From the NCBI RefSeq assembly GCF_003258315.1, contig NZ_CP030032.1, forward strand, positions 3,412,501-3,476,500: 64,000 nt of DNA, written 5' to 3'. Shown one piece after another: positions 1-64,000 of the stretch. The DNA is from Bradymonas sediminis. Its GTDB lineage: Bacteria > Myxococcota_A > Bradymonadia > Bradymonadales > Bradymonadaceae. A program made the translations under genes and the position numbers. The notes beneath the pieces were generated by a model that did not search any database, had not been told where the DNA came from, and saw only the letters and a program-made list of their open reading frames with translations. How positions within the stretch are numbered: the first letter of the stretch is position 1; each line of letters opens with the position of its first letter.

Positions 1-55
1 GAAGTTCAGCTTGGTCCGTACTGCCATGCTCGTCCCAGTTTTTCAGATTATCAGT

Positions 56-766
56 TCACACCGTCCGACTCGCCTGGCGCAGCGCCTGCGCCGGCTTGCG
101 CGCCACTTCATGATGCGAGCAAATTAACAGGTTTAGATCTTTGAGGGTAGCAAGGCGCGCGAGGTGTTCACGCAGTTTCTTGCGGTCGCGGACAAAGAAA
201 AACCGCGCCAACCGCGAGACCCTCGGGCCGCCCGAAGAGCGGGTGATATGCTTTAGAATAAACCCCTGAAAACCAGGCATGTGCGGCATATTGAACACGA
301 TGTCATTAAAGACCAGCGCCCTTCCGTCCTCGTCGACAATATGCATAACGCCTTCACGCTCACGGGTTCCGTCGAGATGCTCGAACTCGACCACCCCATC
401 GCTAACCCACTCATCATAGGTCATCGTGACCGGCACGACCTGCTCAACAGCCTCGCGCGCGCCTTTTGGGCAAATGACGATCAGGTCCTCGTAACGCTCC
501 CAAAACGCGCGTGCGTTAAGGCGATGCTGACTGCCCGGCACGACCAGCACCTGAGGAGTGCCCCATCGCTCAAGCTCCGCCATCTGAGCCTCTTCGAGGC
601 AAATTCCGTTATGGATAATTAGGCCCCCCTCGGCGTTCTTGGCCACCGTCATCACCCGCCGAAGCGGCATGCGCGGCACCGCCCCCTCCACCCGCCGCAC
701 CCGCGGCGATAGTTCCTCAATCGGACCATTCTCCAGGACGTTCCACTCAGGATGACTCGTCGGCAT
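56..766 (-). CDS. Degenerate metallo-beta-lactamase-like protein (DUF4336-like)
   Basis: This 236-residue soluble protein has no signal peptide. Its layout recalls the metal-free branch of the metallo-beta-lactamase fold (DUF4336-like): GGLIIHNGICL, then LVVPGSQHRLNA where a metal-binding loop would sit, LVFNDIVFNMPH, and LLICSHHEV near the C-terminus. The canonical HxHxDH motif is absent, so metal hydrolase activity is doubtful. A longer frame runs upstream, but the ATG at 766 gives a normal protein and places the start 20 bp inside the end of the histidine kinase gene. That overlap suggests translational coupling with the kinase. The family assignment rests on motif memory and the function is unknown. 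Confidence 0.7.
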   Translation of the reverse strand: MPTSHPEWNVLENGPIEELSPRVRRVEGAVPRMPLRRVMTVAKNAEGGLIIHNGICLEEAQMAELERWGTPQVLVVPGSQHRLNARAFWERYEDLIVICPKGAREAVEQVVPVTMTYDEWVSDGVVEFEHLDGTREREGVMHIVDEDGRALVFNDIVFNMPHMPGFQGFILKHITRSSGGPRVSRLARFFFVRDRKKLREHLARLATLKDLNLLICSHHEVARKPAQALRQASRTV

Positions 767-3308
767 GCGCTCCCTCCGGTTTCTTATCAACTTTCTTATC
801 AACGCCTTTTGAAGGCAGATTTTTGCGCATATATTTGCGAACCTGCTCGAGCAATTGCGCCTCGTAATCGCCCCCGATGCGCCTTCCACCCTTGCTCAGA
901 ACCTCGCTGGTCCCCTGGCGCAGCCCTTCGAGTTCGGCCTCGGTGAGCTCCTTGGCGGTGACCACAATGACGGGGACGTCGCGGTAGATTTCGCGACTTC
1001 GGAACTCAACCAAAAACTCGAACCCATCCATCTTTGGCATCATCAGGTCGAGCAGCACGAGGTCCGGAGTGAACGCGTCGAGGGTGTCCAGGCCCACCTG
1101 GCCATTGTCGGCCTCGACGACCTGCCACCCGTCGCTCTGCAGCGTGCGGCGCAGCAGCGCGCGCGTGGGCTCGTCGTCTTCGACGAGCAGAATCTGCCCG
1201 CCCCCCGGCCCCGCGGCGCGGTAGCCGTCGAGGATATCGACCAGGCGCTGGCGATTGATGGGCTTGACCATATAGTGGTCGGCCCCCAGGGCATAGCCGC
1301 GCTCGCTCTCGGCCACCATCGTGACCATGATGATGGGGATACCCGCCAGCGCGTCGTGCGCCTTGAGCTTCGACAGCAGCGTCCAGCCGTCCATCGACGG
1401 CATCATCACGTCGAGGGTGATAAGATCGGGGCGCAGCTCTTCGGCGAGCAAAAGCCCCTCGGAGCCGCTGGCGGCGGTGGCGACCACGAAGCCCTCGCGC
1501 TCCAGGATTCGGCGCAACAGATCGCGCATCGTCGGGTCATCATCGATGACCAGCACCGTCTGGGCATTTGGCCCGGCCGCCACCCGCTGCTGCGGGAGTT
1601 CTCGCGCCGCGGGAAACACCTCCTCGGGGGCGATATTTGCGGCCAGGCGCACCGTAAATTTGCTGCCCTTGCCCCGGGTCGACTCCACCTGAATATCGCC
1701 CTCAAGCAGCGCACAAAAATGGCGAGTGATGGTCAAGCCGAGGCCGGTGCCGCCGAACTCGCGCGTGGTCGAGGAGTCCGCCTGGGTGAAGGCGTCGAAG
1801 ATCATCTCCAGCTTCTCCGCGCTCATGCCCACGCCGGTGTCTTCCACCTCGCAGATCACCTGCTCATAGCTTTCATCCGGGCCGACGCGCATCGTAATCG
1901 TGCCGTCGGAGGTAAATTTGCAGGCGTTGCTCAACAGGTTAAACAGCACCTGGCGCACCTTGGTGGCGTCGGACCTCATGAACCCGAGCTCGTCGCTGAT
2001 CTCAACGCGCAGGGTATTATTGGACTTGGCCGCCAGCGGCGCGACGGTGGCGCGGATATCCTCAACCAACTCAGCGACGTCGAATAGCTCGACGTTGAGC
2101 AGCATCTTGCCGGCCTCGATCTTCGACAGGTCCAGGATATCGTTGATCAGGGCGAGCAGGTGGGTGCCGGCGGTGCGGATGCGGGTGAGATCGGGCAGAA
2201 AGTCAGTCACCATTTCCACATTGTCGACGCCCTCTTCCTGCATGGCTTCGATCTCCTCCTTGATCATCTCGGAGTAGCCGATCACTGCGTTGAGCGGGGT
2301 GCGAAGCTCGTGGCTCATATTGGCCAAGAATGTGCTCTTGGCCTGGCTGGCCTGGACGGCGGCGTCGCGCGCGTCCCGAAGCTGCTGGTTGGCGATCTTC
2401 CGCTCGGTGATATCCCGCAGCACCAGCACGATACGCGAATTATGCGTGCCAAAGGCGATCTCAAGCGGGAATTCAGCGGCCCCGCCACGCTGCCCCAGAT
2501 ACTCAATGGACTCGCCAAATGCCTGAGACTCAAGCACGGAGGCCATCGTCTTGGCGTCCAGCTCACCGACCAATTGACGGATATCCTCGCCCACCATCGC
2601 GCCTCGCTCAGCGCCAAAGATCCGCGTGGCGGCGGTATTCGCGGTCAGGATGCGCCCATCGCTGTCGACGGTGAGGATGCCATCGGGGGCGGTTTGCAGC
2701 ACGGCGCTGGTCTCGGCCTCCTTTTGACGCAACTCATCGATCAACCAGGACTGCAGGTCGTCCTTGAGCCCAAGAATGCCCAGGGCAACAATGCCCATGC
2801 CAATAAAACTAATGCCGGTCTGCACCTTCATCAGCGTTTCGCCCGGAGGCGGCGGGAATTGGTAGCCGAGAACCGTCGCAGCGATCACCACCAACCAACT
2901 CACGACGATGACCGCCAGCCAGGCTTTCGCGACCCGCTTGCCAAGGAAAAGTGACGCCAACATCGGGATCATCACCAGCCAAATATTGGCCGGTGATTCG
3001 AGCCCATTATTTTTATGAATCAACCACATCATCAGAAAATAGGCCGGCGTGATAATCAGGTGGCCGGCGATATCCAAGCGACGTGTTTTACGCAAAATAA
3101 ACGGCGCCGTGGAGACCCCCAGGGCGCACAGGACCACGCCAATCGCCGAGGCATAGGAGCCGCCGGAGGCTGAAATCGTGGCGGCGATCAGCGCCCAAAA
3201 TATCATCGTAAAAGTGGTCGATACGGCAATTTGAGCGCGTCTGGCCTCCAGACCGCCCTGCGCGACAAGATCTTCGGGGACGAAGTAATCGCTAAGCTTT
3301 GACAACAT
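747..3308 (-). CDS. Membrane hybrid histidine kinase with PAS domain and two receivers (copy 1)
   Basis: This 853-residue sensor kinase has hydrophobic helices over about residues 30-190 (probably six), a PAS domain ([15 protein letters not shown], about 205-305), a short coiled coil and a HisKA dimerisation domain with phospho-acceptor H-box [18 protein letters not shown]. An HATPase follows (DTGVGMS, GGTGLGL), then two receivers with acceptor aspartates in [10 protein letters not shown] and [10 protein letters not shown]. There is no DNA-binding output domain, so phosphate presumably passes through the receivers to a separate partner. The ATG at 3308 ([14 protein letters not shown]) was chosen over an upstream extension because it matches the paralogue at 6063-8603. 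The signal sensed is unknown. Confidence 0.95.
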
Positions 3309-3479
3309 GATGGTGAAGCGCCTCTTTGCGTGTTTAAAAAACGACCGCACTACTCGCCAGCGGCGACGGTGATCGAGCCCAACCCATGACTCAGGCGCGC
3401 GTTTGCAATGGCGAGGGCCACCCCCTGGCGCATTAAGCGTGCAGATAACCCTAAATCCCACAATAGAAAAGGTCAAATT

Positions 3480-3944
3480 TTAGAAGGGGTTATCGTCTAA
3501 CCACCCCACCTGCATCACGCCCCACAGGCCGATCAAGATCGCCTCGGCGGCGTCATGCTTCAGCGAGGTCGGCCGCGCTGCGCCGGACCAATCGATGATC
3601 TGGCGAGCGAGGGTATCGGCGCGGGATTTGGCATCCTGGCCGCTGCGGCGGTGGCGCTTAAAGAGGAGATCTTCGCGCCAAATCTCGGCGTTAATAAGCT
3701 CGAAGCTCGCGCCAAGTTTGAGGGCGTCCTGGCGCCAGAGCTCGCCGAGGTTCGTGTCCCCCTCGGCGAGGACGTGGGCTAACCCGTCGACCTGGCGCAG
3801 CACGCCGTAGGTCGCTTTTTTGAGGCGCGCGCGGCTGCCGAAATTCGTCGAGCGATACTCCAAAAGCCGCCCTGTTTCACCGTAGATCGCCAGCCCGCTC
3901 TTTACGCCCAGATCGACGGCCAATAGTCGTTTTTCTTCGCTCAT
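3480..3944 (-). CDS. RuvC/RNase H-fold protein of unknown function
   Basis: This small protein of 154 residues opens with LLAVDLGVKSGLAIYG, the first beta-hairpin and aspartate of a RuvC/RNase H-like nuclease fold. It ends with HDAAEAILIGLWG, matching the last acidic helix of RuvC-type resolvases. A middle acidic residue may lie in ELINAEIWRED. It is close to the length of RuvC but too divergent to call RuvC itself. The ATG at 3944 has a GAGAGG ribosome site nine bases upstream; a TTG two codons earlier is too close to that site. It lies just upstream of, and in the same direction as, histidine kinase copy 1. The substrate is unknown. Confidence 0.75.
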   Translation of the reverse strand: MSEEKRLLAVDLGVKSGLAIYGETGRLLEYRSTNFGSRARLKKATYGVLRQVDGLAHVLAEGDTNLGELWRQDALKLGASFELINAEIWREDLLFKRHRRSGQDAKSRADTLARQIIDWSGAARPTSLKHDAAEAILIGLWGVMQVGWLDDNPF

Positions 3945-4094
3945 ATTCAATCGCCTCTCAAGTCAAAGCCCTCATCTTCATCGGCGCGATGCGCGTGGCT
4001 CTATCTGCACGAGTGCGCGCATCATACCCATTTATTTCCAGCCTGTCGCGACCGCGCGACGCAAAGTCGGGCATGGATTCGCGGGCATAAAAAA

Positions 4095-4127
4095 GCCCCG
4101 GCGGCCCAGTTCTGGGCGGCCGGGGCG
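4095..4127 (-). terminator. Rho-independent terminator of the beta-propeller lipoprotein gene
   Basis: A GC-rich hairpin (arms GCCCCGGC and GCCGGGGC, extended inwards with one mismatch, loop about GTTC) is followed on the minus strand by a run of six T (AAAAAA at 4089-4094 on the plus strand). It sits 15 bp past the stop codon at 4143. Confidence 0.85.
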
Positions 4128-4142
4128 ACAGCGTTCAGGCGA

Positions 4143-5951
4143 TTAGAAATACGACCCGATGATGCACATAAGCGAGCTGAAGTCGGTGGGCATCAGCGTA
4201 TCGATCCGATTGCCGGTGTCGTTGCTGATATAGATCACGCCGCAGGGGCCGACGTCGACGCCGTTAAAAATATAGGTCGGCGGCATGCCGGCGGGTCCAG
4301 CCAGGCCGACGTCGAGGTCCGTCTTGACGACGGTCTTGGCGCCGGTGGTCGGGTCGATGCGCGTGAGCTGGTCGCTGCCAGTTTCGACCACCAACAGGGT
4401 TCCGTCGCGGTCGACCGTCATACCCTCGGGCTGGGCCAGACCGCTGGCGACCAGCACGGGGCTGGCGAGCGCCTGGCCGGCTTCGGCGATACGCAGCACG
4501 TTGCCGGTCGCCCAATCAGCGACCCAAAGCGCGTCCCCGTCGGTCGCCAGTCCCGTCGGCACGGCGACGCCGGCCATCGGGATGGTCTGGGTGGTCCCGG
4601 CGGGTCGGCGCACCACGCGATGCGTCGTCAACTCAGCCACGACCAGGTCTCCCTGATAGCGCACGGCGTTGAGCGGGGTGGCGAAGTCGCCATGACTCTC
4701 GACCACATCATGCACGGCGGGGTCCCAGACCTGGACGACGTTGGCGAACCAGGAGGTCGTGAGCATGCGGCCGTCATCGTTGGTCGCCGAGATCGGCGCG
4801 GCGAGGTTTGAAACGCCGATGACGGCGTGGGCCTCGGCGACCTGCCAGCCACGCAGCGCGTCGTATCCCTTGATCGACAAGCCATCGCCGATGAACACCG
4901 AGGTGCGCCCCTGGTAGGGAATCACCGCCACGCCACCCGGGGCGACCATCCCCTCTTTGACCAGGCTGCGGGTCTTGCCGTTGGGCAGCACCCTGCGGAC
5001 CCAGCCATCGTGGGAGTTGGTCAGGTAGATATTGTCGTGGGCGTCGAAGTCGAGGTTGTCGGCGCCGGCATCGGCCACCTGGACCACCACCGAGCTTGCG
5101 CCGGTCGCCAGGTCCAGCGCGATGACCTGCCCGGCCATCTGGTCGACCACATGCAGGATGCCCTGGGAGTTGAATTTGACCGCCGCGGGCACCTCGAGGC
5201 CCGTGAGCACCGTGGTGGCATCGCCCGTTTCGATATCGACGCGCACCACCGACCCGGCGAACCAAAGCGGGCCATAGAGATTGCCATCGGGGCCAAATTG
5301 CATCCCGTTCAGACCGCCGTAGCCCGACCCGACCAGGCGAGGCGGGTCAATGCCTTCCGGGTCCAACTCATAGAGCGCGTCGCCCATAAACACGATGGTC
5401 GCGAAGAGTCGACCGTCCGGGGAGAACGCGATGGCGTTGACGCCCGGGGTCAGCTGAGCCACGGTTTGTTTGACCCCGTCGGGGGTCAAACGCCCGACCT
5501 CACCGGTCAAAAACGAGGTCCAATACAGCGAGCCGTCCGGGCCGAAGTCCAGGTCATCCGGCGACTCAACGCCCACCTCGGTGCCCAGTCGCTCCAGCAC
5601 TTGCCCGCTATTGGGGTTCACCACGAAGATCGCCCGACTCAGCACGCTGGCCACATAGAGGTTGCCATCGGGGCCCATACGCATGCCGTTGGTGGCGTGA
5701 AACTCGGCGCCCGTGGCGAGGGTGCGCGAGAAATAGGGGTTGCCCTGGTGACCGAAGAGCTCCGAGTTGAGCGTGCGCAGCGCATCGGCGTCCCCCGAAT
5801 CATCGAGGTCCACGCCTTCCAGCAGCGTTTCATCGGGCGCCGCGGCTTCGTCCGAAGGCGCGGTGGCTTCTCCACAGGCCGTCAGCGAAAGCATACCGGC
5901 CAGGGCGATTGAGCAAAACGAGAGCGTGCGTGAGCTGACTGGATACATCAT
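4143..5951 (-). CDS. NHL/SMP-30-like beta-propeller lipoprotein
   Basis: This 602-residue exported lipoprotein has a signal peptide ending in the lipobox LTAC with Cys26, followed by an acidic Ala/Glu/Asp linker. The rest is a long series of propeller-blade repeats, each with a GPDG(N/S)LYVA-type strand (MGPDGNLYVAS, FGPDGSLYWTS, FSPDGRLFATI, FGPDGNLYGPL, VDRDGTLLVVE). This resembles NHL, SMP-30 or Vgb-type propellers that bind ligands or act as lactonases. No clear metal site was identified. GGAG sits five bases before the first of two adjacent ATG codons at 5951. It lies between the two paralogous histidine kinases and has its own terminator. A role in ligand binding at the cell surface is an inference. 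Confidence 0.85.
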   Translation of the reverse strand: MMYPVSSRTLSFCSIALAGMLSLTACGEATAPSDEAAAPDETLLEGVDLDDSGDADALRTLNSELFGHQGNPYFSRTLATGAEFHATNGMRMGPDGNLYVASVLSRAIFVVNPNSGQVLERLGTEVGVESPDDLDFGPDGSLYWTSFLTGEVGRLTPDGVKQTVAQLTPGVNAIAFSPDGRLFATIVFMGDALYELDPEGIDPPRLVGSGYGGLNGMQFGPDGNLYGPLWFAGSVVRVDIETGDATTVLTGLEVPAAVKFNSQGILHVVDQMAGQVIALDLATGASSVVVQVADAGADNLDFDAHDNIYLTNSHDGWVRRVLPNGKTRSLVKEGMVAPGGVAVIPYQGRTSVFIGDGLSIKGYDALRGWQVAEAHAVIGVSNLAAPISATNDDGRMLTTSWFANVVQVWDPAVHDVVESHGDFATPLNAVRYQGDLVVAELTTHRVVRRPAGTTQTIPMAGVAVPTGLATDGDALWVADWATGNVLRIAEAGQALASPVLVASGLAQPEGMTVDRDGTLLVVETGSDQLTRIDPTTGAKTVVKTDLDVGLAGPAGMPPTYIFNGVDVGPCGVIYISNDTGNRIDTLMPTDFSSLMCIIGSYF

Positions 5952-6062
5952 TTCATCTCCAATTCATTAGATCGTTATGAGCGATGCGGTCGCGAACAAC
6001 TATTCTACGTACGAGACCTGAGAGTACGGTAGCCCTCTCAAGCTCGCAAGGAGGTTTCTGAA

Positions 6063-8603
6063 TTATTGAGGCTCATCGTGCGCATTGCCGCGCCTATCCT
6101 TGAGCGCGCGGCGCACGTGCCTGCGCACCTGGTCGAGCAATTTCCCCTGCAACTCGCCGCCCAGGCTGCTGCCTCCCTTGGTCAAAATCTCACTGGTCCC
6201 CAGGCGCAGCCGCTCGGCCTCGTCGGGGGTCAGCTCTTTGGCCGTGACGACGATGACCGGGACATCGCGATACGCCTGGAGGCCGCGGAATTGGCGCAAG
6301 AACTCAAAGCCATCCATCTTCGGCATCATCAAGTCGAGCAAGACAAGGTCGGGCTTAAACCCATCGAGCGCGTCCAGCGCGACCTGCCCGTTGCCGGCCT
6401 CTTCGACCTGCCAGCCGTCGCCCTGCAGCGTGCGGCGCAGCAGCGACCGGGTCGGCTCATCGTCCTCAACCAGGAGAATATTGCCCAACTCGTTTACCTT
6501 GCCGCGATAGATGTCCAGGATATCCACCAGTCGGCGCCGGTCGATCGGCTTGACCATATAGTGGTCGGCCCCAAGCGCGTAGCCGCGCTCACTCTCGGCG
6601 ACCATGGTCACCATAATGACCGGGATATCGGCCAGATGCGCCTGGTCCTTGAGCTTGGACAGCAGGGTCCAACCGTCCATCGACGGCATCATAACGTCCA
6701 GGGTGATGACGTCCGGGCGCAGCTGCTCGGCGAGCAACAGCCCCTCGGAGCCGCTGGCCGCGGTGGCGACCACGAATCCCTCTCGCTCCAAGATCCGGCG
6801 CAATAAATCGCGCATCGTCGCGTCGTCGTCGATGACCAGGATGGTCTGACAATTCATATCGGAATGGACCCGGCGCGGCAGCTCAGCCAGCTCGACTTCG
6901 GCCTGCGAAAGCTTGCCTTCGACGCTCAAATTACTCGCCAGGCGCACCGTGAATTTACTGCCTTCGCCCAGGGTCGACTCCACCTGAATATCCCCGTCGA
7001 GCAGCGCGCAGAAGTGGCGGGTAATGGTCAGCCCGAGGCCGGTGCCGCCGAACTCCCGGGTGGTCGAGGAGTCGGCCTGGGTGAAGGCATCGAAGATCGT
7101 GTCGAGCTGTTCTTCGCTCATGCCCACGCCGGTGTCTTCGATCTCACAGACGATATGTTCGTAGTCATCATCGGGCTGCACCCGCATGGTGACGGTGCCG
7201 TCGCTGGTGAATTTGCAGGCGTTGCTCAACAGGTTAAAGAGGACCTGGCGCATCTTCGTCGCGTCAGAGTTCATATAGCCGAGGGCGTCGCTGACCTCGA
7301 CGTTGAGCGTGTTATTGGAGTTTGCCGCCAGCGGGGCGATGGTCGTGCGGATATCCTCGATCAACTCGTCGACCCGGAACATCTCGACGTGCAGGTTCAT
7401 CTTGCCCGCCTCGATCTTGGACAGGTCCAGGATATCGTTAATCAGCGCGAGCAGATGCGCCCCGGCGGTGCGGATACGCGTCAGGTCCGGCAGGAAGTCG
7501 GTCACCATCTCCACGTTATCGAGCTCCTGGTCGCGCATCGCCTCGATCTCCTCCTTGATCATCTCGGAGTAACCGATCACGGCGTTGAGCGGGGTGCGAA
7601 GCTCGTGGCTCATATTGGCCAAAAAGGCGCTCTTCGCCTTGCTCGCCTCGATCGCGGCGTCACGGGCGTCGCGCAGCTCCTTGTCGGCGATCTTTCGCTC
7701 GGTGATATCGCGCAGCACCAGAACGGTGCGCTCGTCGTGGCTGCCAAACGCGATCTCGAGCGGGAATTCGTCCCTCTTCTCCCGCCGGCCCGTGTGCTCC
7801 AGGGACTCGCCAAAGATGCGAGAATCAACCGCAGCGGCCATCGAATCGGCGTCCAATGTGCTGACTAAATCGCGGATATCCTCGCCGATCATCGCGGCAC
7901 GCTTCATCCCAAAGATCTTGGCCGCCGCCTTATTGGCGGTGAGGACCGCCCCGTGGGAGTCGACGGTGAGGATCCCGTCGGGCGCGGTCTCAAGCACAGC
8001 GCTCGTCGCCCTCTCCTTTTGGCGCAGCTCCTCGGTGAGCCAAGTCTGAAGATCGTCCTTCATATTGAGGATCGCAAACGCGGTGATCCCCATGCCCACC
8101 AGGCTGATCCCGGCCTGAACCTCGGCGACCTTCGGGGGCAAGCTGGTCGGAAAATCATAGCCCATCACGGTGGCCGCGGTGACCAGCAGCCAGGTCGCTA
8201 CGATAACGCGCAACCAATTCTTCGCAGCACCCTTGCCCAGAAATAGCGAGGCCAGCAACGGCAACATCGTCACCCACACGATCGCCGGGGCGTCGAGCCC
8301 CTCATTTTGATGGATGAGCCAAATAAACAGCAGATACATCGGCGTGATGATCAAATGCCCGGCGATATCCAAGCGCCCCGTTTTTCGCAGCACAACCGGC
8401 GCGCTCCCAACCGCCAGCGCGCATAGGACAAGCCCCAGCGCCGAGTAATAGGAGCCACCGAAGGCCGAAATCGATGAGGCCACGACCGCCCAGAAGACGA
8501 TCGTGAACGCCGTCTTCACCCCCATGATTGCGCGCCGCCTCTCGACGCCACTGTGATCTACAAAATCATCGGGAACAAAATAATCAACCATTGCGGAGAG
8601 CAT
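6063..8603 (-). CDS. Membrane hybrid histidine kinase with PAS domain and two receivers (copy 2)
   Basis: This protein of 846 residues is co-linear with the kinase at 747-3308: N-terminal transmembrane block, PAS ([15 protein letters not shown]), HisKA with the H-box [18 protein letters not shown], HATPase with DTGVGMS and GGTGLGL, and two receivers with [10 protein letters not shown] and [10 protein letters not shown]. Long stretches around the H-box, ATPase and first receiver are nearly identical to copy 1. The N-terminal sensor and the linker before the receivers differ more. The ATG at 8603 (MLSAMVDYFVPDDF) has GAGG five bases upstream and matches the start of copy 1; a longer frame begins seven codons earlier. 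The duplication suggests two related signals feeding a shared downstream pathway. Confidence 0.95.
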   Translation of the reverse strand: MLSAMVDYFVPDDFVDHSGVERRRAIMGVKTAFTIVFWAVVASSISAFGGSYYSALGLVLCALAVGSAPVVLRKTGRLDIAGHLIITPMYLLFIWLIHQNEGLDAPAIVWVTMLPLLASLFLGKGAAKNWLRVIVATWLLVTAATVMGYDFPTSLPPKVAEVQAGISLVGMGITAFAILNMKDDLQTWLTEELRQKERATSAVLETAPDGILTVDSHGAVLTANKAAAKIFGMKRAAMIGEDIRDLVSTLDADSMAAAVDSRIFGESLEHTGRREKRDEFPLEIAFGSHDERTVLVLRDITERKIADKELRDARDAAIEASKAKSAFLANMSHELRTPLNAVIGYSEMIKEEIEAMRDQELDNVEMVTDFLPDLTRIRTAGAHLLALINDILDLSKIEAGKMNLHVEMFRVDELIEDIRTTIAPLAANSNNTLNVEVSDALGYMNSDATKMRQVLFNLLSNACKFTSDGTVTMRVQPDDDYEHIVCEIEDTGVGMSEEQLDTIFDAFTQADSSTTREFGGTGLGLTITRHFCALLDGDIQVESTLGEGSKFTVRLASNLSVEGKLSQAEVELAELPRRVHSDMNCQTILVIDDDATMRDLLRRILEREGFVVATAASGSEGLLLAEQLRPDVITLDVMMPSMDGWTLLSKLKDQAHLADIPVIMVTMVAESERGYALGADHYMVKPIDRRRLVDILDIYRGKVNELGNILLVEDDEPTRSLLRRTLQGDGWQVEEAGNGQVALDALDGFKPDLVLLDLMMPKMDGFEFLRQFRGLQAYRDVPVIVVTAKELTPDEAERLRLGTSEILTKGGSSLGGELQGKLLDQVRRHVRRALKDRRGNAHDEPQ

Positions 8604-8790
8604 GACTACCTCGGGACTCGCCAAAGTTTATTACAGATTATGGGCGAACGATGCGCAGCTTGATAGGTTCGACCCCTACATTAAGCGGCGAAATTTATCC
8701 AAGGGAATCCAGCAAAACACCCGCTGAGCCGCCGGCGCTCCCCGCGCGTGTCCCCGGGCGATTTTGGGGCCAAATATCTGCCCACGAACC

Positions 8791-8820
8791 AAAAACCCCG
8801 GCCGACGAGGTCGACCGGGG
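8791..8820 (-). terminator. Rho-independent terminator of the small YFVP-type gene
   Basis: A CCCCGG-rich stem with loop GAG and a pairing arm ending CCGGGG is followed on the minus strand by TTTTT (AAAAA at 8791-8795 on the plus strand). It lies about 40 bp past the stop at 8858. Confidence 0.8.
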
Positions 8821-8857
8821 CGAGACGCTGAGGCAACTTTTTGCGCTGTTCGCGCGC

Positions 8858-9205
8858 TCACCCCCAGAAGCTAAGCTGCGCCTCCCAGATCTTTCGGCCC
8901 TGGGCGTCGTCGGTCTTCGAGGCGCTGAAAACGATCTCAATGTCGGGGTCCGAGGACTCCATCTCGACCCCGGAAGCCTTGAGCAAATCCGCCAATTTCT
9001 TCTCGCTGGCGTTCTCAAGCCCCGCGACGTCGAAATAATAATAAACAAGCGTAAATCCATCGACCAACGCAGTCTCGACCACCGCGACCCGGCCGTCGGT
9101 CAGCTCAAGAGTCTTCTCTTCGTCTGCGTATAACTCTGTCGTTCCGCCGCTGGGGTCCCCTTCATCCGTCGGGCGATTCGAGCGATCCGGCACAAAATAA
9201 CTCAT
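8858..9205 (-). CDS. Small hypothetical acidic protein
   Basis: This 115-residue acidic protein has no signal peptide and no recognised family. It starts MSYFVPDRSNRP; the YFVP tetrapeptide also occurs near the N-termini of both large histidine kinases in the same region ([16 protein letters not shown]). The middle reads like an alternating beta-strand domain (GRVAVVETALVDGFTLVYYYFD) and the end is SFWG. An AGGA ribosome site lies about eight bases before the ATG at 9205, and a clear terminator follows, so it is a real single-gene unit. Function is unknown. Confidence 0.75.
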   Translation of the reverse strand: MSYFVPDRSNRPTDEGDPSGGTTELYADEEKTLELTDGRVAVVETALVDGFTLVYYYFDVAGLENASEKKLADLLKASGVEMESSDPDIEIVFSASKTDDAQGRKIWEAQLSFWG

Positions 9206-9528
9206 GATCTATTTCCTTATATTTTACTTATAAACCGCTAGCAAAAACCGATTATATCCCTGTGGGCCACGCCCTCCCAAGCGTGGCGGCGCGCCCGGCG
9301 AAACCCGACGGCCAGGGGACTCACTATCTACGCGCCCAAATACACCGGGATGGGCGAAGCGTCAAAATTGCGGAAGACCGCCGCCCCGATTTATCACGCG
9401 CGCGGCGAGATTTATAGCGATGAGGCCAAACGATCGACAAAAAGCCCGCCGAGGTTCGGATCCCCTCGGCGAGCAATTCGGTCGCTCCAGGCAGCGACGC
9501 TGCACTATAAGTCGACTCTCTAACGAGC
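9206..9528. other. Intergenic region with one terminator
   Basis: This 320-bp stretch holds the upstream region of the small minus-strand gene (AT-rich near 9210-9260) and the terminator of the beta-helix gene at 9439-9472. A minus-strand open frame crossing it (9324-9833) is a shadow of the beta-helix gene in another frame. I see nothing else. Confidence 0.6.
9439..9472 (-). terminator. Rho-independent terminator of the beta-helix lipoprotein gene
   Basis: The stem CGCCGAGG (9447-9454) pairs with CCTCGGCG (9464-9471). On the minus strand it is followed by TTTTT (A-tract at 9439-9443). It lies about 55 bp past the stop at 9529. Confidence 0.75.
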
Positions 9529-11022
9529 TTATCGCCCTGCGTGCGCGCCGATATCTTCAAAGCCCGCAGCCGGGACGAGGAAGTCCGGCGAATTGGGGTC
9601 GGTCGACAGCGGCGTCGGCGTCCCCGATCGTTGCCACGAATTATTGCTCTGGATGCCGCTGTCATTTGCGGGCCGATCCATCTCATAGGCGATATTATTG
9701 CGCAGGGAGGTGTGATCGGCGGCCCAATATCCGCGTCGATTATTCCAGGAGGTATTATGATTGAATTGAACATCCACCCCGGAGTTATGGTCGAAGCCCG
9801 TCGCTTTATTATTATAGGAGAGGCAGTGCTCAACGGTGGTCCGAGCGCTCGGTGACGCGCCGCCCGACTTGATGCCTACGCCGTTGCCATTCTCGATGCC
9901 GTTCCCGTAGGAAATTGAGTACCCCACGTAGCCGTCCTGGCTTCGCCAGGTGTCGATGCCGTCGTCGGAGTTCTCGTAGACAAGGCAATTCTCGACGCGA
10001 TTGCCGATGCCGCTCGAGATCGAAATCCCGTCCGAATTGCCGCCATAGTTATGCTCGGCCCCGCCAATCCCCGCGCCTGAATTGCCGAAGACTTCGCAGT
10101 CGGCGATCAGATTATAATTCGAGGATGGGACGCTATAACTCTCGTGAATGTGGATGCCGCTTAATTTGTTATCATACACCCGCAAGCCCTCAAGGACGTT
10201 ATTGCTGGTGCGCACGCTAATGCCGGCGCGGGCGGCGTTTCGTACCTCAAAGAGCCTGAGCACCACCGGGTCTCCGAGCACCCGAATATAGCTCGAGTCA
10301 TCGATGCTCTGCCCGGTCCCGTCGAGGATCGCGACTTCGCCGGGATAGCTCTCAAAGATCGTCGGCGCCGGCGACGTGCCTCGCCCGCGGAAGCTCAAGC
10401 GGCGGTCCATCGTATAAACACCGCCGCGCATAAAGACGACGTCGCCCGCCTGCGCCTGGTCGACCGCTTCCCAAAGGTCGCAGGGATTCGCCACGGTGCA
10501 GTCTTCGCCCGAGCCATCGGGCGCGGCAAAGATGGTCCCCTGCTCCAAGGGCGTCGGAGCCACTGGACGCGGCCCGAAGGGGCGCGGCGTCGGGCCGGCG
10601 TCCGGCGAGGTCGTGTCGCCCGGCGAGGTCGTGTCGCCCGGCGAGGTCGTGTCGCCCGGCGAGGTCGTGTCGCCCGGCGAGGTTGTGTCGCCCGGCGAGG
10701 TCGTGTCGCCCGGCGAGGTCGTGTCGCCCGGCGAGGTCGTGTCGCCCGGCGAGGTCGTGTCGCCCGGCGAGGTCGTGTCGCCCGGCGAGGTCGTGTCGCC
10801 CGGCGAGGTCGTGTCGCTCGGCGAGGATGTGTCGCCCGGCGAGGTCGTGTCGCCCGGCGAGGTCGTGTCGCTCGGCGAGGTCCCAGCATCGTGTGCCGAA
10901 TTCGCATCGCCAGAAATATCCGACGAGGCATCTGCCCCTAATGTTTGATTCGACTCAGATTCGCTGCCCGAGCAACCTGCGGACGCAATTACAATCATCA
11001 ACGCGGCAATTATCTTGATCAT
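9529..11022 (-). CDS. Parallel beta-helix lipoprotein with TTSPGD repeat stalk
   Basis: This surface lipoprotein of 497 residues has a signal peptide with lipobox ending at Cys17 (IASAGC). A Ser/Asp linker follows, then a stalk of about 16 six-residue TTSPGD units (roughly residues 49-140). The C-terminal 340 residues are a right-handed parallel beta-helix of the pectate-lyase/PbH1 type: GEDCTVANPCDLWEAVDQAQ, GDVVFMRGGVYT, then repeated NxxxNxxVxxN turns such as NRVENCLVYENSDDGIDTWRS. This fold commonly binds or cleaves polysaccharides, but no catalytic triad could be assigned. The repeated stalk probably holds the helix away from the membrane. It has its own terminator and no obvious operon partner. 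Confidence 0.85.
   Translation of the reverse strand: MIKIIAALMIVIASAGCSGSESESNQTLGADASSDISGDANSAHDAGTSPSDTTSPGDTTSPGDTSSPSDTTSPGDTTSPGDTTSPGDTTSPGDTTSPGDTTSPGDTTSPGDTTSPGDTTSPGDTTSPGDTTSPGDTTSPDAGPTPRPFGPRPVAPTPLEQGTIFAAPDGSGEDCTVANPCDLWEAVDQAQAGDVVFMRGGVYTMDRRLSFRGRGTSPAPTIFESYPGEVAILDGTGQSIDDSSYIRVLGDPVVLRLFEVRNAARAGISVRTSNNVLEGLRVYDNKLSGIHIHESYSVPSSNYNLIADCEVFGNSGAGIGGAEHNYGGNSDGISISSGIGNRVENCLVYENSDDGIDTWRSQDGYVGYSISYGNGIENGNGVGIKSGGASPSARTTVEHCLSYNNKATGFDHNSGVDVQFNHNTSWNNRRGYWAADHTSLRNNIAYEMDRPANDSGIQSNNSWQRSGTPTPLSTDPNSPDFLVPAAGFEDIGAHAGR
10602..10889 (-). repeat. 18-bp tandem repeat array encoding TTSPGD
   Basis: About 16 head-to-tail copies of an 18-bp unit (plus-strand unit CGGCGAGGTCGTGTCGCC) lie inside the beta-helix lipoprotein gene. 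Most copies are identical at the nucleotide level. The few variants (GGTTGTG near 10681, GTCGCTCGG near 10815 and 10868, GGATGTG near 10825) are mainly towards the protein's N-terminal side. Whole-unit gain or loss would keep the reading frame and change stalk length by six residues. Confidence 0.95.
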
Positions 11023-11299
11023 TTATCACCTAGCTCGCAAACATTAACGAAATAAAAACTCGCCGCTGCTGAGCCCCATCGTAATTGCTTTCGCGAGAGC
11101 TCACCGCACAGCCTTAATTTGCCTCTGTGGGAGCATCCTAACGAACTAATTTTCGTTTGTCGCGCACCAACAGACCGGAACCGAAACGAGGGTTATCCAC
11201 AGCGTCTCCACCCCGTTTGGCCTGGGCAAAGTTTTCGCGATACACTTGGGCGCGATGCTTCGCAAAACAACGCCCCTCACCGTGACCCATTGAGTAGAA

Positions 11300-12709
11300 A
11301 TGCGGATACAAAAGCCCCATCGCATCCGAAAACGCGTCGCGCTTCTCGCAATCATCGCCCTGCAATCGGCCTGCACGGGCGAAACCCAGGCGGGCCACGA
11401 CGCGCGCGACTCGACCTCGTTTGAGCAAGATACGTCGACCGATGGACACACGCTCGACGCGACACCTGCCGATGCCCAACCAACAGAGGATGCCGAGCCG
11501 CTCAACGATGCGGACGCGGCGGGCTCTGCCCCTGACGCAGCAGATCCCCCGGGCGATATTACCTCGCCCGAAGAAGACGCAGGGAGTGATTCCGATGCCG
11601 TTGAGGTTGAGCCGGAAGACGTGGCTCCTCTGGGGCGATGGCAGAGCTATTTCAACACCCCCACCGCCGCCAATGGCTATGAGGACCAAACCCTTCGCGA
11701 TCGCCTGGTGTTGTATTTGAACGGCGCCGTCGCCGGCTCGGAAGTGCGGGCCCATATTACCGAATTATCTTCGGCCAACGCGCTGCGGCCGGTGGTCGAC
11801 GCCCTGGTCAACGCCCACGATCGCGGCGTGAGCATCTGGATGGTTCATAACGGCGACGCCAACCATTTTCCCGAGCTCGCCGCGCGCCTGGGCCCGCGCT
11901 ATGTCCACTGCGGCACGCCGCAAGCCGCCAATAACACGGCGTGCCTGAGCAACGTCGATAACGGCACCCACCATATGAAAAATTGGTATTTCTCCCACAC
12001 CAAGGTTGGGGACGATGACTACCGATATATGGTGATCGCCACCTCCTATAATATCACCGTCACCCAATCGCGCTTTTTCAACGATATGCTGGTCGTCAGC
12101 GGCAATCAGGCGCTGTATGAGGCGCATGTTGAGGTCTACGAAGACTACCTCCAGCAGCGAAAAACCGACGACCGCTACACCCAACCCCACGGCAAGATTT
12201 TTGTCCCTACGGCCGCCACCTATAGCGCCGAGTTCTCGCCGCAAAAGAACGGCGACATGGTCGCCGACGCCCTGGCCCGCATCACCCAATATGAGCCCGG
12301 CTGCACCCTGGGCGTCGGCACCCTTAATTTGACCCGCTCCGCCATCTTCAACCAACTCGAGCGTATCAAAGCCCTCGGCTGCCAGGTGCGCGTGGTCACC
12401 GGCACCGCGCTGAGCGACGAAAAAAAGGCGCGCCTGGACGCCGCCGGCATCCCTCACCGACAGATAAATCGCACGCGAAACGGCCACACCGTCAGCCTCC
12501 ACAGCAAGATGATGGTCTACCGCGGCTATTATGACACCCCGGTCGCCCAGCACCCCAATCATGGTCGCGGCTGGGTATGGACCGGCTCACAGAACTTCAC
12601 GTTCACGCCGCTGAAATATCGCGACGACGTCTTCGTCGGCATCTCACGCGGCGGCGTCACCAACAATTATAGCGACTATTTCGAAGTCATGTGGGCCAAC
12701 GGGACCTAG
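11300..12709 (+). CDS. Phospholipase D-superfamily lipoprotein
   Basis: This exported lipoprotein of 469 residues has a lipobox LQSAC with Cys25, followed by an acidic, low-complexity linker (about 30-110) and a two-lobed PLD-like domain. HxK motifs are visible at FSHTKV (His233, Lys235) followed by TSYN, and at LHSKMM (His401, Lys403) followed by GSQNFT (about 429-434). This is the pair expected for a PLD/nuclease active site. The PLD superfamily includes phospholipases, nucleases and cardiolipin synthases; the exported location favours a lipid or extracellular nucleic acid substrate, but that is inference. The gene stands alone, convergent with the nuclease gene at 12761-14275. The ATG at 11300 starts directly on a typical signal peptide. 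Confidence 0.88.
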   Translation: MRIQKPHRIRKRVALLAIIALQSACTGETQAGHDARDSTSFEQDTSTDGHTLDATPADAQPTEDAEPLNDADAAGSAPDAADPPGDITSPEEDAGSDSDAVEVEPEDVAPLGRWQSYFNTPTAANGYEDQTLRDRLVLYLNGAVAGSEVRAHITELSSANALRPVVDALVNAHDRGVSIWMVHNGDANHFPELAARLGPRYVHCGTPQAANNTACLSNVDNGTHHMKNWYFSHTKVGDDDYRYMVIATSYNITVTQSRFFNDMLVVSGNQALYEAHVEVYEDYLQQRKTDDRYTQPHGKIFVPTAATYSAEFSPQKNGDMVADALARITQYEPGCTLGVGTLNLTRSAIFNQLERIKALGCQVRVVTGTALSDEKKARLDAAGIPHRQINRTRNGHTVSLHSKMMVYRGYYDTPVAQHPNHGRGWVWTGSQNFTFTPLKYRDDVFVGISRGGVTNNYSDYFEVMWANGT

Positions 12710-12760
12710 AAGCCACGCCTGGTTGACGACGCCTTCGGTTCGGCCACGGTCCGCAGCGGC

Positions 12761-14275
12761 TTACATCAAAACACGAATTACCTGCTCAAGTCGTTTTCGG
12801 CTAAGAATACCCTGTTGGTCGAGGACTGAAAGGTTAAACGTCTGCTTCTTCGTAAGATTTCTCCAGTTTTCGGCCACCCATTTTAAGTCTTCGGCGGTAA
12901 TAACACAGACATCAGCGTCTTGCTGGGATTCGAACTTAAGGCGAAGACAATTCTCTTCAGCAATGTCGTCAACCTCGGGAACGATGACCATAAAACAGGT
13001 CACACGTTTTTCGATGGAATCACGAATATAGCGTTTGAATTGTTTTAAATGAGAGTTCGGAAAGGTATAGATATTTTCCGTTGATTTATTGTCCCACATC
13101 AACAGGGAACCATCGGGCATTTCGATACAGCCATCGGGGTGATCGCTGCCGGGCATTGTCACAAGTTCAACCCCAAGTTTCTCCCTGAATAGGTAGCGCG
13201 TAGCCTCTTCGAATGCTCGCTCAATATCAATATCTTTTGAGATGACCTTGCTTGCCAGAAGATTCTCCCTGTCACGTTTAGCCAACTCAACAAAATACTC
13301 GTAAAAGAGCACTGCGGGATCAGCGTCATCGGGAACTTCTCGAATAAGTAGGTTGTCAAAATGAGAAACAATTCGCTCGAGTCGTTGCTGCTTGGTGCCA
13401 CTTACGTTAACCCCTGGAAGACTTCCACAGATGTTGTAAAGGTCGTCATTCATTAGAGAATTCAACCCTTCACTGGGTTTTATTTCTGCCAAGAGAAGGC
13501 GCTCGGACAATTCGTCCTTACTTCCAGAAGTCGGCAAATTCTGTGCGCGCAGCACGCTGGCGAGGATCGCATTGGTCATGTTCTGCCAAAGTAACTCACG
13601 AGCATTGTCGCTCAGTTCGATGCCTAAAACTTTCTTAACACCGACATGAAACTCTTTGGGTAGAACAACATTGCGGCCATCTTCCGCACGATTGCAGTAA
13701 AATATAATTCCCTGGTGCTGCAAAAACAGAAGTGCTTTTGTGATATCTGCGTAACTGTGAAGTTCTCCACCAGGGGACGGGAACACCCCCATTAGAGCCT
13801 CCACGAGACGTTGTTGCTTCCGCGTAATCTGGAGTTTTTGGCGAAGCCGCTCAATTAGTCCATATTCATCCCGTGAAATGCTTCCGTCATCAAAAGCAAC
13901 TTCAAGCACAGTCCGAAATATGTCGATACTTTGAGCGTCCGTATATTGAAGCGCATTGTCTTTAGCGGCCTCATCGAGCATTCGCTGCTCACGATCACGA
14001 ACCCGCTCACAAAGTTCTCGCTCATCTAGCGCACACTCTGGAATATTCAGCATCACCTCAAGGACATAGTGAACCACAACCCGGGTTGAATGGTCGACAT
14101 CAAACAAATCCAGACGGCGCTCAACATTCTGCGGTTTGGCCAACTCCTCGGCATTGCGTATGATATAATCACGCGCCTCATCTTCTTCGAGACGGCCCAG
14201 GTCTTTTGTGAAACTACTTAATACCCGGGTAAGATATTGTGTCGTCATCTTCGCCGCTGCATCTTCGATACGCAT
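12761..14275 (-). CDS. Putative FokI-like nuclease with TerB-like and SAP-like domains
   Basis: This 504-residue cytoplasmic protein is unlike its neighbours. An N-terminal helical region is followed by a TerB-like segment (FRTVLEVAFDDGSISRDEY, about 120-165), then a SAP-type DNA-binding motif (VLRAQNLPTSGSKDELSERL, about 242-261) and a second SAP-like motif (GSLPGVNVSGTKQQRLERI, about 285-303). The C-terminal domain carries HPDGCIEMPDGSLLMWDNKS, a PD-(D/E)xK pattern with Asp382, Asp396 and Lys398 that recalls the FokI cleavage domain (PDG then DTK). It is therefore probably a DNA endonuclease. No methyltransferase or other restriction component is adjacent. A GGAGG site precedes the ATG at 14275; a GTG one codon earlier is also possible. 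Codon use and base composition look AT-richer than the flanks, which suggests transfer. Confidence 0.7.
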   Translation of the reverse strand: MRIEDAAAKMTTQYLTRVLSSFTKDLGRLEEDEARDYIIRNAEELAKPQNVERRLDLFDVDHSTRVVVHYVLEVMLNIPECALDERELCERVRDREQRMLDEAAKDNALQYTDAQSIDIFRTVLEVAFDDGSISRDEYGLIERLRQKLQITRKQQRLVEALMGVFPSPGGELHSYADITKALLFLQHQGIIFYCNRAEDGRNVVLPKEFHVGVKKVLGIELSDNARELLWQNMTNAILASVLRAQNLPTSGSKDELSERLLLAEIKPSEGLNSLMNDDLYNICGSLPGVNVSGTKQQRLERIVSHFDNLLIREVPDDADPAVLFYEYFVELAKRDRENLLASKVISKDIDIERAFEEATRYLFREKLGVELVTMPGSDHPDGCIEMPDGSLLMWDNKSTENIYTFPNSHLKQFKRYIRDSIEKRVTCFMVIVPEVDDIAEENCLRLKFESQQDADVCVITAEDLKWVAENWRNLTKKQTFNLSVLDQQGILSRKRLEQVIRVLM

Positions 14276-14683
14276 CACTCCCTCCTCCGCAAAACAAAAT
14301 TCCTAAATTTTGGCTATGTAGACAGACTAGCATCGACGATTGAAACGCAAAAGTGACGATTTGGATGAAACAACGCTTCTATGATCTAACGCCCCAATAT
14401 CCCCTCCTAAACGATCACAAACCGAAATAATTTAGCCTACAATCGCTCCAATATCTCAACAACGCCTTGGCCCAAGGCATCGCGGCTCCCACCGTTAGCT
14501 ACAGATAGCTACGAACTCCCAGATAATTCACTGCAGCTATTGCCCTTAGTCCTGTATTTATTCGGTGAACCTAGGTATCCAACTCCCCACACTCGTCTTC
14601 ACTCTTCACTCCAATAATCGTGCGCGGATGTGGGTATTGTTTAACCAACTATGGGAGTTCCACATCAACCAGCCCGATTCACC
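14276..14683. other. AT-richer intergenic region upstream of the nuclease gene
   Basis: About 400 bp lie between the nuclease start and the end of the DUF938 gene. It is visibly richer in A and T than the surrounding genes, like the nuclease gene itself. It presumably holds the nuclease promoter near its left end. No RNA gene, repeat pair, integrase site or credible ORF was found. Confidence 0.5.
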
Positions 14684-15328
14684 TCAGGCCAGTTTTCGCC
14701 ACCAGATCGAGCGGTTATTCGCGGGCATCGCGCGATCCTCGACCCGCTCGAACCCGTGGGACTCGGCGATGGCGTTGACGGCCTCGAAGTCGCGGATGCC
14801 GCTGGCCGGGTCGCGGCGGCGCAGCCAGGCGTCGAAATTCTCGTTGCTCGGCTCGAGCGCGCGATCGGCGTAGCGATAGGGGCCGTAGAGAAAGACGACG
14901 CCGCCGGCGTCGAGGAGGGCCTCGGCGTGGCGAAAGAGGTGCTCGGTGGCCTCCCAGGGCGCGATATGAATGACGTTGATGGCCACCAGTGCGTCGACCC
15001 GCGGGCTGGAAAGCGCGGCATCGAGGCCAAGGGTCTCGGACCAATCATCCTCAAAGAGGTCGAGCGCGACGGGCGGATTGACGTTGGGCAACCCGGCGTC
15101 TTCGACCCACGCGCTCACCGAGTCGAGCCCGCCCGCCTGATTCGACGGCTGCCAGCGAAGGTGCGCCAGGCGCTCGCCGAAATACACCGCGTGTTGCCCG
15201 GTGCCGCTGCCGATTTCGAGGACGTATTTTTTGTCGGCGAAGACTTCTTTAAGCAGCGCGAGGATGGGGTCGCGGTTTCGCTCGCAGGAGGGAGAATAGG
15301 CTTTGCGTTGGGCTAGATTGTCTTTCAT
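14684..15328 (-). CDS. DUF938 SAM-dependent methyltransferase
   Basis: This 214-residue class I methyltransferase-fold protein has the SAM-binding glycine motif VLEIGSGTGQHAVYF near residue 36. The N-terminal signature (AYSPSCERNRDPILALL), an INVIHIAPW segment and a C-terminal NNRSIWWRK are typical of the DUF938 family. The substrate of that family is not established to my knowledge. The ATG at 15328 was chosen because GAGGAA lies six bases upstream and because DUF938 proteins begin just before this signature; in-frame starts at 15367 and 15391 lack a ribosome site. It is a single gene on the minus strand. Confidence 0.88.
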   Translation of the reverse strand: MKDNLAQRKAYSPSCERNRDPILALLKEVFADKKYVLEIGSGTGQHAVYFGERLAHLRWQPSNQAGGLDSVSAWVEDAGLPNVNPPVALDLFEDDWSETLGLDAALSSPRVDALVAINVIHIAPWEATEHLFRHAEALLDAGGVVFLYGPYRYADRALEPSNENFDAWLRRRDPASGIRDFEAVNAIAESHGFERVEDRAMPANNRSIWWRKLA

Positions 15329-15548
15329 CGCGGATTCCTCGGAGGCGGATGTGGTCGGAGCGCTCATCTGCATAAGTTCGGGCGCGCCCACTTCTCAACA
15401 ACACAAATACTCTGGTATCCTATTCGCCGAAAGGATAGAGCGAACACCTGGTCATCGCGCCAGCCAGTTTATCCGCGTCCTGATACGCCGTGTATCGCCA
15501 GAGTTTCCCGCGCGCGCCCGAATTATCTTTCCCTAACGTCTTTTATCT

Positions 15549-16349
15549 ATGACGAACTCGAAGTCTGCAGCGCGACGATTGTTGGCCCTCGTCGTCTTCT
15601 CGGCGGCGCAGCTGCTGGCGAGCGGTTGCCTGGGTGATTCGCGCGCATGTCAAAGCGCGCAGGATTGTTTTTTGGGCGAAAGCTGCGTCGACCAGACCTG
15701 TGAGTCACCGCGCGTCACGGCCCCGGATAGCGGCGAAGCGCCCGACGCGACGAGCACGCCCGACGGCGGCGACTCTCGGGATGCGCACGGCTCAACAGAC
15801 CCCGACGCCAGCGAGCCCGGGCCCCCCGACGGGTGCGGCTTCGCCGGCGCGCCCCCGAGATGCCAGCCCAGCGGCACCTCGAGTGATTATAGCCTCACCT
15901 CCCCGACGCAGCTGCCCCAGACGAACCTGGGCTGTGTCGACCATGAAGAACTCTCGGCGTTCGCCACGTTTAGAACCGACGCCCGGACGCTCTGCGCGGG
16001 CGAAGATCCGCATTATATGAGACAGAGATTCTGGCGCTGCAAAAATTACGACTTCCAGGTGAAGGTCACGCTCGAGACCGAGTCGAATTGCAATAACGAC
16101 CAATTCGACCTGGAGCTCTATTGCAATAGCAACCAGGAGTTAATATGCGGCGATAGCAATCCGATTTGCACCGTGAGCGGGAGCACCTGCTCGGCGCAGG
16201 ATGGCTCGATTTCAAAAATCGTCACGGTCCATAAGGTCTCGCATGCGACCTACGGCGACCTGAAGATCGGCGTCACCCGCGGCGACTTCGAGCAGACTCC
16301 CGATGCCAAGATCCAATTCGATTATACGGTTACCGTCGAGCAATACTGA
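15549..16349 (+). CDS. Cysteine-containing secreted lipoprotein
   Basis: This exported protein of 266 residues has a signal peptide ending at LASGC (Cys27). A short Cys-rich block (ACQSAQDCFLGESCVDQTCE) of the kind common in myxobacterial-type lipoproteins follows, then an Asp/Pro/Thr linker, and from about residue 95 a globular domain with many cysteines (CGFAGAPPRCQ, CKNYDF, CNNDQFDLELYC, CTVSGSTC). The last part ends in beta-rich sequence resembling secreted PPC-type domains (FDYTVTVEQY), though I cannot confirm the family. It sits 17 bp upstream of the Ser/Thr kinase and probably shares its transcript, so it may be an envelope partner of that kinase. Function is unknown. Confidence 0.78.
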   Translation: MTNSKSAARRLLALVVFSAAQLLASGCLGDSRACQSAQDCFLGESCVDQTCESPRVTAPDSGEAPDATSTPDGGDSRDAHGSTDPDASEPGPPDGCGFAGAPPRCQPSGTSSDYSLTSPTQLPQTNLGCVDHEELSAFATFRTDARTLCAGEDPHYMRQRFWRCKNYDFQVKVTLETESNCNNDQFDLELYCNSNQELICGDSNPICTVSGSTCSAQDGSISKIVTVHKVSHATYGDLKIGVTRGDFEQTPDAKIQFDYTVTVEQY

Positions 16350-16366
16350 ATGGCCCGGATGAATCC

Positions 16367-18289
16367 ATGACGCTTTTTTGCCCCGAATGTGGCGAAGGCT
16401 ACGACAATTCGATGTCGGTCTGTCCGACCGATGGGGTGCGCCTGTACACCGTCGCCGGGCCGCAGGCCTCGCTCGTCGGCGAGGTGCTGGAGGGACGATT
16501 CCGCATCGAGTCCCTGCTGGGCGAAGGCGGGATGGGCGCGGTGTACCGGGCGGTGCAGATCTCGGTGGGCCGTCAGGTGGCGGTGAAGGTCCTGCACGCC
16601 GACTTCGACGACGATCAGGCGGCGTTGGAGCGCTTCTTTCGGGAGGCCAAATTTGTCTCGGAGTTGACCCACCCGAGCATCGTCCACGTCATCGATTTCG
16701 GGCAGGAGCCGCGCCTTAAGATCCTCTATCTGGTCATGGAACTCATCGAGGGGCCGACCCTGGACACGCTTATCCGCGGCGCTCGGCTGGACGTCGGGTT
16801 TGCCCTCGAGATCGCCTACCAGATCTGCGGCGGACTCACCGATCCGCACGCATCGCACGTGGTCCACCGCGACCTTAAGCCGGCGAATTTATTCGTAAAT
16901 CCGGTCTCCGACGGCAGCATCCAGGTCAAGATTTGCGACTTCGGCATCGCGCGGGCGCTCACGCGCGCCACGCGCTTGACGATGGAGGGAGGGGTTTGCG
17001 GGACGCCCGCGTATATGAGCCCGGAGCAGGCGAGCGACCTGCAATTGGACCCTCGCACCGACCTGTATTCGCTCGGGGTGATTCTGTATCAGATGCTCAC
17101 CGGCTGGCTGCCCTTTGACGCGCCGAGCAGCCTGCAATTGATGCTCAAACATATCCAGGAGACACCGCCACCGTTCGCCGAGATATTGGGCGAGCGCGCC
17201 CTGCCCGCCTCGGTCGAGTTGCTGGTCAACGATTTGATGCAAAAGTCCGCGGACGCCCGTCCGGCGTCGGCGCGCGTTGTGCGCGAGCGTATCAACCGCA
17301 TCCGCGCTGAGCTGGCGCTGGCGCCGATCCAACTCCCCGCGCAGTTGTCCGCCGAGGTGACCACGGCCCGCGATCTTTTTGCCCAGTGGATCGTGCCGAC
17401 CGAGCCGCTGCCAAACGCCCCGCAACCCGATAGCCGAGAGCTTGGGTTCGCGCGGACCCAAGGCCCCTCCCACACCGAAACGCAGCTGCTCCCGCCGTCG
17501 AAGACCCAGACGCTCCTCATAAATGGAAACGCCCGGCAGACCCCCGGGCCGAGGGCTGCGCGCTCCGGCGAGACATTCAAGCAATTGGCGATGCCTCGGG
17601 TCCTGGCCGACGCGTCCCCTGCGGCCGAAGAGGTTGCGCCGAAGCAGGTCAGCGCCCCGCTGAGCCAACCCGAGCCAAAGCCCGTGCGCCAGCGGACCAC
17701 CCCGCAATCGCCATATACGGCTGAGTCCGCCGAGAAAGCTGAGCCTGCCGCGCCCGCGTCATCGAACCGACTTCTGATTCTCGCGCTCGCCCTAATATTG
17801 GGCGCGCTCCTGCTGGTCTCGGTGGGCCTGGGGTTTCTGTGGCTCAACGCTCAAAAAACCTCGGATGACACGCCATCGAGCGCGGCGACGAAAACGCCTG
17901 AGCCCCTCAGCCCCGCCGAAGACTCGGCGCCGCGCGAGGACGCCCGAACGACGGCGACCAACGAAGCCGCTGAAGCCGTGGCGCCCGAGGTTGAGAAGCC
18001 GGCGGAGCATCGCCCAAAGGCGTCGTCACAACCGATGAAACCAGCGGCGCCAAAGCCGCGGGTGACGAAGGCTTCCCCCGCGAAAACGCCGGTCAAAGCC
18101 CCTGCAAAAGACAAGGCCCCCGAGGCTGCCGCGGTCGCCTCGGGCAACGAAAACACCACCAGCACGGCTCAGCAAAATGAGGCGCCCTCCAACGCCGCGC
18201 CCCCGAAGAGTGCGACCACGCCCACCAGGACCGAGGCGTCCGAGCGTTTGGACTCAATCTTTGGGAATAAAGGTCTTCGAAAAGAGTAA
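16367..18289 (+). CDS. Transmembrane Ser/Thr protein kinase with N-terminal zinc ribbon (copy 1)
   Basis: This 640-residue eukaryote-like kinase opens with a zinc-ribbon-like CPECGEGYDNSMSVCPTDG (Cys5, Cys8, Cys19). The kinase domain (about 44-315) has the glycine loop GEGGMG (52-57), ATP lysine Lys74, catalytic HRDLKPAN (167-174), metal-binding DFG (191-193) and GTPAYMSPEQ, so it should be active. A long Pro/Ala/Glu-rich juxtamembrane region follows, then one transmembrane helix (LLILALALILGALLLVSVGL, about 464-486) and a disordered Ala/Pro/Glu/Lys tail outside. The next gene, a TPR/PEGA protein, starts nine bases after the stop, which indicates an operon. The pair resembles the minus-strand kinase and TPR gene at 26.7-29.5 kb. 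Confidence 0.95.
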   Translation: MTLFCPECGEGYDNSMSVCPTDGVRLYTVAGPQASLVGEVLEGRFRIESLLGEGGMGAVYRAVQISVGRQVAVKVLHADFDDDQAALERFFREAKFVSELTHPSIVHVIDFGQEPRLKILYLVMELIEGPTLDTLIRGARLDVGFALEIAYQICGGLTDPHASHVVHRDLKPANLFVNPVSDGSIQVKICDFGIARALTRATRLTMEGGVCGTPAYMSPEQASDLQLDPRTDLYSLGVILYQMLTGWLPFDAPSSLQLMLKHIQETPPPFAEILGERALPASVELLVNDLMQKSADARPASARVVRERINRIRAELALAPIQLPAQLSAEVTTARDLFAQWIVPTEPLPNAPQPDSRELGFARTQGPSHTETQLLPPSKTQTLLINGNARQTPGPRAARSGETFKQLAMPRVLADASPAAEEVAPKQVSAPLSQPEPKPVRQRTTPQSPYTAESAEKAEPAAPASSNRLLILALALILGALLLVSVGLGFLWLNAQKTSDDTPSSAATKTPEPLSPAEDSAPREDARTTATNEAAEAVAPEVEKPAEHRPKASSQPMKPAAPKPRVTKASPAKTPVKAPAKDKAPEAAAVASGNENTTSTAQQNEAPSNAAPPKSATTPTRTEASERLDSIFGNKGLRKE

Positions 18290-18298
18290 AATACCGAT

Positions 18299-19339
18299 AT
18301 GAATTATCTGAACCTAAAAGCAAACTCGCTGCGCTCCATCGTCTGTTTGGCGAGCGTCTTGGTGGCGTTTTCGGCCCACGCACAGGAGGCGATTCCATCG
18401 CATCAGGATCTGTCTGCGGCGCAGCAGCAGGAGTTGGTCGACCTGATCGACAAAGGCCAAGCGGCCTTTGACGCGGGGGATTTCGCCGCGGCGCTCGCCT
18501 CTTATCAGGATGCGTACGCGCTGTTTAGCCACCCCGACCTGCGCTATCGCATGGCCCGCTGCCACGAATATTTGGGCGAGCTCCCCGAGGCGATCGAGGG
18601 CTATGAGAGCTTCCTGGCGGCCACGCCCGACGCCGAGGAGCGTGGGCGCATCGAGAAGACCGTCGCGGCGCTCAAGGAGCGCCACCGCCAAACCCTGCCC
18701 GCCACCCTTGAGCTGGTCGTCATCCCTGCCGACGCGAATGTTTTTATCGACGGCGAGCGCGTCTCAAATTTGCAGCGCGAAGAGGGCCGCGTCGAGGTTG
18801 AGTTGGAGGCCGGAGCGCATGATATCTGGGTCGGAAAGCGCGGCTTTAGCGATAAGCGCCAGGTTTTTCAATTGAGCGCAGCCGAGTCCAAAACGCTGGC
18901 CATTTCATTGGACCTGGCCGATGCCGGCGCGCCCGAAACAGCCAGCGGCGGCGTCCCCATGGGCCCGATCATTCTGGGAAGCGTGGGCGTGGTCAGCGGC
19001 GTTATCGGGGTTGTCAGCTATACCCAATACGCCTCAGACCGCGAGCAAATCGACCAATGGGATGCTCAAAAAGGCCAGCAAACTCGGCCCGCGGACTACG
19101 ATTCGACCTACGACGCGATGAACACCTCGGCGACGCTGACCTGGGCGTCGGGCGTGGTCAGCGTGGCGAGCCTGGCCACGGCAGCGATCTGGTGGTGGGG
19201 CTTTGGCGACGAGACCCCGACGCCGCCAGCCTATCAGAGCGGCATCGCGCTGGACTCGGTGACGTTTACCCCGGACCCGTCGCAGGGCAACGCAGCGCCC
19301 TCGGACGCCCGCGGTCTCTTTATGCGGGGGCGTTTCTGA
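18299..19339 (+). CDS. Exported TPR and PEGA-domain protein
   Basis: This 346-residue protein has a signal peptide cleaved after about AHA-Q. A TPR region follows (LIDKGQAAFDAGDFAAAL, YRMARCHEYLGELPEAI, about 45-125), then a PEGA-type beta domain (LELVVIPADANVFIDGERV, about 140-205). A hydrophobic segment (PIILGSVGVVSGVIGVVSY) and a second weaker one near 280-300 lie towards the C-terminus. PEGA domains are thought to bind surface polymers, and TPRs mediate protein contacts. It begins nine bases after the kinase stop, so it is very likely co-expressed and may be a periplasmic partner of the kinase's external tail. Substrate status is inference. Confidence 0.85.
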   Translation: MNYLNLKANSLRSIVCLASVLVAFSAHAQEAIPSHQDLSAAQQQELVDLIDKGQAAFDAGDFAAALASYQDAYALFSHPDLRYRMARCHEYLGELPEAIEGYESFLAATPDAEERGRIEKTVAALKERHRQTLPATLELVVIPADANVFIDGERVSNLQREEGRVEVELEAGAHDIWVGKRGFSDKRQVFQLSAAESKTLAISLDLADAGAPETASGGVPMGPIILGSVGVVSGVIGVVSYTQYASDREQIDQWDAQKGQQTRPADYDSTYDAMNTSATLTWASGVVSVASLATAAIWWWGFGDETPTPPAYQSGIALDSVTFTPDPSQGNAAPSDARGLFMRGRF

Positions 19340-19449
19340 GCGGCGCCTAAAAATGCGCCCTCGGGTCGCGTCCCGAATGGTTATCGAAATCAAATCTTGC
19401 TAGAATCGCCTCGCACTCTATTACCCACAATGCTCAACGCGAGAATGTC

Positions 19450-20307
19450 ATGATATTTAGACTCCGAAGCGCGATTTCGCGGGACCATGGGCGAAACGCC
19501 CTGCTGATATGCCTTCTTTTTCTGGCGCTCGGGGGCCTCGCCGGCTGCGGCGCCGACGACTCGTCGCTGGGCACCGGAAAGGCCGACACGGGGACAAGCA
19601 AGACCGACACCTCGCAGCCTGACACCGCGAGCCCGGAAGACACGACCTCCGCCGACACCCAGCAACCCGAAGACACCGCGTCCGACGAAGATACCAACGT
19701 CGGGGTCGACACATCGGAGATGAGCGACGCCCAGGACGGAGGCGACGCCAATGCCGACGCCGAGGTGGATGCAGGCCCTGACGCCGACTCGGGTACCCCC
19801 GACAACGCCTGCAATGACTCGAGCGATTGCGACAGCAGCGGTGGCATTTGTGTGGAGCCGGGCGGCTTCGTTGGCTGCGGCATGTGCCAAGATTACCTGG
19901 TCACCTGCACCGCCGACACCGACTGCGAGCAAACCTCTCAGGGCGAGAACGGCATTCGCTACGTGTGTGAAAAGGTCACGCCCGAAGACTGCGCCTGCGA
20001 CACCAGCATCAGCATCTGCAAGCTCGCGTGCGAGCAGCACTCCGACTGCGCACAAGGAGAGCGATGCAACCCGGAAGGACATTGCATCGCTACCCCATGC
20101 ACGCCCGCTAGCAGCGAGGTACAGGCGCGCTCCTGCCCGCCGAACTTTAGCTGCCAGGCCGCCCTTTGCCCGGTTGACTCGACGGACTGTTTCGAGTGCG
20201 CGCGCACCCAATGCGCCAGCGACGCCGAATGCCCAAGCGACGGCAGCGTCTGCGTCAACGGCCAATGCCATAGCGAGCCGGGAAGTTGCCAGTTCCCTCC
20301 CCCCTGA
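19450..20307 (+). CDS. Cysteine-rich secreted lipoprotein with acidic linker
   Basis: This lipoprotein of 285 residues has a signal peptide ending GGLAGC (Cys33), a strongly acidic Thr/Asp/Ser linker (about 40-115), and then about 170 residues carrying many cysteines in short CxxDxDC and GERCNPEGHC spacings. These resemble the small disulphide modules repeated in myxobacterial-type surface proteins. The cysteines imply oxidative folding outside the cytoplasm. It ends in PGSCQFPPP. It is probably transcribed separately from the upstream PEGA gene (110-bp gap) and is followed by two strong hairpins. Function is unknown. Confidence 0.82.
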   Translation: MIFRLRSAISRDHGRNALLICLLFLALGGLAGCGADDSSLGTGKADTGTSKTDTSQPDTASPEDTTSADTQQPEDTASDEDTNVGVDTSEMSDAQDGGDANADAEVDAGPDADSGTPDNACNDSSDCDSSGGICVEPGGFVGCGMCQDYLVTCTADTDCEQTSQGENGIRYVCEKVTPEDCACDTSISICKLACEQHSDCAQGERCNPEGHCIATPCTPASSEVQARSCPPNFSCQAALCPVDSTDCFECARTQCASDAECPSDGSVCVNGQCHSEPGSCQFPPP

Positions 20308-20320
20308 GCGCCCAGCCTAG

Positions 20321-20387
20321 TTCAGGCACCGCCTGAAAAATACGCCCCCCCGATGACGCGAGCGTCACCGGGGGGGGGGCGTATTTT
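20321..20387 (+). terminator. Double hairpin terminator
   Basis: A small perfect hairpin (TTCAGGC, loop ACC, GCCTGAA; 20321-20337) is immediately followed by a long stem built on AATACGCCCCCCC and a ten-G run ending GGCGTATTTT. A and T tracts flank both sides, so it could work in either direction. It closes the lipoprotein transcript. Confidence 0.85.
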
Positions 20388-20737
20388 CGCCGAATTTTTC
20401 CGCGCCCCATCGGCAATCCAGCCCCTCAACTTATCTCTCGGGGACGCTGGCAATCGAATCGATTATGCTATAGAAGCGCGCCTTGGGCGGGCATTCGCCC
20501 GCGCAGGAAATACTCGCCGGCGCCGATGATTGGGACGTCGGGCGAGCTAATTTGATGAAATCTCTGATGTAATATTTGATTCGCAACTGGCGAGGGGAAG
20601 CGAGCAGCGACGGCGAAATTTGCCGGGGTGCGCGTGGAATGATTGCAGCACCTGAGTGTTCAGGGTTGCGCAGCGCGGTGTTGTTTGCATCGCCGCTAAA
20701 CAAAAACAGTTTAAACGCTTAGAAAGGACGTACCGTT
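20388..20737. other. Intergenic region upstream of the SulP gene
   Basis: These 350 bp presumably hold the SulP promoter. The segment around 20550-20580 is AT-rich. A minus-strand frame at 20431-20703 has no recognisable content or ribosome site. I see no conserved RNA or repeat. Confidence 0.45.
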
Positions 20738-22189
20738 TTGTTGAAATCTATCAAAGAATCGTGGTTCTCGAATGTACGCATGGACGTCTTGGCGGGGATG
20801 ACCGTCGCCCTGGCGTTGATCCCCGAGGCGATCGCATTCTCGCTTATCGCAGGGGTGGACCCGATGGTCGGGCTCTACGCCTCGTTTTGTATCGCGGTCA
20901 CCATCGCGTTTGTGGGCGGGCGCCCGGGCATGATCTCGGCGGCCACCGGCGCGATGGCCTTGCTGATGGTGACCCTGGTCGCCGACCACGGGCTGCAATA
21001 CCTGCTCGCCGCGACCATCCTCACCGGCGTCTTGCAGATTCTCTTCGGCTTCCTGAAGATCGGTCGCTTCATCACCTTTGTGCCGCACTCGGTGATGCTG
21101 GGTTTCGTGAACGCCCTGGCGATCCTCATCTTCATGGCCCAATTGCCGCAATTCGAGGGCGCCGGCTGGATGATGTACGCCATGGTGGCGGCGACGCTCG
21201 GCATTATCTACGGGCTGCCGCGCATCACCAAAGCGGTGCCCTCCGCGCTGGTGGCGATTGTCGTGATGACGATCGTGATGTTCTTTGGCGGCTTCGAGCT
21301 CAAAACGGTCGGGGATATGGGCAAGATGACCCGGGCGTTCCCGCTCTTCGCGCTGCCGGATATTCCGCTGACCCTCGAGACCCTGAAGATCATCTTCCCC
21401 TACTCCTTCGCGCTGTCGATGGTCGGTATCCTGGAGTCGCTTTTGACCGCGAGCATCGTCGACGATATGACCGACACCAAGAGCGATAAGAACAAAGAGG
21501 TGCGCGGCCAGGGCATCGCCAATATCGTGGCGGGGTGCTTCGGCGGCATGGCGGGCTGCGCGATGATTGGGCAGTCGGTTATCAACGTCAAAAGTGGCGG
21601 GCGCGGCCGGCTCTCGGCGCTGGTCGCCGGGTCCTTCTTGCTCTTTTTGATCATGGTCGCCGGCGACGTCCTGGCCATGATTCCGATGGCCGCCCTGGTC
21701 GGCGTGATGGTGATGGTGTCGATCGGAACCTTCGATTGGCAGTCGGTGACCCAGTTGCACAAAGTCCCCATGAGCGACGCCATCGTCATGCTGACCACGG
21801 TGGGCGTGGTGGTGTACACCCACGACCTGGCCATGGGCGTGTTCATCGGCGTCATCCTGAGCGCGCTGTTCTTCGGCTGGGATATCGCGCGCCTGAGCGC
21901 CGAGCACCACGAGAACGAAGACGGCGTGAAACACTATGCGGTGCAGGGGCAGATGTTCTTCGGCACCACCAGCCACTTCGCCGACCTCTTCGAGGTCACC
22001 GAAGACCCCGAGCATATCGTCATCGACTTCTCGGCCTCGCATGTCTGGGACCACTCGGCGGTCGCGGCCATCGCGCGCATCATCGAGAAATACGAGGGCT
22101 TCGAGAAGAAGGTCACGATTACCGGCTTGAATAACGAGAGCCAACAGCTTGTCGAGCGCGTGGGGCTGAGCGCGTCGTCGGGGCATTAA
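20738..22189 (+). CDS. SulP-family anion transporter with STAS domain
   Basis: This inner-membrane protein of 483 residues has 10-14 hydrophobic segments. Family signatures are present: [20 protein letters not shown] near the N-terminus, [21 protein letters not shown], and FAGGMAGC-like sequence ([27 protein letters not shown]) in the middle. The C-terminal 90 residues form a short STAS domain ([23 protein letters not shown]). SulP proteins move sulfate, bicarbonate or other anions. The full-length but short build and the single STAS resemble the bicarbonate/sulfate branch, but the substrate cannot be read from sequence. Translation appears to start at a TTG at 20738 with AAGGA about nine bases upstream, since no suitable ATG exists. 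Confidence 0.92.
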
Positions 22190-22209
22190 TCCCGCGCAGC
22201 CGGCGCAAA

Positions 22210-22245
22210 AAAGCCCCCACGCCAAGGCGTGGGGGCTTTTTTTAT
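22210..22245. terminator. Bidirectional terminator between SulP and 5'-nucleotidase genes
   Basis: The perfect 12-bp stem AGCCCCCACGCC / GGCGTGGGGGCT with loop AA (22212-22237) is flanked by an A-run on the left and seven T on the right. It serves both converging genes. Confidence 0.95.
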
Positions 22246-22262
22246 TCAATCTTCAGCCGGCA

Positions 22263-23996
22263 TCATTTCTTGACTTTGATGCGGTCCTGCGGGCCCGGGG
22301 CGACCGGGGTGTTCTTCTTGAAATAATCAATCGCGACATCCAGGGCGGTGGGGCCGACCTGCTTATTGGTGCCTTCGCCCAGGACGGTGAAGCCGTCGCC
22401 GCCGCTGGCTAGGAATCCGTTGACCGTGACGCGGTACTCCCCGCTCGGGTCGAGCGTCAGGCCATTGAGCTTGATCGAGGCCGGGTCGACAAGGCTGCCG
22501 ATCTCGCCGTTGGGGTCGAACTCATAGGTGAAGCCTTTGGAGACCTGGAGAATCTTGGGGAAGTCGCCGGCCCATTGCTGCTCCAGCAGGCGGTGAATCT
22601 GCGCGCCGGTCAGGGTCAGGGTGACCACGGTATTGCCGAAGGGCAGCGCGCGGTGCATATCGGCGTAGGTGACGCTGAGGGTGTCGCTGCCCTCCTCGAC
22701 GGTGCCCGGGACGGACTCACGGATGCCGCCGGCGTTCATGAAGGCGATCTGGGCGCCACCGGCATCGGGCGCCTGGGTGGCGACGAGCTGAGAGTCGGCG
22801 ATAAGATCACCCAGGGCCGACTCACCGGCCTCGTTCTGCTCGCGCGTAATCGGCGCGGTGATGCGCCCGACCGGCTGATTGGCCACGACGGCCGCCGAGT
22901 CAACGTAGCCCTTGACCATCGCGGCCAATTCGACGTCTGCGGGCAGGTCGTCGTTGCGCACGACCTCGTTGACGCCAGCCTTATGGACGATATCGCCGGT
23001 CTTCGGGTCGAGCTTCACGTCGACCTCGGTCAGGATTCGCCCGTAAGAATAGGCGCTGGTGACGAGTCGCTCATCGACCGTGCAGATATAATTTCGGTGG
23101 GTGTGCCCGGTGATAAACAGGTCGACCGCCTTGCTCGAATTCTTGACGATATCGACGATCGGGCCGCGCATATCACCGCAGTCGCTCAGGCTCGCCTGGG
23201 CGGTTTCGGGCTGGCCGCCCTCATGGATGAGCACGACGATGGCTTCGACGCCCTCGGCCTGCAGCTTCGCGGCGACCTCGTTGATGACCTCGGCTTCGTT
23301 GCGGAAGGTCAATCCCCGAATGGAGTTCGGCGCGACGATTTTCGGGGTGCCCTCGAGCACCAGGCCGATAAAGCCTACCGGAATGCCGCCAAATTCTTTG
23401 ACGCGATAGCCCGGCAGGATGGTCTCGCCATCTTCGCCGACCACATTGGCTGCCAGATAATCAAAGTCGGCGCCGCCGAAGACTTCTTTGTCGGTGCAGT
23501 CATCGCCCTCAAAGCAGCCACCGTTTTGCTTGCGCAGCAACTCCTGCCAGCCCGCGTCGAACTCGTGGTTTCCGACCGCGCTCAGCTCCAGGCCGATCTT
23601 GTTGAGCGACTCGATGGTCGGCTCATCGTGTTGCACCGCCGAGACCAGCGGGGTCGCGCCGACCAGGTCGCCCGCGGCGACCACGATGCTATTGGGGTGA
23701 CCCGCGCGGGCCTTCTCGACATAGGATTTGATATAAGCAACCCCGCCTGCGTCGACCTTTTCACCGTCGACCACCACCGTGCCAGCGGGGGCTTCGAGAT
23801 TGCCGTGGAGGTCGTTGATCGCGACGATGCGCAGCGGCACGAGGCCGTCGGCGTCGCGGCCCTCCGCGCTCACCCCCGGGCCGTCGCGCTCGGCCGAGTC
23901 CGGCACCGGCTGCTTGCCGGCACAACCCGTACTGACGCCAACCCCAAAACCTGCAAGAACCAATAATGTGACAAGATAGAGACGTGACTTCGTCAT
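22263..23996 (-). CDS. 5'-nucleotidase/UshA-family lipoprotein
   Basis: This 577-residue exported lipoprotein has a signal peptide with lipobox STGC (Cys25). The metallophosphatase domain shows IVAINDLHGNLE, GDLVGATPLVSA, AVGNHEFDAGW and a late GHTHRN, the standard dimetal ligands of calcineurin-like phosphoesterases. The C-terminal 5'-nucleotidase domain (about 365-560) contains GESALGDLIADSQL, NAGGIRESV and FLASGGDGF. The family hydrolyses extracellular nucleotides or UDP-sugars to recover nucleosides and phosphate at the cell envelope. An AAGG ribosome site precedes the ATG at 23996. It lies about 70 bp downstream of recO in the same direction. Confidence 0.93.
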   Translation of the reverse strand: MTKSRLYLVTLLVLAGFGVGVSTGCAGKQPVPDSAERDGPGVSAEGRDADGLVPLRIVAINDLHGNLEAPAGTVVVDGEKVDAGGVAYIKSYVEKARAGHPNSIVVAAGDLVGATPLVSAVQHDEPTIESLNKIGLELSAVGNHEFDAGWQELLRKQNGGCFEGDDCTDKEVFGGADFDYLAANVVGEDGETILPGYRVKEFGGIPVGFIGLVLEGTPKIVAPNSIRGLTFRNEAEVINEVAAKLQAEGVEAIVVLIHEGGQPETAQASLSDCGDMRGPIVDIVKNSSKAVDLFITGHTHRNYICTVDERLVTSAYSYGRILTEVDVKLDPKTGDIVHKAGVNEVVRNDDLPADVELAAMVKGYVDSAAVVANQPVGRITAPITREQNEAGESALGDLIADSQLVATQAPDAGGAQIAFMNAGGIRESVPGTVEEGSDTLSVTYADMHRALPFGNTVVTLTLTGAQIHRLLEQQWAGDFPKILQVSKGFTYEFDPNGEIGSLVDPASIKLNGLTLDPSGEYRVTVNGFLASGGDGFTVLGEGTNKQVGPTALDVAIDYFKKNTPVAPGPQDRIKVKK

Positions 23997-24069
23997 TCTG
24001 TGCCTTCTCCATACAAAGAGGATTGAAATTTCTGAAATTGGTGCCAGAAGTATGACACCACAGATAGCG

Positions 24070-24879
24070 TCATAAAAAGAGCGTGTCGAGCATCGCCCGG
24101 CTTTTCAACGGCCGGGTGAGCATTTGCTCAAGCGCGGCGTCCAGGACTCGGCGAAGTTGTTGGTGGACCTTTGGGTCACCAAATCCGGCAGCCGAGCCAT
24201 CCGCCGGGTTCTGAAGATAGCATAGCAGGGCAAAGGTTTGGTGGGAGAGAAGCCCGGTGGACTCGCCGGGGCGTCTGCAGGCGCCGCAGATAAGCCCCTC
24301 ACCACTCCTCATACAGCGCAGTCGGTCCATCTGTGCGGCGTCCACGCCACAGCGAAAACAACCGTCAAAGGAGGGCAGCGCGCCGTGGATGGCGAGCAGG
24401 CGCAGCTCGAATTGAAAGAGCATGAGCTGCAGAAAATAGACGAAGTCGGGGAATTGCTCGGGCGGGGCGGGCTGCCCGGCGCTGCTTAAATCGGAGGCGG
24501 CCAACTCGGCATAGAATACGTCGAGCAGGTCGAAGGTTTCGGGCTCGGATTGCCCCTCCTGGACGAATTCGCGCACCAACTCGGTGGCGTAGGAGGCGAT
24601 GGCGATCTTGTCAAAGCTCCCCTCAAGACCCTGATAATCCAGGAGAATTTCGATCTCGCTCAGGGAGGCCATCGAGCGATTGGCGGCGTGGGTATAGCTC
24701 AGGTTGAGCCGGCGCATCGGCTGCAGCCCGCCGCCGAAGCGCTTTTTGCTCGCGCGCGCGTTGCGCGCGCGAGCCGAGAACTTGCCCGTTTCTCGCCCGA
24801 AAACCGTGATAATCTGGTCCTGGTCGCCATAATCGACCCGGCGCAGAATAAACGCGGTGACCTGTTGAGGTTTCGACAT
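24070..24879 (-). CDS. recO: DNA repair protein RecO
   Basis: This 269-residue protein has an N-terminal OB fold (FILRRVDYGDQDQIITVFGRETGKFSARARNARASKKRFGG), a helical C-terminal half, and a four-cysteine zinc site (CFRC about 20 residues before CGAC). This is the RecO layout and usual length. RecO works with RecR and RecF to load RecA on SSB-coated gaps. The ATG at 24879 begins MSKPQQVTAFIL, the normal family start. It is read in the same direction as the two unknown genes upstream and the 5'-nucleotidase downstream. Confidence 0.95.
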   Translation of the reverse strand: MSKPQQVTAFILRRVDYGDQDQIITVFGRETGKFSARARNARASKKRFGGGLQPMRRLNLSYTHAANRSMASLSEIEILLDYQGLEGSFDKIAIASYATELVREFVQEGQSEPETFDLLDVFYAELAASDLSSAGQPAPPEQFPDFVYFLQLMLFQFELRLLAIHGALPSFDGCFRCGVDAAQMDRLRCMRSGEGLICGACRRPGESTGLLSHQTFALLCYLQNPADGSAAGFGDPKVHQQLRRVLDAALEQMLTRPLKSRAMLDTLFL

Positions 24880-24918
24880 CGGGTGGGTTCACTGCTGAGT
24901 TCGGGCGGCCGAGCTACC

Positions 24919-25374
24919 TCAGGCGCCTTTCGGGGCGTATTTGTCGATAAGCCGACCGACCCCGGGGACCGCTTCGGCGACGTGCTTTTCGGCCTGTCCG
25001 CGCAACTTTCCGTAGGTCTTGATGATGACTTTTTTCTCGGCGCGGTCGACGCGCGCGTCGGTGATCCCGAGCAATGCCTGGGTCGCCTCGTCGCTGCGCG
25101 GCTTCAGATAAGTCTCGAAGCTGCTGGCGCCGTCGTCTTCCAAGAAGGCGACATAGAGCGGGTCGAGCGCCTCGGCGAAAGGATCCAGCAGGGCGTCGGC
25201 CGCCTCGTGAATCATGCGCCCACCTTTGAGGCGCTTGACCACCGAATAACCGCCCTTAAGCGCGACGCCTGAGAGGCCAGATTTGCCCTGAACCTCGGCG
25301 TCAATCAGCGCGACGACATCATCCACGACGTCTTTTCGGTTGGCAGCGTCCAGGCGTGTTTTCAATTCAGCCAT
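24919..25374 (-). CDS. Small conserved-looking hypothetical protein (possibly DUF6918)
   Basis: This 151-residue protein has no signal peptide. It is helical at the N-terminus, with a Gly-containing centre (GGYSVVKRLKGGRMIHEAADALLDPFAEALDPLY) and a basic, helical C-terminus ending GRLIDKYAPKGA. The sequence reminds me of small proteins annotated DUF6918 in actinobacteria and deltaproteobacteria, but I cannot verify this. It sits 40 bp upstream of recO on the same strand, so it may share its transcript. Function is unknown. Confidence 0.7.
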   Translation of the reverse strand: MAELKTRLDAANRKDVVDDVVALIDAEVQGKSGLSGVALKGGYSVVKRLKGGRMIHEAADALLDPFAEALDPLYVAFLEDDGASSFETYLKPRSDEATQALLGITDARVDRAEKKVIIKTYGKLRGQAEKHVAEAVPGVGRLIDKYAPKGA

Positions 25375-25505
25375 AATATTTATCTCTAATCGATGAAGGT
25401 AAACGAAGAAATGGGCGTCGACTTCGACGCGCCCAGTACTTGCCCAATATCATGCAGGCCAAGGTCTGGGCGAATTGCAAAATGCAAATCGCCCGCGCGG
25501 CCTAA

Positions 25506-26624
25506 TTATTCCGTGTCGATCCATTCCTCGGCAGGCAAATCGGTCGCCGCGAAGAGGCGCAGCGGGGCGAGGATGGTGGTCCCGGCGTCCAACGCGCCGA
25601 CCAGGGGCCTGGGGCGGCGCAAGACCAGCGCCGGCAGCACCACCTCGTGAAGAAAGCCCAGCCCCGGCACCTCGACCGGAAGGTTCGCGCGAATCTCGGC
25701 GAACCAATCGGCCATCAACGCCGCGAAATACGCGGCGTCACCGTCAAACCTCGAGGCCATCCAGCTGCCGATATCGCTGAGCATGGAGTCATCCTCGTCG
25801 GTGAACTCGAAGAGCATATCCGGGCTGTCCTTCCAGGTCACCAGCGGACCGAGCCGGTCGATATCGAGCCCGGCGTCCTGAAAGATCAGGCGACGACAGA
25901 TCGAATATGGGTCGTCCAAAAGATCCAGGGACACCGCGGTCTCGAAGGGCTTTGCGTCCGGGTCTTTCGGCCAATTCGGGTCGTGGAGTTGAACCGGCGC
26001 GTCCGGGTCCCCGGCCAGGTATTCGAAGGCGTCGAAGATATTGCTCGCCCACCCGCTCTGGGCCTCTTCGCCGCGCCAGGTCTCAAAGCGCGCGGCCCCG
26101 GTTTCGGGGTCGTGGTCCACGCGGATCCATGGGCGCTCGCCGATTTCGTCGAGAAACTCAGCGTGCTCCATGCGCCCTCCCTCGAAGCCACCGCTGTCGA
26201 TGACCACCCAATCGAGGGCTTCGAGTGCGCGGCGCACCCCGGGGATAAGTGGTGGGCGAAGTTGGCGAGCGACGCCGGCTGGCAGGTCGCGCACGCGCGC
26301 CAGAATTAGCGTGTCTTCGAGGTCTTCAAAGGGAATAAGGAGCGGCGCGTGCAGCCAATTTTGAACGGGGACGCCGTCGAAAAGCCAGACCTCGCCGCCG
26401 CGATATTGGCGCGCGACGCCCGACTTCTCCAGCTGATGGGAGCGCACATCAAAGCGCTCGCCCAGGCCCAATTCAGGCAGGATAATCTGGTCGTAGACAT
26501 CTTCCTGCCGCTCGATCAGAGCCTCAAGCGCGGAGATAATCTTGGCCGCGGGCACACGTGCGCCGGGCGCCGTGTGGATCTTCGCGAGGCTCTTCTGCAG
26601 CAAATCGGCGGCGTGAGTTATCAT
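25506..26624 (-). CDS. Hypothetical protein, unrecognised
   Basis: This cytoplasmic protein of 372 residues has no signal peptide, membrane helix or motif that I recognise. It is acidic, Trp-rich and evenly composed (SGWASNIFDAFEYLAGDP, WKDSPDMLFEFTDEDDS), as a folded multi-domain protein would be. The ATG at 26624 was preferred to a TTG five codons earlier because only the ATG has a GGGAG sequence upstream. It lies between a TPR protein and a small hypothetical gene on the same strand, with gaps of 30 and 130 bp. No function can be offered. Confidence 0.7.
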   Translation of the reverse strand: MITHAADLLQKSLAKIHTAPGARVPAAKIISALEALIERQEDVYDQIILPELGLGERFDVRSHQLEKSGVARQYRGGEVWLFDGVPVQNWLHAPLLIPFEDLEDTLILARVRDLPAGVARQLRPPLIPGVRRALEALDWVVIDSGGFEGGRMEHAEFLDEIGERPWIRVDHDPETGAARFETWRGEEAQSGWASNIFDAFEYLAGDPDAPVQLHDPNWPKDPDAKPFETAVSLDLLDDPYSICRRLIFQDAGLDIDRLGPLVTWKDSPDMLFEFTDEDDSMLSDIGSWMASRFDGDAAYFAALMADWFAEIRANLPVEVPGLGFLHEVVLPALVLRRPRPLVGALDAGTTILAPLRLFAATDLPAEEWIDTE

Positions 26625-26654
26625 AATTCTCCCGGACAAATCGCCGGGGGAGCC

Positions 26655-27524
26655 TTAAAAAGAAAGTTTGAATGTACCGCCAGCCCCGTCGGCGCTGACA
26701 TAAGGCGCCCACTCCAGGTTGCTGTCCCCGCTGGAGGCGAAGACCCCTTCGCCCGTGTATTGGGAGTCCAAATACAGCACCACGCCACCGCCGATAAGCG
26801 CGGCCGCGCCCACGCCAAGCGACACCCAGGTCAGGGTATTTTGCGTATCCCAAGTGTTCTGATCTTCTTCGAATTGCCTGTCCTGGGCCGCGTCGTCGCC
26901 AAACTCCGCATAACACCCGCTCTTGCCGGCGTTCTCACACGCGAAACGGTCGTCGACGTCGGAGATAAGGACCTTGGAGCCGAACAGCGCCGCAGCGCCG
27001 AGTCCCGCCACGCCCACGCCGACCAGCGACCAGCCCAGAACGCGGCTCGTCGAAAACTCGTCCTCGTCGTCGGGGTACGTGTCGCCTGGAGGCGTGACTT
27101 CGGCCCCGTTCGCGTTCTTTTTCTCAGCCGCCGCCAGCGCCGCAGCTTCGCGCTTGGCCTCGGCCTTGGCATAAGCCTCCTCCAGGCTCGCGCGAATCGC
27201 GGGCACGTCGGTAAACCGGGCCTCCGGGTCCGCGGCCATCTGCTCCTGATAGGTGTCGAGGATGTCCAGCGCCGCCTTCAGGTCGCCGTTGGCCTGGTTC
27301 GCGAGCACCCGGTTGTATTGGTAAATAAGGTCCGGATCCAGGGCAAACGCGCGGGCGAGCAGTTCATCGGCGCGCCCGTAATCTTCGGCCTGATAGGCCT
27401 CAGACGCCTGCTGGTAGAAGACCGCCGCGTCCGCAGCATCATCGGCAAAGACCGTTCCCGCCGGGAGCATCAACGCGCCGGCCAGGCACAAACTGATAAA
27501 TTTCGTTTTCTGCGAAGTCTTCAT
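26655..27524 (-). CDS. Exported TPR protein with C-terminal membrane segments
   Basis: This protein of 289 residues has a signal peptide (LCLAGALMLPAGTVFA-D). TPR-like repeats follow (FYQQASEAYQAEDYGRADELLARAFALDPDL, about 35-110), then a coiled Ala/Glu/Lys helix, an acidic linker, and two hydrophobic stretches (GWSLVGVGVAGLGAAALFG; LTWVSLGVGAAALIGGGVVLYL) separated by a short loop with two cysteines. The same plan, TPR then C-terminal hydrophobic segments, occurs in the PEGA protein at 18299-19339. Here the PEGA domain is missing. Like that gene it lies downstream of a zinc-ribbon Ser/Thr kinase on the same strand, though with a 250-bp gap. It is probably an envelope partner of that kinase, by inference. 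Confidence 0.8.
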   Translation of the reverse strand: MKTSQKTKFISLCLAGALMLPAGTVFADDAADAAVFYQQASEAYQAEDYGRADELLARAFALDPDLIYQYNRVLANQANGDLKAALDILDTYQEQMAADPEARFTDVPAIRASLEEAYAKAEAKREAAALAAAEKKNANGAEVTPPGDTYPDDEDEFSTSRVLGWSLVGVGVAGLGAAALFGSKVLISDVDDRFACENAGKSGCYAEFGDDAAQDRQFEEDQNTWDTQNTLTWVSLGVGAAALIGGGVVLYLDSQYTGEGVFASSGDSNLEWAPYVSADGAGGTFKLSF

Positions 27525-27771
27525 CGTGTGAATTACCAAGATATTTAATTTATCGAAGACGCCCGCCCCTGCGGAGTGGTGTATCTTCGAGACATATACT
27601 TATTGAAAGAGGCGTCGCTCCCCAAAAAGCGCACAGCCCCAACTCGAGCAGCGTGTTCAGGAGCAAACAGTGCTACGGCTGAACTTGATAGTCAAGAATA
27701 TCGACTCTATGGCTCTTGTTTCGGCGAAAGCGGCCGTCACAAATAAGAGCGCGAGTCGCGGCGCCCGCGCC

Positions 27772-29493
27772 TTATTTAAACTCAAATTTGCGCGGTTCCG
27801 ACTCCTTTTTTGGCGCCGGTGCGCCGAATTTCGCCGGCGCGAACTTCTTGGGTTCCGAGTCGCTCGTCTGCGCCGAGTCGATGGGCTTTCGCTCGAATTT
27901 CTGCGGCGCCGGTTTGGGCTTCGCGGTTGGCGTCGGGGCGGCGGCGGTTGGCGTCGGCTCTTGGGCAGCAGCCTTGGGCGCGGGCGTCTTGTCCCCGTCC
28001 TCGGGCTTGTCCTCCGCGGGAGTGGCCGCCAATTCAACCGGCGCCGGCTCGCCCACGCGCGGCTCTTCTTGGGCTAAGTCGACTTCATCACTCGGCGGCT
28101 TCTCGACGACCTCGGGGGCTTGTTCTTCAGCCAGCGCCGCGGCGGGCTCCGTCTCAGGCTCGCTCGGCGACTCGGGGGTCGCCGCGACTTCCTCGGCCTG
28201 CAGGGTGCCCGTGGGCTCCTCAACTTCAGCGGAGCCGCCAAAGATATAAACCGCAAAGCCACCGCCGAGCAGCAATACCAGGAGCAGGATCAGGGCGAGC
28301 CTCTTCTTGTCATCGCCGGGAGCGACAAGATCCATGTCAGTGGCGACGCTGGGGTCGGAGATCTGCACCTGATTGGAGGCGGCGCGCGCGCCGGCGATGA
28401 GCACAGCGTCGTCGAAGCTCGCATCCAGGTCGAGCTCGGTGGCCTTCTCGACGGACACCTTCTGGGGCGCTGGGGCGGCGGGGGCCGGCGTCTGCCCCTC
28501 CCGACTCGCCGCCGGGATTGCGTAGATGCCGCTCATATCGCCCAAAGCATGGTCCATGGCGTTGAGCATCGCGCCGGCGTTCTCGAAACGCTGCGCCGGA
28601 TCTTTGGCCGTGGCGATATCGATCAAATCGCGCAGCCCCTGCGGGACCTGCATTTTATTCTTGGGGCGCAACTCCGGCAGCGGATCGTTGATCTGCATAT
28701 AGAGGATGGACAGCGGCGTGGGCGCGTCAAAGGGACACTCACCGCTTAACATCTCATAAAACATGATCCCCAGGGCGTAGACGTCGGCCTGAGGGCCGAT
28801 ATCCCGTTTTCCCTGAGCCTGCTCGGGGGCCATATAATGCGGGGTGCCGAAGACCTCGCCGTCACGGGTCAACCCGCGGCTGGCGGTGTCGTGCACCATG
28901 CGCGCGATGCCGAAGTCCAATAACTTCACATAGTCCGTGTCGTTGCCGGCCCGGGTGACGATCAGGTTCTCGGGCTTCAGGTCGCGGTGAACAACCCCCT
29001 GCTCATGGGCGTCGGACATCGCCGCGAGAATCTGGCGAAAAACATGACTGATCCGCTGCAGCGTCAGCCCCGGGGTCATCATCCAGTCGGCCAGGCTCTG
29101 GCCGGGGGCGTATTCCATGGCCATAAATGGATGGCCAAGGCTGTCGACCCCGAAGTCGTGCATGGTGATAATATTGGGATGGGAGAGCCGCGAGATGGCG
29201 CGGGCTTCGCGCGCGAAGCGCTCCTTTCCCTGCTTGGAATCCTTCAACTCAGCGCGCAAGACCTTGAACGCGACTTCGCGCTGCACCGGCAGTTGAATCG
29301 CCTGGTACACCGCGCCCATGCCGCCCTCGCTGATCAGCGCGACGATCACATATTTGTCGGCCGCCAGGGTACCAATCCACGAATCGCGCTCGGCATCCTC
29401 CAGCGCGCTTTCATGGATATAATAGAATTCATCTCGCGGGCATTTAGCGCCAAGCTCATCGCTCTCCCCACGACATTTCGGACATATTGGCAT
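27772..29493 (-). CDS. Transmembrane Ser/Thr protein kinase with N-terminal zinc ribbon (copy 2)
   Basis: This 573-residue kinase opens with CPKCRGESDELGAKCPRDE (Cys4, Cys7, Cys18), a zinc-ribbon head like that of the kinase at 16367. The kinase domain has the glycine loop SEGGMG (about 55-60), Lys77 for ATP, HRDLKPEN, DFGIARM and GTPHYMAPEQ, so all catalytic elements are present. A transmembrane helix (LALILLLVLLLGGGFAVYIFGG) follows near residue 400, then a Pro/Glu/Ala-rich external tail with several KFxP(A/K)KF-like short repeats at the end. The ATG at 29493 starts exactly at the zinc ribbon; a 14-residue extension is less likely. No clear ribosome site is visible. Confidence 0.93.
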   Translation of the reverse strand: MPICPKCRGESDELGAKCPRDEFYYIHESALEDAERDSWIGTLAADKYVIVALISEGGMGAVYQAIQLPVQREVAFKVLRAELKDSKQGKERFAREARAISRLSHPNIITMHDFGVDSLGHPFMAMEYAPGQSLADWMMTPGLTLQRISHVFRQILAAMSDAHEQGVVHRDLKPENLIVTRAGNDTDYVKLLDFGIARMVHDTASRGLTRDGEVFGTPHYMAPEQAQGKRDIGPQADVYALGIMFYEMLSGECPFDAPTPLSILYMQINDPLPELRPKNKMQVPQGLRDLIDIATAKDPAQRFENAGAMLNAMDHALGDMSGIYAIPAASREGQTPAPAAPAPQKVSVEKATELDLDASFDDAVLIAGARAASNQVQISDPSVATDMDLVAPGDDKKRLALILLLVLLLGGGFAVYIFGGSAEVEEPTGTLQAEEVAATPESPSEPETEPAAALAEEQAPEVVEKPPSDEVDLAQEEPRVGEPAPVELAATPAEDKPEDGDKTPAPKAAAQEPTPTAAAPTPTAKPKPAPQKFERKPIDSAQTSDSEPKKFAPAKFGAPAPKKESEPRKFEFK

Positions 29494-29780
29494 ATTTAAT
29501 TGGGATAAAAGAACGTCGTCGAGCGAATATAACAACCTTAGAGGCGCAGAACAACAAAGTAGTTGGCAAACGACTTCCTCAGAAGTCTCCTGGATAGCCT
29601 AGCATATTATTTAGACCGGCCGCACTATCGCTGTCGAGGTTTCCCGGGCCGACGCGCGGCCTGGGCCCGGCCCCGAACCCCTATCTATTGACGGGCCCAA
29701 TAATTCATGGTTGAAACCCCTGCAAAGCGGCCTTCGAATTGGCCGTCCGAAGCCAATCTGCACCAAGCTGCGTGGAAGCC

Positions 29781-30716
29781 ATGAGTCAAGACGAAACAGC
29801 CCGTAAGACCGCCGCCCCGAAGTCCTTTCCCTGGGAGCTCTGGAGCCAGGTGGCCGTGATGATGGCGGGCATTGCGCTGCTGGGCTGGGTGCTGGTCTTT
29901 ATGCGCCTGGGCATCGTCAGCGTCTATATCCACTCGTTCATCCTGTCGACGCTGGGGATCCTGACGCTGCCGGTGATCTTCTGGGGGCTGACCAAGACGA
30001 TCTTTAACCAGCCGATCTTTCGCTGGCCGCGCACCATCGCGTATTTGCTCCTGGTGCTGATCGCGCTGTTCTGCAACGTGCCGATGTTCGCGGTGCCGCT
30101 GTCGACCGAAGATTGGGAGTCCACCCACGACTATCGCCTGCCCGTTGAGGGCGAATGGGTGACCACGGCCGGCGGAGACTCCAAGAAGACGAATTATCAC
30201 GCGACCACCGCGACCTACCGATGGGGCTATGATTTCACCCGCGTCGAAGACGGCAAACGCTTCAAGAATGAGGGCAAAGAACTCAGCGACTATTATTGCT
30301 TCGGCGAGCCGGTCTTCTCGGCGGTGGAGGGCAAGGTGGTCAAGCTTGAGCGCAAGCACGAGGACAACGCGCCCAACGTGGTCACCGACGAAGGCCCGCT
30401 GGGCAATTACGTGGTGATCAAGGTCGATGAGGCCGAGTACCTCTACATCGCGCAGCTCAAAAAGCGCAGCATCCCGGTGAAGGTCGGCGACACGGTCGCC
30501 CCGGGCGACAAGGTCGGCGAGTGCGGCAACTCCGGGCGCGCCATGCTGCCGCATGTGCATATTCACCTGCAAAACACCGGCGACTTCCCGGTCGCTGAGA
30601 GCCTGCCGCTGCGGTTCTCGAATTACCTCGCCGACGGCGAGGCGGTTGAGAAAGGCATGCCCCAGGGCCCCTCAGATAAGGACCCCCTGCTCGGCCAACG
30701 GGTTGAAAATCAATGA
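29781..30716 (+). CDS. M23-family-like peptidase with N-terminal membrane helices
   Basis: This protein of 311 residues has three hydrophobic helices in the first 100 residues (VAVMMAGIALLGWVLVFM; FILSTLGILTLPVIFWGL; TIAYLLLVLIALFCNVPMFA). An M23/LytM-type domain follows. The second metal motif, HVHIHLQ, and the GNYVVIK / VGDTVAPGDKVGECGNSG beta-hairpin layout are clear. The first motif is TYRWGYDF in place of the usual HxxxD, with a histidine seven residues upstream (NYHATT), as in the YAYDF-type subgroup. It may still bind metal or may be a degenerate, regulatory LytM protein. The likely target is peptidoglycan. The ATG at 29781 was chosen over an upstream frame extension. Confidence 0.8.
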   Translation: MSQDETARKTAAPKSFPWELWSQVAVMMAGIALLGWVLVFMRLGIVSVYIHSFILSTLGILTLPVIFWGLTKTIFNQPIFRWPRTIAYLLLVLIALFCNVPMFAVPLSTEDWESTHDYRLPVEGEWVTTAGGDSKKTNYHATTATYRWGYDFTRVEDGKRFKNEGKELSDYYCFGEPVFSAVEGKVVKLERKHEDNAPNVVTDEGPLGNYVVIKVDEAEYLYIAQLKKRSIPVKVGDTVAPGDKVGECGNSGRAMLPHVHIHLQNTGDFPVAESLPLRFSNYLADGEAVEKGMPQGPSDKDPLLGQRVENQ

Positions 30717-30752
30717 GTTAATCGGCCAGGCCGGGAGCGGCTGGCCGCGCTC

Positions 30753-31202
30753 TTAGCGCTCGGGTTTAGACACCCCGTCGACCCGCCAGGGGATCTCGTC
30801 GGGGTGGCGCTCGGCCCCGCCCCAATGGCCCGTGCCGACCACGCCAAACGCCGCCACGCACCACACGCCGACCGCAAATTTGCGCCAATCGTCGATCCCC
30901 ACACGCATCCCCCACTCATAGCTAAACGCCGCGATCGCCATCGCCACCCAGGTGCTCACGCCCAGGCTTCGATGATGGCTCAGCGCCTCGCTGCCGTCGC
31001 CGCCAAACCACCCCGGCGCGGCGATGATGCCCGAGACCGTGGCCAGGGTCACAAAGGCAAAGCATACCCACCCGACCACGCGCATAAAGCGGCGTAGTTG
31101 GGGCGTATCCTCGCGCAGCGACCACAGCCCGACGCCGGCCAAAACGAAGGCCAGGACGATCGGGAAATGCAGGGTGAGGTGATGCAAAAATGACATCTTC
31201 AT
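30753..31202 (-). CDS. Small integral membrane protein, four helices
   Basis: This 149-residue protein has four hydrophobic helices (HFPIVLAFVLAGVGLWSL; VVGWVCFAFVTLATVSGIIAA; WVAMAIAAFSYEWGM; FAVGVWCVAAFGVVGTGHWGG) with several conserved-looking histidines (HHLTLHFP, SHHRS, GHWGGAERHP). This is reminiscent of DUF2231 or cytochrome b561-like quinone/haem membrane proteins, though I am not sure which. A GAGG ribosome site inside the end of mutS2 serves the ATG at 31202, six bases from the mutS2 start-stop junction; a GTG at 31211 overlapping the mutS2 stop is an alternative. It is thus translationally coupled to mutS2. Confidence 0.75.
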   Translation of the reverse strand: MKMSFLHHLTLHFPIVLAFVLAGVGLWSLREDTPQLRRFMRVVGWVCFAFVTLATVSGIIAAPGWFGGDGSEALSHHRSLGVSTWVAMAIAAFSYEWGMRVGIDDWRKFAVGVWCVAAFGVVGTGHWGGAERHPDEIPWRVDGVSKPER

Positions 31203-31207
31203 CGCGC

Positions 31208-33883
31208 TCACCTCAATTTGGCCGCGAGGAGCGCGACGGTGATGCCGTCGCCTCCCTCATTGCGCGCACCGCGGCGAAATTCTTTGACATAGCGCGAGTC
31301 GATAAGATGCCCGCGCACCGCGCGTTTGAGCGCCCCGGTGCCGTGCCCGTGGATGATATGCACGCCGACTTCGCCCTTGGCGTAGGCGTGGTCGAGGAAA
31401 AGATCGAGTTTTTCCAAGGAACCGTCGACCCGCATCCCGCGCAAATCCACCGTATTATCAGGGGTTTGGGGGATCGTAATATCCAGCCCATGCTCGCCAT
31501 CTTGAGCCGGATCCGGGGCCTGTGCGCCCTTGTCGGCGCCCTGCTGCCCGCGGGGTTTTCCGCCGGAGGAGTCCCCGCGAAGATGCGCCTGGCGCTGGGC
31601 CTCGCTGGGATAAAAGAGGTCGTCGAGGTCGACCTTGGCCTTGAGCACGCCGAGCTGAACCTGCACGCGGCGGCTGCGCTCGTCGAACTCCACGATGGTG
31701 CCCATGCGGTTAAAGGAGCGCACATAGATCTTTAGGCCGACTTCGACTTCGTCGGCCGGCAATTCGATATAACCCGAGGGGCTGACCTTGGCCGGGCGAG
31801 TGCGCTCGTGAGCGCGGTCGATGACCTCCTCGCTGCCGCGCAACTCGTCCTGGAATTCGGACAGCTCCTTTTGGCTCAAAGACGACTTCCCGCTGACCAC
31901 GCCGGCCTGCTGGAGTGTCTTGATCTTCTCGCGAATCAGCTCGCGCGCCTTGTGCAAATCCTTCTTTAGGGCGCGGGCGTCGGCGTTGATCGCGGTGCGC
32001 TCTTTCTCGAGCAGGGACTGGTATTTCTTCTCGAAGCGGTATTTCTTCTGCTCGGCCTCGCGCCGGGCGTGCTCCAGGCGATTTCGCTCGGCGTGCAGCT
32101 CGCTCATCTGCTCTTCGAGCGACGCCAGGACCTCGTCGACGTGATGATGGTCCTCGCCGTCGAGCACCTCCATCGCGCGGTCGATGAGCTTCTGGGGCAG
32201 GCCAAGGCGGCGCGAAATCCGCAGGGCAAAGGAGCTGCCGGGGATGCCGAGGGTGAGGCGATAGGTCGGCTCCAGCGTCTCGACATCAAAGCCCATCGAG
32301 GCGTTGGCGAAGGCCTGGTTCTGAATCGCCAGGGTCTTCAGATTCTCCAGGTGAGTGGTCACCGCGGCGGTCGACCCGCGGCGCGCGAGCTCTTCGAGCA
32401 ACGCGACCGCGAGCGCCGCGCCCTGCATCGGGTCGGTACCCGTAAATAGCTCGTCGAGGAGCACCAGACTCTTCGGCCCACACTCGCCCAAAAACTCATT
32501 AATATTCGTCAGATGGCTCGAGAACGTACTCAAGTCACGCTCGATGGACTGCTCGTCGCCGATATCGCTGAAGATCGAGTCGAAGAGCGGGATCTTCGAC
32601 CCCTCGGCCACCGGAATCGGCAGGCCGAAATGCAGCATCAGCGCGCAGAGGCCGAAGGATTTAAGCAGCACCGTCTTTCCGCCGGTATTTGGCCCCGAGA
32701 TGAGCAGGATGCGCCGCTCGGGCTCGAGGATCAGGTCGTTCGCGACGACGTCGCTGGTGAGCTGGCCGTCGCGCTCGCGCAGGTGCTGCACATAGAGCAT
32801 CGGATGGCGAAGCTGCTTGAGCTCGACGCGGTCCTCCGTGATGGTCGGCACCGTGGCGTTGATGCGCTCGGCGAAGCGCGCGTGGGCCATCACCACATCG
32901 ATATAGGCAAGGCAATCGCTATTATGCAGCAGGCTCGCCGCGTATTGGCCGACCTGCGCCGAGAGTCGGGCGAAGATGCGGTTCTTCTCTTCCTGGAGTT
33001 CGGCTTCGGCCCAGCGCAGCTCGTTATTGAGGTTAACCAGATCGGCCGGCTCAATAAACGCGGTCTGCCCGCTGGAGGAATATCCGTGGACCACGCCCGG
33101 CACGTGGGAGCGCGCGCTGGAGCGAATCGGCAGCACATAGCGCTCCTCGCGCACGGTGAAATAGTCGTCCTGAAGATAGTCGGCGAGTTCTTCGCGCCCG
33201 AGCTCCTGCTCGATGCGCGAGCGCAGGCGGTCGTGCTGGTTCTGCACGTTGCGCCGCAAGGTGCGAAGCGCCGGGCTTGCGCGGTCGGTCAGCTCACCGC
33301 TGGGGTCGACGCATTCGTGAAGCTCAGCGCGCAGGCGGTCCACCGGGTCGATCTGCGCGCCGGCTTCGGCCAACAGCGGGAAACGCCCGCCGCGGCTCTC
33401 GAAGAAGCGATAGTTGCGCGCGCCTACGTCGCAGTTTCGGGCGATCGCGGCCAGGTCCTCGCCCAGCAGCACGCCCTGGCGCGAGACATGGTCCAGGGCG
33501 CGTCGAATATCGCGCAGCCCCATCAAGGGCGGGAAGTCGTCGTCAGCCAGCAGACGCAGCGCCTCGCCGGTTTCGGCCAGGCGGCGCTCGATGCCGGCGC
33601 GGGTGGGCAGCGGCTGCAGATCGGCGAGGATCGCGCGGCCCTCCGGCGTCGATGCTTCTTTCTCGAGCATCGCCAGCAGCCGTGGCCACTGCAGATCTTG
33701 GAGCGTCTTGGGCGGAAAGATCGCGCGGCGCCAGCTCTCCGACGATGCATCATCGCCCTCACCGCGCGGCGCGCCCCCGCGAACCGGCGCGAGGGTCTGC
33801 ACCATCAGGCCCTCAAGCGAGGTATAGGAAGAGATGTCTTTGGCGGCTGGCTGGGCGTCCGAATTTTGGTCCGAGTTCATCAT
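31208..33883 (-). CDS. mutS2: MutS2 endonuclease
   Basis: This 891-residue protein has the MutS-type ATPase with Walker A GPNTGGKT (about 397-405), the Walker B region LVLLDELFTGTDP, and core/clamp helices. The coiled linker (ERNRLEHARREAEQKKYRFEKK) and the C-terminal Smr nuclease domain (DLRGMRVDGSLEKL, IIHGHGTGALKRAVRGHL) identify MutS2 rather than mismatch-repair MutS. MutS2 acts on branched DNA and limits recombination, and in some bacteria it resolves stalled ribosomes. It is longer than typical because of an N-terminal extension of about 55 residues. Three adjacent start codons (GTG, ATG, ATG) lie at 33886-33878; 33883 was taken. Confidence 0.93.
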   Translation of the reverse strand: MMNSDQNSDAQPAAKDISSYTSLEGLMVQTLAPVRGGAPRGEGDDASSESWRRAIFPPKTLQDLQWPRLLAMLEKEASTPEGRAILADLQPLPTRAGIERRLAETGEALRLLADDDFPPLMGLRDIRRALDHVSRQGVLLGEDLAAIARNCDVGARNYRFFESRGGRFPLLAEAGAQIDPVDRLRAELHECVDPSGELTDRASPALRTLRRNVQNQHDRLRSRIEQELGREELADYLQDDYFTVREERYVLPIRSSARSHVPGVVHGYSSSGQTAFIEPADLVNLNNELRWAEAELQEEKNRIFARLSAQVGQYAASLLHNSDCLAYIDVVMAHARFAERINATVPTITEDRVELKQLRHPMLYVQHLRERDGQLTSDVVANDLILEPERRILLISGPNTGGKTVLLKSFGLCALMLHFGLPIPVAEGSKIPLFDSIFSDIGDEQSIERDLSTFSSHLTNINEFLGECGPKSLVLLDELFTGTDPMQGAALAVALLEELARRGSTAAVTTHLENLKTLAIQNQAFANASMGFDVETLEPTYRLTLGIPGSSFALRISRRLGLPQKLIDRAMEVLDGEDHHHVDEVLASLEEQMSELHAERNRLEHARREAEQKKYRFEKKYQSLLEKERTAINADARALKKDLHKARELIREKIKTLQQAGVVSGKSSLSQKELSEFQDELRGSEEVIDRAHERTRPAKVSPSGYIELPADEVEVGLKIYVRSFNRMGTIVEFDERSRRVQVQLGVLKAKVDLDDLFYPSEAQRQAHLRGDSSGGKPRGQQGADKGAQAPDPAQDGEHGLDITIPQTPDNTVDLRGMRVDGSLEKLDLFLDHAYAKGEVGVHIIHGHGTGALKRAVRGHLIDSRYVKEFRRGARNEGGDGITVALLAAKLR

Positions 33884-34244
33884 CACTCATGTCGAGAAAA
33901 GAAAATCGTCAACAGATTTGGTTCAATCAGAAGAAGCTTATATCGATCCGATTGCTTGCGTCCAAACTAACGGCTCACAACCCGATAATAGTCCGAAGAG
34001 CGCAAAGACTCTGGCCCGGCGGGCGCAGCGCGTGCGCGCCGGCAACCTCCCACAAATCTGCGCCGAATCAAATAGCGCTCGGGAATGAAATTATCCAACA
34101 CTCTCGTTATGCCCACCCAAGACGCTACTCCACTGCGTTTTAATTGCATATTTTTCAACCTGAGACGTCCGTCTCAACGAGGGCTTTGCCCTGGCCCCCA
34201 TCAAATAAACGGAATGTTCTCTACGAAGCAGAAGAGGTGAACCC
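33884..34244. other. Divergent intergenic region between mutS2 and htrA
   Basis: These 360 bp carry the promoters of both genes. The only structure I see is the inverted repeat at 34161-34176. Short open frames here have no support. Confidence 0.5.
34161..34176. promoter_or_regulatory. Perfect inverted repeat upstream of htrA, possible operator
   Basis: TGAGACG-TC-CGTCTCA is a perfect 7-bp inverted repeat with a 2-bp centre, about 70 bp before the htrA start codon. The size suits a dimeric regulator. No consensus was matched. Confidence 0.35.
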
Positions 34245-35738
34245 ATGAATAGAGACTCGATGAATCGAAGCCGTACGAAGAGCGCCAAGACAGGGCGCAC
34301 CAAACGAACGTTCATTATCCTCGCGGCGCTGCTCGCGCTGCCGATTGGCCTGACCACCGCCAGCTCGCCGAGCCAGACCTCGCCGGGGGTGAAGGTCGCC
34401 GAGGCGGTCGGCCCCGAGCGCTCGAGCCAGCGCGTGACGCCGGCGCAAGCCGCGAGCTATGGCTTGCCGAATGTCTCGGAGGTCTTCGAGCGACAAAATG
34501 AAAAGGTCGTCGCGATCACCGCGCAGGTCCCCGGCCAGCAAATGGTGAATCCGTTTTTCGGCGGCTCGATCCAGGGCAAACCCCAGACCGGTCAGGGCTC
34601 GGGATTCATCATCGACGAAGACGGGTATATCCTCACCAATAACCATGTCATCGACGGCGCCTCCGAGATCACGGTCATCCTCAAAGACGGGCATTCTTAC
34701 CCGGCGAAGGTCATCGGCCACGATGCCCAGACCGACATCGCCCTGCTAAAGATCGAGCCCGACGAGAAGCTGCCGGCGGTCAAGCTGGGGAAATCCAAGG
34801 ATCTAAAGGTCGGGCAATGGGTGGTCGCGATCGGCAATCCCTTCGGCCTGGATTACTCGGTGACCGCGGGCATCATCAGCGCCAAGGGGCGCAACATCGG
34901 CGCGGGCCCCTACGACAACTTCCTGCAGACCGACGCCAGCATCAACCCGGGCAACTCCGGCGGGCCGCTGTTCAATATGAATGGCGAGGTCATCGGGGTG
35001 AATACTGCGATCCGGCGCGACGGTCAGGGCATCGGATTTGCGGTGCCGATCGACATGGTCAAAGAGATGATCCCGGCGCTGCGCAAGCGCGGCTACGTTA
35101 GCCGCGGCTATCTTGGCGCGGGGATTCAGGAGATGAACGCGACGCTGGCGGCCAGCTTCGGTGTTGGGATGCGCCAGGGCGTGCTGATCGGCTCGGTTGA
35201 GCCCGGCGGACCGGCAGACCAGGCGGGGATTCGCCCGGGCGATATTGTCACGAAGTTCAACGGGCAGCCGACCCGCGACGCCCGCGAGTTATTGCTCGCG
35301 GTGGCGGCGACCCAGCCGGGAGAGAAAGCCTCGGCCGACCTGATCCGCGACAAAAAGCCCAAACGTCTCATCGTCGCGGTCGCTGAGCGCCCGGACGCCT
35401 CTCGCGCCGCGGTCGTGCCGGCCAAAGAGACCTCAAGCGGCGTGGTCCTCGGGCTAAAAGTATCGCCCGTGACCCCGCAACTCGCCCAGCGCTTTGGCGC
35501 CACCGCGGGTCAGGGTGTCATCATCGAGAGCGTGCAGCCGACGTCGCCGGTCGCCCGTCTTTTGCGCCCCGGCGATATCATCCAGCAGGTCGGTGAGACG
35601 GTCGTAAGCTCGGAGAAGGAGCTCAACCGCGCCATCCGCGAGCACGACACGCGCAAACCGCTGCGCCTGCTGGTGCACCGCGACGGGCGCACCATGTACC
35701 TGGCGATGCATCTGAGCAAATCCGCCCTCGGCCGATAA
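34245..35738 (+). CDS. htrA: HtrA/Deg-family periplasmic serine protease
   Basis: This 497-residue protein has a signal anchor (FIILAALLALPIGLTTA). The trypsin-like domain carries the full catalytic triad: His134 in TNNHVIDGAS, Asp164 in DAQTDIALL and Ser238 in NPGNSGGPLF. Two PDZ domains follow (about 295-385 and 395-490, with YLGAGIQ and GVVLGLKVS starts and PADQAGIRPGDIV / ARLLRPGDIIQQV loops). This is the DegP/DegQ layout for degrading or refolding misfolded envelope proteins. The envelope serpins of this window might be challenged by such proteases, though nothing here links them directly. An AAGAGG-type site precedes the ATG at 34245. Confidence 0.95.
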   Translation: MNRDSMNRSRTKSAKTGRTKRTFIILAALLALPIGLTTASSPSQTSPGVKVAEAVGPERSSQRVTPAQAASYGLPNVSEVFERQNEKVVAITAQVPGQQMVNPFFGGSIQGKPQTGQGSGFIIDEDGYILTNNHVIDGASEITVILKDGHSYPAKVIGHDAQTDIALLKIEPDEKLPAVKLGKSKDLKVGQWVVAIGNPFGLDYSVTAGIISAKGRNIGAGPYDNFLQTDASINPGNSGGPLFNMNGEVIGVNTAIRRDGQGIGFAVPIDMVKEMIPALRKRGYVSRGYLGAGIQEMNATLAASFGVGMRQGVLIGSVEPGGPADQAGIRPGDIVTKFNGQPTRDARELLLAVAATQPGEKASADLIRDKKPKRLIVAVAERPDASRAAVVPAKETSSGVVLGLKVSPVTPQLAQRFGATAGQGVIIESVQPTSPVARLLRPGDIIQQVGETVVSSEKELNRAIREHDTRKPLRLLVHRDGRTMYLAMHLSKSALGR

Positions 35739-35750
35739 TCCCCGGCGGGC

Positions 35751-37982
35751 TTAGTCCAGCACCTCGACCTCATCGCGCGAGACTTTGCGGATAAGCGCGG
35801 TGAGCTCCTTTCGCCGCGGGGCGTCGTCAAAGAAGACGTCGCGAATCTGGCCGCACATATCTTTGGCGCGGCGAAACGCGCCGACCAGGTCGCCGGAGAG
35901 ATCGGTGGGATTGTTGATCTCGAGCAGGATATCCGCGAGCGAGTCTCCGGCGGCCCAGCGCTCCCCGAGCGGCATCACCTCGGGGGTGTAGACGGTCTCT
36001 GAGAACACCAGCGCCTCGGCCTGGGCGATGATATCGGAGTCGTACACCGCGTTGAAATTGGCGAAGATCTGCCACCACTTATCATCCTCGGGGCGGCGCA
36101 CCCGCGCGGAGCGCGGCAGCGAGACGACCAGTCCGCACATCGTGCCGAAGAGCTCCTCGGGCGTGAGGTCTTCGAGATGCCCGGCCAGGATCAGCTCGGT
36201 GAGGAAGATCTCCTCGATCTTTAAGTGCCGCAGGATGCGCGCCGGCGGCTCGAGGCTATTGTCGGCGGCCAGGTAATTATGGGTGCGCAAAAAATGGACT
36301 TTACGCTGAAAATCCTCCCATAGGCGTGGGCGCTCCTCTTCGCTGAGCTCGCGCTTAAGCGCGGCCAATTTGCGCCGATGCGTGCGCGACGGCCCCGCAT
36401 CCGCGTCGCCCGACTCCAGGCGCAGCGCGTCCATCTCGGATTGGCGCTCGTTGATCCGCTCGCGCAGGTGCTGGGCCTGATTGCCGGATTGGAAGGACTT
36501 GAAGCTGCGCTCGAGCATTTTGCGGATCTCGGGCTCCTCGAAGCGCGCGAGCAGGTTGACGATGGAGTGAAATGACAGGTTGAAGGACGACTCAATCGGC
36601 TCACTTTGAGACGAGAGGAGCTGCTTCAATAACGGGCGCACTTCTTCGTAATCATCGAAGTCCTGGCGCACGATAATGTCGCCGGCGACGTCGATGCCAC
36701 GGCGCCCTGCGCGCCCGGCCATCTGCATAAATTCGCGTATGGTCAGCGGCGCGACCTCCACGCCATTATACTTGGTCAGCCCGTCGAAGATGACGGTGCG
36801 CGCGGGCATATTGATGCCCAGCGCGAAGGTCGAGGTGCAATAGAGGACCTTGATGAGGCGCGCCTCGTAGAGCTCTTCGACCAGGGCTTTAAGCGCGACG
36901 TGAATGCCCGCGTGATGCCAGGCAATGCCGCTTTTAAGGGTCGCGCGGTGGCGCGGGGTGAGCACGTTGGGGAATTGCTTGTCGAAGTCGCGCAAGCGCT
37001 TCTTAATCGCGCCGGTGTCCGAGATATGCCCCAGGTGTTTGCCGACCGGGCCGCGGGCGAGCCCGTGGGCGAGCTGCTCGACGAGCTTTCGGCTGAAGAT
37101 GAAGTAGAGCGCGGGGAAGCCGGTGTCCGACATCATCTCGACCACGTGGTGGTGGCGGGTGCGCTCGACCTTGGAGTCATTGCGGTGGTATTTCGCGCCG
37201 CGCCCGCGCCCTCGCCCGCCGCGCGAGCCATCCTTTTTAGGCCCGCGCTTGCGCGAATCTCGCCACTTTTTATACATCGAATTATAGCGCTTCTGCGGGA
37301 CCAGGCGGGTCTCCAGGCTGGCCATATACATTTCGAGCGGCACCGCGCGCTTGTCCTCGCGCACGACCTTGACGTCGGTCTCGCGGATGGCCGACAGCCA
37401 GGCGGCCATCTCCTCGAGGTTCGAGGCGGTCGCCGACAGCCCCAGGATGCGGATGCGGGTGGGCAAATAGATCAACAGCTCCTCCCAGACGGTGCCGCGC
37501 TCGGGGTCGTCGAGGAAGTGAATCTCGTCGATAATCACCGCCTGAAGCCGGTTGATCTCGGGCATCTGGGTGTCCGAGGGGCTGGCGGTCTCGTTGAGCT
37601 CGATGAGCTCGGCCGCGTCGGGCTCATCGGGCGAATTCGGGTCGGCGACGCGGGTATCCTCGAGCAGCATATTGCGCAGGATCTCGGTGGTCATGATGCG
37701 CACCTGGGCGTCGCGGTTGATCACCAAATCCCCGGTCACCAGGCCGACCTTATCGCGGCCAAATTGCCGGGTATATTCGCGGTATTTCTGGTTCGACAGC
37801 GCCTTGACCGGCGCGGTGTAGATGACCTCGCCGCCCTGCTCCAGGATCTTCTCGATGAGATAGTCAGCGACCAGGGTCTTGCCGGTGCCGGTGGGCGCGG
37901 CGACCAGGACGCTGTGGCCGGCGTCGATCGCCTCAACCGCTGTCTTCTGAAAACCGTCGAGTGTGAGTCCGTGAAATTTCAT
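35751..37982 (-). CDS. Ski2/Mtr4-like DEAD-box RNA helicase
   Basis: This 743-residue helicase has motif I APTGTGKT (about 29-36), Ia TAPVKALSNQKYR, II VIIDEIHFLDD (DEIH, as in Ski2-like enzymes), III LGLSATASN, and VI QMAGRAGRRG. The segment CTSTFALGINMPARTVIFDGL precedes motif VI, as in the Ski2/Mtr4 group, and the C-terminal 180 residues resemble the DSHCT domain. A basic Gly/Arg-rich insert (GPKKDGSRGGRGRGRGAKY, about 245-263) interrupts the second RecA lobe and could contact RNA. The bacterial members' role is uncertain, probably RNA unwinding or turnover. The gene converges on htrA with a 12-bp gap. Confidence 0.9.
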   Translation of the reverse strand: MKFHGLTLDGFQKTAVEAIDAGHSVLVAAPTGTGKTLVADYLIEKILEQGGEVIYTAPVKALSNQKYREYTRQFGRDKVGLVTGDLVINRDAQVRIMTTEILRNMLLEDTRVADPNSPDEPDAAELIELNETASPSDTQMPEINRLQAVIIDEIHFLDDPERGTVWEELLIYLPTRIRILGLSATASNLEEMAAWLSAIRETDVKVVREDKRAVPLEMYMASLETRLVPQKRYNSMYKKWRDSRKRGPKKDGSRGGRGRGRGAKYHRNDSKVERTRHHHVVEMMSDTGFPALYFIFSRKLVEQLAHGLARGPVGKHLGHISDTGAIKKRLRDFDKQFPNVLTPRHRATLKSGIAWHHAGIHVALKALVEELYEARLIKVLYCTSTFALGINMPARTVIFDGLTKYNGVEVAPLTIREFMQMAGRAGRRGIDVAGDIIVRQDFDDYEEVRPLLKQLLSSQSEPIESSFNLSFHSIVNLLARFEEPEIRKMLERSFKSFQSGNQAQHLRERINERQSEMDALRLESGDADAGPSRTHRRKLAALKRELSEEERPRLWEDFQRKVHFLRTHNYLAADNSLEPPARILRHLKIEEIFLTELILAGHLEDLTPEELFGTMCGLVVSLPRSARVRRPEDDKWWQIFANFNAVYDSDIIAQAEALVFSETVYTPEVMPLGERWAAGDSLADILLEINNPTDLSGDLVGAFRRAKDMCGQIRDVFFDDAPRRKELTALIRKVSRDEVEVLD

Positions 37983-38099
37983 GCTGAAGCCTTCGAGGCG
38001 AGTGTCTCAAGATGTGAGAATAAGAAGTTGTGCGGCGCGGAGCGATCGCGTCGTCCAGGCCCCATAAATTGCACGCGCTCGGGGCGCGGGCAATAAGAA

Positions 38100-38133
38100 A
38101 CCGCCGCTCCCTCAATGAATCGGGCGCGGCGGT
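38100..38133 (-). terminator. Possible terminator downstream of the Tad-like operon
   Basis: The arms ACCGCCGC and GCGGCGGT (8 bp) flank an 18-nt loop and are followed on the minus strand by TTTCTTATT. The position, about 70 bp past the last gene, suits the operon end, but the loop is large. Confidence 0.4.
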
Positions 38134-38200
38134 CGGCAGCATAACGGGCTGCGGCGGGCTTGTCGAAGCCAGCGGGTAAGTGCGGGCGGGGTGCGCCGAA

Positions 38201-39175
38201 TTAATCCGAGATCGTGGTGTGAATCACGTTCTCGCCGGCCTCTCCAGGGAAACCGGTAATGCTGAGAAAGCGCCTCCCCTTCACAAATTGTATCATCACT
38301 GCTTCGCTGCCCTCGTAGTTGATATAGGGCCGCATCATATTAAAGGTCACGGAGGCCTCGCTCTCGACCCAACCGCGCTGCGTCATCTCGCGCCGATAAT
38401 AGTCGGTCAGCGCGGGGAGTGAGCGAGGTCCGGAGAAGATCTTGCTATCGTAATCGCTGTCGATATTCATGCTCCGCACGCGACTCACGACCCGGCAATC
38501 GGGGCAGGAGGGAACGATCGCGTTCTTGTCCTCGGTCTGATCGATGAAGACCATCTTGGTATAATCAAACTTCTCGTCGCTCCAGGTCGCGGTGACGGTG
38601 GAGCGGCGCGCGCTCGGGTCCCAATTCATCTGAATGGCTTGATGCCCGCGAAGAAGGCTCTCTTTCTTGGCGCCGGGGTCGGCGCTTATGGCCTCCAGCT
38701 CGTTTCGATTGCTCGCGCCGGCTGCGGTCAACACACCACCAAGGGCCACCGAGTTTGGGGTGCTGCTCAGCGGAACAACGCCCCCGGTCAGCGAATCGAC
38801 GATCATGTCGGGTTGAGACTCAAACGTGGAGTCAAGCGGCCACACCCGGGTATTAAGCCCCTGATAGACGAACTCGTCCTGATATTCGCGCGCCAATTGA
38901 TGCGGGTGCTTGCGGCTATAATTAACCGAAAAGTTCACCATATTGCCGTTGATCAAAAAAGTCTGCGGCTCGTCATGTCCGAGCTGCTCCAACGACTTTG
39001 AAAATCGGGCGGTATTCGACAATTTGATAAAATTCAGATCCAAAATATCAGCCTGAGACGAGCGCACGGTTGCGTCAGGTTGATAGACCACGAAGGCCCA
39101 CGCAATCGCGCAAATACTCGCGCCGGCCAGTCCGAGCTTTGCAACCGTTGGAAGTGTGGATTTGAGTAAACTCAT
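38201..39175 (-). CDS. Membrane-anchored hypothetical protein at the end of the Tad-like operon
   Basis: This protein of 324 residues has one N-terminal membrane helix (LGLAGASICAIAWAFVVY) and a periplasmic remainder. Part of it, NFSVNYSRKHPHQLAREYQDEFVYQGLNTRVWP, and a C-terminal beta-rich domain (YRREMTQRGWVESEASVTFNM; IQFVKGRRFLSITG) look like a folded domain, but no family is recognised. A CPDC motif lies near residue 232. It is the last gene of the minus-strand run that starts at 44381, 55 bp after the TadE-like gene. A link to pilin-like assembly is inferred from position only. Confidence 0.72.
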   Translation of the reverse strand: MSLLKSTLPTVAKLGLAGASICAIAWAFVVYQPDATVRSSQADILDLNFIKLSNTARFSKSLEQLGHDEPQTFLINGNMVNFSVNYSRKHPHQLAREYQDEFVYQGLNTRVWPLDSTFESQPDMIVDSLTGGVVPLSSTPNSVALGGVLTAAGASNRNELEAISADPGAKKESLLRGHQAIQMNWDPSARRSTVTATWSDEKFDYTKMVFIDQTEDKNAIVPSCPDCRVVSRVRSMNIDSDYDSKIFSGPRSLPALTDYYRREMTQRGWVESEASVTFNMMRPYINYEGSEAVMIQFVKGRRFLSITGFPGEAGENVIHTTISD

Positions 39176-39229
39176 GATTCAATCCTGGGCTAGACGGGTT
39201 AAACGCGATCAAGGCACGACGCATCTATT

Positions 39230-40225
39230 TTAGTGATAGTCGGGAACATCAAGATTTTCGCTCCCCAGCGGTTGATTCCACGCAATGCCAAGCACATCGT
39301 CGTAATGGTCTTGTCCAACCATACTCAGTCGAGAAATCGCGGTCGCCGTCATTTCGTCCATCATCGGGCCCTTGGGCGACGGGGGGACCAAAACATTATA
39401 GTGAGCCTCCATCTCCATGCTGATGCCAGCGAAAGTGAAGGTCTCTTTGCTCATGCCCGAAACGGTACCGTAGCGACTATTTGCGGCCAGTGCGGGACGA
39501 ATTCCGAGGCCGGTCACGACCGCGTTAAGTGTCCCCAGGATGCCGCCGCCGCCGCCCGAAAAGGCTTGGACCGAAGGACCGTCATTGAACAATGTGTATG
39601 CGTACTCTGAGTCGCCCGTCAGGTCTTTCAGGTCGGAGGTGAGCTTGCCATTTGAAGAGTTCGGGATAAAGCTACCAGACAGTGCCTGGGGCCCAGATTG
39701 ATCATTCATGGTGAAGCAATCCGACGGCCAGCTTGGGCCATTGCTCTCACACCCCTGAAGGTCGGTGCTCGGCTTCATGGTCATCATATTGGCGCGTGAA
39801 AATGACTCGCCCATCGTACCGTTGAGCCCCATACCCAAGTAGGTCGACCCTTCGGCGAGGTTGGCGCCGGCGGTCACGGCGCCCGAGATATTGTGGGCTT
39901 TGGAATCCCCCGCGAGTTGCAGTCCAGCATCGGCCGCGGCGATCGTCGGCTGCATATGCTTCGCGGCAAACCAGTTGTCATCTTGAAACGGCAAGACTTC
40001 CTTGAACGTCTCTTTGTAGGCGATAATCGGCGCCTCGGTCCCCTTGCGGGTAAACTCCCCCAAGATCATGACGCCGTTAAATACCATAAGAAAAATGGGC
40101 AACATGATGATGAATTCGGTCAAGGTCGCGCCGCCGTCGTCTCGGTGCAGCCGCTTGAGCTGACGCGTCAACGGTGACAGGCCCGGAGCTAGACGTAAAT
40201 ACAGGTTCTCAAAACGTGTTTTCAT
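39230..40225 (-). CDS. TadE-like pseudopilin-type membrane protein
   Basis: This 331-residue protein has a basic N-terminus followed by GGATLTEFIIMLPIFLMVFNGVMI (about 31-54), the TadE-type motif with Glu five residues into the hydrophobic helix. The large periplasmic part is Ser/Gly/Asn-rich with two cysteines (CESNGPSWPSDCF). TadE-like proteins are minor pseudopilins of Flp/Tad pili, cleaved by TadV-type peptidases. This one is much longer than classical TadE. Its ATG overlaps the stop of the TadG-like gene by four bases (ATGA), which indicates translational coupling. Confidence 0.85.
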   Translation of the reverse strand: MKTRFENLYLRLAPGLSPLTRQLKRLHRDDGGATLTEFIIMLPIFLMVFNGVMILGEFTRKGTEAPIIAYKETFKEVLPFQDDNWFAAKHMQPTIAAADAGLQLAGDSKAHNISGAVTAGANLAEGSTYLGMGLNGTMGESFSRANMMTMKPSTDLQGCESNGPSWPSDCFTMNDQSGPQALSGSFIPNSSNGKLTSDLKDLTGDSEYAYTLFNDGPSVQAFSGGGGGILGTLNAVVTGLGIRPALAANSRYGTVSGMSKETFTFAGISMEMEAHYNVLVPPSPKGPMMDEMTATAISRLSMVGQDHYDDVLGIAWNQPLGSENLDVPDYH

Positions 40226-41655
40226 TTCGCGACTCCGGAGGCAGTGGTGGGTCCCATGGCGGCGGTAGAGAATCCGAGAGAAATGATATCCTTCATGGAG
40301 GCCAGGGCCGCCGCGCCTGTTTGATTGCCCTGGATGCTTCCAAGCTGGGCGTTCAGCGCAAGATAGGGCACGATTTGACTATAGGCTTGGAACATCGCAA
40401 AGTCGGCGTCCTCAAACTCTCCCGGCAGATGCACCGGGCGCATGCGCGCGGTCCAGCTGGGGTGCCACATGTCGGGGTCTTTGCCGTCGGCGAAGACGAT
40501 CTCTGACTTCGCCATCGTCCAATAGCCGCTGGTATCATAGGTCACCGAGCTGAACAGCGCGCCGGTCAAGCTGTGATTATAGGTCTGGTTCGACACCGTG
40601 AACTTGTTGCGGTCATCGGTGGTGCGCTTGGGGTCATTGAGATACGCAAACGCCAGGTTCGAGGTGCGCTTGAGCCACTCGGCCTCGCTGCCACCGCTGT
40701 CCAGCAGATAGGGGTCATCGTATTTCTTAAATTTGGATGCCGCGTTGGGAATACCGGCGGCGATACTCAAGACCAGGCCGAGCCCGAAGGTCATACCGCT
40801 GGCCGCGCCGAGTTGGGACTCATCTTTATGAATCAACCCGTTGACCAGATGCTCGAGCGTAAACGCCGGGTGCTCTAGCGGGTTGAGCTGCTTAATCCAA
40901 TCCCACCCGCCAAAGCTCGTCTTCTTGAGCGGCAGGTTGTCATTGCCGTGGAAGGTCTGCAGGTCGATCGTCTTCATACCCAACTGTTGCAGAAACCCGT
41001 TGATGGTATTGATGGCCTGCTGGACCGAGCTTGCCAGGTTCGTGACTTCACCGGGCGGCGGCGGGAAGCTCACGACCGCGGTCGCGCCGTTTCGCCAGCC
41101 ACGCACGAGCTGCTCGGAGAAGCCCCACCAGGGCGTCACGTGAAAGAGGTAGTGCTGGTAGTTATCGATGGCCTGCATATCACGCAGGTAGGCCTTCTTA
41201 GTGAGCCCGCCGCTGCCAAAAATAATACTGGACATCGTATTGGTATCCGACGCGGTCTCCACCCCCCACATGATTGTATTTATGAGCGCCTCGACACACG
41301 CGGGAATATTATAGGGGACATTACATTCCGACCATTTTTTTGCGATCCAGATGATATACGCCACATACATGCCGGTATACATGGCATGAATGTCGATGAT
41401 GGAGCGCTTGGCGATATTCCCGTAAGCGATCATATTCATCGAGCGGGCTTCAACCGACGCATGACTAAATGCCGCGGTGTCCGCAGCGCCCTGAAGCATG
41501 ATCTTATCGTTCACGGAACGATGGGCATCAAAGACCACCCAGGCCATCGCCATCAGGGCCAAGACCGCTGCCAGACAGAGAATCACAACCGCCCCAGACT
41601 CATCTTCGTGAGTGGAGTAGAAGAAATCGCGGGTTTTTTGAATCGATGGTTTCAT
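40222..41655 (-). CDS. TadG-like membrane protein
   Basis: This 477-residue protein begins with a cytoplasmic stretch ending DESGAVVILCLAAVLALMAMAWVVFDAHRSVNDKIMLQGAADTAAFSHASVEARS. That is the TadG/putative Flp-pilus-assembly N-terminal pattern: a single helix, then QxAADAAA-like sequence. The long periplasmic part has a hydrophobic segment near 285-305 (FGLGLVLSIAAGIPN). No von Willebrand domain, as in classical TadG, is obvious. It is coupled at its end to the TadE-like gene and follows another TadE-like gene by 60 bp. A role in a pilus or envelope assembly is inferred. Confidence 0.82.
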   Translation of the reverse strand: MKPSIQKTRDFFYSTHEDESGAVVILCLAAVLALMAMAWVVFDAHRSVNDKIMLQGAADTAAFSHASVEARSMNMIAYGNIAKRSIIDIHAMYTGMYVAYIIWIAKKWSECNVPYNIPACVEALINTIMWGVETASDTNTMSSIIFGSGGLTKKAYLRDMQAIDNYQHYLFHVTPWWGFSEQLVRGWRNGATAVVSFPPPPGEVTNLASSVQQAINTINGFLQQLGMKTIDLQTFHGNDNLPLKKTSFGGWDWIKQLNPLEHPAFTLEHLVNGLIHKDESQLGAASGMTFGLGLVLSIAAGIPNAASKFKKYDDPYLLDSGGSEAEWLKRTSNLAFAYLNDPKRTTDDRNKFTVSNQTYNHSLTGALFSSVTYDTSGYWTMAKSEIVFADGKDPDMWHPSWTARMRPVHLPGEFEDADFAMFQAYSQIVPYLALNAQLGSIQGNQTGAAALASMKDIISLGFSTAAMGPTTASGVAK

Positions 41656-41715
41656 CGTATTGTCCGTGTGATCAAATCAACAATTGAAGCAACTTAACCC
41701 CGCAAAGCGGCGCCC

Positions 41716-42735
41716 TCAGGGTGTCTTTTTGTTCGGGTTGATCTGAGCTGGCATCGTGAACTTGCGCTCAAGGGTTTTATAATACCCGGGGCGGGTACCA
41801 ACATCGGTCTTTAATTCGCCGAAGATTCGGCCCACCATCGGAAAAGCCTGAAAATGGTGGTAGGTCAGCCGAACACCCACTTCGCTATTTTCCTCGAGGA
41901 CGACGACCTCGGAGGCGTGAAAGGCGAAGGTAAGTTTGCGGGTGGTTCGCGCCGGCCAACTCGAGGTGTCCAGGGCGTTACTGAAGCTGGAATCCATCTC
42001 GGGAAGGTTGGTCATATTGGTCCCCATCAAAAACCCTGTGGCCGCGGTCTTGCCAGCGCTGCCGGTATCGGTCGAAAACGCTGGCAATTGCGAGCCCATC
42101 ATCACACCGCGCAACTCAATGAAGCGCTCGTTTTGAATCGAAACGCCCTGGATAAATTCACCAGGCGCGACCGGGGCGAGCACCACCGCAGCCTGGGCAT
42201 GGGCCAGGTCTTTGACCATAGCGGAGGTGACGCCACGTCGGCCTTCATCGGCCTCGGAGGACCACAGCCAGGCCGTGCGACCGGACTGAAAGACCGCGGC
42301 GTTGACCAATAAGCCCGCGATATTATTCACCGCCAACTGCGCGATTCCGAAGGTGAGCAAAAAGAAGATCGGCAGGATGACCAGCGTTTCGGTCATCACA
42401 GAGCCTCGCGGCATCCCCAACACCTTGTGCACCGGGGCCCGCCGGGAGCTAACCACCTCAAATAGAATCACCGCCAGCGCCCACAGGCAGGCGGCCATGC
42501 CGACAAAGAGCAGCGCGTCCAACCAACTCAAACGCAGGAATTCCGTATATTTGGCGGACTCCCACACGATCTCAAGGGTCGAGCGCGACACAAACGGCAG
42601 AAGGAGCAACGCAGCGGTCGCCATCACCCCGAGCCCGTGGGCGCCAAGCCGCACACCCCAGGCACGCGCGGAGCCGCGCTGCGGCGTGGGCGATGAATTA
42701 TTATCTTCATTTTTTCGGGGCATCACATTTCTCAT
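41716..42735 (-). CDS. TadE-like membrane protein with extra N-terminal helices
   Basis: This 339-residue protein has two hydrophobic helices near residues 35-100 (GLGVMATAALLLLPFV; ALLFVGMAACLWALAVILFEVV) that precede the TadE-type helix GSVMTETLVILPIFFLLTFGIAQLAVN (about 109-135). The remainder is periplasmic. The Glu inside the third helix is in the pseudopilin position. The ATG overlaps the stop of the upstream gene in an ATGA, so it is coupled to it. The extra helices make it unlike typical TadE and suggest a specialised version. Confidence 0.8.
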   Translation of the reverse strand: MRNVMPRKNEDNNSSPTPQRGSARAWGVRLGAHGLGVMATAALLLLPFVSRSTLEIVWESAKYTEFLRLSWLDALLFVGMAACLWALAVILFEVVSSRRAPVHKVLGMPRGSVMTETLVILPIFFLLTFGIAQLAVNNIAGLLVNAAVFQSGRTAWLWSSEADEGRRGVTSAMVKDLAHAQAAVVLAPVAPGEFIQGVSIQNERFIELRGVMMGSQLPAFSTDTGSAGKTAATGFLMGTNMTNLPEMDSSFSNALDTSSWPARTTRKLTFAFHASEVVVLEENSEVGVRLTYHHFQAFPMVGRIFGELKTDVGTRPGYYKTLERKFTMPAQINPNKKTP

Positions 42736-44381
42736 CGCAATATATCCAGCATGGGTGACTCCGAATCGATTCCACTCTTCACTGCTTTATCGTACGCGTC
42801 GTCAACCTGTTCTTGATATTGTTGACGCTCTCCGGGGCTGGTGTGTTTTTTTAAATCACTCCATCGGTACCGGTTTTGATTAATCTCCTCTTGCAATTGT
42901 TGGACCATCGCCGGTCCGTCGGGCAGCTTATTATCCGTGGTATATTGTTGAAGTATCCGGGCATAGTTGGCGTGATTGCCCTGGAAGCCACGCGCGGCGT
43001 GCCGCAGCCTCGGGTCGATGCCGCCGGGAAGGTTCGAGGGCGCCAACGCCGAGTTCATCAGCCCCATGACATCATTCATCTCCCCGGCCTGGCTGGCGTT
43101 CGCACTGACCCCCAGCGCGATCTGCGCATTGCGTATCTGAGCGAAGAACGCGCCGATGGCCTTGTGTACCAGGGCGCTCGCCGTGACGACCGCGGAGGAG
43201 CGGGTCTCAGCAGCGATCGGGGCGCATAGGTCGGCGCTTCGCTGCGCCGGCGCTGCCCACTGCGTGCAGATATTCTTCCACTGGCTCGTGCTGCGCCCGC
43301 CATCCTCGCCATCGACACATCCCTGGTGGCTTGAAACCGCCTCCAACCCGTCGACAAACTCCTGCGCGTTCGGGTCGTTCAACACCCCATCACAGCCCAG
43401 AGAGAGCACCCAGTCACGCCCCGGCGCCGTGCGCATCAAGGTCGACTCGAATTGCTGAAACTCCCGGCGAGAGGCATCCATCCCCGAGAAGGCATATGGA
43501 AGAAGCGCCGAAAACAGGCGCTGACGGCGCCCCGCGTTTAACTCTCCGGCGTCGCCCAGGTCCGCCACGTATTCAGCGGGTTCACTATAGCGAGCGGTGA
43601 GCGCTTCGGCGCAACACGTGGCTTTTTCGGCGTTCATATTATTGGCAACGCACTCGGTTAACCCGAGGGTCGGGGGATGCGAAGTGTGCACGCTAAAGAT
43701 TGCCGGGGTAACCCGACAAACCAGCGCTGCATCCTGGCGGTCAAGCGCCAACTCCCAACGCCGCCAAAACTCGGAGCGGAGCCGGGCGGCGCCGGGCGGG
43801 TCAACCTCAGCCACCCGATTGATGCACTCGACACCTTCGGCGGGCGTATCAAAAAGGGTCGACACGATATTATAGGCCGTCGCCCCCTCATTCTGAACGC
43901 CCAGGGTCGTGCAGGCCTCGACACGAACCTCTCTGCTGCCATCACTCAGGGCGCGCACGCGGGTCTCATCGGGAAAATGCTGCGCGAATAACTGAACCGC
44001 AAGGGTGCGAACCGTCCCGAGGCCCCAGGCAGCCGTTGGCAGCGCGATAATCACACAGATCCCGAGCCCCTTTATAAACGCAGCTTTCCGGCCCTGCTCG
44101 CAATAGCCGAACCCAATCAGAGCGCTCAGGAAAACTGCGATTCCCAGCGCCAACATCAGCGGCAGCCAGGGGGCGAGCCATTGGTAGATGGCCATAAACC
44201 CGACCAGGGCCGTGCCGCTCACCGCGCCCGCGATGAAGAGGTTTCGCGCGTCGCGAAATCCCGGCTGAGGCGGCGCGGGCGAACCCCCAAGAGCCCCCTG
44301 ACCGGGGCGATTCGACGCCGGATGCCCCCCAGGCATTCGCTGAGGCGCAAACTGCGGCGATGATTTGGGAAGCTCTGGCAT
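42732..44381 (-). CDS. Multi-helix membrane protein, first gene of the Tad-like operon
   Basis: This protein of 549 residues has a Pro/Gly/Gln-rich cytoplasmic N-terminus (1-45), three hydrophobic helices (LFIAGAVSGTALVGFMAIY; LPLMLALGIAVFLSALIGFGY; FIKGLGICVIIALPTAAWGL) and a large periplasmic region with at least nine cysteines (for example CCAEAL, CDGVLN, CVDGEDG, CTQW, CAPIAAE) expected to form disulphides. I do not recognise a family. A possible operator lies about 30 bp upstream. It leads an operon whose other members are TadE/TadG-like, so it may be an assembly or anchoring factor specific to this pilin-like system. Confidence 0.75.
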   Translation of the reverse strand: MPELPKSSPQFAPQRMPGGHPASNRPGQGALGGSPAPPQPGFRDARNLFIAGAVSGTALVGFMAIYQWLAPWLPLMLALGIAVFLSALIGFGYCEQGRKAAFIKGLGICVIIALPTAAWGLGTVRTLAVQLFAQHFPDETRVRALSDGSREVRVEACTTLGVQNEGATAYNIVSTLFDTPAEGVECINRVAEVDPPGAARLRSEFWRRWELALDRQDAALVCRVTPAIFSVHTSHPPTLGLTECVANNMNAEKATCCAEALTARYSEPAEYVADLGDAGELNAGRRQRLFSALLPYAFSGMDASRREFQQFESTLMRTAPGRDWVLSLGCDGVLNDPNAQEFVDGLEAVSSHQGCVDGEDGGRSTSQWKNICTQWAAPAQRSADLCAPIAAETRSSAVVTASALVHKAIGAFFAQIRNAQIALGVSANASQAGEMNDVMGLMNSALAPSNLPGGIDPRLRHAARGFQGNHANYARILQQYTTDNKLPDGPAMVQQLQEEINQNRYRWSDLKKHTSPGERQQYQEQVDDAYDKAVKSGIDSESPMLDILR

Positions 44382-44702
44382 GATTCAATCTCCAAAAAAG
44401 GAACAATCCGTGACTAACTGTCACAGCGTTGGGGAGTGTCCGCCCCACAAACAAAGTCAAAGCCAGCACATAGCAACCGAATTCACGATTTATATGCCTG
44501 CTCGAAACCCGAACATCGCACCCGGCTGAACCAACCGCGAACAAAGGCAGCAACGCCAGCCGATATACTATCAACGGGTATAGAATACGGGATCATGGAG
44601 CCACCTTCAATACCGCGGGCGGCCCCCAGCCTCAATTCGTCGAGGGGCCTTTTTTCGCTAAAAATCGACGCCTGGAACGACAACGCAAAGCCCCGAAACG
44701 CG
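44382..44702. other. Intergenic region upstream of the Tad-like operon
   Basis: About 320 bp holds the inverted repeat at 44410-44424, a moderate GGCCCC/GGGGCC hairpin with a TTTTTT tail at 44621-44656 pointing along the plus strand, and no credible gene. The latter may be a stray terminator. Confidence 0.4.
44410..44424. promoter_or_regulatory. Inverted repeat GTGAC-N5-GTCAC upstream of the Tad-like operon
   Basis: A 5-bp perfect inverted repeat with a 5-bp spacer lies about 30 bp before the operon's first ATG at 44381. It could be an operator overlapping the promoter. It is short, so chance is possible. Confidence 0.25.
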
Positions 44703-44732
44703 CGAAAGCCACGCTCGATCGCGTGGCTTTCG
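44703..44732. terminator. Hairpin at the end of the DNA methyltransferase gene
   Basis: The perfect 12-bp stem CGAAAGCCACGC / GCGTGGCTTTCG with loop TCGATC lies about 45 bp past the methyltransferase stop. There is only a weak T tract on the minus side, so termination efficiency is uncertain. Confidence 0.5.
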
Positions 44733-44776
44733 TGTCTCAGCAATTAAATTGTCGCGCGAGCGCGAAACCTCTCCGC

Positions 44777-45577
44777 TCACTCGCCCTGCGCGCTGAGCCC
44801 CTCAAACCGGCGCACGGACAGCTCGAGATACTCGTCGGACTGGTCGATGCCGACGTAGCGCCGGCCGTTCTCGACCGCGGCCAGGCCGGTGGTCGAGGAA
44901 CCCGCGAACGGGTCAAGGATCAGGTCGCCCGGATTGCTGGCGGCCCGAATGATACGGTTGAGCAATTTGATCGGCTTCTGAGTGGGGTGCTTGCCGAAGC
45001 CCTTCTCGGCCTTGCGCGGGCTCATGATATTCCACAGATTCTTCATCTGTTTGCCGCCGTTCTCTTCCTTCATCGTCTGGTAGTTGAAGGTATGCTTGGT
45101 CTTGCTGTCGCGGCCGGCCCAGATGATGGTCTCGGTGCCGTGGGTGAAGTAGCGGCAGGACAGGTTGGGCGGCGGGTTGACCTTGAACCACGCGATATCG
45201 TTGAGGATTTTATAATCCAGGGACTGCATCGCGAAGCCGATGCTATAGATGACGTGGTGGGTGCCGCTGACCCAGATCGAGCCATTGGGCTTGAGCAGAC
45301 GTTGACACGCAGCCAGCCAGCGCAGGTTGAATTCGTGGTTCGCCTGGACACCTTCAGAGCGGTCCCAGCGGCCCTTGTTGACCGAAACCATCCGCCCATT
45401 TTTGCAGGTCATGCCGCCGTTGGAGAGGAAATACGGCGGGTCCGCGAAGATCATGTCGAAGGTCTCGGGTTCCATCTGCTCGAGAATCTCGAGCGAGTCA
45501 CCGCGCAAGAGGGTAAAGCCGCGCGGGTCATCAAAATAGACGTCGAGGTCGCTATCGTGCTGTTCAAGAGTTTGCAT
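44777..45577 (-). CDS. DpnA-like DNA adenine-N6 methyltransferase, probably GATC-specific
   Basis: This 266-residue methyltransferase has catalytic motif IV DPPY in FADPPYFLSNGG (about 44-55), SAM motif I DPFAGSSTTG near residue 228 and PNLSCRYFTHGTETIIWAG in the middle. The order motif IV before motif I marks the beta class. Several blocks (FLSNGG, MVSVNKG, NLSCRYFTH, GKHPTQKP) closely resemble pneumococcal DpnA (M2.DpnII), which methylates adenine in GATC; that comparison is from memory. No restriction enzyme lies beside it, so it looks like an orphan, regulatory-type methylase. The ATG at 45577 has AAGGA seven bases upstream; the longer frame to 45670 lacks support. It is divergent from the BKACE gene across a GATC-rich gap. 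Confidence 0.9.
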   Translation of the reverse strand: MQTLEQHDSDLDVYFDDPRGFTLLRGDSLEILEQMEPETFDMIFADPPYFLSNGGMTCKNGRMVSVNKGRWDRSEGVQANHEFNLRWLAACQRLLKPNGSIWVSGTHHVIYSIGFAMQSLDYKILNDIAWFKVNPPPNLSCRYFTHGTETIIWAGRDSKTKHTFNYQTMKEENGGKQMKNLWNIMSPRKAEKGFGKHPTQKPIKLLNRIIRAASNPGDLILDPFAGSSTTGLAAVENGRRYVGIDQSDEYLELSVRRFEGLSAQGE

Positions 45578-46037
45578 CGTGACATCCTTGTCTGAAAAGT
45601 GACCCGCAATCCTAGCAGGCCGGCCTTGGTGCTCAACTCGCGTCCATGCGAGTGGGCCATCCTTGGCCATTAATTGAATCCATCCGTGAATCGCCGTCGC
45701 ACACTACCTTGCAGCGGACTGCAAGGGTCTGGCTCCCGTCAGGATCTCATCCAGAGATCTCTCAATGACTAAAAATGCGCTAAGCCACTGGAATTGATCG
45801 GGAAAACCGGGAAAAAAATTGATGTAAAAAAGCCCAATTGATCTAATGATCTCAATCCGTTAGGCCGATCATGCACACAAACTAGGACGCGATGATCAGC
45901 AGAGTCAAGGAGGTTTTGCTCACAAGATCGCGCCCCGATCTTTTAAGAGCGAGCGCATCGCATTGCCGCACCGGCGCTGGATTGGTATAGCAGCGGGATG
46001 CAGCGACGAAATCGACCCATTTTCGCGTGGAGCCCGG
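45578..46037. promoter_or_regulatory. Divergent regulatory region with dense GATC sites
   Basis: These 460 bp separate the methyltransferase from the BKACE operon. The part from 45743 to 45940 has nine GATC tetramers (45743, 45756, 45796, 45840, 45848, 45867, 45894, 45926, 45937) in an AT-rich setting, including a hairpin AAGATCG-CGCCC-CGATCTT with a short T run (45924-45944). Nothing coding is evident here. Confidence 0.65.
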
Positions 46038-46913
46038 ATGAATTTAGACGACAAAAAAATCATCATCACCTGTGCACTCAACGGTGTACTCACCGACCCG
46101 AATACACACCCCGTTCCATTTCGGCCCGAAGACATGGCGGCGAGCGCGCGCGACGCGTACAACGCCGGCGCGTCGGTGGTGCACGTCCACTTTCGCGAGC
46201 AATCCGGGGGGCAGCTGCCCTCCTGGGACCCAGCGCTGGCCAGTGAGTGCGTGGACGCGATTCGCCAGGCCTGCCCTGGCATCCTCATCAACTCGACCAC
46301 CGGCGTGGTCGGCAGCGACATCCGCGGGCCGCTGGATGTTATCGAGCGCGTCAAGCCCGAGATGGCCGCGCTCAACGCCGGCTCGCTCAACTACCTAAAG
46401 GTGCGCCGCGACGGCAGTTGGGCCTGGCCGCCGATGCTCTTCGACAACCCGGTCGACAAGGTTCGCGCGTTCCTGGAGGTCATGCAGGCAAACAATATCG
46501 TGCCGGAATGCGAATGCTTCGACACCGGCATCGTGCGCAGCCTCGCCATGTTCGAGGAGAACGGCATGCTCAACAAACCATACACCGTCTCGTTGGTGCA
46601 GGGCGTCGCCAGCGGCATGCCCGCGCGCGTGGACTTATTGCCAATCCTGGTCGACCTCCTGCCCGAGGACGCCCACTGGCAATCGGTGGTCATCGGGCGC
46701 GCCGAGGTCTGGCCCATCCACCAGCGCACCGCCGAGTTGGGCGGACATCTTCGCACCGGCGTCGAGGATACCTTCTACCTTCCCGACGGCAAAAAGGTCG
46801 GCGAGAAGGGCAACGGCGCGCTTGTCGCCGAACTTAGTAAAGTCGCCCGCGCGGTCGGTCGCGAACCCGCCACAGCCGCCGAAGCGCGCGAAATCATTCT
46901 GGGAAAACAATGA
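46038..46913 (+). CDS. BKACE-family beta-keto acid cleavage enzyme (DUF849)
   Basis: This 291-residue TIM-barrel enzyme of the BKACE family splits beta-keto acids with acetyl-CoA or another CoA thioester and uses a zinc ion. The start IIITCALNGVLTDP, the metal-binding segment VVHVHFREQSGG, INSTTGVVG, MAALNAGSLNYL, CFDTGIV and a late VGVEDTFY-like stretch (LRTGVEDTFYLPDG) follow the family pattern. The exact substrate cannot be predicted. GGAG lies five bases before the ATG at 46038, preferred to an upstream frame extension. It overlaps the following lipoprotein gene by four bases, so they are translated together. It is divergent from the methyltransferase. Confidence 0.9.
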   Translation: MNLDDKKIIITCALNGVLTDPNTHPVPFRPEDMAASARDAYNAGASVVHVHFREQSGGQLPSWDPALASECVDAIRQACPGILINSTTGVVGSDIRGPLDVIERVKPEMAALNAGSLNYLKVRRDGSWAWPPMLFDNPVDKVRAFLEVMQANNIVPECECFDTGIVRSLAMFEENGMLNKPYTVSLVQGVASGMPARVDLLPILVDLLPEDAHWQSVVIGRAEVWPIHQRTAELGGHLRTGVEDTFYLPDGKKVGEKGNGALVAELSKVARAVGREPATAAEAREIILGKQ

Positions 46914-47701
46914 CAATCCAAACACTTGCACGCTCAACATCCATACTTCGCGCCTCATTGCTGGCCACGAGCCTGCTGCTGGGGACCACCGGCTGCGACG
47001 CAAACCCGGGCGCCCCAGAAGCCAGCGCCCCGGTCGACACGAGCGATTGCACGCCGCGCGCGCCCAACGCCGCCGACCAGGCCGGCGAGGCCGACCCGCG
47101 CGTACTTCGCGGCGTCGTACACGCCCCCTTCGGCAAACTCGCCGCATACCAACCCGCCCATGCGCCCGCGCTGCCCGCACGCTCCCCCTTCCCCGACTGG
47201 CTGGTCGGCACCGCTGAAGCTGCGCCCCTTGACACCGAGCGCACTGTCCCCGAAGCGACCGTGCACCTGTATAAAATCGACGCCCGCGGCGCGCGCACGG
47301 GCGAGAATATCGCCGAGACCACCAGCGACTATGGCGGGAATTGGTGCATTCGACTGCCCGAAGGCGTCTCCCCCGGCCCCGGCCTGATGGTCGAGGCGCG
47401 CGCGGCAGACGGCGCCACCAGGCTGCGCCGCAGCGTCGTCGCGCCCTTCGCCGGCGACACCTTTGTGGGGACCGAGGCGCTCACCCGTCTACTGCAGGCC
47501 AACAACGTCGACTTCCTGCGCATATCGACCGAGACCTACATCAACATGGAGTCCATCGCCGACACCCGCATGGACCTGCTCGACCCGGTGGTCTTAACCC
47601 CGCAGACCAACGTCGAAGACGCGGTCGAGCAGATCCGCAGCCGATTGGCCACGGACCCTCGCCTGCTCGAGAAGATCGAGAAGACCCCGAAGACAAAATA
47701 G
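46910..47701 (+). CDS. Lipoprotein with a transthyretin/carboxypeptidase-regulatory-like domain
   Basis: This 263-residue exported protein has the lipobox TTGC (Cys29), a Pro/Ala/Asp linker, and a beta-sandwich segment (VPEATVHLYKIDARGARTGENIAETTSDYGGNWCIRLPEG, about 110-150) of the kind in carboxypeptidase-regulatory or transthyretin-like domains. An alpha-helical tail follows. The stop-start overlap (ATGA) with the BKACE gene means the two are coupled, although the enzyme is cytoplasmic and this protein is in the envelope. What links them is not clear. A strong terminator follows. Confidence 0.78.
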   Translation: MTIQTLARSTSILRASLLATSLLLGTTGCDANPGAPEASAPVDTSDCTPRAPNAADQAGEADPRVLRGVVHAPFGKLAAYQPAHAPALPARSPFPDWLVGTAEAAPLDTERTVPEATVHLYKIDARGARTGENIAETTSDYGGNWCIRLPEGVSPGPGLMVEARAADGATRLRRSVVAPFAGDTFVGTEALTRLLQANNVDFLRISTETYINMESIADTRMDLLDPVVLTPQTNVEDAVEQIRSRLATDPRLLEKIEKTPKTK

Positions 47702-47722
47702 CCCGCCGCATTTCGCGCGCAT

Positions 47723-47763
47723 AAAAAAGCCCGCGCAGCCAATTGGCTGCGCGGGCTTTTTAT
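47723..47763. terminator. Bidirectional terminator between the lipoprotein gene and rnpB
   Basis: A 17-bp stem (AAAAAGCCCGCGCAGCC / its complement) has loop AATT, with A tract on the left and T tract on the right. It serves the converging lipoprotein gene and rnpB. Confidence 0.95.
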
Positions 47764-47781
47764 AACCTCGAAGAAGACCTC

Positions 47782-48150
47782 GGCTCCCCGTATAAGCCGG
47801 ATCTTGTCTCGCTCGACGCGAGGGTGCTCATTCATCTAGGCCGGCTATTGCTAGACGGCTCATGCAGCTACCTGGCGCCAGCGGAGCGGGCCGCTCCGGA
47901 GCTCCCCGAGGGGCGCTCGACACCTATTCGCCTTGCATCAAGTGGGGTTTACAAAGACAGACGATGTCACCATCGCCCCGGTGAGCTCTTACCTCACCTT
48001 TGCACCCTTACCGCGCCAGGCGCGGCGGTTTATTTTCTGTTGCACTGTCCCTAGGGTTACCCCCGGTCGGCGTTACCGACCACTCTGCCCTGCGATGTCC
48101 GGACTTTCCTCCTGAGCGGTAAACCGCCCCGGCGAGCACCTTGGAGAGCC
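47782..48150 (-). ncRNA. rnpB: RNase P RNA, bacterial class A
   Basis: On the minus strand the RNA reads from GGCTCTCC at its 5' end to GGGGAGCC at its 3' end, which pair to form P1. It includes the near-universal GAGGAAAGTCCGGAC block with a GGTAACGCC element shortly after (48050-48120) and the 3' ACAAGATCCGGCTTATACG block (about 47790-47815). It is about 369 nt long, typical of class A. It is the catalytic RNA that trims tRNA 5' leaders. It is followed on its strand by the bidirectional terminator at 47723-47763. It is downstream of the zinc-ribbon gene and rpoD/dnaG on the same strand. Confidence 0.97.
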
Positions 48151-48270
48151 GAGATCTTCTTCGATTCTTTACGAACGCTGCGTGCGCAACTTCGCGTGAT
48201 CTTCTCGGGCGGGTTCAAACCGGCGGCTGCGACCCAGGGGCCGCAGCCGCCGACCGAAGTCCCGATACAA

Positions 48271-49029
48271 TCAGCTCGCTTCAGCAGCCTCGTCGACCGG
48301 TGCCTCGCCCTCTTCGCCTTTGGCCTCTTCCCAATAATAGAGAATACGCTGGCAGCTCGGGCAGATGTCGAAGGTATCACCGCGCTGAATCTCGATGAAT
48401 TGCTGCGGCGGCAGCGCCATATAGCAACCCTCGCAGTGACCGTTTTTCGCGGCCACGACCGCCAAACCGGGGCGGCGGCTGCGAATGAAGTCGTATTTAC
48501 GCAGCACATGCTTCTGCACTTCGCTGCGCGCGGCTTCCTGACGATTGCGCCGCTTCTCCAGCACGTCGTCGATGTCGGCCAATTGCTGCTCGCCCTCGGC
48601 GACCTCAGCCGCGATGCCTTCGCGCAACTGCACGATCTTCTCTTCTTTCTCTTCGACCGAGGTCTCAACCGTCTCGATCACCTCGTCGAGGTGAATCGCT
48701 TCTTCCTGGGTCTGCTCAAGCTTCTTTTTGAAGACTTCGATCTCAACTTCAACCGCGTTGAACTCCTTCTGGGAGCCGATCGATTTCAGTTTCTCCTGGC
48801 TGGCGGCCAGGCTCTCGCGGACCTCTTCGATGTCGGCCTTTTTCTGGCGACGCAGGTTGCGAACGTCCTCAAATTCCTGTTTCTGACGGTCGAGGTCATC
48901 AATGAGTTTCTCGAGAAATCCTCGATTCTCTTCAAGTTTCTGCTGGATTTCGCTTTTTTGAGCCTCCAATTCGTCGAATTGAAGGTCAATGCGTTGCAGT
49001 TCTCGAAGTAGCGCTAGCTGCTTCTTCAA
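48271..49029 (-). CDS. Coiled-coil protein with C4 zinc ribbon (COG1579 type)
   Basis: This 252-residue protein is almost wholly a long coiled coil (residues 1-190, such as FDELEAQKSEIQQKLEENRG). It ends in a four-cysteine zinc ribbon (CEGCYMALPPQ and CPSCQRILYY, about 200-232), the PF02591/COG1579 arrangement. Such proteins occur widely in bacteria, often near rnpB or replication genes, and a nucleic-acid or translation-related role has been suggested but is not settled. Its ATG overlaps the end of a small upstream ORF in an ATGA. It ends about 120 bp before rnpB. Confidence 0.88.
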   Translation of the reverse strand: MKKQLALLRELQRIDLQFDELEAQKSEIQQKLEENRGFLEKLIDDLDRQKQEFEDVRNLRRQKKADIEEVRESLAASQEKLKSIGSQKEFNAVEVEIEVFKKKLEQTQEEAIHLDEVIETVETSVEEKEEKIVQLREGIAAEVAEGEQQLADIDDVLEKRRNRQEAARSEVQKHVLRKYDFIRSRRPGLAVVAAKNGHCEGCYMALPPQQFIEIQRGDTFDICPSCQRILYYWEEAKGEEGEAPVDEAAEAS

Positions 49030-49286
49030 TGGATCACCTCATGGGATGGCGGGGCAAATGCCAAGACGCCCGACCTGGTAGGTGCGGGCGTCTGGAATTT
49101 CGCGTGATTAATGGGGACTTGGATGTCTTGGTTTTCAGCGGTCTTCTGCTCAGCGTTTGCGCGCAGACACGTGCGTTTCTCTGCTGTGGGCTGAGCTGCT
49201 CGGTTTTCGGGGTTTGCTCGCGGTGAGAGAGCGTGTGCGGCCAAAGCAATCATGTGTTTGTCAGTCAGGATATCGACAAGATGCAT
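49026..49286 (-). CDS. Possible small ORF coupled to the zinc-ribbon gene
   Basis: This frame of 86 residues starts at an ATG (49286) with AAGGAG eight bases upstream and ends in a four-base overlap with the zinc-ribbon gene. The product (MHLVDILTDKHMIALAAHAL...) is low-complexity in its second half, has no known family, and contains a sequence that forms a 9-bp hairpin (49064-49093). It may be a leader peptide or simply untranslated leader. A longer GTG-start version running into the tRNA is unlikely. Confidence 0.3.
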   Translation of the reverse strand: MHLVDILTDKHMIALAAHALSPRANPENRAAQPTAEKRTCLRANAEQKTAENQDIQVPINHAKFQTPAPTRSGVLAFAPPSHEVIH

Positions 49287-49379
49287 GTGCCGCGCTCCTT
49301 CCTCTTTAAGAATACTCACGAACCAACGTCTACCACCGATCTCAATCACCACGGGTTGCGATTGAGTTAAACCGCGCAA

Positions 49380-49452
49380 TGGGCCCACCAGGATTCGAAC
49401 CTGGGACCGACCGGTTATGAACCGGGGGCTCTAACCGCTGAGCTATGGGCCC
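49380..49452 (-). tRNA. tRNA with CAU anticodon, probably tRNA-Ile2
   Basis: The minus strand reads as a complete cloverleaf of 73 nt: acceptor GGGCCCA / TGGGCCC with discriminator A, D-arm GCTCAGCGGTTAGAGC, anticodon stem-loop CCGGTTCATAACCGG and T-arm CCAGGTTCGAATCCTGG. The anticodon is CAU, and no CCA is encoded. The D-loop length and AGCGGTTAGAGC resemble the Ile2 (AUA-reading, lysidine-modified) tRNA more than elongator Met, but sequence alone does not settle it. Confidence 0.9.
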
Positions 49453-49736
49453 GTCATTGGCGTGCCGAGCGTGTCAAAACCCTCGGTCGATGACGCCACG
49501 AACTGGCCACCCGTGCGCGGCGACCCGTGTACCTAGCGAAAGGTCGTTGCTTTCGCAAGTCTAAATTCGCCCGGACCAGCCCCCACGCGCTCGGATTGAA
49601 CAGGCGAGGCCGATCATTTATTCAATTCATCCTCGCGCATCGCCGGCGGCGCCCGGGTATTCGGCGGCGCCCAAACGACAAACGCGCCTCCCACAGGTGG
49701 AAGACGCGTCGGTCGATTCTCAATTACCGCCACCCA

Positions 49737-51548
<1,812 letters not shown>

Positions 51549-51873
51549 CAAGATCTACTCCTTCTCACTATGGACGGGCCGGCTGATGAGCCAAAAACCT
51601 ATGAGCCAGCAACTTCTATACGCGCCGCAGTTAAACAAGCGGGTTGTGTAAAAAACCTTGTTTCGTATCTTTATAACTTCGGTATAAATTTCGAGCTTAG
51701 ACGCGCCCCGGGCCTCTCGGCCTTGAGCACTGCGACGCGGGGATTTGGCCCGGTTACTGTCGCGCTGTCGACTCGTCATCTTTCAAGCGCTCCACCCGGT
51801 CCGCCGTCCAAACTAACGGTGAATCCGGGTTATTCCTCCCGAGCACCGACACGGGGAACCTCGCAGCGTGGGT
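51549..51873. other. Intergenic region between dnaG and rpoD
   Basis: These 325 bp presumably hold an rpoD promoter, since the gap is long for one operon. An AT-rich piece at 51640-51700 is the best candidate. I see no RNA gene and no strong hairpin. Confidence 0.45.
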
Positions 51874-53676
51874 TTAACTTGATTGCTCCAGATCCAGCGA
51901 CGCCTTAAAATAGGCGATCTCCTCTTTCTGGCGCATCAAGGTCTCGAACTCACTGCGCTGTTTATAAAAATCAACCTCTTCCAACTGTCGGGTTAACTCC
52001 TGCAGCGTACGGGAGGCCCAATCCTTCTTCAGGCTCCGTATGCAATCCTGATAAAAACGCGCGGCGATATCGGGTGAATAATCCGGGTCCGCCAGCGCCT
52101 GTGCGACGGTGCGCTGAAACGCCGGGTGCTCAATGCTGGAGAGCAAGACCGGCGCGTTGATTTCGTTATGCTGTTGAAAGTGCGCCTGCATCGCGCCCAA
52201 AAAATCCGCGAGTTCCCGGGTCGACAGAAGATTCTCGAGCTCCTCCTCAAGAAATTGCGCCAACCACTTCGGGTGGTTTAGCAAGACCATTAAGATGCCG
52301 TATTCGGCGGCTTGAATTTCCAGGGGTCGATGCGACTGGAGCACGGCCTTTCGGGCCTGGGAGGCCAACTGTTTGGGCCGGCGTAAATAGTCCTTAAGGA
52401 ACTCGGGAGCAATGGTGAGTCGTCGGCTCACCTCTTGTGCATAATGCTCCCAGATCAACGTATTATTGATGCCGTCGAGCAACTCAGCGACGTCTTGGAG
52501 CGCGGCGATCTTGCGATCGATATTATCACCTTCGGCCGGGCGCAATATCCGGTCGAGCGCCCACGCCACAAGTGGTTGGGCATTCTCGACTTTCTCAAAT
52601 AATGCAGACGCTCCCCGGCGGCGCACAAAGGTATCAGGATCTTCTAGTTCGTCAAATCGAATTACAAGAGGCTCTAATTTGGTCGCCGCAAAAGACTTCA
52701 AACAGCGCACCGTGGCCTCCTCGCCGGCCTCATCGCCATCGAAGGCAATGACGACACGCTCACAATAACGCTCGAGCAGCCGCGCTTGTTCCTCGGTGAA
52801 CGCGGTGCCCATCGGCGCGACCGCGGTCTCGATGCCCTTGGAGTGCAGGCAGATGACGTCGAAGTTACCCTCGACCAGCAGCGCGTAGCCCGCTTTTTGG
52901 ATGGCGCGCTTGGCCGCGTGCAACCCATAAAGCTCGGAGCCCTTCGTGTAGAATTTGGTCTCCGGGGAGTTGATATATTTGGGCGCCTCATCGTTGGCGG
53001 CGATCGTGCGCCCGCCAAACCCCAGGGTATGGTCCCAGATATCAACGATGGGAAATACGATGCGGTGGCGGAAGCGGTCATAATGCCCGTTCCCGCTGCT
53101 GCGCGGCATCGCCAACCCGGCGCGCTCGACCAGGCGCGGGCTCATCTTCTTGGTCGCCAGGTGGTCCAGCAACCCCTGCCAGGCGTCGGGCGCGTAGCCC
53201 AGGCCAAAGCGCCTGGCGGTCTCCTCATCAATCTCGCGCTCGAGCAGATATTGGCGCGCGGCGCGCCCGGGCTCCGACCACAGATTCTGCTCAAAGAACG
53301 CGCGCGACTCGTCCATCACATTATAATAGAGGCGCTTGCCCTTTCGCTTCTGGCGCTCCCGCTTGGCCGCTTCCGGGTCCGGCTCGGGAATCTCAACCCC
53401 ATTTCGCTCGGCCAACTTGCGCACGGCTTCGGGGAAATTGCAGCTCTCGATCGCCATAAAGAAGCTGATGACGTTGCCGCCCACCCCGCAGCCGAAGCAC
53501 TTAAAGATCCCGCGCGCGGGCGTCACGAAAAAGCTCGGCGTATTCTCGTCGTGAAACGGGCAGAGCCCCTTATAATTACTCCCCGACTTCTTCATGCTGA
53601 CGTAGTCCTGCACGGTGCGCAGGATATCTGCCCGGGCGAGGACTTCCTCGATCACTTCTTGGGGAATTAGAGCCAT
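51874..53676 (-). CDS. dnaG: DNA primase DnaG
   Basis: This protein of 600 residues has a CHC2 zinc-binding N-terminal domain (Cys39, His42, Cys60, Cys63 in CPFHDENTPSFFV and KCFGCGVGG). The catalytic core follows (RFRHRIVFPI, GFGGRTI), with a Toprim fold (LLVEGNFDVI, about 268-278, and FDGDEAG, about 313-319) and a C-terminal helical region for helicase DnaB. The family usually has EGYMD in the Toprim motif; here it is EGNFD, keeping the catalytic Glu and Asp. It is the first gene of the leftward core locus dnaG-rpoD. Confidence 0.95.
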   Translation of the reverse strand: MALIPQEVIEEVLARADILRTVQDYVSMKKSGSNYKGLCPFHDENTPSFFVTPARGIFKCFGCGVGGNVISFFMAIESCNFPEAVRKLAERNGVEIPEPDPEAAKRERQKRKGKRLYYNVMDESRAFFEQNLWSEPGRAARQYLLEREIDEETARRFGLGYAPDAWQGLLDHLATKKMSPRLVERAGLAMPRSSGNGHYDRFRHRIVFPIVDIWDHTLGFGGRTIAANDEAPKYINSPETKFYTKGSELYGLHAAKRAIQKAGYALLVEGNFDVICLHSKGIETAVAPMGTAFTEEQARLLERYCERVVIAFDGDEAGEEATVRCLKSFAATKLEPLVIRFDELEDPDTFVRRRGASALFEKVENAQPLVAWALDRILRPAEGDNIDRKIAALQDVAELLDGINNTLIWEHYAQEVSRRLTIAPEFLKDYLRRPKQLASQARKAVLQSHRPLEIQAAEYGILMVLLNHPKWLAQFLEEELENLLSTRELADFLGAMQAHFQQHNEINAPVLLSSIEHPAFQRTVAQALADPDYSPDIAARFYQDCIRSLKKDWASRTLQELTRQLEEVDFYKQRSEFETLMRQKEEIAYFKASLDLEQSS

Positions 53677-54088
53677 ATGGAGTCGGTTAAGGACAAAGTC
53701 AATGCGGCGCGCAAACCATTATAAGTCGCGCGTTAATCCAAAATAACACTGATATTTTAAGGGCTTGACGCATCAAGAGGACCATCATCAGACGCCCTCA
53801 GTCTAGCGTCGCCTTCGGCGCTGTCAAATAGTTAGCGATAATAAGTTGTCGCACAGAGCCCTAAAATATCACCGTCCTTTTAACCCAGAGCTATTGACCG
53901 ACTCTCGCCCATCAAATAGGCGGCGCGCTGGACCTGACCACGCGAGTGTTTAGGTTGCTCGCCCCGGGCGGCTGGGACCCGGGCGCGCCGGGCAAAACCA
54001 ACGGGTGCGGCCTGCGAGATTTCGCCTCCGTAAAGGAGCCGCTCGACGCGGCATAGGTTTCCTCTAATTCACTAATATGGAGTGTTTG
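53677..54088. other. Divergent intergenic region between dnaG and the universal stress protein gene
   Basis: These 410 bp contain promoters for both genes and a small GCGTCGCCTTCGGCGCTG hairpin at 53806-53823. No tRNA, known RNA or repeat was seen. Confidence 0.45.
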
Positions 54089-55006
54089 ATGAAAATCCTA
54101 ATTGGAGTCGATTTTTCCGAAGAGTCGCTCAACGCCGCAGCCCAGGGGTTCGCGATGGCCACGCAGCTGCGGGCCGAGCAAGAAGACGCCGAGGTCTTCG
54201 TCGCCTATATCGAAGGCTCGGGCAATTGGCACCCAACGATCAAACAGAAGCCACTGCTCGACAATCCCGAGAACCGCCTCAAAATCGAGAAGCATACCCG
54301 CGAATTTTTGCAGCAGCATTTTACCCAGAACCCGGACCAACAGGTCGACTACTCGCTGATCATCGAAGAGGGGCACGCGCGCAAAAAACTGCCCGAGATC
54401 GCCGAGCGAATCAACGCCGATTGGATCTTCGTGGGACGCTCGGGCAGCGGCGCGCTGGCTCGCATGACACTGGGCTCCACCTCTTATACCCTGGCCAACG
54501 CGCCGCCCTGCAACCTCGCGGTCGCCCATGCGAACGCCCCTGATTGGCAAAACTCGCCCAAGATCGCGGTGGGCATCGACTTCTCGGAGGCCAGCACGGC
54601 GGCGCTTAATTTAGCGATCGAGATCGCCCGCAAAGCCAAGGCGCAGCTCCACCTGGTCCACGTTATCTTCCCGGCCGGCCCAGTCAATATGCCCAACGGC
54701 AGCATCGCTTACGCCGGCGGAAATTATATCGACGTCGAGGCCCTTCGCACCCGAAGCAGCCACGATATCAAGGCCCTGATGAAGGCCCAACAGGCCAACC
54801 TCGACGATGTGGAATGGCATATCGATGTGCTCACCGGTTACCCCAAACAAGAAATGGTGAACTTTGCCGCCGACAATGATATCGACGCCATCGTTCTAGG
54901 AACCGTCGGCCGCTCGGCGCTGAGCAATTTCCTGCTCGGAAGCGTCGCCGCCGGCATCGTCAAACACAGTCCCTGCACGGTCTACCTGAGCGCGCCTGCG
55001 ACCTAA
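54089..55006 (+). CDS. Tandem-domain universal stress protein (UspA type)
   Basis: This 305-residue protein is two UspA domains in tandem. Each starts with a KI(L/A)xGxDFSE(E/A)S beta-strand (MKILIGVDFSEESL; KIAVGIDFSEAST) and ends with the ATP-binding glycine motif (GRSGSGALARMTLGS; GTVGRSALSNFLLGS). The nucleotide-binding motif is intact in both, so ATP binding is expected. The family responds to stress, often with unknown targets. The ATG at 54089 was chosen because GGAG is seven bases upstream; an ATG four codons earlier lacks one. It precedes an MBL-fold gene by 70 bp. Confidence 0.93.
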   Translation: MKILIGVDFSEESLNAAAQGFAMATQLRAEQEDAEVFVAYIEGSGNWHPTIKQKPLLDNPENRLKIEKHTREFLQQHFTQNPDQQVDYSLIIEEGHARKKLPEIAERINADWIFVGRSGSGALARMTLGSTSYTLANAPPCNLAVAHANAPDWQNSPKIAVGIDFSEASTAALNLAIEIARKAKAQLHLVHVIFPAGPVNMPNGSIAYAGGNYIDVEALRTRSSHDIKALMKAQQANLDDVEWHIDVLTGYPKQEMVNFAADNDIDAIVLGTVGRSALSNFLLGSVAAGIVKHSPCTVYLSAPAT

Positions 55007-55078
55007 CGCGCGCCCAATAATCCGTGCGCAAAATGCACCCGATGTCACGCATCAAGCATTAAGAAGTAAGTTGTATTT

Positions 55079-56131
55079 ATGACAGTATCTGAAATCAGAA
55101 CGCCGAAAACTCAGAAGGCCTCCTGGGGGACCAGCCTTCAAGTCAGCGATGACCTCTGGCGGCTGCGCCTGCGCAATCCGAACACAGGCGGGCGCGACCG
55201 CATCATCGTCAACACCTATGTCTATGCGGGCGCGGATACCCTGGCGGTCATCGACCCCGGCTGGCCGAGCACCGTCGACCACCTCGAAGCGGCGCTGGCC
55301 GAACTCGGCCTTGCCCGCGACCTCGCCGACGTCGACTATTGGCTCTATACCCACGCCCATATCGACCATATGGGGGCGGCCGCGCTGCTAGAGAAGCGCA
55401 GCAAGGCCCCGCATATTGCCGCCAAGAGTCTGACTCCCTTTTGCCCCAAATGGCACCGCTTTCAGGACGAGATTCACGATTGGCGGCCCTGGATTCAGGA
55501 AGCCTTCGCCTCGCCGCATCGCGAGCGCCTGCTCGCCGCCCGACAGCACCACGGGCTCCTTGAGACCCATGGCCCCGCAGCGCTGACCCGCACCGAGTTC
55601 ATCGACTTCGGCGAGCGCATCCAGATTGGTGATCTGAACCTGGAATTTGTGGACGCGCGCGGCCACGATCCCCACCACGGCGCATTTTTTGAGCGCGAGC
55701 GTGGCTGGTTATTTTCAGGAGACGTCATCCTGGCCGTGCCGACGCCGATTTGTCGCTCGATGCACGACGACCTCGACGCCTATCGCGGCAGCATCGCGCG
55801 TCTGGCCGCCCTTCCCGCCAGCCTTATCTTGCCGGGCCACGGGCTGCATCGACGCAACTCCAAGGACCAACCGTTTGAGCAACTCTTTGAGCGAAGCCTT
55901 AAATATGTCAGTGATTTCGAGAAGATAACGCGCCACACCCTCAGCCAGGCCACCGCGCCCCTTGACCTGTACGAGATCGCGATTCGCAGCACCCCGGAGC
56001 AGAAAATCCTCGAACCCGAAGCCCGCTGGTGGGTGCATATGGCGCTGATCGATTCGCACCTCGCCACGCTCGTTGAGCACGGTTTTGCGACACGCGTCGA
56101 AGGGCCAAGCGGTCCTCTCTATCACGTCTAA
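55079..56131 (+). CDS. MBL-fold metallohydrolase
   Basis: This soluble hydrolase of 350 residues has the metallo-beta-lactamase metal motif THAHIDHMG (His92, His94, Asp96, His97), a later metal ligand in RGHDPHHGAF (about 198-207), GDVILAVPTP and the C-terminal LPGHG (about 257-261). The C-terminal 90 residues are helical. This layout is close to the flavodiiron/lactonase-like and lipid-hydrolase branches, but the substrate cannot be told. It may share a transcript with the universal stress protein gene. Confidence 0.88.
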   Translation: MTVSEIRTPKTQKASWGTSLQVSDDLWRLRLRNPNTGGRDRIIVNTYVYAGADTLAVIDPGWPSTVDHLEAALAELGLARDLADVDYWLYTHAHIDHMGAAALLEKRSKAPHIAAKSLTPFCPKWHRFQDEIHDWRPWIQEAFASPHRERLLAARQHHGLLETHGPAALTRTEFIDFGERIQIGDLNLEFVDARGHDPHHGAFFERERGWLFSGDVILAVPTPICRSMHDDLDAYRGSIARLAALPASLILPGHGLHRRNSKDQPFEQLFERSLKYVSDFEKITRHTLSQATAPLDLYEIAIRSTPEQKILEPEARWWVHMALIDSHLATLVEHGFATRVEGPSGPLYHV

Positions 56132-56321
56132 ATATTCCCAACTCGCCGGCGTCTATATTTGGCGAGGCTGCGAACAAGCCTGCAATTCAGCTTAAAACCT
56201 GATATTCGAAAAGCGCTTCATAAATATAGCGTGACGATTCGAACTAAGCCTTCGACGCCACCCACCGATTACTTTCTAGAATTTTAATTCATTACACGAT
56301 TTTCACTACCAAGAGTTACGT

Positions 56322-57692
56322 ATGCTTAAGCAAATCAAAGGTCTGAATCTTCGCACGCCCCTCCTTATTATGCTGCTCGCCGGCGGCATCGGCGCCGCGG
56401 CTGTCGGCTGCAAGGCGACCGGCAACGACGCCGTTAAAGAGGACACCACCGAGGCCGAGGCCAACCAGAATATGAAAGAAGAAGAAGCGAGCGACGAAGC
56501 GGCTGAGTCCACGGGGCAGCGCCTCAAAAGCCCGGAGGTCTCGGAGAAGACCATGGAAGCGCTGGTGGCGGGCAATACCCAATTCGCCCTGGACCTCTAC
56601 GCCAAGGTGTCCACCGAGAGCGACAACGTGTTCTACTCGCCTTTTAGCGTGTCCGAAGCGTTGACGATGGTCTCGGCCGGCGCGCGCGGCGAGACCGCCA
56701 AGCAGATGATGGAGACGCTGAACCTCGACCTGGAGCCGTCCGAGTTGCACCCGGCGTTCAACGCGCTGGACACCAAATTGATGAACCTCGGCGAGAAGCC
56801 GCAAAAGCCGACCTCGGAGCCGTTCCAGTTGACCATCGCCAACTCCATCTGGGGACAAACCGGCGAAAACTTCAAACCCGAGTTCGTCAATACGCTCGGC
56901 GCCAACTACGGCGCGGGCCTGAGCACGCTCGACTTCGTCAACGGCGCAGAGCCGGCGCGCAAAGAGATCAACGCCTGGGTCGAAGAGAAAACTCAGGAGC
57001 GCATCAAAGATCTGATGCCCGAGGGCTCGGTGACCGCCGATACACGCCTGGTCCTGACTAACGCGATCTATTTCAAAGCATCCTGGATGGCCGACTTCCA
57101 AAAAGAAGCCACCCAACAAGGCGACTTCACCCTGCGTGATGGCTCCAAGGTCAAAGCCGACCTGATGAACCAGGTCGCGTTCTTCGACTACGCCGAGATG
57201 GACGGCTTCAAAGCCGTCGCCCTGCCCTACGACGGCGGCGACGCGTCAATGCTCGTCCTGCTGCCCGAAGACCTGGCAAAATTCGAGGCGAGCCTGAGCG
57301 CCGATACGCTCAACGACACCGTGGCGGCCCTGGAGAAGAAGAACGTCGCGCTGACGCTTCCGAAATTCGAGTTCACCGCGCCGCTGACCCTCACCCACAC
57401 CCTCAAGGCCATGGGCATGGCCGACGCGTTCAGCGATAGCGCCGACTTCTCGGGCATCGCCGACTCGGGCCTGAGCATCAGCGAAGTCATCCACAAAGCA
57501 TTCGTCGCCGTGGACGAGTCCGGCACCGAAGCTGCCGCCGCCACCGGCATCAGCATGCGCGTCACCTCGATGCCCGCTGAGCCGGTCCAGTTCAAGGCCG
57601 ACAAGCCCTTCATCTTCGTAATTCGCGACAACACCACCGGCAGCGTCCTCTTCATGGGTCGCCTGGCCAACCCGAGCGCGCAGGCCGAATAA
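56322..57692 (+). CDS. Serpin lipoprotein 1
   Basis: This protein of 456 residues has a signal peptide and lipobox (AAVGC, Cys30), an acidic Glu/Asp/Ala linker and a complete serpin fold. Serpin signatures include NVFYSPFSVSEALTMVSAGARGET (helix A-B/shutter region), KPTSEPFQLTIANSIWG, TRLVLTNAIYFKASW, SMLVLLPEDL, TLPKFEF, the breach/shutter HKAFVAVDESGTEAAAAT and the closing DKPFIFVIRDNTTGSVLFMGRL. The small-residue hinge predicts true inhibitory behaviour. The reactive loop is GISMRVTSMPAEPVQF, with P1 inferred as Thr by alignment to alpha-1-antitrypsin. Serpins trap proteases by covalent suicide inhibition. It is 309 bp upstream of serpin 2, with its own terminator, and has the most divergent linker. 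Confidence 0.96.
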   Translation: MLKQIKGLNLRTPLLIMLLAGGIGAAAVGCKATGNDAVKEDTTEAEANQNMKEEEASDEAAESTGQRLKSPEVSEKTMEALVAGNTQFALDLYAKVSTESDNVFYSPFSVSEALTMVSAGARGETAKQMMETLNLDLEPSELHPAFNALDTKLMNLGEKPQKPTSEPFQLTIANSIWGQTGENFKPEFVNTLGANYGAGLSTLDFVNGAEPARKEINAWVEEKTQERIKDLMPEGSVTADTRLVLTNAIYFKASWMADFQKEATQQGDFTLRDGSKVKADLMNQVAFFDYAEMDGFKAVALPYDGGDASMLVLLPEDLAKFEASLSADTLNDTVAALEKKNVALTLPKFEFTAPLTLTHTLKAMGMADAFSDSADFSGIADSGLSISEVIHKAFVAVDESGTEAAAATGISMRVTSMPAEPVQFKADKPFIFVIRDNTTGSVLFMGRLANPSAQAE

Positions 57693-57761
57693 ATCGCGCT
57701 TATTCCGATCTCGGACAATATTGTCCGAAGATTTGGAGCGCTTTGGAAAAACGAGTTAAAG

Positions 57762-57790
57762 ACGCGGGCCACCTGGCCCGCGTTTTTTTA
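57762..57790 (+). terminator. Rho-independent terminator of serpin 1
   Basis: ACGCGGGCC, loop ACCT, GGCCCGCGT and seven T form a textbook terminator about 70 bp past the serpin 1 stop. Confidence 0.92.
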
Positions 57791-57880
57791 TTTTCAACTC
57801 CAAAAAAATCACGCAACCCTGCCGACCAGAGGGCGATCCGACGGTGCAAACACGGCGACACTTTCGCGCAATATTGGCTA

Positions 57881-57897
57881 TTGGCACGAAGCGTGCA
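57881..57897 (+). promoter_or_regulatory. Possible sigma-54 promoter before serpin 2
   Basis: TTGGCACGAAGCGTGCA has the sigma-54 elements GG and GC at exactly ten bases' spacing and a perfect TTGGCACG -24 half; the -12 half is GTGC rather than TTGC. It is about 105 bp before the serpin 2 start, within the 309-bp gap that follows the serpin 1 terminator. Sigma-54 use would need an enhancer-binding activator. Confidence 0.4.
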
Positions 57898-58001
57898 CAA
57901 ACTAGAAACACACCGAACGGCGCATGGTTCGCCACGTCGTTTATTTGATTCTCACTGACTTATTTACTCAGCATCTCTCAGATAACCTCGGAGAATACCT
58001 A

Positions 58002-59336
58002 ATGATTAAGCACTCGCTTCAAGCCGGCCTCGGCGCTCGCCTCCTCGCCCTTCTCTTGGCCGCAAGTGTCGGCGGAACCCTTGTGGGCTGCGAAGACGCG
58101 GCCGATGATTCCAAAGAACAGCCCGACATCACCCAGCCCGGCGAGGAAGTTCGCTCGGATAAGCAGCGCGTGGCGAACCCCCAGGTGCCCCAGAGTGATC
58201 GCGAAGAGCTGGTGAAGGGAAATACCGACTTCGCCTTCGACCTCTATAAAGAGATCGCGGGACAGGACAAAAACCTCTTCTTCTCGCCGTTTAGCATCTC
58301 CGAAGCCCTCACGATGACCTACGCCGGGGCGCGCGGCGAGACCGAGGCCGAGATGGCCGACGTCCTGCACCTCAGCGGCGACCAGGTCCAGGTTCACCCC
58401 GCCTTCAACTGGCTCGACGCCCACCTGATGGACCTCGCCGAGACGCCGATCAACGAGGAGTCCGAGCCCTTCGAATTGGCCGTCGCGAACTCCATCTGGG
58501 GGCAGGCGGGCTATCCCTTCAAGGCCGACTTCCTCGACACCCTCGCGCTGAACTACGGCGCCGGGCTCAACACCATGGACTTCAAATCTCAGCCCGAGGA
58601 GGCGCGCCAAGAGATCAATAAATGGGTCGAAGGAAAGACCAACGAGCGCATCAAAGACCTACTCCCCGAAGGCATGATCACGGTCGATACGCGCATGGTG
58701 CTGACCAACGCGATCTTCTTCAAGGCCTCCTGGCTCTATGCCTTCGACGAGGAAGTCACCGCGCCGGGCGACTTCACCCTGCGCGACGGCTCCACGGTCA
58801 GCGCCGACCTGATGTACCAGAACACCGACCTGAGATACGCCGAGTTGGATAACTTCAAGGCCGTTGAGCTCCCCTATGACGGCGGCGACGTGTCGATGCT
58901 CGTCTTATTGCCCGAAGACCTCGCCGCCTTCGAGGCAGACCTGGACGCCGACACCATCAAGGACGCGGTTGAAGCCCTTGAGTTCAAGGATGTTCAACTG
59001 ACCCTGCCGAAATTCTCGTTCACCCTGCCGCTGCCGCTGACCGACACGCTCAAAGATATGGGCATGACGACCGCGTTCAGCGACGACGCTGACTTCTCGG
59101 GCATGAACGACCTCAACGAGCTGCGCATCACCGACGTGGTGCACAAAGCTTTCGTGTCGGTCGATGAGGAAGGCACCGAGGCCGCCGCCGCGACCGCGGT
59201 GGTGGTGGGCGTCGAGTCCTCCGGGCCGAACGAGCTGGTCGACTTCAAGGCCGACAAGCCGTTTATCTTCGTGATTCGGGCCAACCAAACCGGCAGCCTG
59301 CTCTTCGTGGGCCGCGTGCTGGACCCGACCAAATAA
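58002..59336 (+). CDS. Serpin lipoprotein 2
   Basis: This serpin of 444 residues has the lipobox LVGC (Cys30) after a long signal peptide, then an acidic linker ending in EEVRSDKQRVANPQV, the shared pre-domain of copies 2-5. The core has NLFFSPFSISEALTMTYAGARGE, ANSIWGQAG, TRMVLTNAIFFKASWLYAF, YDGGDVSMLVLLPEDL, TLPKFSF and HKAFVSVDEEGTEAAAAT. The loop AVVVGVESSGPNELVDF carries an inferred P1 Glu, which would target a Glu-specific protease. The loop is one residue longer than in the other four. GGAG is eight bases before the ATG at 58002, which was preferred to an upstream extension. Confidence 0.96.
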   Translation: MIKHSLQAGLGARLLALLLAASVGGTLVGCEDAADDSKEQPDITQPGEEVRSDKQRVANPQVPQSDREELVKGNTDFAFDLYKEIAGQDKNLFFSPFSISEALTMTYAGARGETEAEMADVLHLSGDQVQVHPAFNWLDAHLMDLAETPINEESEPFELAVANSIWGQAGYPFKADFLDTLALNYGAGLNTMDFKSQPEEARQEINKWVEGKTNERIKDLLPEGMITVDTRMVLTNAIFFKASWLYAFDEEVTAPGDFTLRDGSTVSADLMYQNTDLRYAELDNFKAVELPYDGGDVSMLVLLPEDLAAFEADLDADTIKDAVEALEFKDVQLTLPKFSFTLPLPLTDTLKDMGMTTAFSDDADFSGMNDLNELRITDVVHKAFVSVDEEGTEAAAATAVVVGVESSGPNELVDFKADKPFIFVIRANQTGSLLFVGRVLDPTK

Positions 59337-59354
59337 GTCACGCACCCGCGATCC

Positions 59355-59378
59355 GCCTCGGGCCAACGGGCCCGAGGC
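59355..59378. other. Hairpin between serpin 2 and serpin 3
   Basis: The perfect 10-bp stem GCCTCGGGCC / GGCCCGAGGC with loop AACG is followed by CTCAAAAT, not a T tract. It may weaken readthrough or stabilise mRNA ends rather than terminate. Confidence 0.6.
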
Positions 59379-59413
59379 TCAAAATAACGCTGCATAAATT
59401 CGGAGACGCTCAA

Positions 59414-60745
59414 ATGTATCGCTATTCTTTTCAATCTCGCCTCGGCGCCCGGCTACTCACGCTACTTCTGGCAGGAAGCATCGCCGGTGGACTCATCGGT
59501 TGCGAAGACGCGACCCAGGAAGACACCAAACCCGAACCCACAGCACCCGGCGAGGTTCGCTCGGATAAGCAGCGCGTGGCGAACCCCGACGTTGCGCAAA
59601 GCGCGCGCGACGCGCTGGTCGCGGGCAATACCGAGTTCGCGCTGGACCTCTATAAGAAGATTGCGGAGGAAGATAAAAACCTCTTCTACTCCCCATTTAG
59701 CATCTCTGAGGCCCTCGCGATGACCTACGCCGGCGCGCGGGGTGAGACGGCCAGCCAGATGGCCGAGACGCTGCATTTCAATAGCAAACAGGGACTGGTG
59801 CATCCGGCATTTAACTGGCTCGACGCCCACCTGATGGACCTCGGCGAGACGCCGGTGCTCGAGGACTCCTCGCCCTTCGAATTGGCGGTCGCGAACTCCA
59901 TCTGGGGGCAAATCGACTACGCCTTCGAGACCAACTTCCTCGACACCCTCGCGCTGAACTACGGCGCCGGCTTGAACACGCTCGACTTCGCGGCGGCCCC
60001 TGAGCAGTCGCGCCAGACCATCAACGGATGGGTCGAAGCCCAGACCAATGACCGCATCAAAGACTTGATCCCCGAGCAGATGATCACCACCGACACGAAG
60101 ATGGTGCTGACCAACGCGATCTTCTTTAAGGCGTCCTGGCTCAATCCTTTCCAGGAAGAGATGACCATCGAGGGTGACTTCACCCGCCGAGACGGCTCAA
60201 CCGTCAGCGCGCAGATGATGCGCCAAACCACCGGCTTTATGCACGCTCAGATGGACGGATTCCAGGCCGTCTCGCTCCCCTATGATGGCGGAGACGTGTC
60301 GATGCTCGTGATTTTGCCCGAGGATATCGAGGCATTTGAAGCCGAGCTCGACGCCGATACGCTCGCCGACACGGTCGCCGCGATGGAATCAACGACGGTG
60401 CACCTGACGCTGCCGAAATTCGAGTATACCCTGCCGCTGACGCTCTCTGAGGTCCTGCCCGAGTTGGGCATGCCGCTGGCGTTTTCGGATAACGCGGACT
60501 TCTCGGGCATGAGCACCACGAGCCAATTGCGCATCGCCGAGGTCGTACATAAGGCATTTGTCGCGGTCGACGAGAGCGGCACCGAGGCGGCCGCCGCCAC
60601 CGCGGTCATCATGGAAGACACCGCAGCCCCGGTTGATCCGATCGAGTTTAAGGCCGACAAGCCTTTCATCTTTATGATCCGCGCCAACCAAACCGGCAGT
60701 CTGCTCTTCGTGGGCCGGGTATCGGACCCCAGCGCGTCGAATTAA
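59414..60745 (+). CDS. Serpin lipoprotein 3
   Basis: This 443-residue serpin follows the plan of copy 2: lipobox LIGC (Cys30), pre-domain GEVRSDKQRVANPDV, then NLFYSPFSISEALAMTYAGARGET, ANSIWGQIDY, TKMVLTNAIFFKASWLN, YDGGDVSMLVILPEDI, HLTLPKFEYTL and HKAFVAVDESGTEAAAAT. The reactive loop AVIMEDTAAPVDPIEF is acidic at P3-P2 (Glu-Asp) with P1 inferred as Thr; a one-residue shift would put Asp at P1. GGAG is eight bases before the ATG at 59414. Only 39 bp separate it from serpin 4, so these two are probably one transcript. Confidence 0.96.
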   Translation: MYRYSFQSRLGARLLTLLLAGSIAGGLIGCEDATQEDTKPEPTAPGEVRSDKQRVANPDVAQSARDALVAGNTEFALDLYKKIAEEDKNLFYSPFSISEALAMTYAGARGETASQMAETLHFNSKQGLVHPAFNWLDAHLMDLGETPVLEDSSPFELAVANSIWGQIDYAFETNFLDTLALNYGAGLNTLDFAAAPEQSRQTINGWVEAQTNDRIKDLIPEQMITTDTKMVLTNAIFFKASWLNPFQEEMTIEGDFTRRDGSTVSAQMMRQTTGFMHAQMDGFQAVSLPYDGGDVSMLVILPEDIEAFEAELDADTLADTVAAMESTTVHLTLPKFEYTLPLTLSEVLPELGMPLAFSDNADFSGMSTTSQLRIAEVVHKAFVAVDESGTEAAAATAVIMEDTAAPVDPIEFKADKPFIFMIRANQTGSLLFVGRVSDPSASN

Positions 60746-60784
60746 TTCGCGAATCTGCATCCATCATCATTTTGGAGAACGCAA

Positions 60785-62116
60785 ATGTTAAAATACTCAC
60801 TTCAGTCCCGCTTCGGCGCCCCCCTGCTCTCATTACTCCTGGCCGGCAGCTTCGGCGCAGCCCTGGTCGGCTGCGAGGACGCGGCCCAGGAGGATACGAA
60901 ACCCGAGCAGACCGAACCCGGCGAGGTTCGCTCGGATGAGCAGCGCGTCGCGAACCCGGACGTGTCCGAGAGCGCGCGCCAGGCGCTGGTGGCGGGCAAT
61001 ACCGACTTCGCCCTGGACCTCTACCGCGAAATCGCCGCCCAAGACGCCAACCTCTTCTACTCGCCGTTTAGCATCTCGGAAGCCCTGGCGATGACCTATG
61101 CCGGCGCGCGCGGCGAGACCGCCGCGCAGATGGCCGCCACCCTGCACCTGAACGCCGACCAGGCGATGGTGCACCCGGCGTTTAACTGGCTCGACGCCCA
61201 CCTGATGAACCTGGGTGAGACGCCGACCAACGAAGGCTCACACCCCTTCGAGTTGGCGGTCGCGAACTCCATCTGGGGGCAGGCTGGCTATCAGTTCGAG
61301 GCTGATTTCCTCGACACCCTCGCCCTGAATTACGGCGCGGGCCTCAACACGATGGACTTTATCGAGGCGCCCGAGGCGTCGCGTCAGACCATCAACCAAT
61401 GGGTTGAAGATAAAACAAAAGAGCGCATCAAAGACCTGATACCGGAGGGCGCGATCACCCAGGACACCCGGATGGTCCTGACCAACGCGATCTATTTCAA
61501 GGCATCCTGGCTCTACGCCTTTGAGGAGAGCATGACCGCGGCGGGCGACTTCAATAAGCTCGACGGCTCGACGCTCAGCGTCGACTTGATGCAGCAGACC
61601 AACTATTTGAGCTATGCGCAGATGGACGGCTTCGAGGCGCTCGAGCTCCCCTACGATGGCGGAGACGTCTCGATGCTTATCCTCTTGCCCGAAGACCTGG
61701 CGGCCTTTGAGCAAGGGTTGGATTCGGCAACGCTCAGCGCCACGATTGAGGCGCTCGAGAATACCTACACCAAGATCACGCTGCCGAAATTCGAATACAC
61801 GCTCGACCTGCCGCTGGCGCAGACCCTGCAGGACATGGGTATGACCGACGCGTTTAGCAGCAGCGCGGACCTATCGGGCATCACCGGCACCCGCGACCTG
61901 GTCATCAGCGACGTGGTCCACAAGGCCTTCGTCGCCGTCGATGAAGAGGGCACCGAAGCCGCCGCGGCGACCGCCGTGATCGGCGGCGCCACCTCGGTGC
62001 CACCGGAGCCGGTCGATTTCCGCGTCGACAAACCCTTTATCTTCATGATCCGCGCAAACCAGACCGGCAGCCTGCTCTTCGTAGGCCGCGTTCTGGAGCC
62101 GAACGCCGCCGAATAA
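60785..62116 (+). CDS. Serpin lipoprotein 4
   Basis: This serpin of 443 residues has lipobox LVGC (Cys30) and pre-domain GEVRSDEQRVANPDV. The core motifs are NLFYSPFSISEALAMTYAGARGET, ANSIWGQAGYQFE, TRMVLTNAIYFKASWLYAF, YDGGDVSMLILLPEDL, KITLPKFEYTLDLPL and HKAFVAVDEEGTEAAAAT. The reactive loop AVIGGATSVPPEPVDF gives an inferred Ala-Thr at P2-P1 and Ser at P1'. This is small and neutral, suited to an elastase- or subtilisin-like protease. GGAG sits before the ATG at 60785. A strong hairpin follows 12 bp past the stop. Confidence 0.96.
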   Translation: MLKYSLQSRFGAPLLSLLLAGSFGAALVGCEDAAQEDTKPEQTEPGEVRSDEQRVANPDVSESARQALVAGNTDFALDLYREIAAQDANLFYSPFSISEALAMTYAGARGETAAQMAATLHLNADQAMVHPAFNWLDAHLMNLGETPTNEGSHPFELAVANSIWGQAGYQFEADFLDTLALNYGAGLNTMDFIEAPEASRQTINQWVEDKTKERIKDLIPEGAITQDTRMVLTNAIYFKASWLYAFEESMTAAGDFNKLDGSTLSVDLMQQTNYLSYAQMDGFEALELPYDGGDVSMLILLPEDLAAFEQGLDSATLSATIEALENTYTKITLPKFEYTLDLPLAQTLQDMGMTDAFSSSADLSGITGTRDLVISDVVHKAFVAVDEEGTEAAAATAVIGGATSVPPEPVDFRVDKPFIFMIRANQTGSLLFVGRVLEPNAAE

Positions 62117-62128
62117 CCCCGACACATC

Positions 62129-62164
62129 CTTCGCCCCGGGCGCTGCCGCCCGGGGCGAAGTTTT
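62129..62164 (+). terminator. Terminator after serpin 4
   Basis: The perfect 14-bp stem CTTCGCCCCGGGCG / CGCCCGGGGCGAAG with loop CTGC is followed by TTTT. It is very stable but the T tract is short. Confidence 0.75.
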
Positions 62165-62198
62165 GCCCCCCGCCTGACACTCAAACCTGGTATAAGCA

Positions 62199-63536
62199 AT
62201 GCAAAAATACTCTCTTCGGGCTCGCCTGAGCGCCCCACTTCTCTCGCTGCTCCTCGCCGGTGGATTGGGCGCAGGTGCCGCTGGCTGCCAGGACGCAGCG
62301 CAAGCGGACACCCAACCCGACCCCTCGGAAGGCGCCCCCGGCGAAGTTCGCTCGGACAAGCAACGCGTCGCGAACCCGCAGGTCTCCGAGAGCGCCCGAC
62401 AGGCGCTTGTGGCGGGCAATACCGACTTCGCCCTGGACCTGTATCGCGAGATCGCCGGCGAGGATAAGAACCTCTTTTACTCGCCATTTAGCATCTCCGA
62501 GGCGCTCGCCATGACCTACGCCGGCGCGCGCGGCGAAACGGCCGCGCAGATGGCCGAGACCCTGCACCTAAATACCCAGCAAGACCAGGTTCACCCCGCG
62601 TTCAACTGGCTTGACGCCCACCTGATGAACCTGGGCGAGACGCCGTTTAACGAGGGCTCGGAGCCCTTCGAGCTGGCGGTCGCGAACTCCATCTGGGGAC
62701 AAACCGGCTATCATTTTGAGGAGGCATTCCTCGACACCCTCGCGCTGAATTACGGCGCTGGTCTCCATACGCTGGACTTCAATGGGGCGCACGAAGCGTC
62801 GCGCCAGACCATCAACGGCTGGGTCGAAGACCAGACCAACGACCGCATCAAAGATCTGATCCCCGCGGGCGTCATCACCAAAGACACGCGCCTGGTGCTG
62901 ACCAACGCGATCTTCTTCAAGGCCTCCTGGCTTCACGCCTTCGAGAAGAACGACACCGCTGCGGGCGAGTTCACCCGGGTGGATAACTCCACGCTCCAGG
63001 TCGATTTGATGGAGCAAACCAACTTCTTAAAATACGCGCAAATGGAGGGGTACCAGGCGGTAGAGCTCCCCTATGATGGGGGCGACGTGTCGATGCTCAT
63101 CCTGCTGCCCGAGGACCTGGCGGCTTTTGAGCAGAACCTCGACGCCGCCACCCTCAGCGCGACGGTCGACGCGCTCTCGGTCCAAAACACCACCGTGACG
63201 CTGCCAAAATTTGAGTTCAAATTGGACCTTCCGCTCGGCGAGACACTCCAAGATATGGGGATGACCGAGGCGTTCTCGGACGACGCCGACCTCTCTGGCA
63301 TGACCGGCACCCGCGAGCTCATGGTCAGCGACGTGGTTCACCAGGCATTTGTGGCCGTCGATGAAGAGGGCACCGAGGCCGCCGCTGCGACCGCGGTGGT
63401 CGTCGGCCCGGGCTCGGAGCCCCCAGAGCCGGTTGAGTTCCGCGCAGACAAGCCCTTTATCTTCATGATTCGCGCGAACCAGACCGGCAGCTTACTCTTC
63501 GTGGGTCGGGTCTTGGAGCCCAACGCCGCCCAATAA
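62199..63536 (+). CDS. Serpin lipoprotein 5
   Basis: This serpin of 445 residues has lipobox AAGC (Cys30) and the pre-domain GEVRSDKQRVANPQV. It matches copies 2-4 closely through NLFYSPFSISEALAMTYAGARGET, ANSIWGQTGYHFE, TRLVLTNAIFFKASWLHAF, YDGGDVSMLILLPEDL, TVTLPKFEFKLDLPL and HQAFVAVDEEGTEAAAAT. The reactive loop AVVVGPGSEPPEPVEF has Gly-Pro-Gly at P3-P1, an odd P1 for a serpin, so it may inhibit an unusual protease or act as a non-inhibitory member. No clear GGAG precedes the ATG at 62199. It is the last of the five and is followed by a terminator. Confidence 0.96.
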   Translation: MQKYSLRARLSAPLLSLLLAGGLGAGAAGCQDAAQADTQPDPSEGAPGEVRSDKQRVANPQVSESARQALVAGNTDFALDLYREIAGEDKNLFYSPFSISEALAMTYAGARGETAAQMAETLHLNTQQDQVHPAFNWLDAHLMNLGETPFNEGSEPFELAVANSIWGQTGYHFEEAFLDTLALNYGAGLHTLDFNGAHEASRQTINGWVEDQTNDRIKDLIPAGVITKDTRLVLTNAIFFKASWLHAFEKNDTAAGEFTRVDNSTLQVDLMEQTNFLKYAQMEGYQAVELPYDGGDVSMLILLPEDLAAFEQNLDAATLSATVDALSVQNTTVTLPKFEFKLDLPLGETLQDMGMTEAFSDDADLSGMTGTRELMVSDVVHQAFVAVDEEGTEAAAATAVVVGPGSEPPEPVEFRADKPFIFMIRANQTGSLLFVGRVLEPNAAQ

Positions 63537-63553
63537 GCGCGCCCCCAGATCGC

Positions 63554-63584
63554 AAAATGCCCCCATTCCTGGGGGCATTTTTTT
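63554..63584. terminator. Bidirectional terminator after serpin 5
   Basis: AAAATGCCCCC, loop ATTCCT, GGGGGCAT and seven T form a terminator on the plus strand. The A run on the left lets it also end the minus-strand gene at 63616. Confidence 0.93.
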
Positions 63585-63615
63585 ACCGACTCGGCTCCTC
63601 ATATTCGCTGACTTT

Positions 63616-64000
63616 TTAGCGCGGCATGATCCGAGACTCCACGAGCTTCTCGACCACGGTGTCCACCCCGCCCGCGCTCGTCTCGCGCAGCACCCGCTGG
63701 ACCAGACCGTGACCGTGGGCGAAATACCGCGTGTGCTCACGGCCGCGGTAGTAGCTGCTGATGCTGCTCAGTGGCCCGAGCCCGCGAATCTCAACGGTGT
63801 TGGTATAGGTGCCCGCGGGGGTGCTCACATCGCGCCAATCCGAGCCCACCTCAAAGACCGAGTTCGCCCCGTCGGAGCCGGACTCAGCGCGCAGCTCACC
63901 CCCGGCGCCCCAGGCCTCGTTAAGGCTCAGCGGAAAGACGTAAATCGGGGTCTCGCGGTCCAGATATGCCAACAACCAGGCGAGGTCTTTGATGCGCGCG
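63616..64000 (-). CDS. Partial hypothetical protein, 5' end outside the window
   Basis: The frame is open to the right edge of the window, so only the C-terminal 128 residues are seen (read in as ARIKDLAWLLAYLDRET, ending VESRIMPR). The piece is beta-rich (DVSTPAGTYTNTVEIRG; RYFAHGHGLVQRVLRE) and resembles the C-terminal domain of periplasmic proteins or lipoproteins with a TPAG(T/E)F and GxGLV(Q/K)R pattern. No family can be assigned. It converges with serpin 5. Confidence 0.7.
   Translation of the reverse strand, partial: ARIKDLAWLLAYLDRETPIYVFPLSLNEAWGAGGELRAESGSDGANSVFEVGSDWRDVSTPAGTYTNTVEIRGLGPLSSISSYYRGREHTRYFAHGHGLVQRVLRETSAGGVDTVVEKLVESRIMPR

What the first reader, a model, noticed from the sequence alone, without database searches (positions are those of the whole stretch)
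12761..14275. Orphan FokI-like nuclease fused to TerB-like and SAP-like modules
PD-x13-DxK in a C-terminal domain resembling the FokI cleavage fold is preceded by two SAP-type motifs and a TerB-like helix bundle. I do not recognise this combination. There is no adjacent methyltransferase, so it is not a plain restriction system. The AT-richer gene sits alone among GC-rich genes, as defence genes often do after transfer. It is a candidate single-gene anti-phage or DNA-damage nuclease.
Basis: partly seen in the sequence, partly recalled or inferred. Interest (0 to 1): 0.72.

Follow-up and report, generated by a model that had tools for sequence, protein, structure and literature searches.

The report
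Single-gene FokI-type DNA-cutting defence protein
A bacterial gene encodes one protein that joins a DNA-cutting domain of the FokI restriction-enzyme type to SAP-type DNA-binding motifs; its relatives are patchily spread and often lie beside anti-virus genes, so it is probably an undescribed family of bacterial and archaeal virus-defence nucleases, although nobody has tested it.

Summary
The ORF (14275 to 12761, minus strand, 504 aa) ends in a FokI-type cleavage domain with an intact E356, D381, D395, K397 active site. FokI and the related BspD6I enzymes are the best fold matches (Z about 13). Two SAP motifs precede it: the first is clear, the second weak. Upstream lies a helical region with a TerB-like D-x-x-I-x-x-x-E signature; TerB rests on sequence only and the N-terminal fold is unsettled. 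The gene is the most AT-rich of 44 window ORFs.

Full-length relatives occur in Myxococcota, Gemmatimonadota, Acidimicrobiia, a haloarchaeal plasmid and a haloarchaeal provirus. Only 1-4% of sampled genomes in each bacterial group match, and several copies are broken. Eight of 18 bacterial loci lie beside recognised defence loci (DRT, Hachiman, SIR2/DSR1, Shedu, BsuBI/PstI R-M, EcoRII-C/Dcm/Z1/DUF4420, type IV-like enzyme, CRISPR array). No methylase is a fixed partner. A nuclease-less relative sits beside Z1 and DUF4420 genes, suggesting that the N-terminal part is a portable DNA-targeting module.

Most likely this is a single-gene defence nuclease, a new variant of a known kind. No defence system adjoins the window copy itself; target and self-recognition are unknown.

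The parts
12761..14275 (-). Whole gene: 504-aa FokI-type nuclease with SAP motifs and a TerB-like region (includes stop codon)
   Evidence: ORF and translation; 16 full-length relatives
14279..14287 (-). Likely ribosome-binding site GGAGGAGGG just before GTG-ATG
   Evidence: read directly from the sequence
14036..14275 (-). Residues 1-80, helical N-terminus; residues 44-80 may form part of a winged helix together with 175-219
   Evidence: AlphaFold2 models; winged-helix matches only Z<=6.4 in the domain model, so weak
13790..14023 (-). Residues 85-162, TerB-like helix bundle with conserved D130-x-x-I133-x-x-x-E137
   Evidence: Pfam TerB E=0.026, below cut-off; E137 invariant in all 22 rows, D130 in the 20 bacterial ones
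13619..13753 (-). Residues 175-219, possible second half of the winged helix
   Evidence: weak
13490..13609 (-). Residues 223-262, SAP motif 1 (LPTSGSKDELSERL)
   Evidence: Pfam SAP_new25 2.9e-5; SAP above cut-off in G038; FAN1 SAP region, 40 aa at rmsd 1.1
13355..13477 (-). Residues 267-307, SAP motif 2 (VSGTKQQRLERI), weaker
   Evidence: second SAP_new25 stretch in the window protein; 286-307 in G038; helical in the model
12764..13348 (-). Residues 310-504, FokI-type PD-(D/E)XK nuclease domain
   Evidence: Pfam FokI_cleav_dom; Foldseek FokI 3.8e-5; VIA Z 13.2-13.5; hhalign to FokI
13208..13210 (-). E356, helix glutamate aligned near FokI's first active-site helix
   Evidence: invariant in all 22 rows; hhalign
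13133..13135 (-). D381 of the HPDG motif, aligned with D450 of FokI
   Evidence: hhalign; identical in 20 of 20 bacterial rows
13085..13093 (-). D395-N396-K397, aligned with D467 and K469 of FokI
   Evidence: D395 and K397 invariant in all 22 rows; hhalign

Best explanation
The gene makes a self-contained DNA nuclease used against invading DNA. The N-terminal half (TerB-like helical region, possible winged helix, two SAP motifs) holds DNA and senses whatever marks it as foreign. The C-terminal FokI-type domain cuts when two copies meet on the DNA. Well supported by sequence and predicted structure: the FokI-type catalytic domain with an intact active site, and SAP-type DNA-binding motifs. Supported by genomic context: a defence role. 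Inferred: cutting needs dimerisation (by analogy with FokI); the TerB-like helices tune activity or assembly; self-protection comes from the kind of DNA recognised (modified, damaged or otherwise unusual DNA) or from an infection signal rather than from a partner methylase, since none is consistently encoded.
For: FokI fold and active site. SAP motifs. Patchy distribution: 8/284 Myxococcota, 12/298 Gemmatimonadota, 3/247 Acidimicrobiia. Neighbouring defence loci at 8 of 18 independent bacterial loci: DRT, BsuBI/PstI R-M, DSR1-type SIR2, Shedu, Hachiman, type IV-like enzyme, EcoRII-C/Dcm/Z1/DUF4420, CRISPR array. In 13 control stretches the listed PADLOC matches were only kinase- and helicase-type models. 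Carriage by a provirus and a plasmid. Broken copies and isolated 3' ends. Low GC. Nuclease-less relative beside DUF4420 and Z1. TerB domains occur in the defence systems Shango and Bunzi (PMC10952713).
Against: No activity has been measured. The window copy has no defence neighbour, and several relatives sit among ordinary genes (L008-010, L012, L066-068). TerB and winged helix are not settled. The control set is small, its last 18 matched families were not shown, and scanning effort differed. In Bradymonad relatives the gene tree follows the family, so recent transfer into this genome is not shown.
Confidence: 0.6

Rival explanations
1. An orphan sequence-specific Type II (IIS-like) restriction enzyme whose methylase was lost, lies elsewhere, or is unnecessary because its site is masked. 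It would bind a fixed DNA word through the N-terminal half and cut nearby.
For: FokI and BspD6I are the closest folds. In G087 a Dcm methylase and an EcoRII-C enzyme lie next to it on the same strand; in L011 a methylase-restriction fusion is adjacent.
Against: Most loci have no methylase neighbour, and where one occurs it comes with its own restriction enzyme (EcoRII-C; BsuBI/PstI). The N-terminal half is conserved across phyla, unlike the fast-changing recognition domains of restriction enzymes (general knowledge).
Confidence: 0.15
2. A DNA-repair or DNA-damage-response nuclease of FAN1 type: SAP motifs plus a PD-(D/E)XK nuclease acting on branched or damaged host DNA.
For: SAP motif 1 superposes on the FAN1 SAP region; N-terminal matches include FAN1 and TFIIH subunits at low Z.
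Against: Found in only 1-4% of sampled genomes per group and repeatedly broken, unlike a core repair gene; neighbours are defence genes, not repair operons. The nuclease domain is FokI-type, not the VRR_NUC type of FAN1.
Confidence: 0.1
3. A subunit that works with Z1/DUF4420 (Mza-like) machinery and is active only when that system is present in the cell.
For: Same-strand neighbour of Dcm, EcoRII-C, Z1 and DUF4420 genes in G087; the nuclease-less relative is next to Z1 and DUF4420 in two genomes.
Against: The window genome has no Z1 protein, and most loci lack the machinery.
Confidence: 0.08
4. A selfish mobile gene, homing-endonuclease-like, that spreads by cutting DNA.
For: Copies 80-93% identical in DNA have unrelated flanks, with similarity ending at the stop codon. 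Isolated 3' ends of 108-211 bp occur in other genomes.
Against: No terminal repeats, target-site duplication or interrupted host gene was seen. Upstream similarity runs a variable 10-300 bp. FokI-type domains are not a known homing class (general knowledge).
Confidence: 0.05

Closest known systems
FokI and BspD6I (Type IIS enzymes; Pfam PF09254)
   Same: Cleavage-domain fold and active-site residues; nuclease at the C-terminus behind a DNA-binding half.
   Different: The N-terminal half has SAP motifs and a TerB-like region; no methylase partner; the FokI dimer residue D483 aligns with K411 or R in most members, although R487 is kept as R415.
Z1/DUF4420 systems (PADLOC Mza; cytosine methylase-linked Z1 operons)
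   Same: A TerB-like/SAP protein without a nuclease is the neighbour of Z1 and DUF4420 genes in G178 and G063; in G087 the FokI-fused protein lies beside such a cluster.
   Different: In the window and most other loci the FokI-fused protein stands alone; the window genome has no Z1 protein.
Shango and Bunzi (TerB-containing defence systems)
   Same: Both contain a TerB domain (PMC10952713).
   Different: No Shango or Bunzi component is matched by this protein; no FokI domain there (general knowledge); the TerB match here is sub-threshold.
FAN1 (SAP plus nuclease repair enzyme)
   Same: SAP-like DNA-binding unit joined to a PD-(D/E)XK nuclease; SAP region superposes over 40 aa.
   Different: Different nuclease family; patchy accessory gene rather than a conserved repair gene.

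Membership tests
FokI cleavage-domain family (PF09254) | Fold of the cleavage domain | tested here: met
   FokI the only Foldseek hit at E<=0.001; Z 13.2 over 159 aa
FokI cleavage-domain family (PF09254) | PD...DxK catalytic residues | tested here: met
   D381, D395, K397 align with FokI and are conserved
FokI cleavage-domain family (PF09254) | Profile score above the curated cut-off | tested here: inconclusive
   22.4 vs 25 bits in the window protein; 31.3 vs 25 in the G038 relative
Type IIS restriction-modification system | Cognate DNA methylase encoded alongside | tested here: not met
   None next to the window gene and none consistent across loci
Type IIS restriction-modification system | Cuts at a fixed distance from a fixed DNA word | not testable with these tools
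   needs biochemistry
SAP domain | Profile match and helix-turn-helix-like fold | tested here: met
   Above cut-off in G038; SAP_new25 2.9e-5 in the window protein; FAN1 SAP superposition. Motif 2 is weak
TerB (PF05099) | Profile score above the curated cut-off | tested here: not met
   15.3 vs 24.4 bits; 14.5 in G038
TerB (PF05099) | TerB fold with acidic metal-site signature | tested here: inconclusive
   Signature conserved; no TerB chain among the listed fold matches
Z1 / DUF4420 (Mza-like) system | Z1 and DUF4420 genes in the same locus | tested here: not met
   No Z1 protein in the window genome; present only near the G087 copy and the nuclease-less relatives
Known anti-phage system in PADLOC (2023) | Significant match to a system model | tested here: not met
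   Only a generic REase_II model at E=0.011

The most novel reading that the evidence does not exclude
The TerB-like/SAP half is a portable DNA-recognition module of a previously undescribed class that pairs with different nucleases: in cis with a FokI domain in this family, and in trans with the Z1/DUF4420 machinery in the nuclease-less relatives. It would tell foreign from own DNA without a methylase.
Probability: 0.3. Interest if true: 0.68.

Novelty: new variant of a known kind. Interest (0 to 1): 0.52.

Why it matters
FokI cleavage domains are known mainly from Type IIS restriction enzymes and engineered gene-editing nucleases. A widespread natural protein that couples one to SAP-type DNA-binding motifs, without a methylase, would be a different solution to telling self from non-self. 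The recognition half may serve more than one nuclease, which would help explain how Z1/DUF4420 systems find their targets. The protein is one gene of 1.5 kb with an obvious catalytic mutant, so the idea is easy to test.

Tried and rejected
Viral contigs: a profile scan with the bacterial family found no relative; the archaeal query returned only a 100%-identical copy of Humcor1's gene. Ion channel as a fixed partner: present in L003, L004, L005 and L017, but these are one related group; the ion-transport gene near the Humcor1 relative matches only around the pore motif, so shared descent of the pair is not shown. Homing or gene-cassette mobility: flank comparison shows gene-only similarity but no repeats or target duplications. 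tRNA-linked integration: no intact tRNA next to the gene; the nearest, tRNA-Asn, lies 4-5 kb away in L005/L017. RNA element in the gene region: none in Rfam. Promoter and terminator scan: promoter-like count at chance level, terminator-like count slightly above it, no usable site before the gene. Solved structures by sequence: no match for the single protein; the profile gave only weak SAP matches and one 14-3-3 match. TerB or winged helix by folding the N-terminal 222 aa alone: only Z<=6.4, inconclusive. Literature: no open-access paper holds FokI, TerB and SAP domain together. PHROGs: no match for the family.

Full report
What is there. The minus-strand ORF 14275-12761 encodes 504 aa from an ATG preceded by GGAGGAGGG. 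The gene is an outlier: GC 0.467 and third-position GC 0.47, against 0.615+-0.035 and 0.77+-0.07 for 44 ORFs of the window. It is the only copy in its 5.05 Mb genome. It converges on a PLD-like protein (11300-12709) and lies 405 bp from a DUF938 gene (14684-15391). Neither is a defence gene, and there is no DNA methylase.

Nuclease domain. Pfam gives FokI_cleav_dom at E=8.9e-5 in the window protein and above the curated cut-off in the 45%-identical G038 relative. AlphaFold2 on 14 family members gave mean pLDDT 82 and pTM 0.77 for the best model; the other four models were at 56-66. Foldseek's only PDB matches with E<=0.001 are FokI. The structural aligner gives Nt.BspD6I Z 13.5, FokI Z 13.2 (159 aa, rmsd 3.5, 18% identity) and R.BspD6I2 Z 10.8 for the C-terminal part, from about residue 310. 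hhalign against the FokI cleavage domain (letters checked against 1fok) puts HPDG on FokI's KPDG and WDNK on FokI's VDTK, E=2e-4, probability 47%. E356, D381, D395 and K397 are identical in all 20 bacterial relatives; E356, D395 and K397 also in the two haloarchaeal ones, where the first aspartate may sit in a shifted loop (ADG).

DNA-binding half. SAP motif 1 (223-262) is supported by Pfam in both proteins, by a 40-residue superposition on the FAN1 SAP region at rmsd 1.1, and by weak profile matches to the THO1 and MKL1 SAP domains. A second motif (267-307) is weaker. The TerB assignment (85-162) rests on E=0.026 and 0.043 and on a conserved D130-x-x-I-x-x-x-E137 signature. Folding residues 1-222 alone gave mean pLDDT 75 and only low-Z winged-helix matches (ORC2 Z 6.4, MarR-type about 5), so neither TerB nor winged helix is settled.

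Relatives. One scan of 84,980 species genomes found 16 relatives, nearly all full-length, 42-67% identical. A plasmid of Natrinema versiforme and the Halorubrum provirus Humcor1 carry 546-aa relatives that align over the full length with about 20% identity; Humcor1 is described as an induced provirus (PMC7911831). Sampled genomes with any match: 8 of 284 Myxococcota, 12 of 298 Gemmatimonadota and 3 of 247 Acidimicrobiia. These counts include nuclease-less relatives and fragments. In the gene tree the window copy groups with relatives of its own family (G204, G087, G038), so its last transfer need not be recent or across phyla. Acidimicrobiia and Gemmatimonadota copies, from different phyla if the metagenome bins are right, are about 72-81% identical in DNA.

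Neighbours. Counting independent bacterial loci once gives 18. Recognised defence loci lie nearby in eight: DRT UG21 (L007, E=2e-118), a BsuBI/PstI R-M fusion (L011), DSR1-type SIR2 (L006, 2e-61) and Shedu (L004, SduA_C above the Pfam cut-off); Hachiman HamA/HamB (L033/G146, 3e-89 and 4e-231) and a type IV-like PLD-helicase (L035/G204, 4e-81); Dcm plus EcoRII-C plus Z1 (MzaC 4e-96) plus DUF4420 (L032/G087); and an 82-repeat CRISPR array with 61-nt spacing (L031/G038). Candidate systems lie in two more: PDC-S11 in L015 and an OLD-like ATPase in L069. Loci without a recognised system include the window, L008-010, L012 and L066-068. As a control, 79 genes from 13 arbitrary stretches, in the same or related genomes, were scanned with PADLOC at E<=1e-15. 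The 25 best families listed, each matched by one member, were kinase-type (PD-T4-6, mad6 and similar) and helicase-type (BrxHI, DruE) models plus SngC; 18 further families were not shown. Counting none of these as specific gives 8/18 against 0/13, one-sided Fisher p about 0.006 (my arithmetic). Scanning effort differed and the control is small, so this is support, not proof.

Decay. The G204 copy has an in-frame TGA near codon 65. In G146 a transposase gene lies inside what is left of the gene, and only C-terminal pieces remain. The G296 copy is read in two frames. Isolated 3' ends of 108-211 bp, ending at the stop codon, occur in G760, G444 and G296 and next to the type IV-like gene of G204. 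This fits a costly, frequently lost gene.

A nuclease-less relative. G178 and G063 encode proteins of about 420 aa with the same helical/SAP part and a third SAP-like motif, but no FokI domain. In both, DUF4420-type and Z1 genes are neighbours (in G063 the DUF4420-type gene was recognised by eye, not by profile). Searching with this protein retrieves the FokI-fused family in turn (E down to 1e-17). The simplest reading is that the N-terminal half delivers a nuclease to DNA, in cis here and in trans there. The window genome has no Z1 protein, so the fused form would have to work without it.

Mechanism. Well supported: FokI-type catalytic domain, conserved active site, SAP-type DNA-binding motifs. 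Supported by context: a defence role. Inferred: the two halves act together as a DNA-targeted nuclease, active as a pair of molecules. FokI's R487 aligns with R415, conserved in the bacterial members, but D483 aligns with K411 or R in most members, so the dimer contacts may not be FokI's. Unknown: what is recognised, and how the host is spared.

Verdict. A real and conserved architecture that matches no PADLOC system model or PHROG and for which no paper was found in the open-access library searched. Its catalytic part belongs to the FokI family by fold and active site. It is not a plain restriction-modification system. It is most likely a single-gene defence nuclease: a new variant of a known kind.

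Noticed in passing
L003:12034-12834, L004:11597-12394, L005:11599-12522, L017:11658-12506: A six-TM ion-channel gene (Ion_trans) lies directly downstream, same strand, in one related group of loci; the Humcor1 provirus also has an ion-transport gene two genes from its relative.
   Followed up: partly
L073:1501-1638, L071:3580-3791, L053:1503-1611, L035:6902-7037: Isolated 3' ends of the gene (108-211 bp, 85-94% identical, ending exactly at the stop codon) survive without the rest; C-terminal pieces outnumber N-terminal ones. Two begin at the same codon in distant phyla. Unexplained.
   Followed up: partly
L073:1465-1500: By eye, a tRNA 3'-end-like stretch lies just before the isolated 3' end in G760, as if left at an integration site; ARAGORN finds no intact tRNA there.
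   Followed up: partly
L030:9226-13826 and L029:2-3118: A gene for a TerB-SAP protein without a nuclease domain lies next to DUF4420-type and Z1 genes in two Myxococcota genomes of different families.
   Followed up: partly
L018 codon 65 (G204:C321:23418-24932): The closest relative (67% identical) carries an in-frame TGA near codon 65 in an otherwise open frame.
   Followed up: no
window 9529-11022 (-): Lipoprotein-like ORF with about 15 tandem GDTTSP-type repeats near its N-terminus, next to the PLD-like gene.
   Followed up: no
L015:8792-9937: 381-aa protein with no Pfam or PADLOC match, directly between the nuclease gene and a PDC-S11 candidate defence gene.
   Followed up: no

Follow-up and report, generated by a model that had tools for sequence, protein, structure and literature searches.

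Among bacteria, two circuits that tie DNA methylation to the cell cycle have been studied in depth, that of Dam in the Gammaproteobacteria and that of CcrM in the Alphaproteobacteria. The Dam system marks GATC and is accompanied by SeqA and by MutH, which cuts unmethylated GATC. According to PMC10073500, SeqA of E. coli binds GATC sites both in oriC, where there are eleven, and at the dnaA promoter, where there are eight. In the CcrM/GcrA system the methylase is GANTC-specific, and Caulobacter GANTC methylation is described in PMC3973325 as acting directly on ctrA, dnaA, ftsZ, mipZ, and most probably ccrM. A third group that matters here is the DpnA (M2.DpnII) enzymes, which belong to DpnII/Sau3AI/MutH-like cassettes. 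For the order Bradymonadales, a search at the level of titles and abstracts found nothing on methylation or on arrays of the kind described below, and at that same level nothing on this subject came up for GATC/oriC in Myxococcota or Myxococcus, for DpnA autoregulation, or for MutH outside Gammaproteobacteria.

The locus of interest lies in a 64,000-nt stretch of a Bradymonadales genome (the window). Its methylase gene is on the minus strand at 44777..45577 and encodes 266 aa, which we identify as an orphan DpnA-type DNA adenine methyltransferase from its PF01555 match, the reading frames of its orthologues, its neighbours, and its place in a tree. The full open reading frame extends up to 45670, but the additional N-terminal part is not conserved. 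The start is placed at the inner ATG, 45577, because stops interrupt the frame upstream of it in some orthologues and because that ATG is directly preceded by a conserved ribosome-site motif. Pfam gives N6_N4_Mtase (PF01555) at 8.3e-57 with a marginal Cons_hypoth95 match, and no DNA-binding domain in addition. DPPY and, later, DPFAGSSTTG can be read in the translation of this beta-class enzyme, DPPY preceding the SAM-binding motif as the N6_N4_Mtase domain has it.

The order methylase shares with CcrM the state of an orphan beta-class adenine methylase that is vertically kept, and CcrM, with target sites at dnaA, the origin, and probably its own gene according to PMC3973325, is also its best sequence match in the PDB (195 bits, versus 101 bits for a protein labelled DpnA). 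It is not a full-length CcrM, as it scores 235 bits against the CcrM equivalog profile where the cut-off is 830, and aligns to profile positions 5-249 of 350. Unlike in the CcrM system, the clustered tetramer of the order is GATC. GANTC was set aside as the relevant site, being unclustered with 3 in the 550 bp upstream of the window methylase and 0-6 upstream of the orthologues. Since the best PDB match is to CcrM and not DpnA, the case for GATC is made by the cassette partners and the enrichment of sites. PADLOC, among its highest-scoring matches listed, offers only generic type II or orphan methylase models.

The cassette partners come from 80 relatives fetched on genome contigs, 72 of which (L073-L144) are from outside the order and are 55-65% identical. 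A Dam-type, DpnII or MutH/Sau3AI-like neighbour stands beside 28 of these 72, and the number rises to 46 if a PDDEXK_11-like neighbour is accepted as a partner (neighbours were counted by BLAST cluster in the flanks that were fetched, and Pfam and NCBIfam were run on ten of the neighbour proteins). Such nuclease and Dam-type neighbours place the methylase family with GATC cassettes. The tree, from which L141 was left out for its three stops, puts the order methylases as one clade among the cassette enzymes (SH-aLRT 94, with its two families at 97 each). The preliminary description of this DNA had called the gene DpnA-like and of GATC type, and on these sequence relationships that call is supported; we take it that the enzyme would modify the adenine in GATC.

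The order gene departs from the cassette enzymes in having no recognised nuclease or Dam-type partner, in having an array at its promoter, and in being inherited order-wide. By Pfam, the neighbours of the window methylase are Tad-like genes and BKACE, plus one ORF on each side with no Pfam match (42732-44381 and 46910-47701), and a DpnII-type restriction-modification system at the window locus was rejected, no cognate nuclease being recognised beside the methylase. Upstream of the out-of-order relatives there is no GATC array, the count being at most 4 per 400 bp in 69 of the 72 loci, with the other three excluded for having too little upstream DNA.

Two observations on the relatives stand apart. 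The PDDEXK_11-like small protein (L074:3786-4346 and 25 other loci) is the commonest downstream partner of these methylases, is accompanied by Dam at 8 of the 26 loci that have it, and is possibly an undescribed GATC nuclease. There is also a second methylase clade with no recognised cassette partner (L098, L106, L114, L122, L123, L126, L128, L131), which is made up of Myxococcus/Pyxidicoccus and one record labelled Comamonas, and has support 100 with L139. Near the methylase genes of that clade GATC is rare (0.1-0.6 per 400 bp), with no array.

The array itself occupies 45743..45940, where an exact tetramer count finds nine GATC in 198 bp, starting at 45743, 45756, 45796, 45840, 45848, 45867, 45894, 45926, and 45937. 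No other 198-bp stretch of the window is as dense, the runner-up among independent ones having 6, and the window as a whole is GATC-poor with 308 observed versus 404 expected. Under an order-1 Markov model, the probability of at least nine GATC in 198 bp is 1e-5 with window composition, 3.5e-5 with composition from the intergenic region, and 2e-4 with the composition of the cluster itself. The cluster and its AT-rich setting were the starting observations of the preliminary description, and both hold, with G+C at 45% in the array region versus 61% for the genome.

The array region is the predicted promoter and leader of the methylase gene. The predicted promoter spans 45879-45908 on the minus strand, with a TTGACT -35-like element at 45903..45908 and, after an 18-bp spacer, a TAGTTT -10-like element at 45879..45884 that agrees with TATAAT at only 3 of 6 bases. 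One GATC sits in the spacer at 45894..45897, a position kept in most family orthologues, two are upstream of the predicted promoter, and six are in the assumed leader. A GATC within the pattern TTGAC-N16-18-TANNNT is found at 13 of the 16 loci of the window's family, even at the GATC-poor L023 and L024, by a pattern framed after reading the orthologue sequences and without a shuffle control. With a pattern loosened at the first base of the -35, 3 of 5 loci of the second family have it too. The GATC-bearing match is absent at L017 and L019, and at L021 it is by eye only, with a weaker -10. A generic promoter and terminator scan found nothing at the methylase promoter.

The question is then whether the array belongs to the methylase or only happens to be next to it. 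Within the order, whose membership is anchored by Lujinxingia vulgaris, 21 of 26 genomes carry the methylase, among them all 13 of the good ones (at least 90% completeness, at most 5% contamination); many of the order genomes are drafts, and the five with no match are 77-87% complete. Upstream of the 21 orthologues, taking 400 bp each except for 318 bp at one locus, GATC is enriched 3.4-fold (194 seen versus 56.7 expected from the same loci). The enrichment exceeds 2-fold in 16 of the 21, and 14 are significant singly at P<0.05 versus their own regional dinucleotides, the exceptions being L014, L017, L018, L019, L022, L023, and L024; the count in 550 bp ranges from 1 to 22. At the methylase loci the exact GATC is 2.51-fold enriched, six classes of one-mismatch variants are at 0.55-0.87 of expectation, and the bases flanking GATC carry little information, so that a unit of methylation fits better than a longer factor site. 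By these comparisons the array belongs with the methylase promoter and is kept across most of the order, as exact GATC with no longer shared motif.

Such a search for the cluster in relatives had been proposed along with the first report of it, which set the cluster in the gap between the methylase and the BKACE-lipoprotein operon. That operon is not part of it: the array follows the methylase, and neither the BKACE nor the lipoprotein gene was found at the loci of 28 relatives (about 1.5-3 kb per side, some less); BKACE was accordingly rejected as the array-regulated gene. Autoregulation of the methylase, an epigenetic switch, and an origin-like site had been offered as three options, and autoregulation becomes the likeliest, the array following the methylase promoter across the order.

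The origin-like site was decided by GC skew. In the sampled DNA, going from about 4.53 Mb past the contig start to about 2.05 Mb, skew is for the most part positive, and over the remaining half it is for the most part negative, so the switch is at about 4.53 Mb and the array, at 3.458 Mb, is in mid-arm; a replication origin at the methylase array was thus rejected. There is a GATC array at the skew switch itself (C1:4534103-4534247, 8 per 198 bp), in the gap between dnaN and recF, adjoined by a DnaA-box-like sequence read by eye, and this gap is likely oriC. The dnaA gene is at the contig start, 0.51 Mb from the dnaN-recF array, and has an array of 11 GATC per 198 bp upstream. With the skew switch and the dnaN-recF array that far away, the dnaA-upstream array was dropped as the origin of the genome, and no DnaA boxes were found upstream of this dnaA at up to 1 mismatch to TTATCCACA.

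Dense GATC clusters elsewhere in the genome would speak against any special role, and in the quarter sampled they are not common in non-coding DNA. Including the window, 1,230,500 bases were sampled, 24.4% of the 5,045,683-base contig (5.05 Mb), and the background over 976.5 kb of the genome is 0.92 GATC per 198 bp overall and 0.66 in non-coding DNA. Only three non-coding 198-bp stretches in the sampled 24.4% have at least 7, those being upstream of dnaA (11), at the methylase (9), and upstream of dnaN (8). Coding stretches can hold 7-10, with the maximum of 10 in a (DP)n repeat, and a further stretch of 6 is inside a tatC-like gene (named by eye); these were set aside as coding and not counted as arrays.

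The dnaA array, like that of the methylase, recurs in the order. Of 19 order genomes, 16 have more GATC in the DNA preceding dnaA (up to 700 bp) than a regional dinucleotide null predicts (P<0.05), versus 3 of 21 scored class controls, control L223 being unscorable; the dnaA start was set at the first in-frame ATG, a choice that is wrong for some genomes and affects positions more than it does counts. For the densest 198 bp the median is 7 in the order versus 2 in the controls (Mann-Whitney p 1.2e-6, uncorrected for kinship), and at the dnaA loci GATC is at 2.35-fold with one-mismatch variants at 0.57-1.26. Upstream of dnaN the enrichment is weaker than that of dnaA, reaching P<0.05 in 7 order genomes out of 16 (the window genome G000, and G010, G003, G016, G006, G017, G023) and 2 of 5 controls (G029, G034). 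Over 18 genomes the strengths of the methylase and dnaA arrays are weakly correlated (Spearman 0.26, p 0.30 by count; 0.47, p 0.049 by densest stretch).

In these respects the order resembles the Dam/SeqA/MutH system, having GATC arrays at dnaA and at the probable oriC, and it differs in that the methylase promoter itself carries an array and the methylase is a beta-class enzyme of DpnA type and not Dam. Dam (PF02086, MethyltransfD12) was found in none of 10 family genomes, the window genome included, and in 1 of 5 second-family genomes, versus 21 of 22 class controls. SeqA, a further point of difference, was absent from all 18 genomes searched, with a positive E. coli control. MutH is a likeness for part of the order at most: 8 of 12 family genomes have it, none of 4 second-family genomes does, 2 of 2 class genomes give weak matches, and the window's own genome lacks it. 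The four family MutH proteins scanned (L247:2914-3582, L248:2790-3461, L249:2908-3606, L250:1362-1997) all pass the NCBIfam MutH equivalog cut-offs and come from genomes with no Dam, and by eye there is no restriction cassette beside their genes. Where MutH is present and Dam is not, another enzyme should be marking GATC, which argues for the DpnA-type methylase in that role.

Our reading, to which we give a probability of roughly 0.64, is that the array is a methylation-sensing control region of the orphan GATC methylase, working as a feedback coupled to replication and sharing its mark with dnaA and oriC. The domesticated DpnA-type enzyme would methylate GATC; passage of the replication fork would leave the array hemimethylated; this would change the access of RNA polymerase at the GATC-bearing promoter spacer and leader; and fresh methylase would re-methylate the array and reset the promoter, matching enzyme level to replication. 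As to direction, we lean slightly toward a promoter that is on when hemi- or unmethylated and off when fully methylated. That arrays of the same tetramer are also upstream of dnaA and at oriC suggests one methylation clock for methylase, dnaA, and origin. Several observations weigh against this reading: the seven orthologues with no significant enrichment, the loci lacking a GATC-bearing promoter match, the missing SeqA and, in the window genome, the missing MutH, the weak correlation of array strengths, the dnaA arrays of some class controls that have Dam, and the best PDB match being GANTC-specific CcrM. The architecture is read from the sequence; that GATC is marked, that a protein reads it, and which way the control runs we infer.

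The alternative that survives best, although we think it unlikely, is a sequestration pad, in which a SeqA-like protein would bind hemimethylated GATC runs at all three places (methylase promoter, dnaA, oriC) and keep them silent for part of the cell cycle. The same type of array at three replication-linked places and at no others in the sampled non-coding DNA is what such a pad would look like, as are the SeqA-bound sites of E. coli oriC and the dnaA promoter mentioned above. Spacings in the dnaA arrays point the same way, those of 10-12 bp being commonest (44 of 125 among spacings up to 40 bp), but this helical spacing is less clear in the methylase arrays, SeqA is absent from all 18 genomes searched, and no candidate reader was found.

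A transcription factor blind to methylation, with a GATC-containing site through which it controls both methylase and dnaA, would account for the spacer GATC in 13 of 16 family promoters and for arrays common to dnaA. We consider it improbable, as a typical site of that kind is longer, whereas here the exact tetramer alone is enriched, its variants are not, and its flanks are uninformative; moreover the gene that shares the array with dnaA is itself a GATC-type methylase. Direct autorepression, with the methylase binding its own unmethylated array as repressor or decoy and no later reading of a mark, agrees with an array at the orphan's own promoter that out-of-order relatives do not have, but is very improbable for a protein with no extra DNA-binding domain and leaves the dnaA and oriC arrays unexplained. 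A chance pile-up, such as the coding stretches with 7-10 GATC show can arise, is hardly credible given the probabilities above and the recurrence at the same promoter over the order.

The feedback reading can be extended to the history of the order, tentatively and at somewhat less than even odds. Bradymonadales may have built its own Dam-like replication marking, by losing Dam, capturing a DpnA-type methylase from a restriction cassette, and carrying arrays at dnaA, oriC, and the methylase's own promoter, with MutH reading the mark in part of the order and another protein replacing SeqA. The parts are known, and what is new is the combination of a DpnA-type orphan, an array at its own promoter, arrays at dnaA and oriC, and MutH without Dam or SeqA. 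If true, this would be a third circuit, in a distant order and with a methylase from a restriction system, having its arrays at the same kinds of place; it would mean that circuits of this kind have evolved again and again, and that a cell without SeqA can make use of GATC arrays at dnaA. It also gives a target to search for in Bradymonadales, namely the protein that reads hemimethylated GATC arrays.

Some Dam-bearing class controls also have dnaA arrays, clearest in G051 and weaker in G029 and G056, and most have none. Those of G051 (L222) and G029 (L207) are in class relatives that have Dam and no orthologue of the order methylase, and so such arrays may predate the swap of enzymes.

The leader offers a separate lead. 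With the transcription start assumed 7 nt past the -10, a predicted 5' leader of about 295 nt would occupy 45578..45872 on the minus strand. Two motifs in it resemble the consensus of CsrA sites. One is GGCCAAGGATGGCC at 45655..45668 (minus strand), an inverted repeat with GGA between the arms, and the other is ACAAGGATGT at 45582..45591 (minus strand), which overlaps the ribosome-binding site right before the ATG. The inverted-repeat pattern GGCCANGGATGGCC is found at 12 of 16 family loci and none of the 5 of the second family, and the ACARGGAWGT-like sequence at the methylase start codon at 13 of 16 and none of the second family; in mononucleotide shuffles they occur 0.0 and 0.0097 times per region, respectively. 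A csrA gene is in all 10 genomes searched. The hairpin with GGA is not formed in the predicted minimum free energy fold of the window leader, so the CsrA idea stays a lead, suggesting a possible second, translational layer of control.

A few minor features were met along the way. An Rfam scan of the window matched only an RNase P RNA (class A, 47777-48151, minus strand) and a tRNA (49380-49452, minus strand). The 27 TTWTCCACA matches of the window genome include a single close group, in which three TTTTCCACA boxes lie within 242 bp upstream of a secA-like gene (G000:C1:4412150-4412391, which is L181:12150-12391); four GATC fall in the interval 4412218-4412323. The gene immediately upstream of the array at dnaA encodes a 785-aa protein (L145:17243-19600, which is G000:C1:5042926-5045283) with 17 PPR_2 repeats, an unusual protein for a bacterium.
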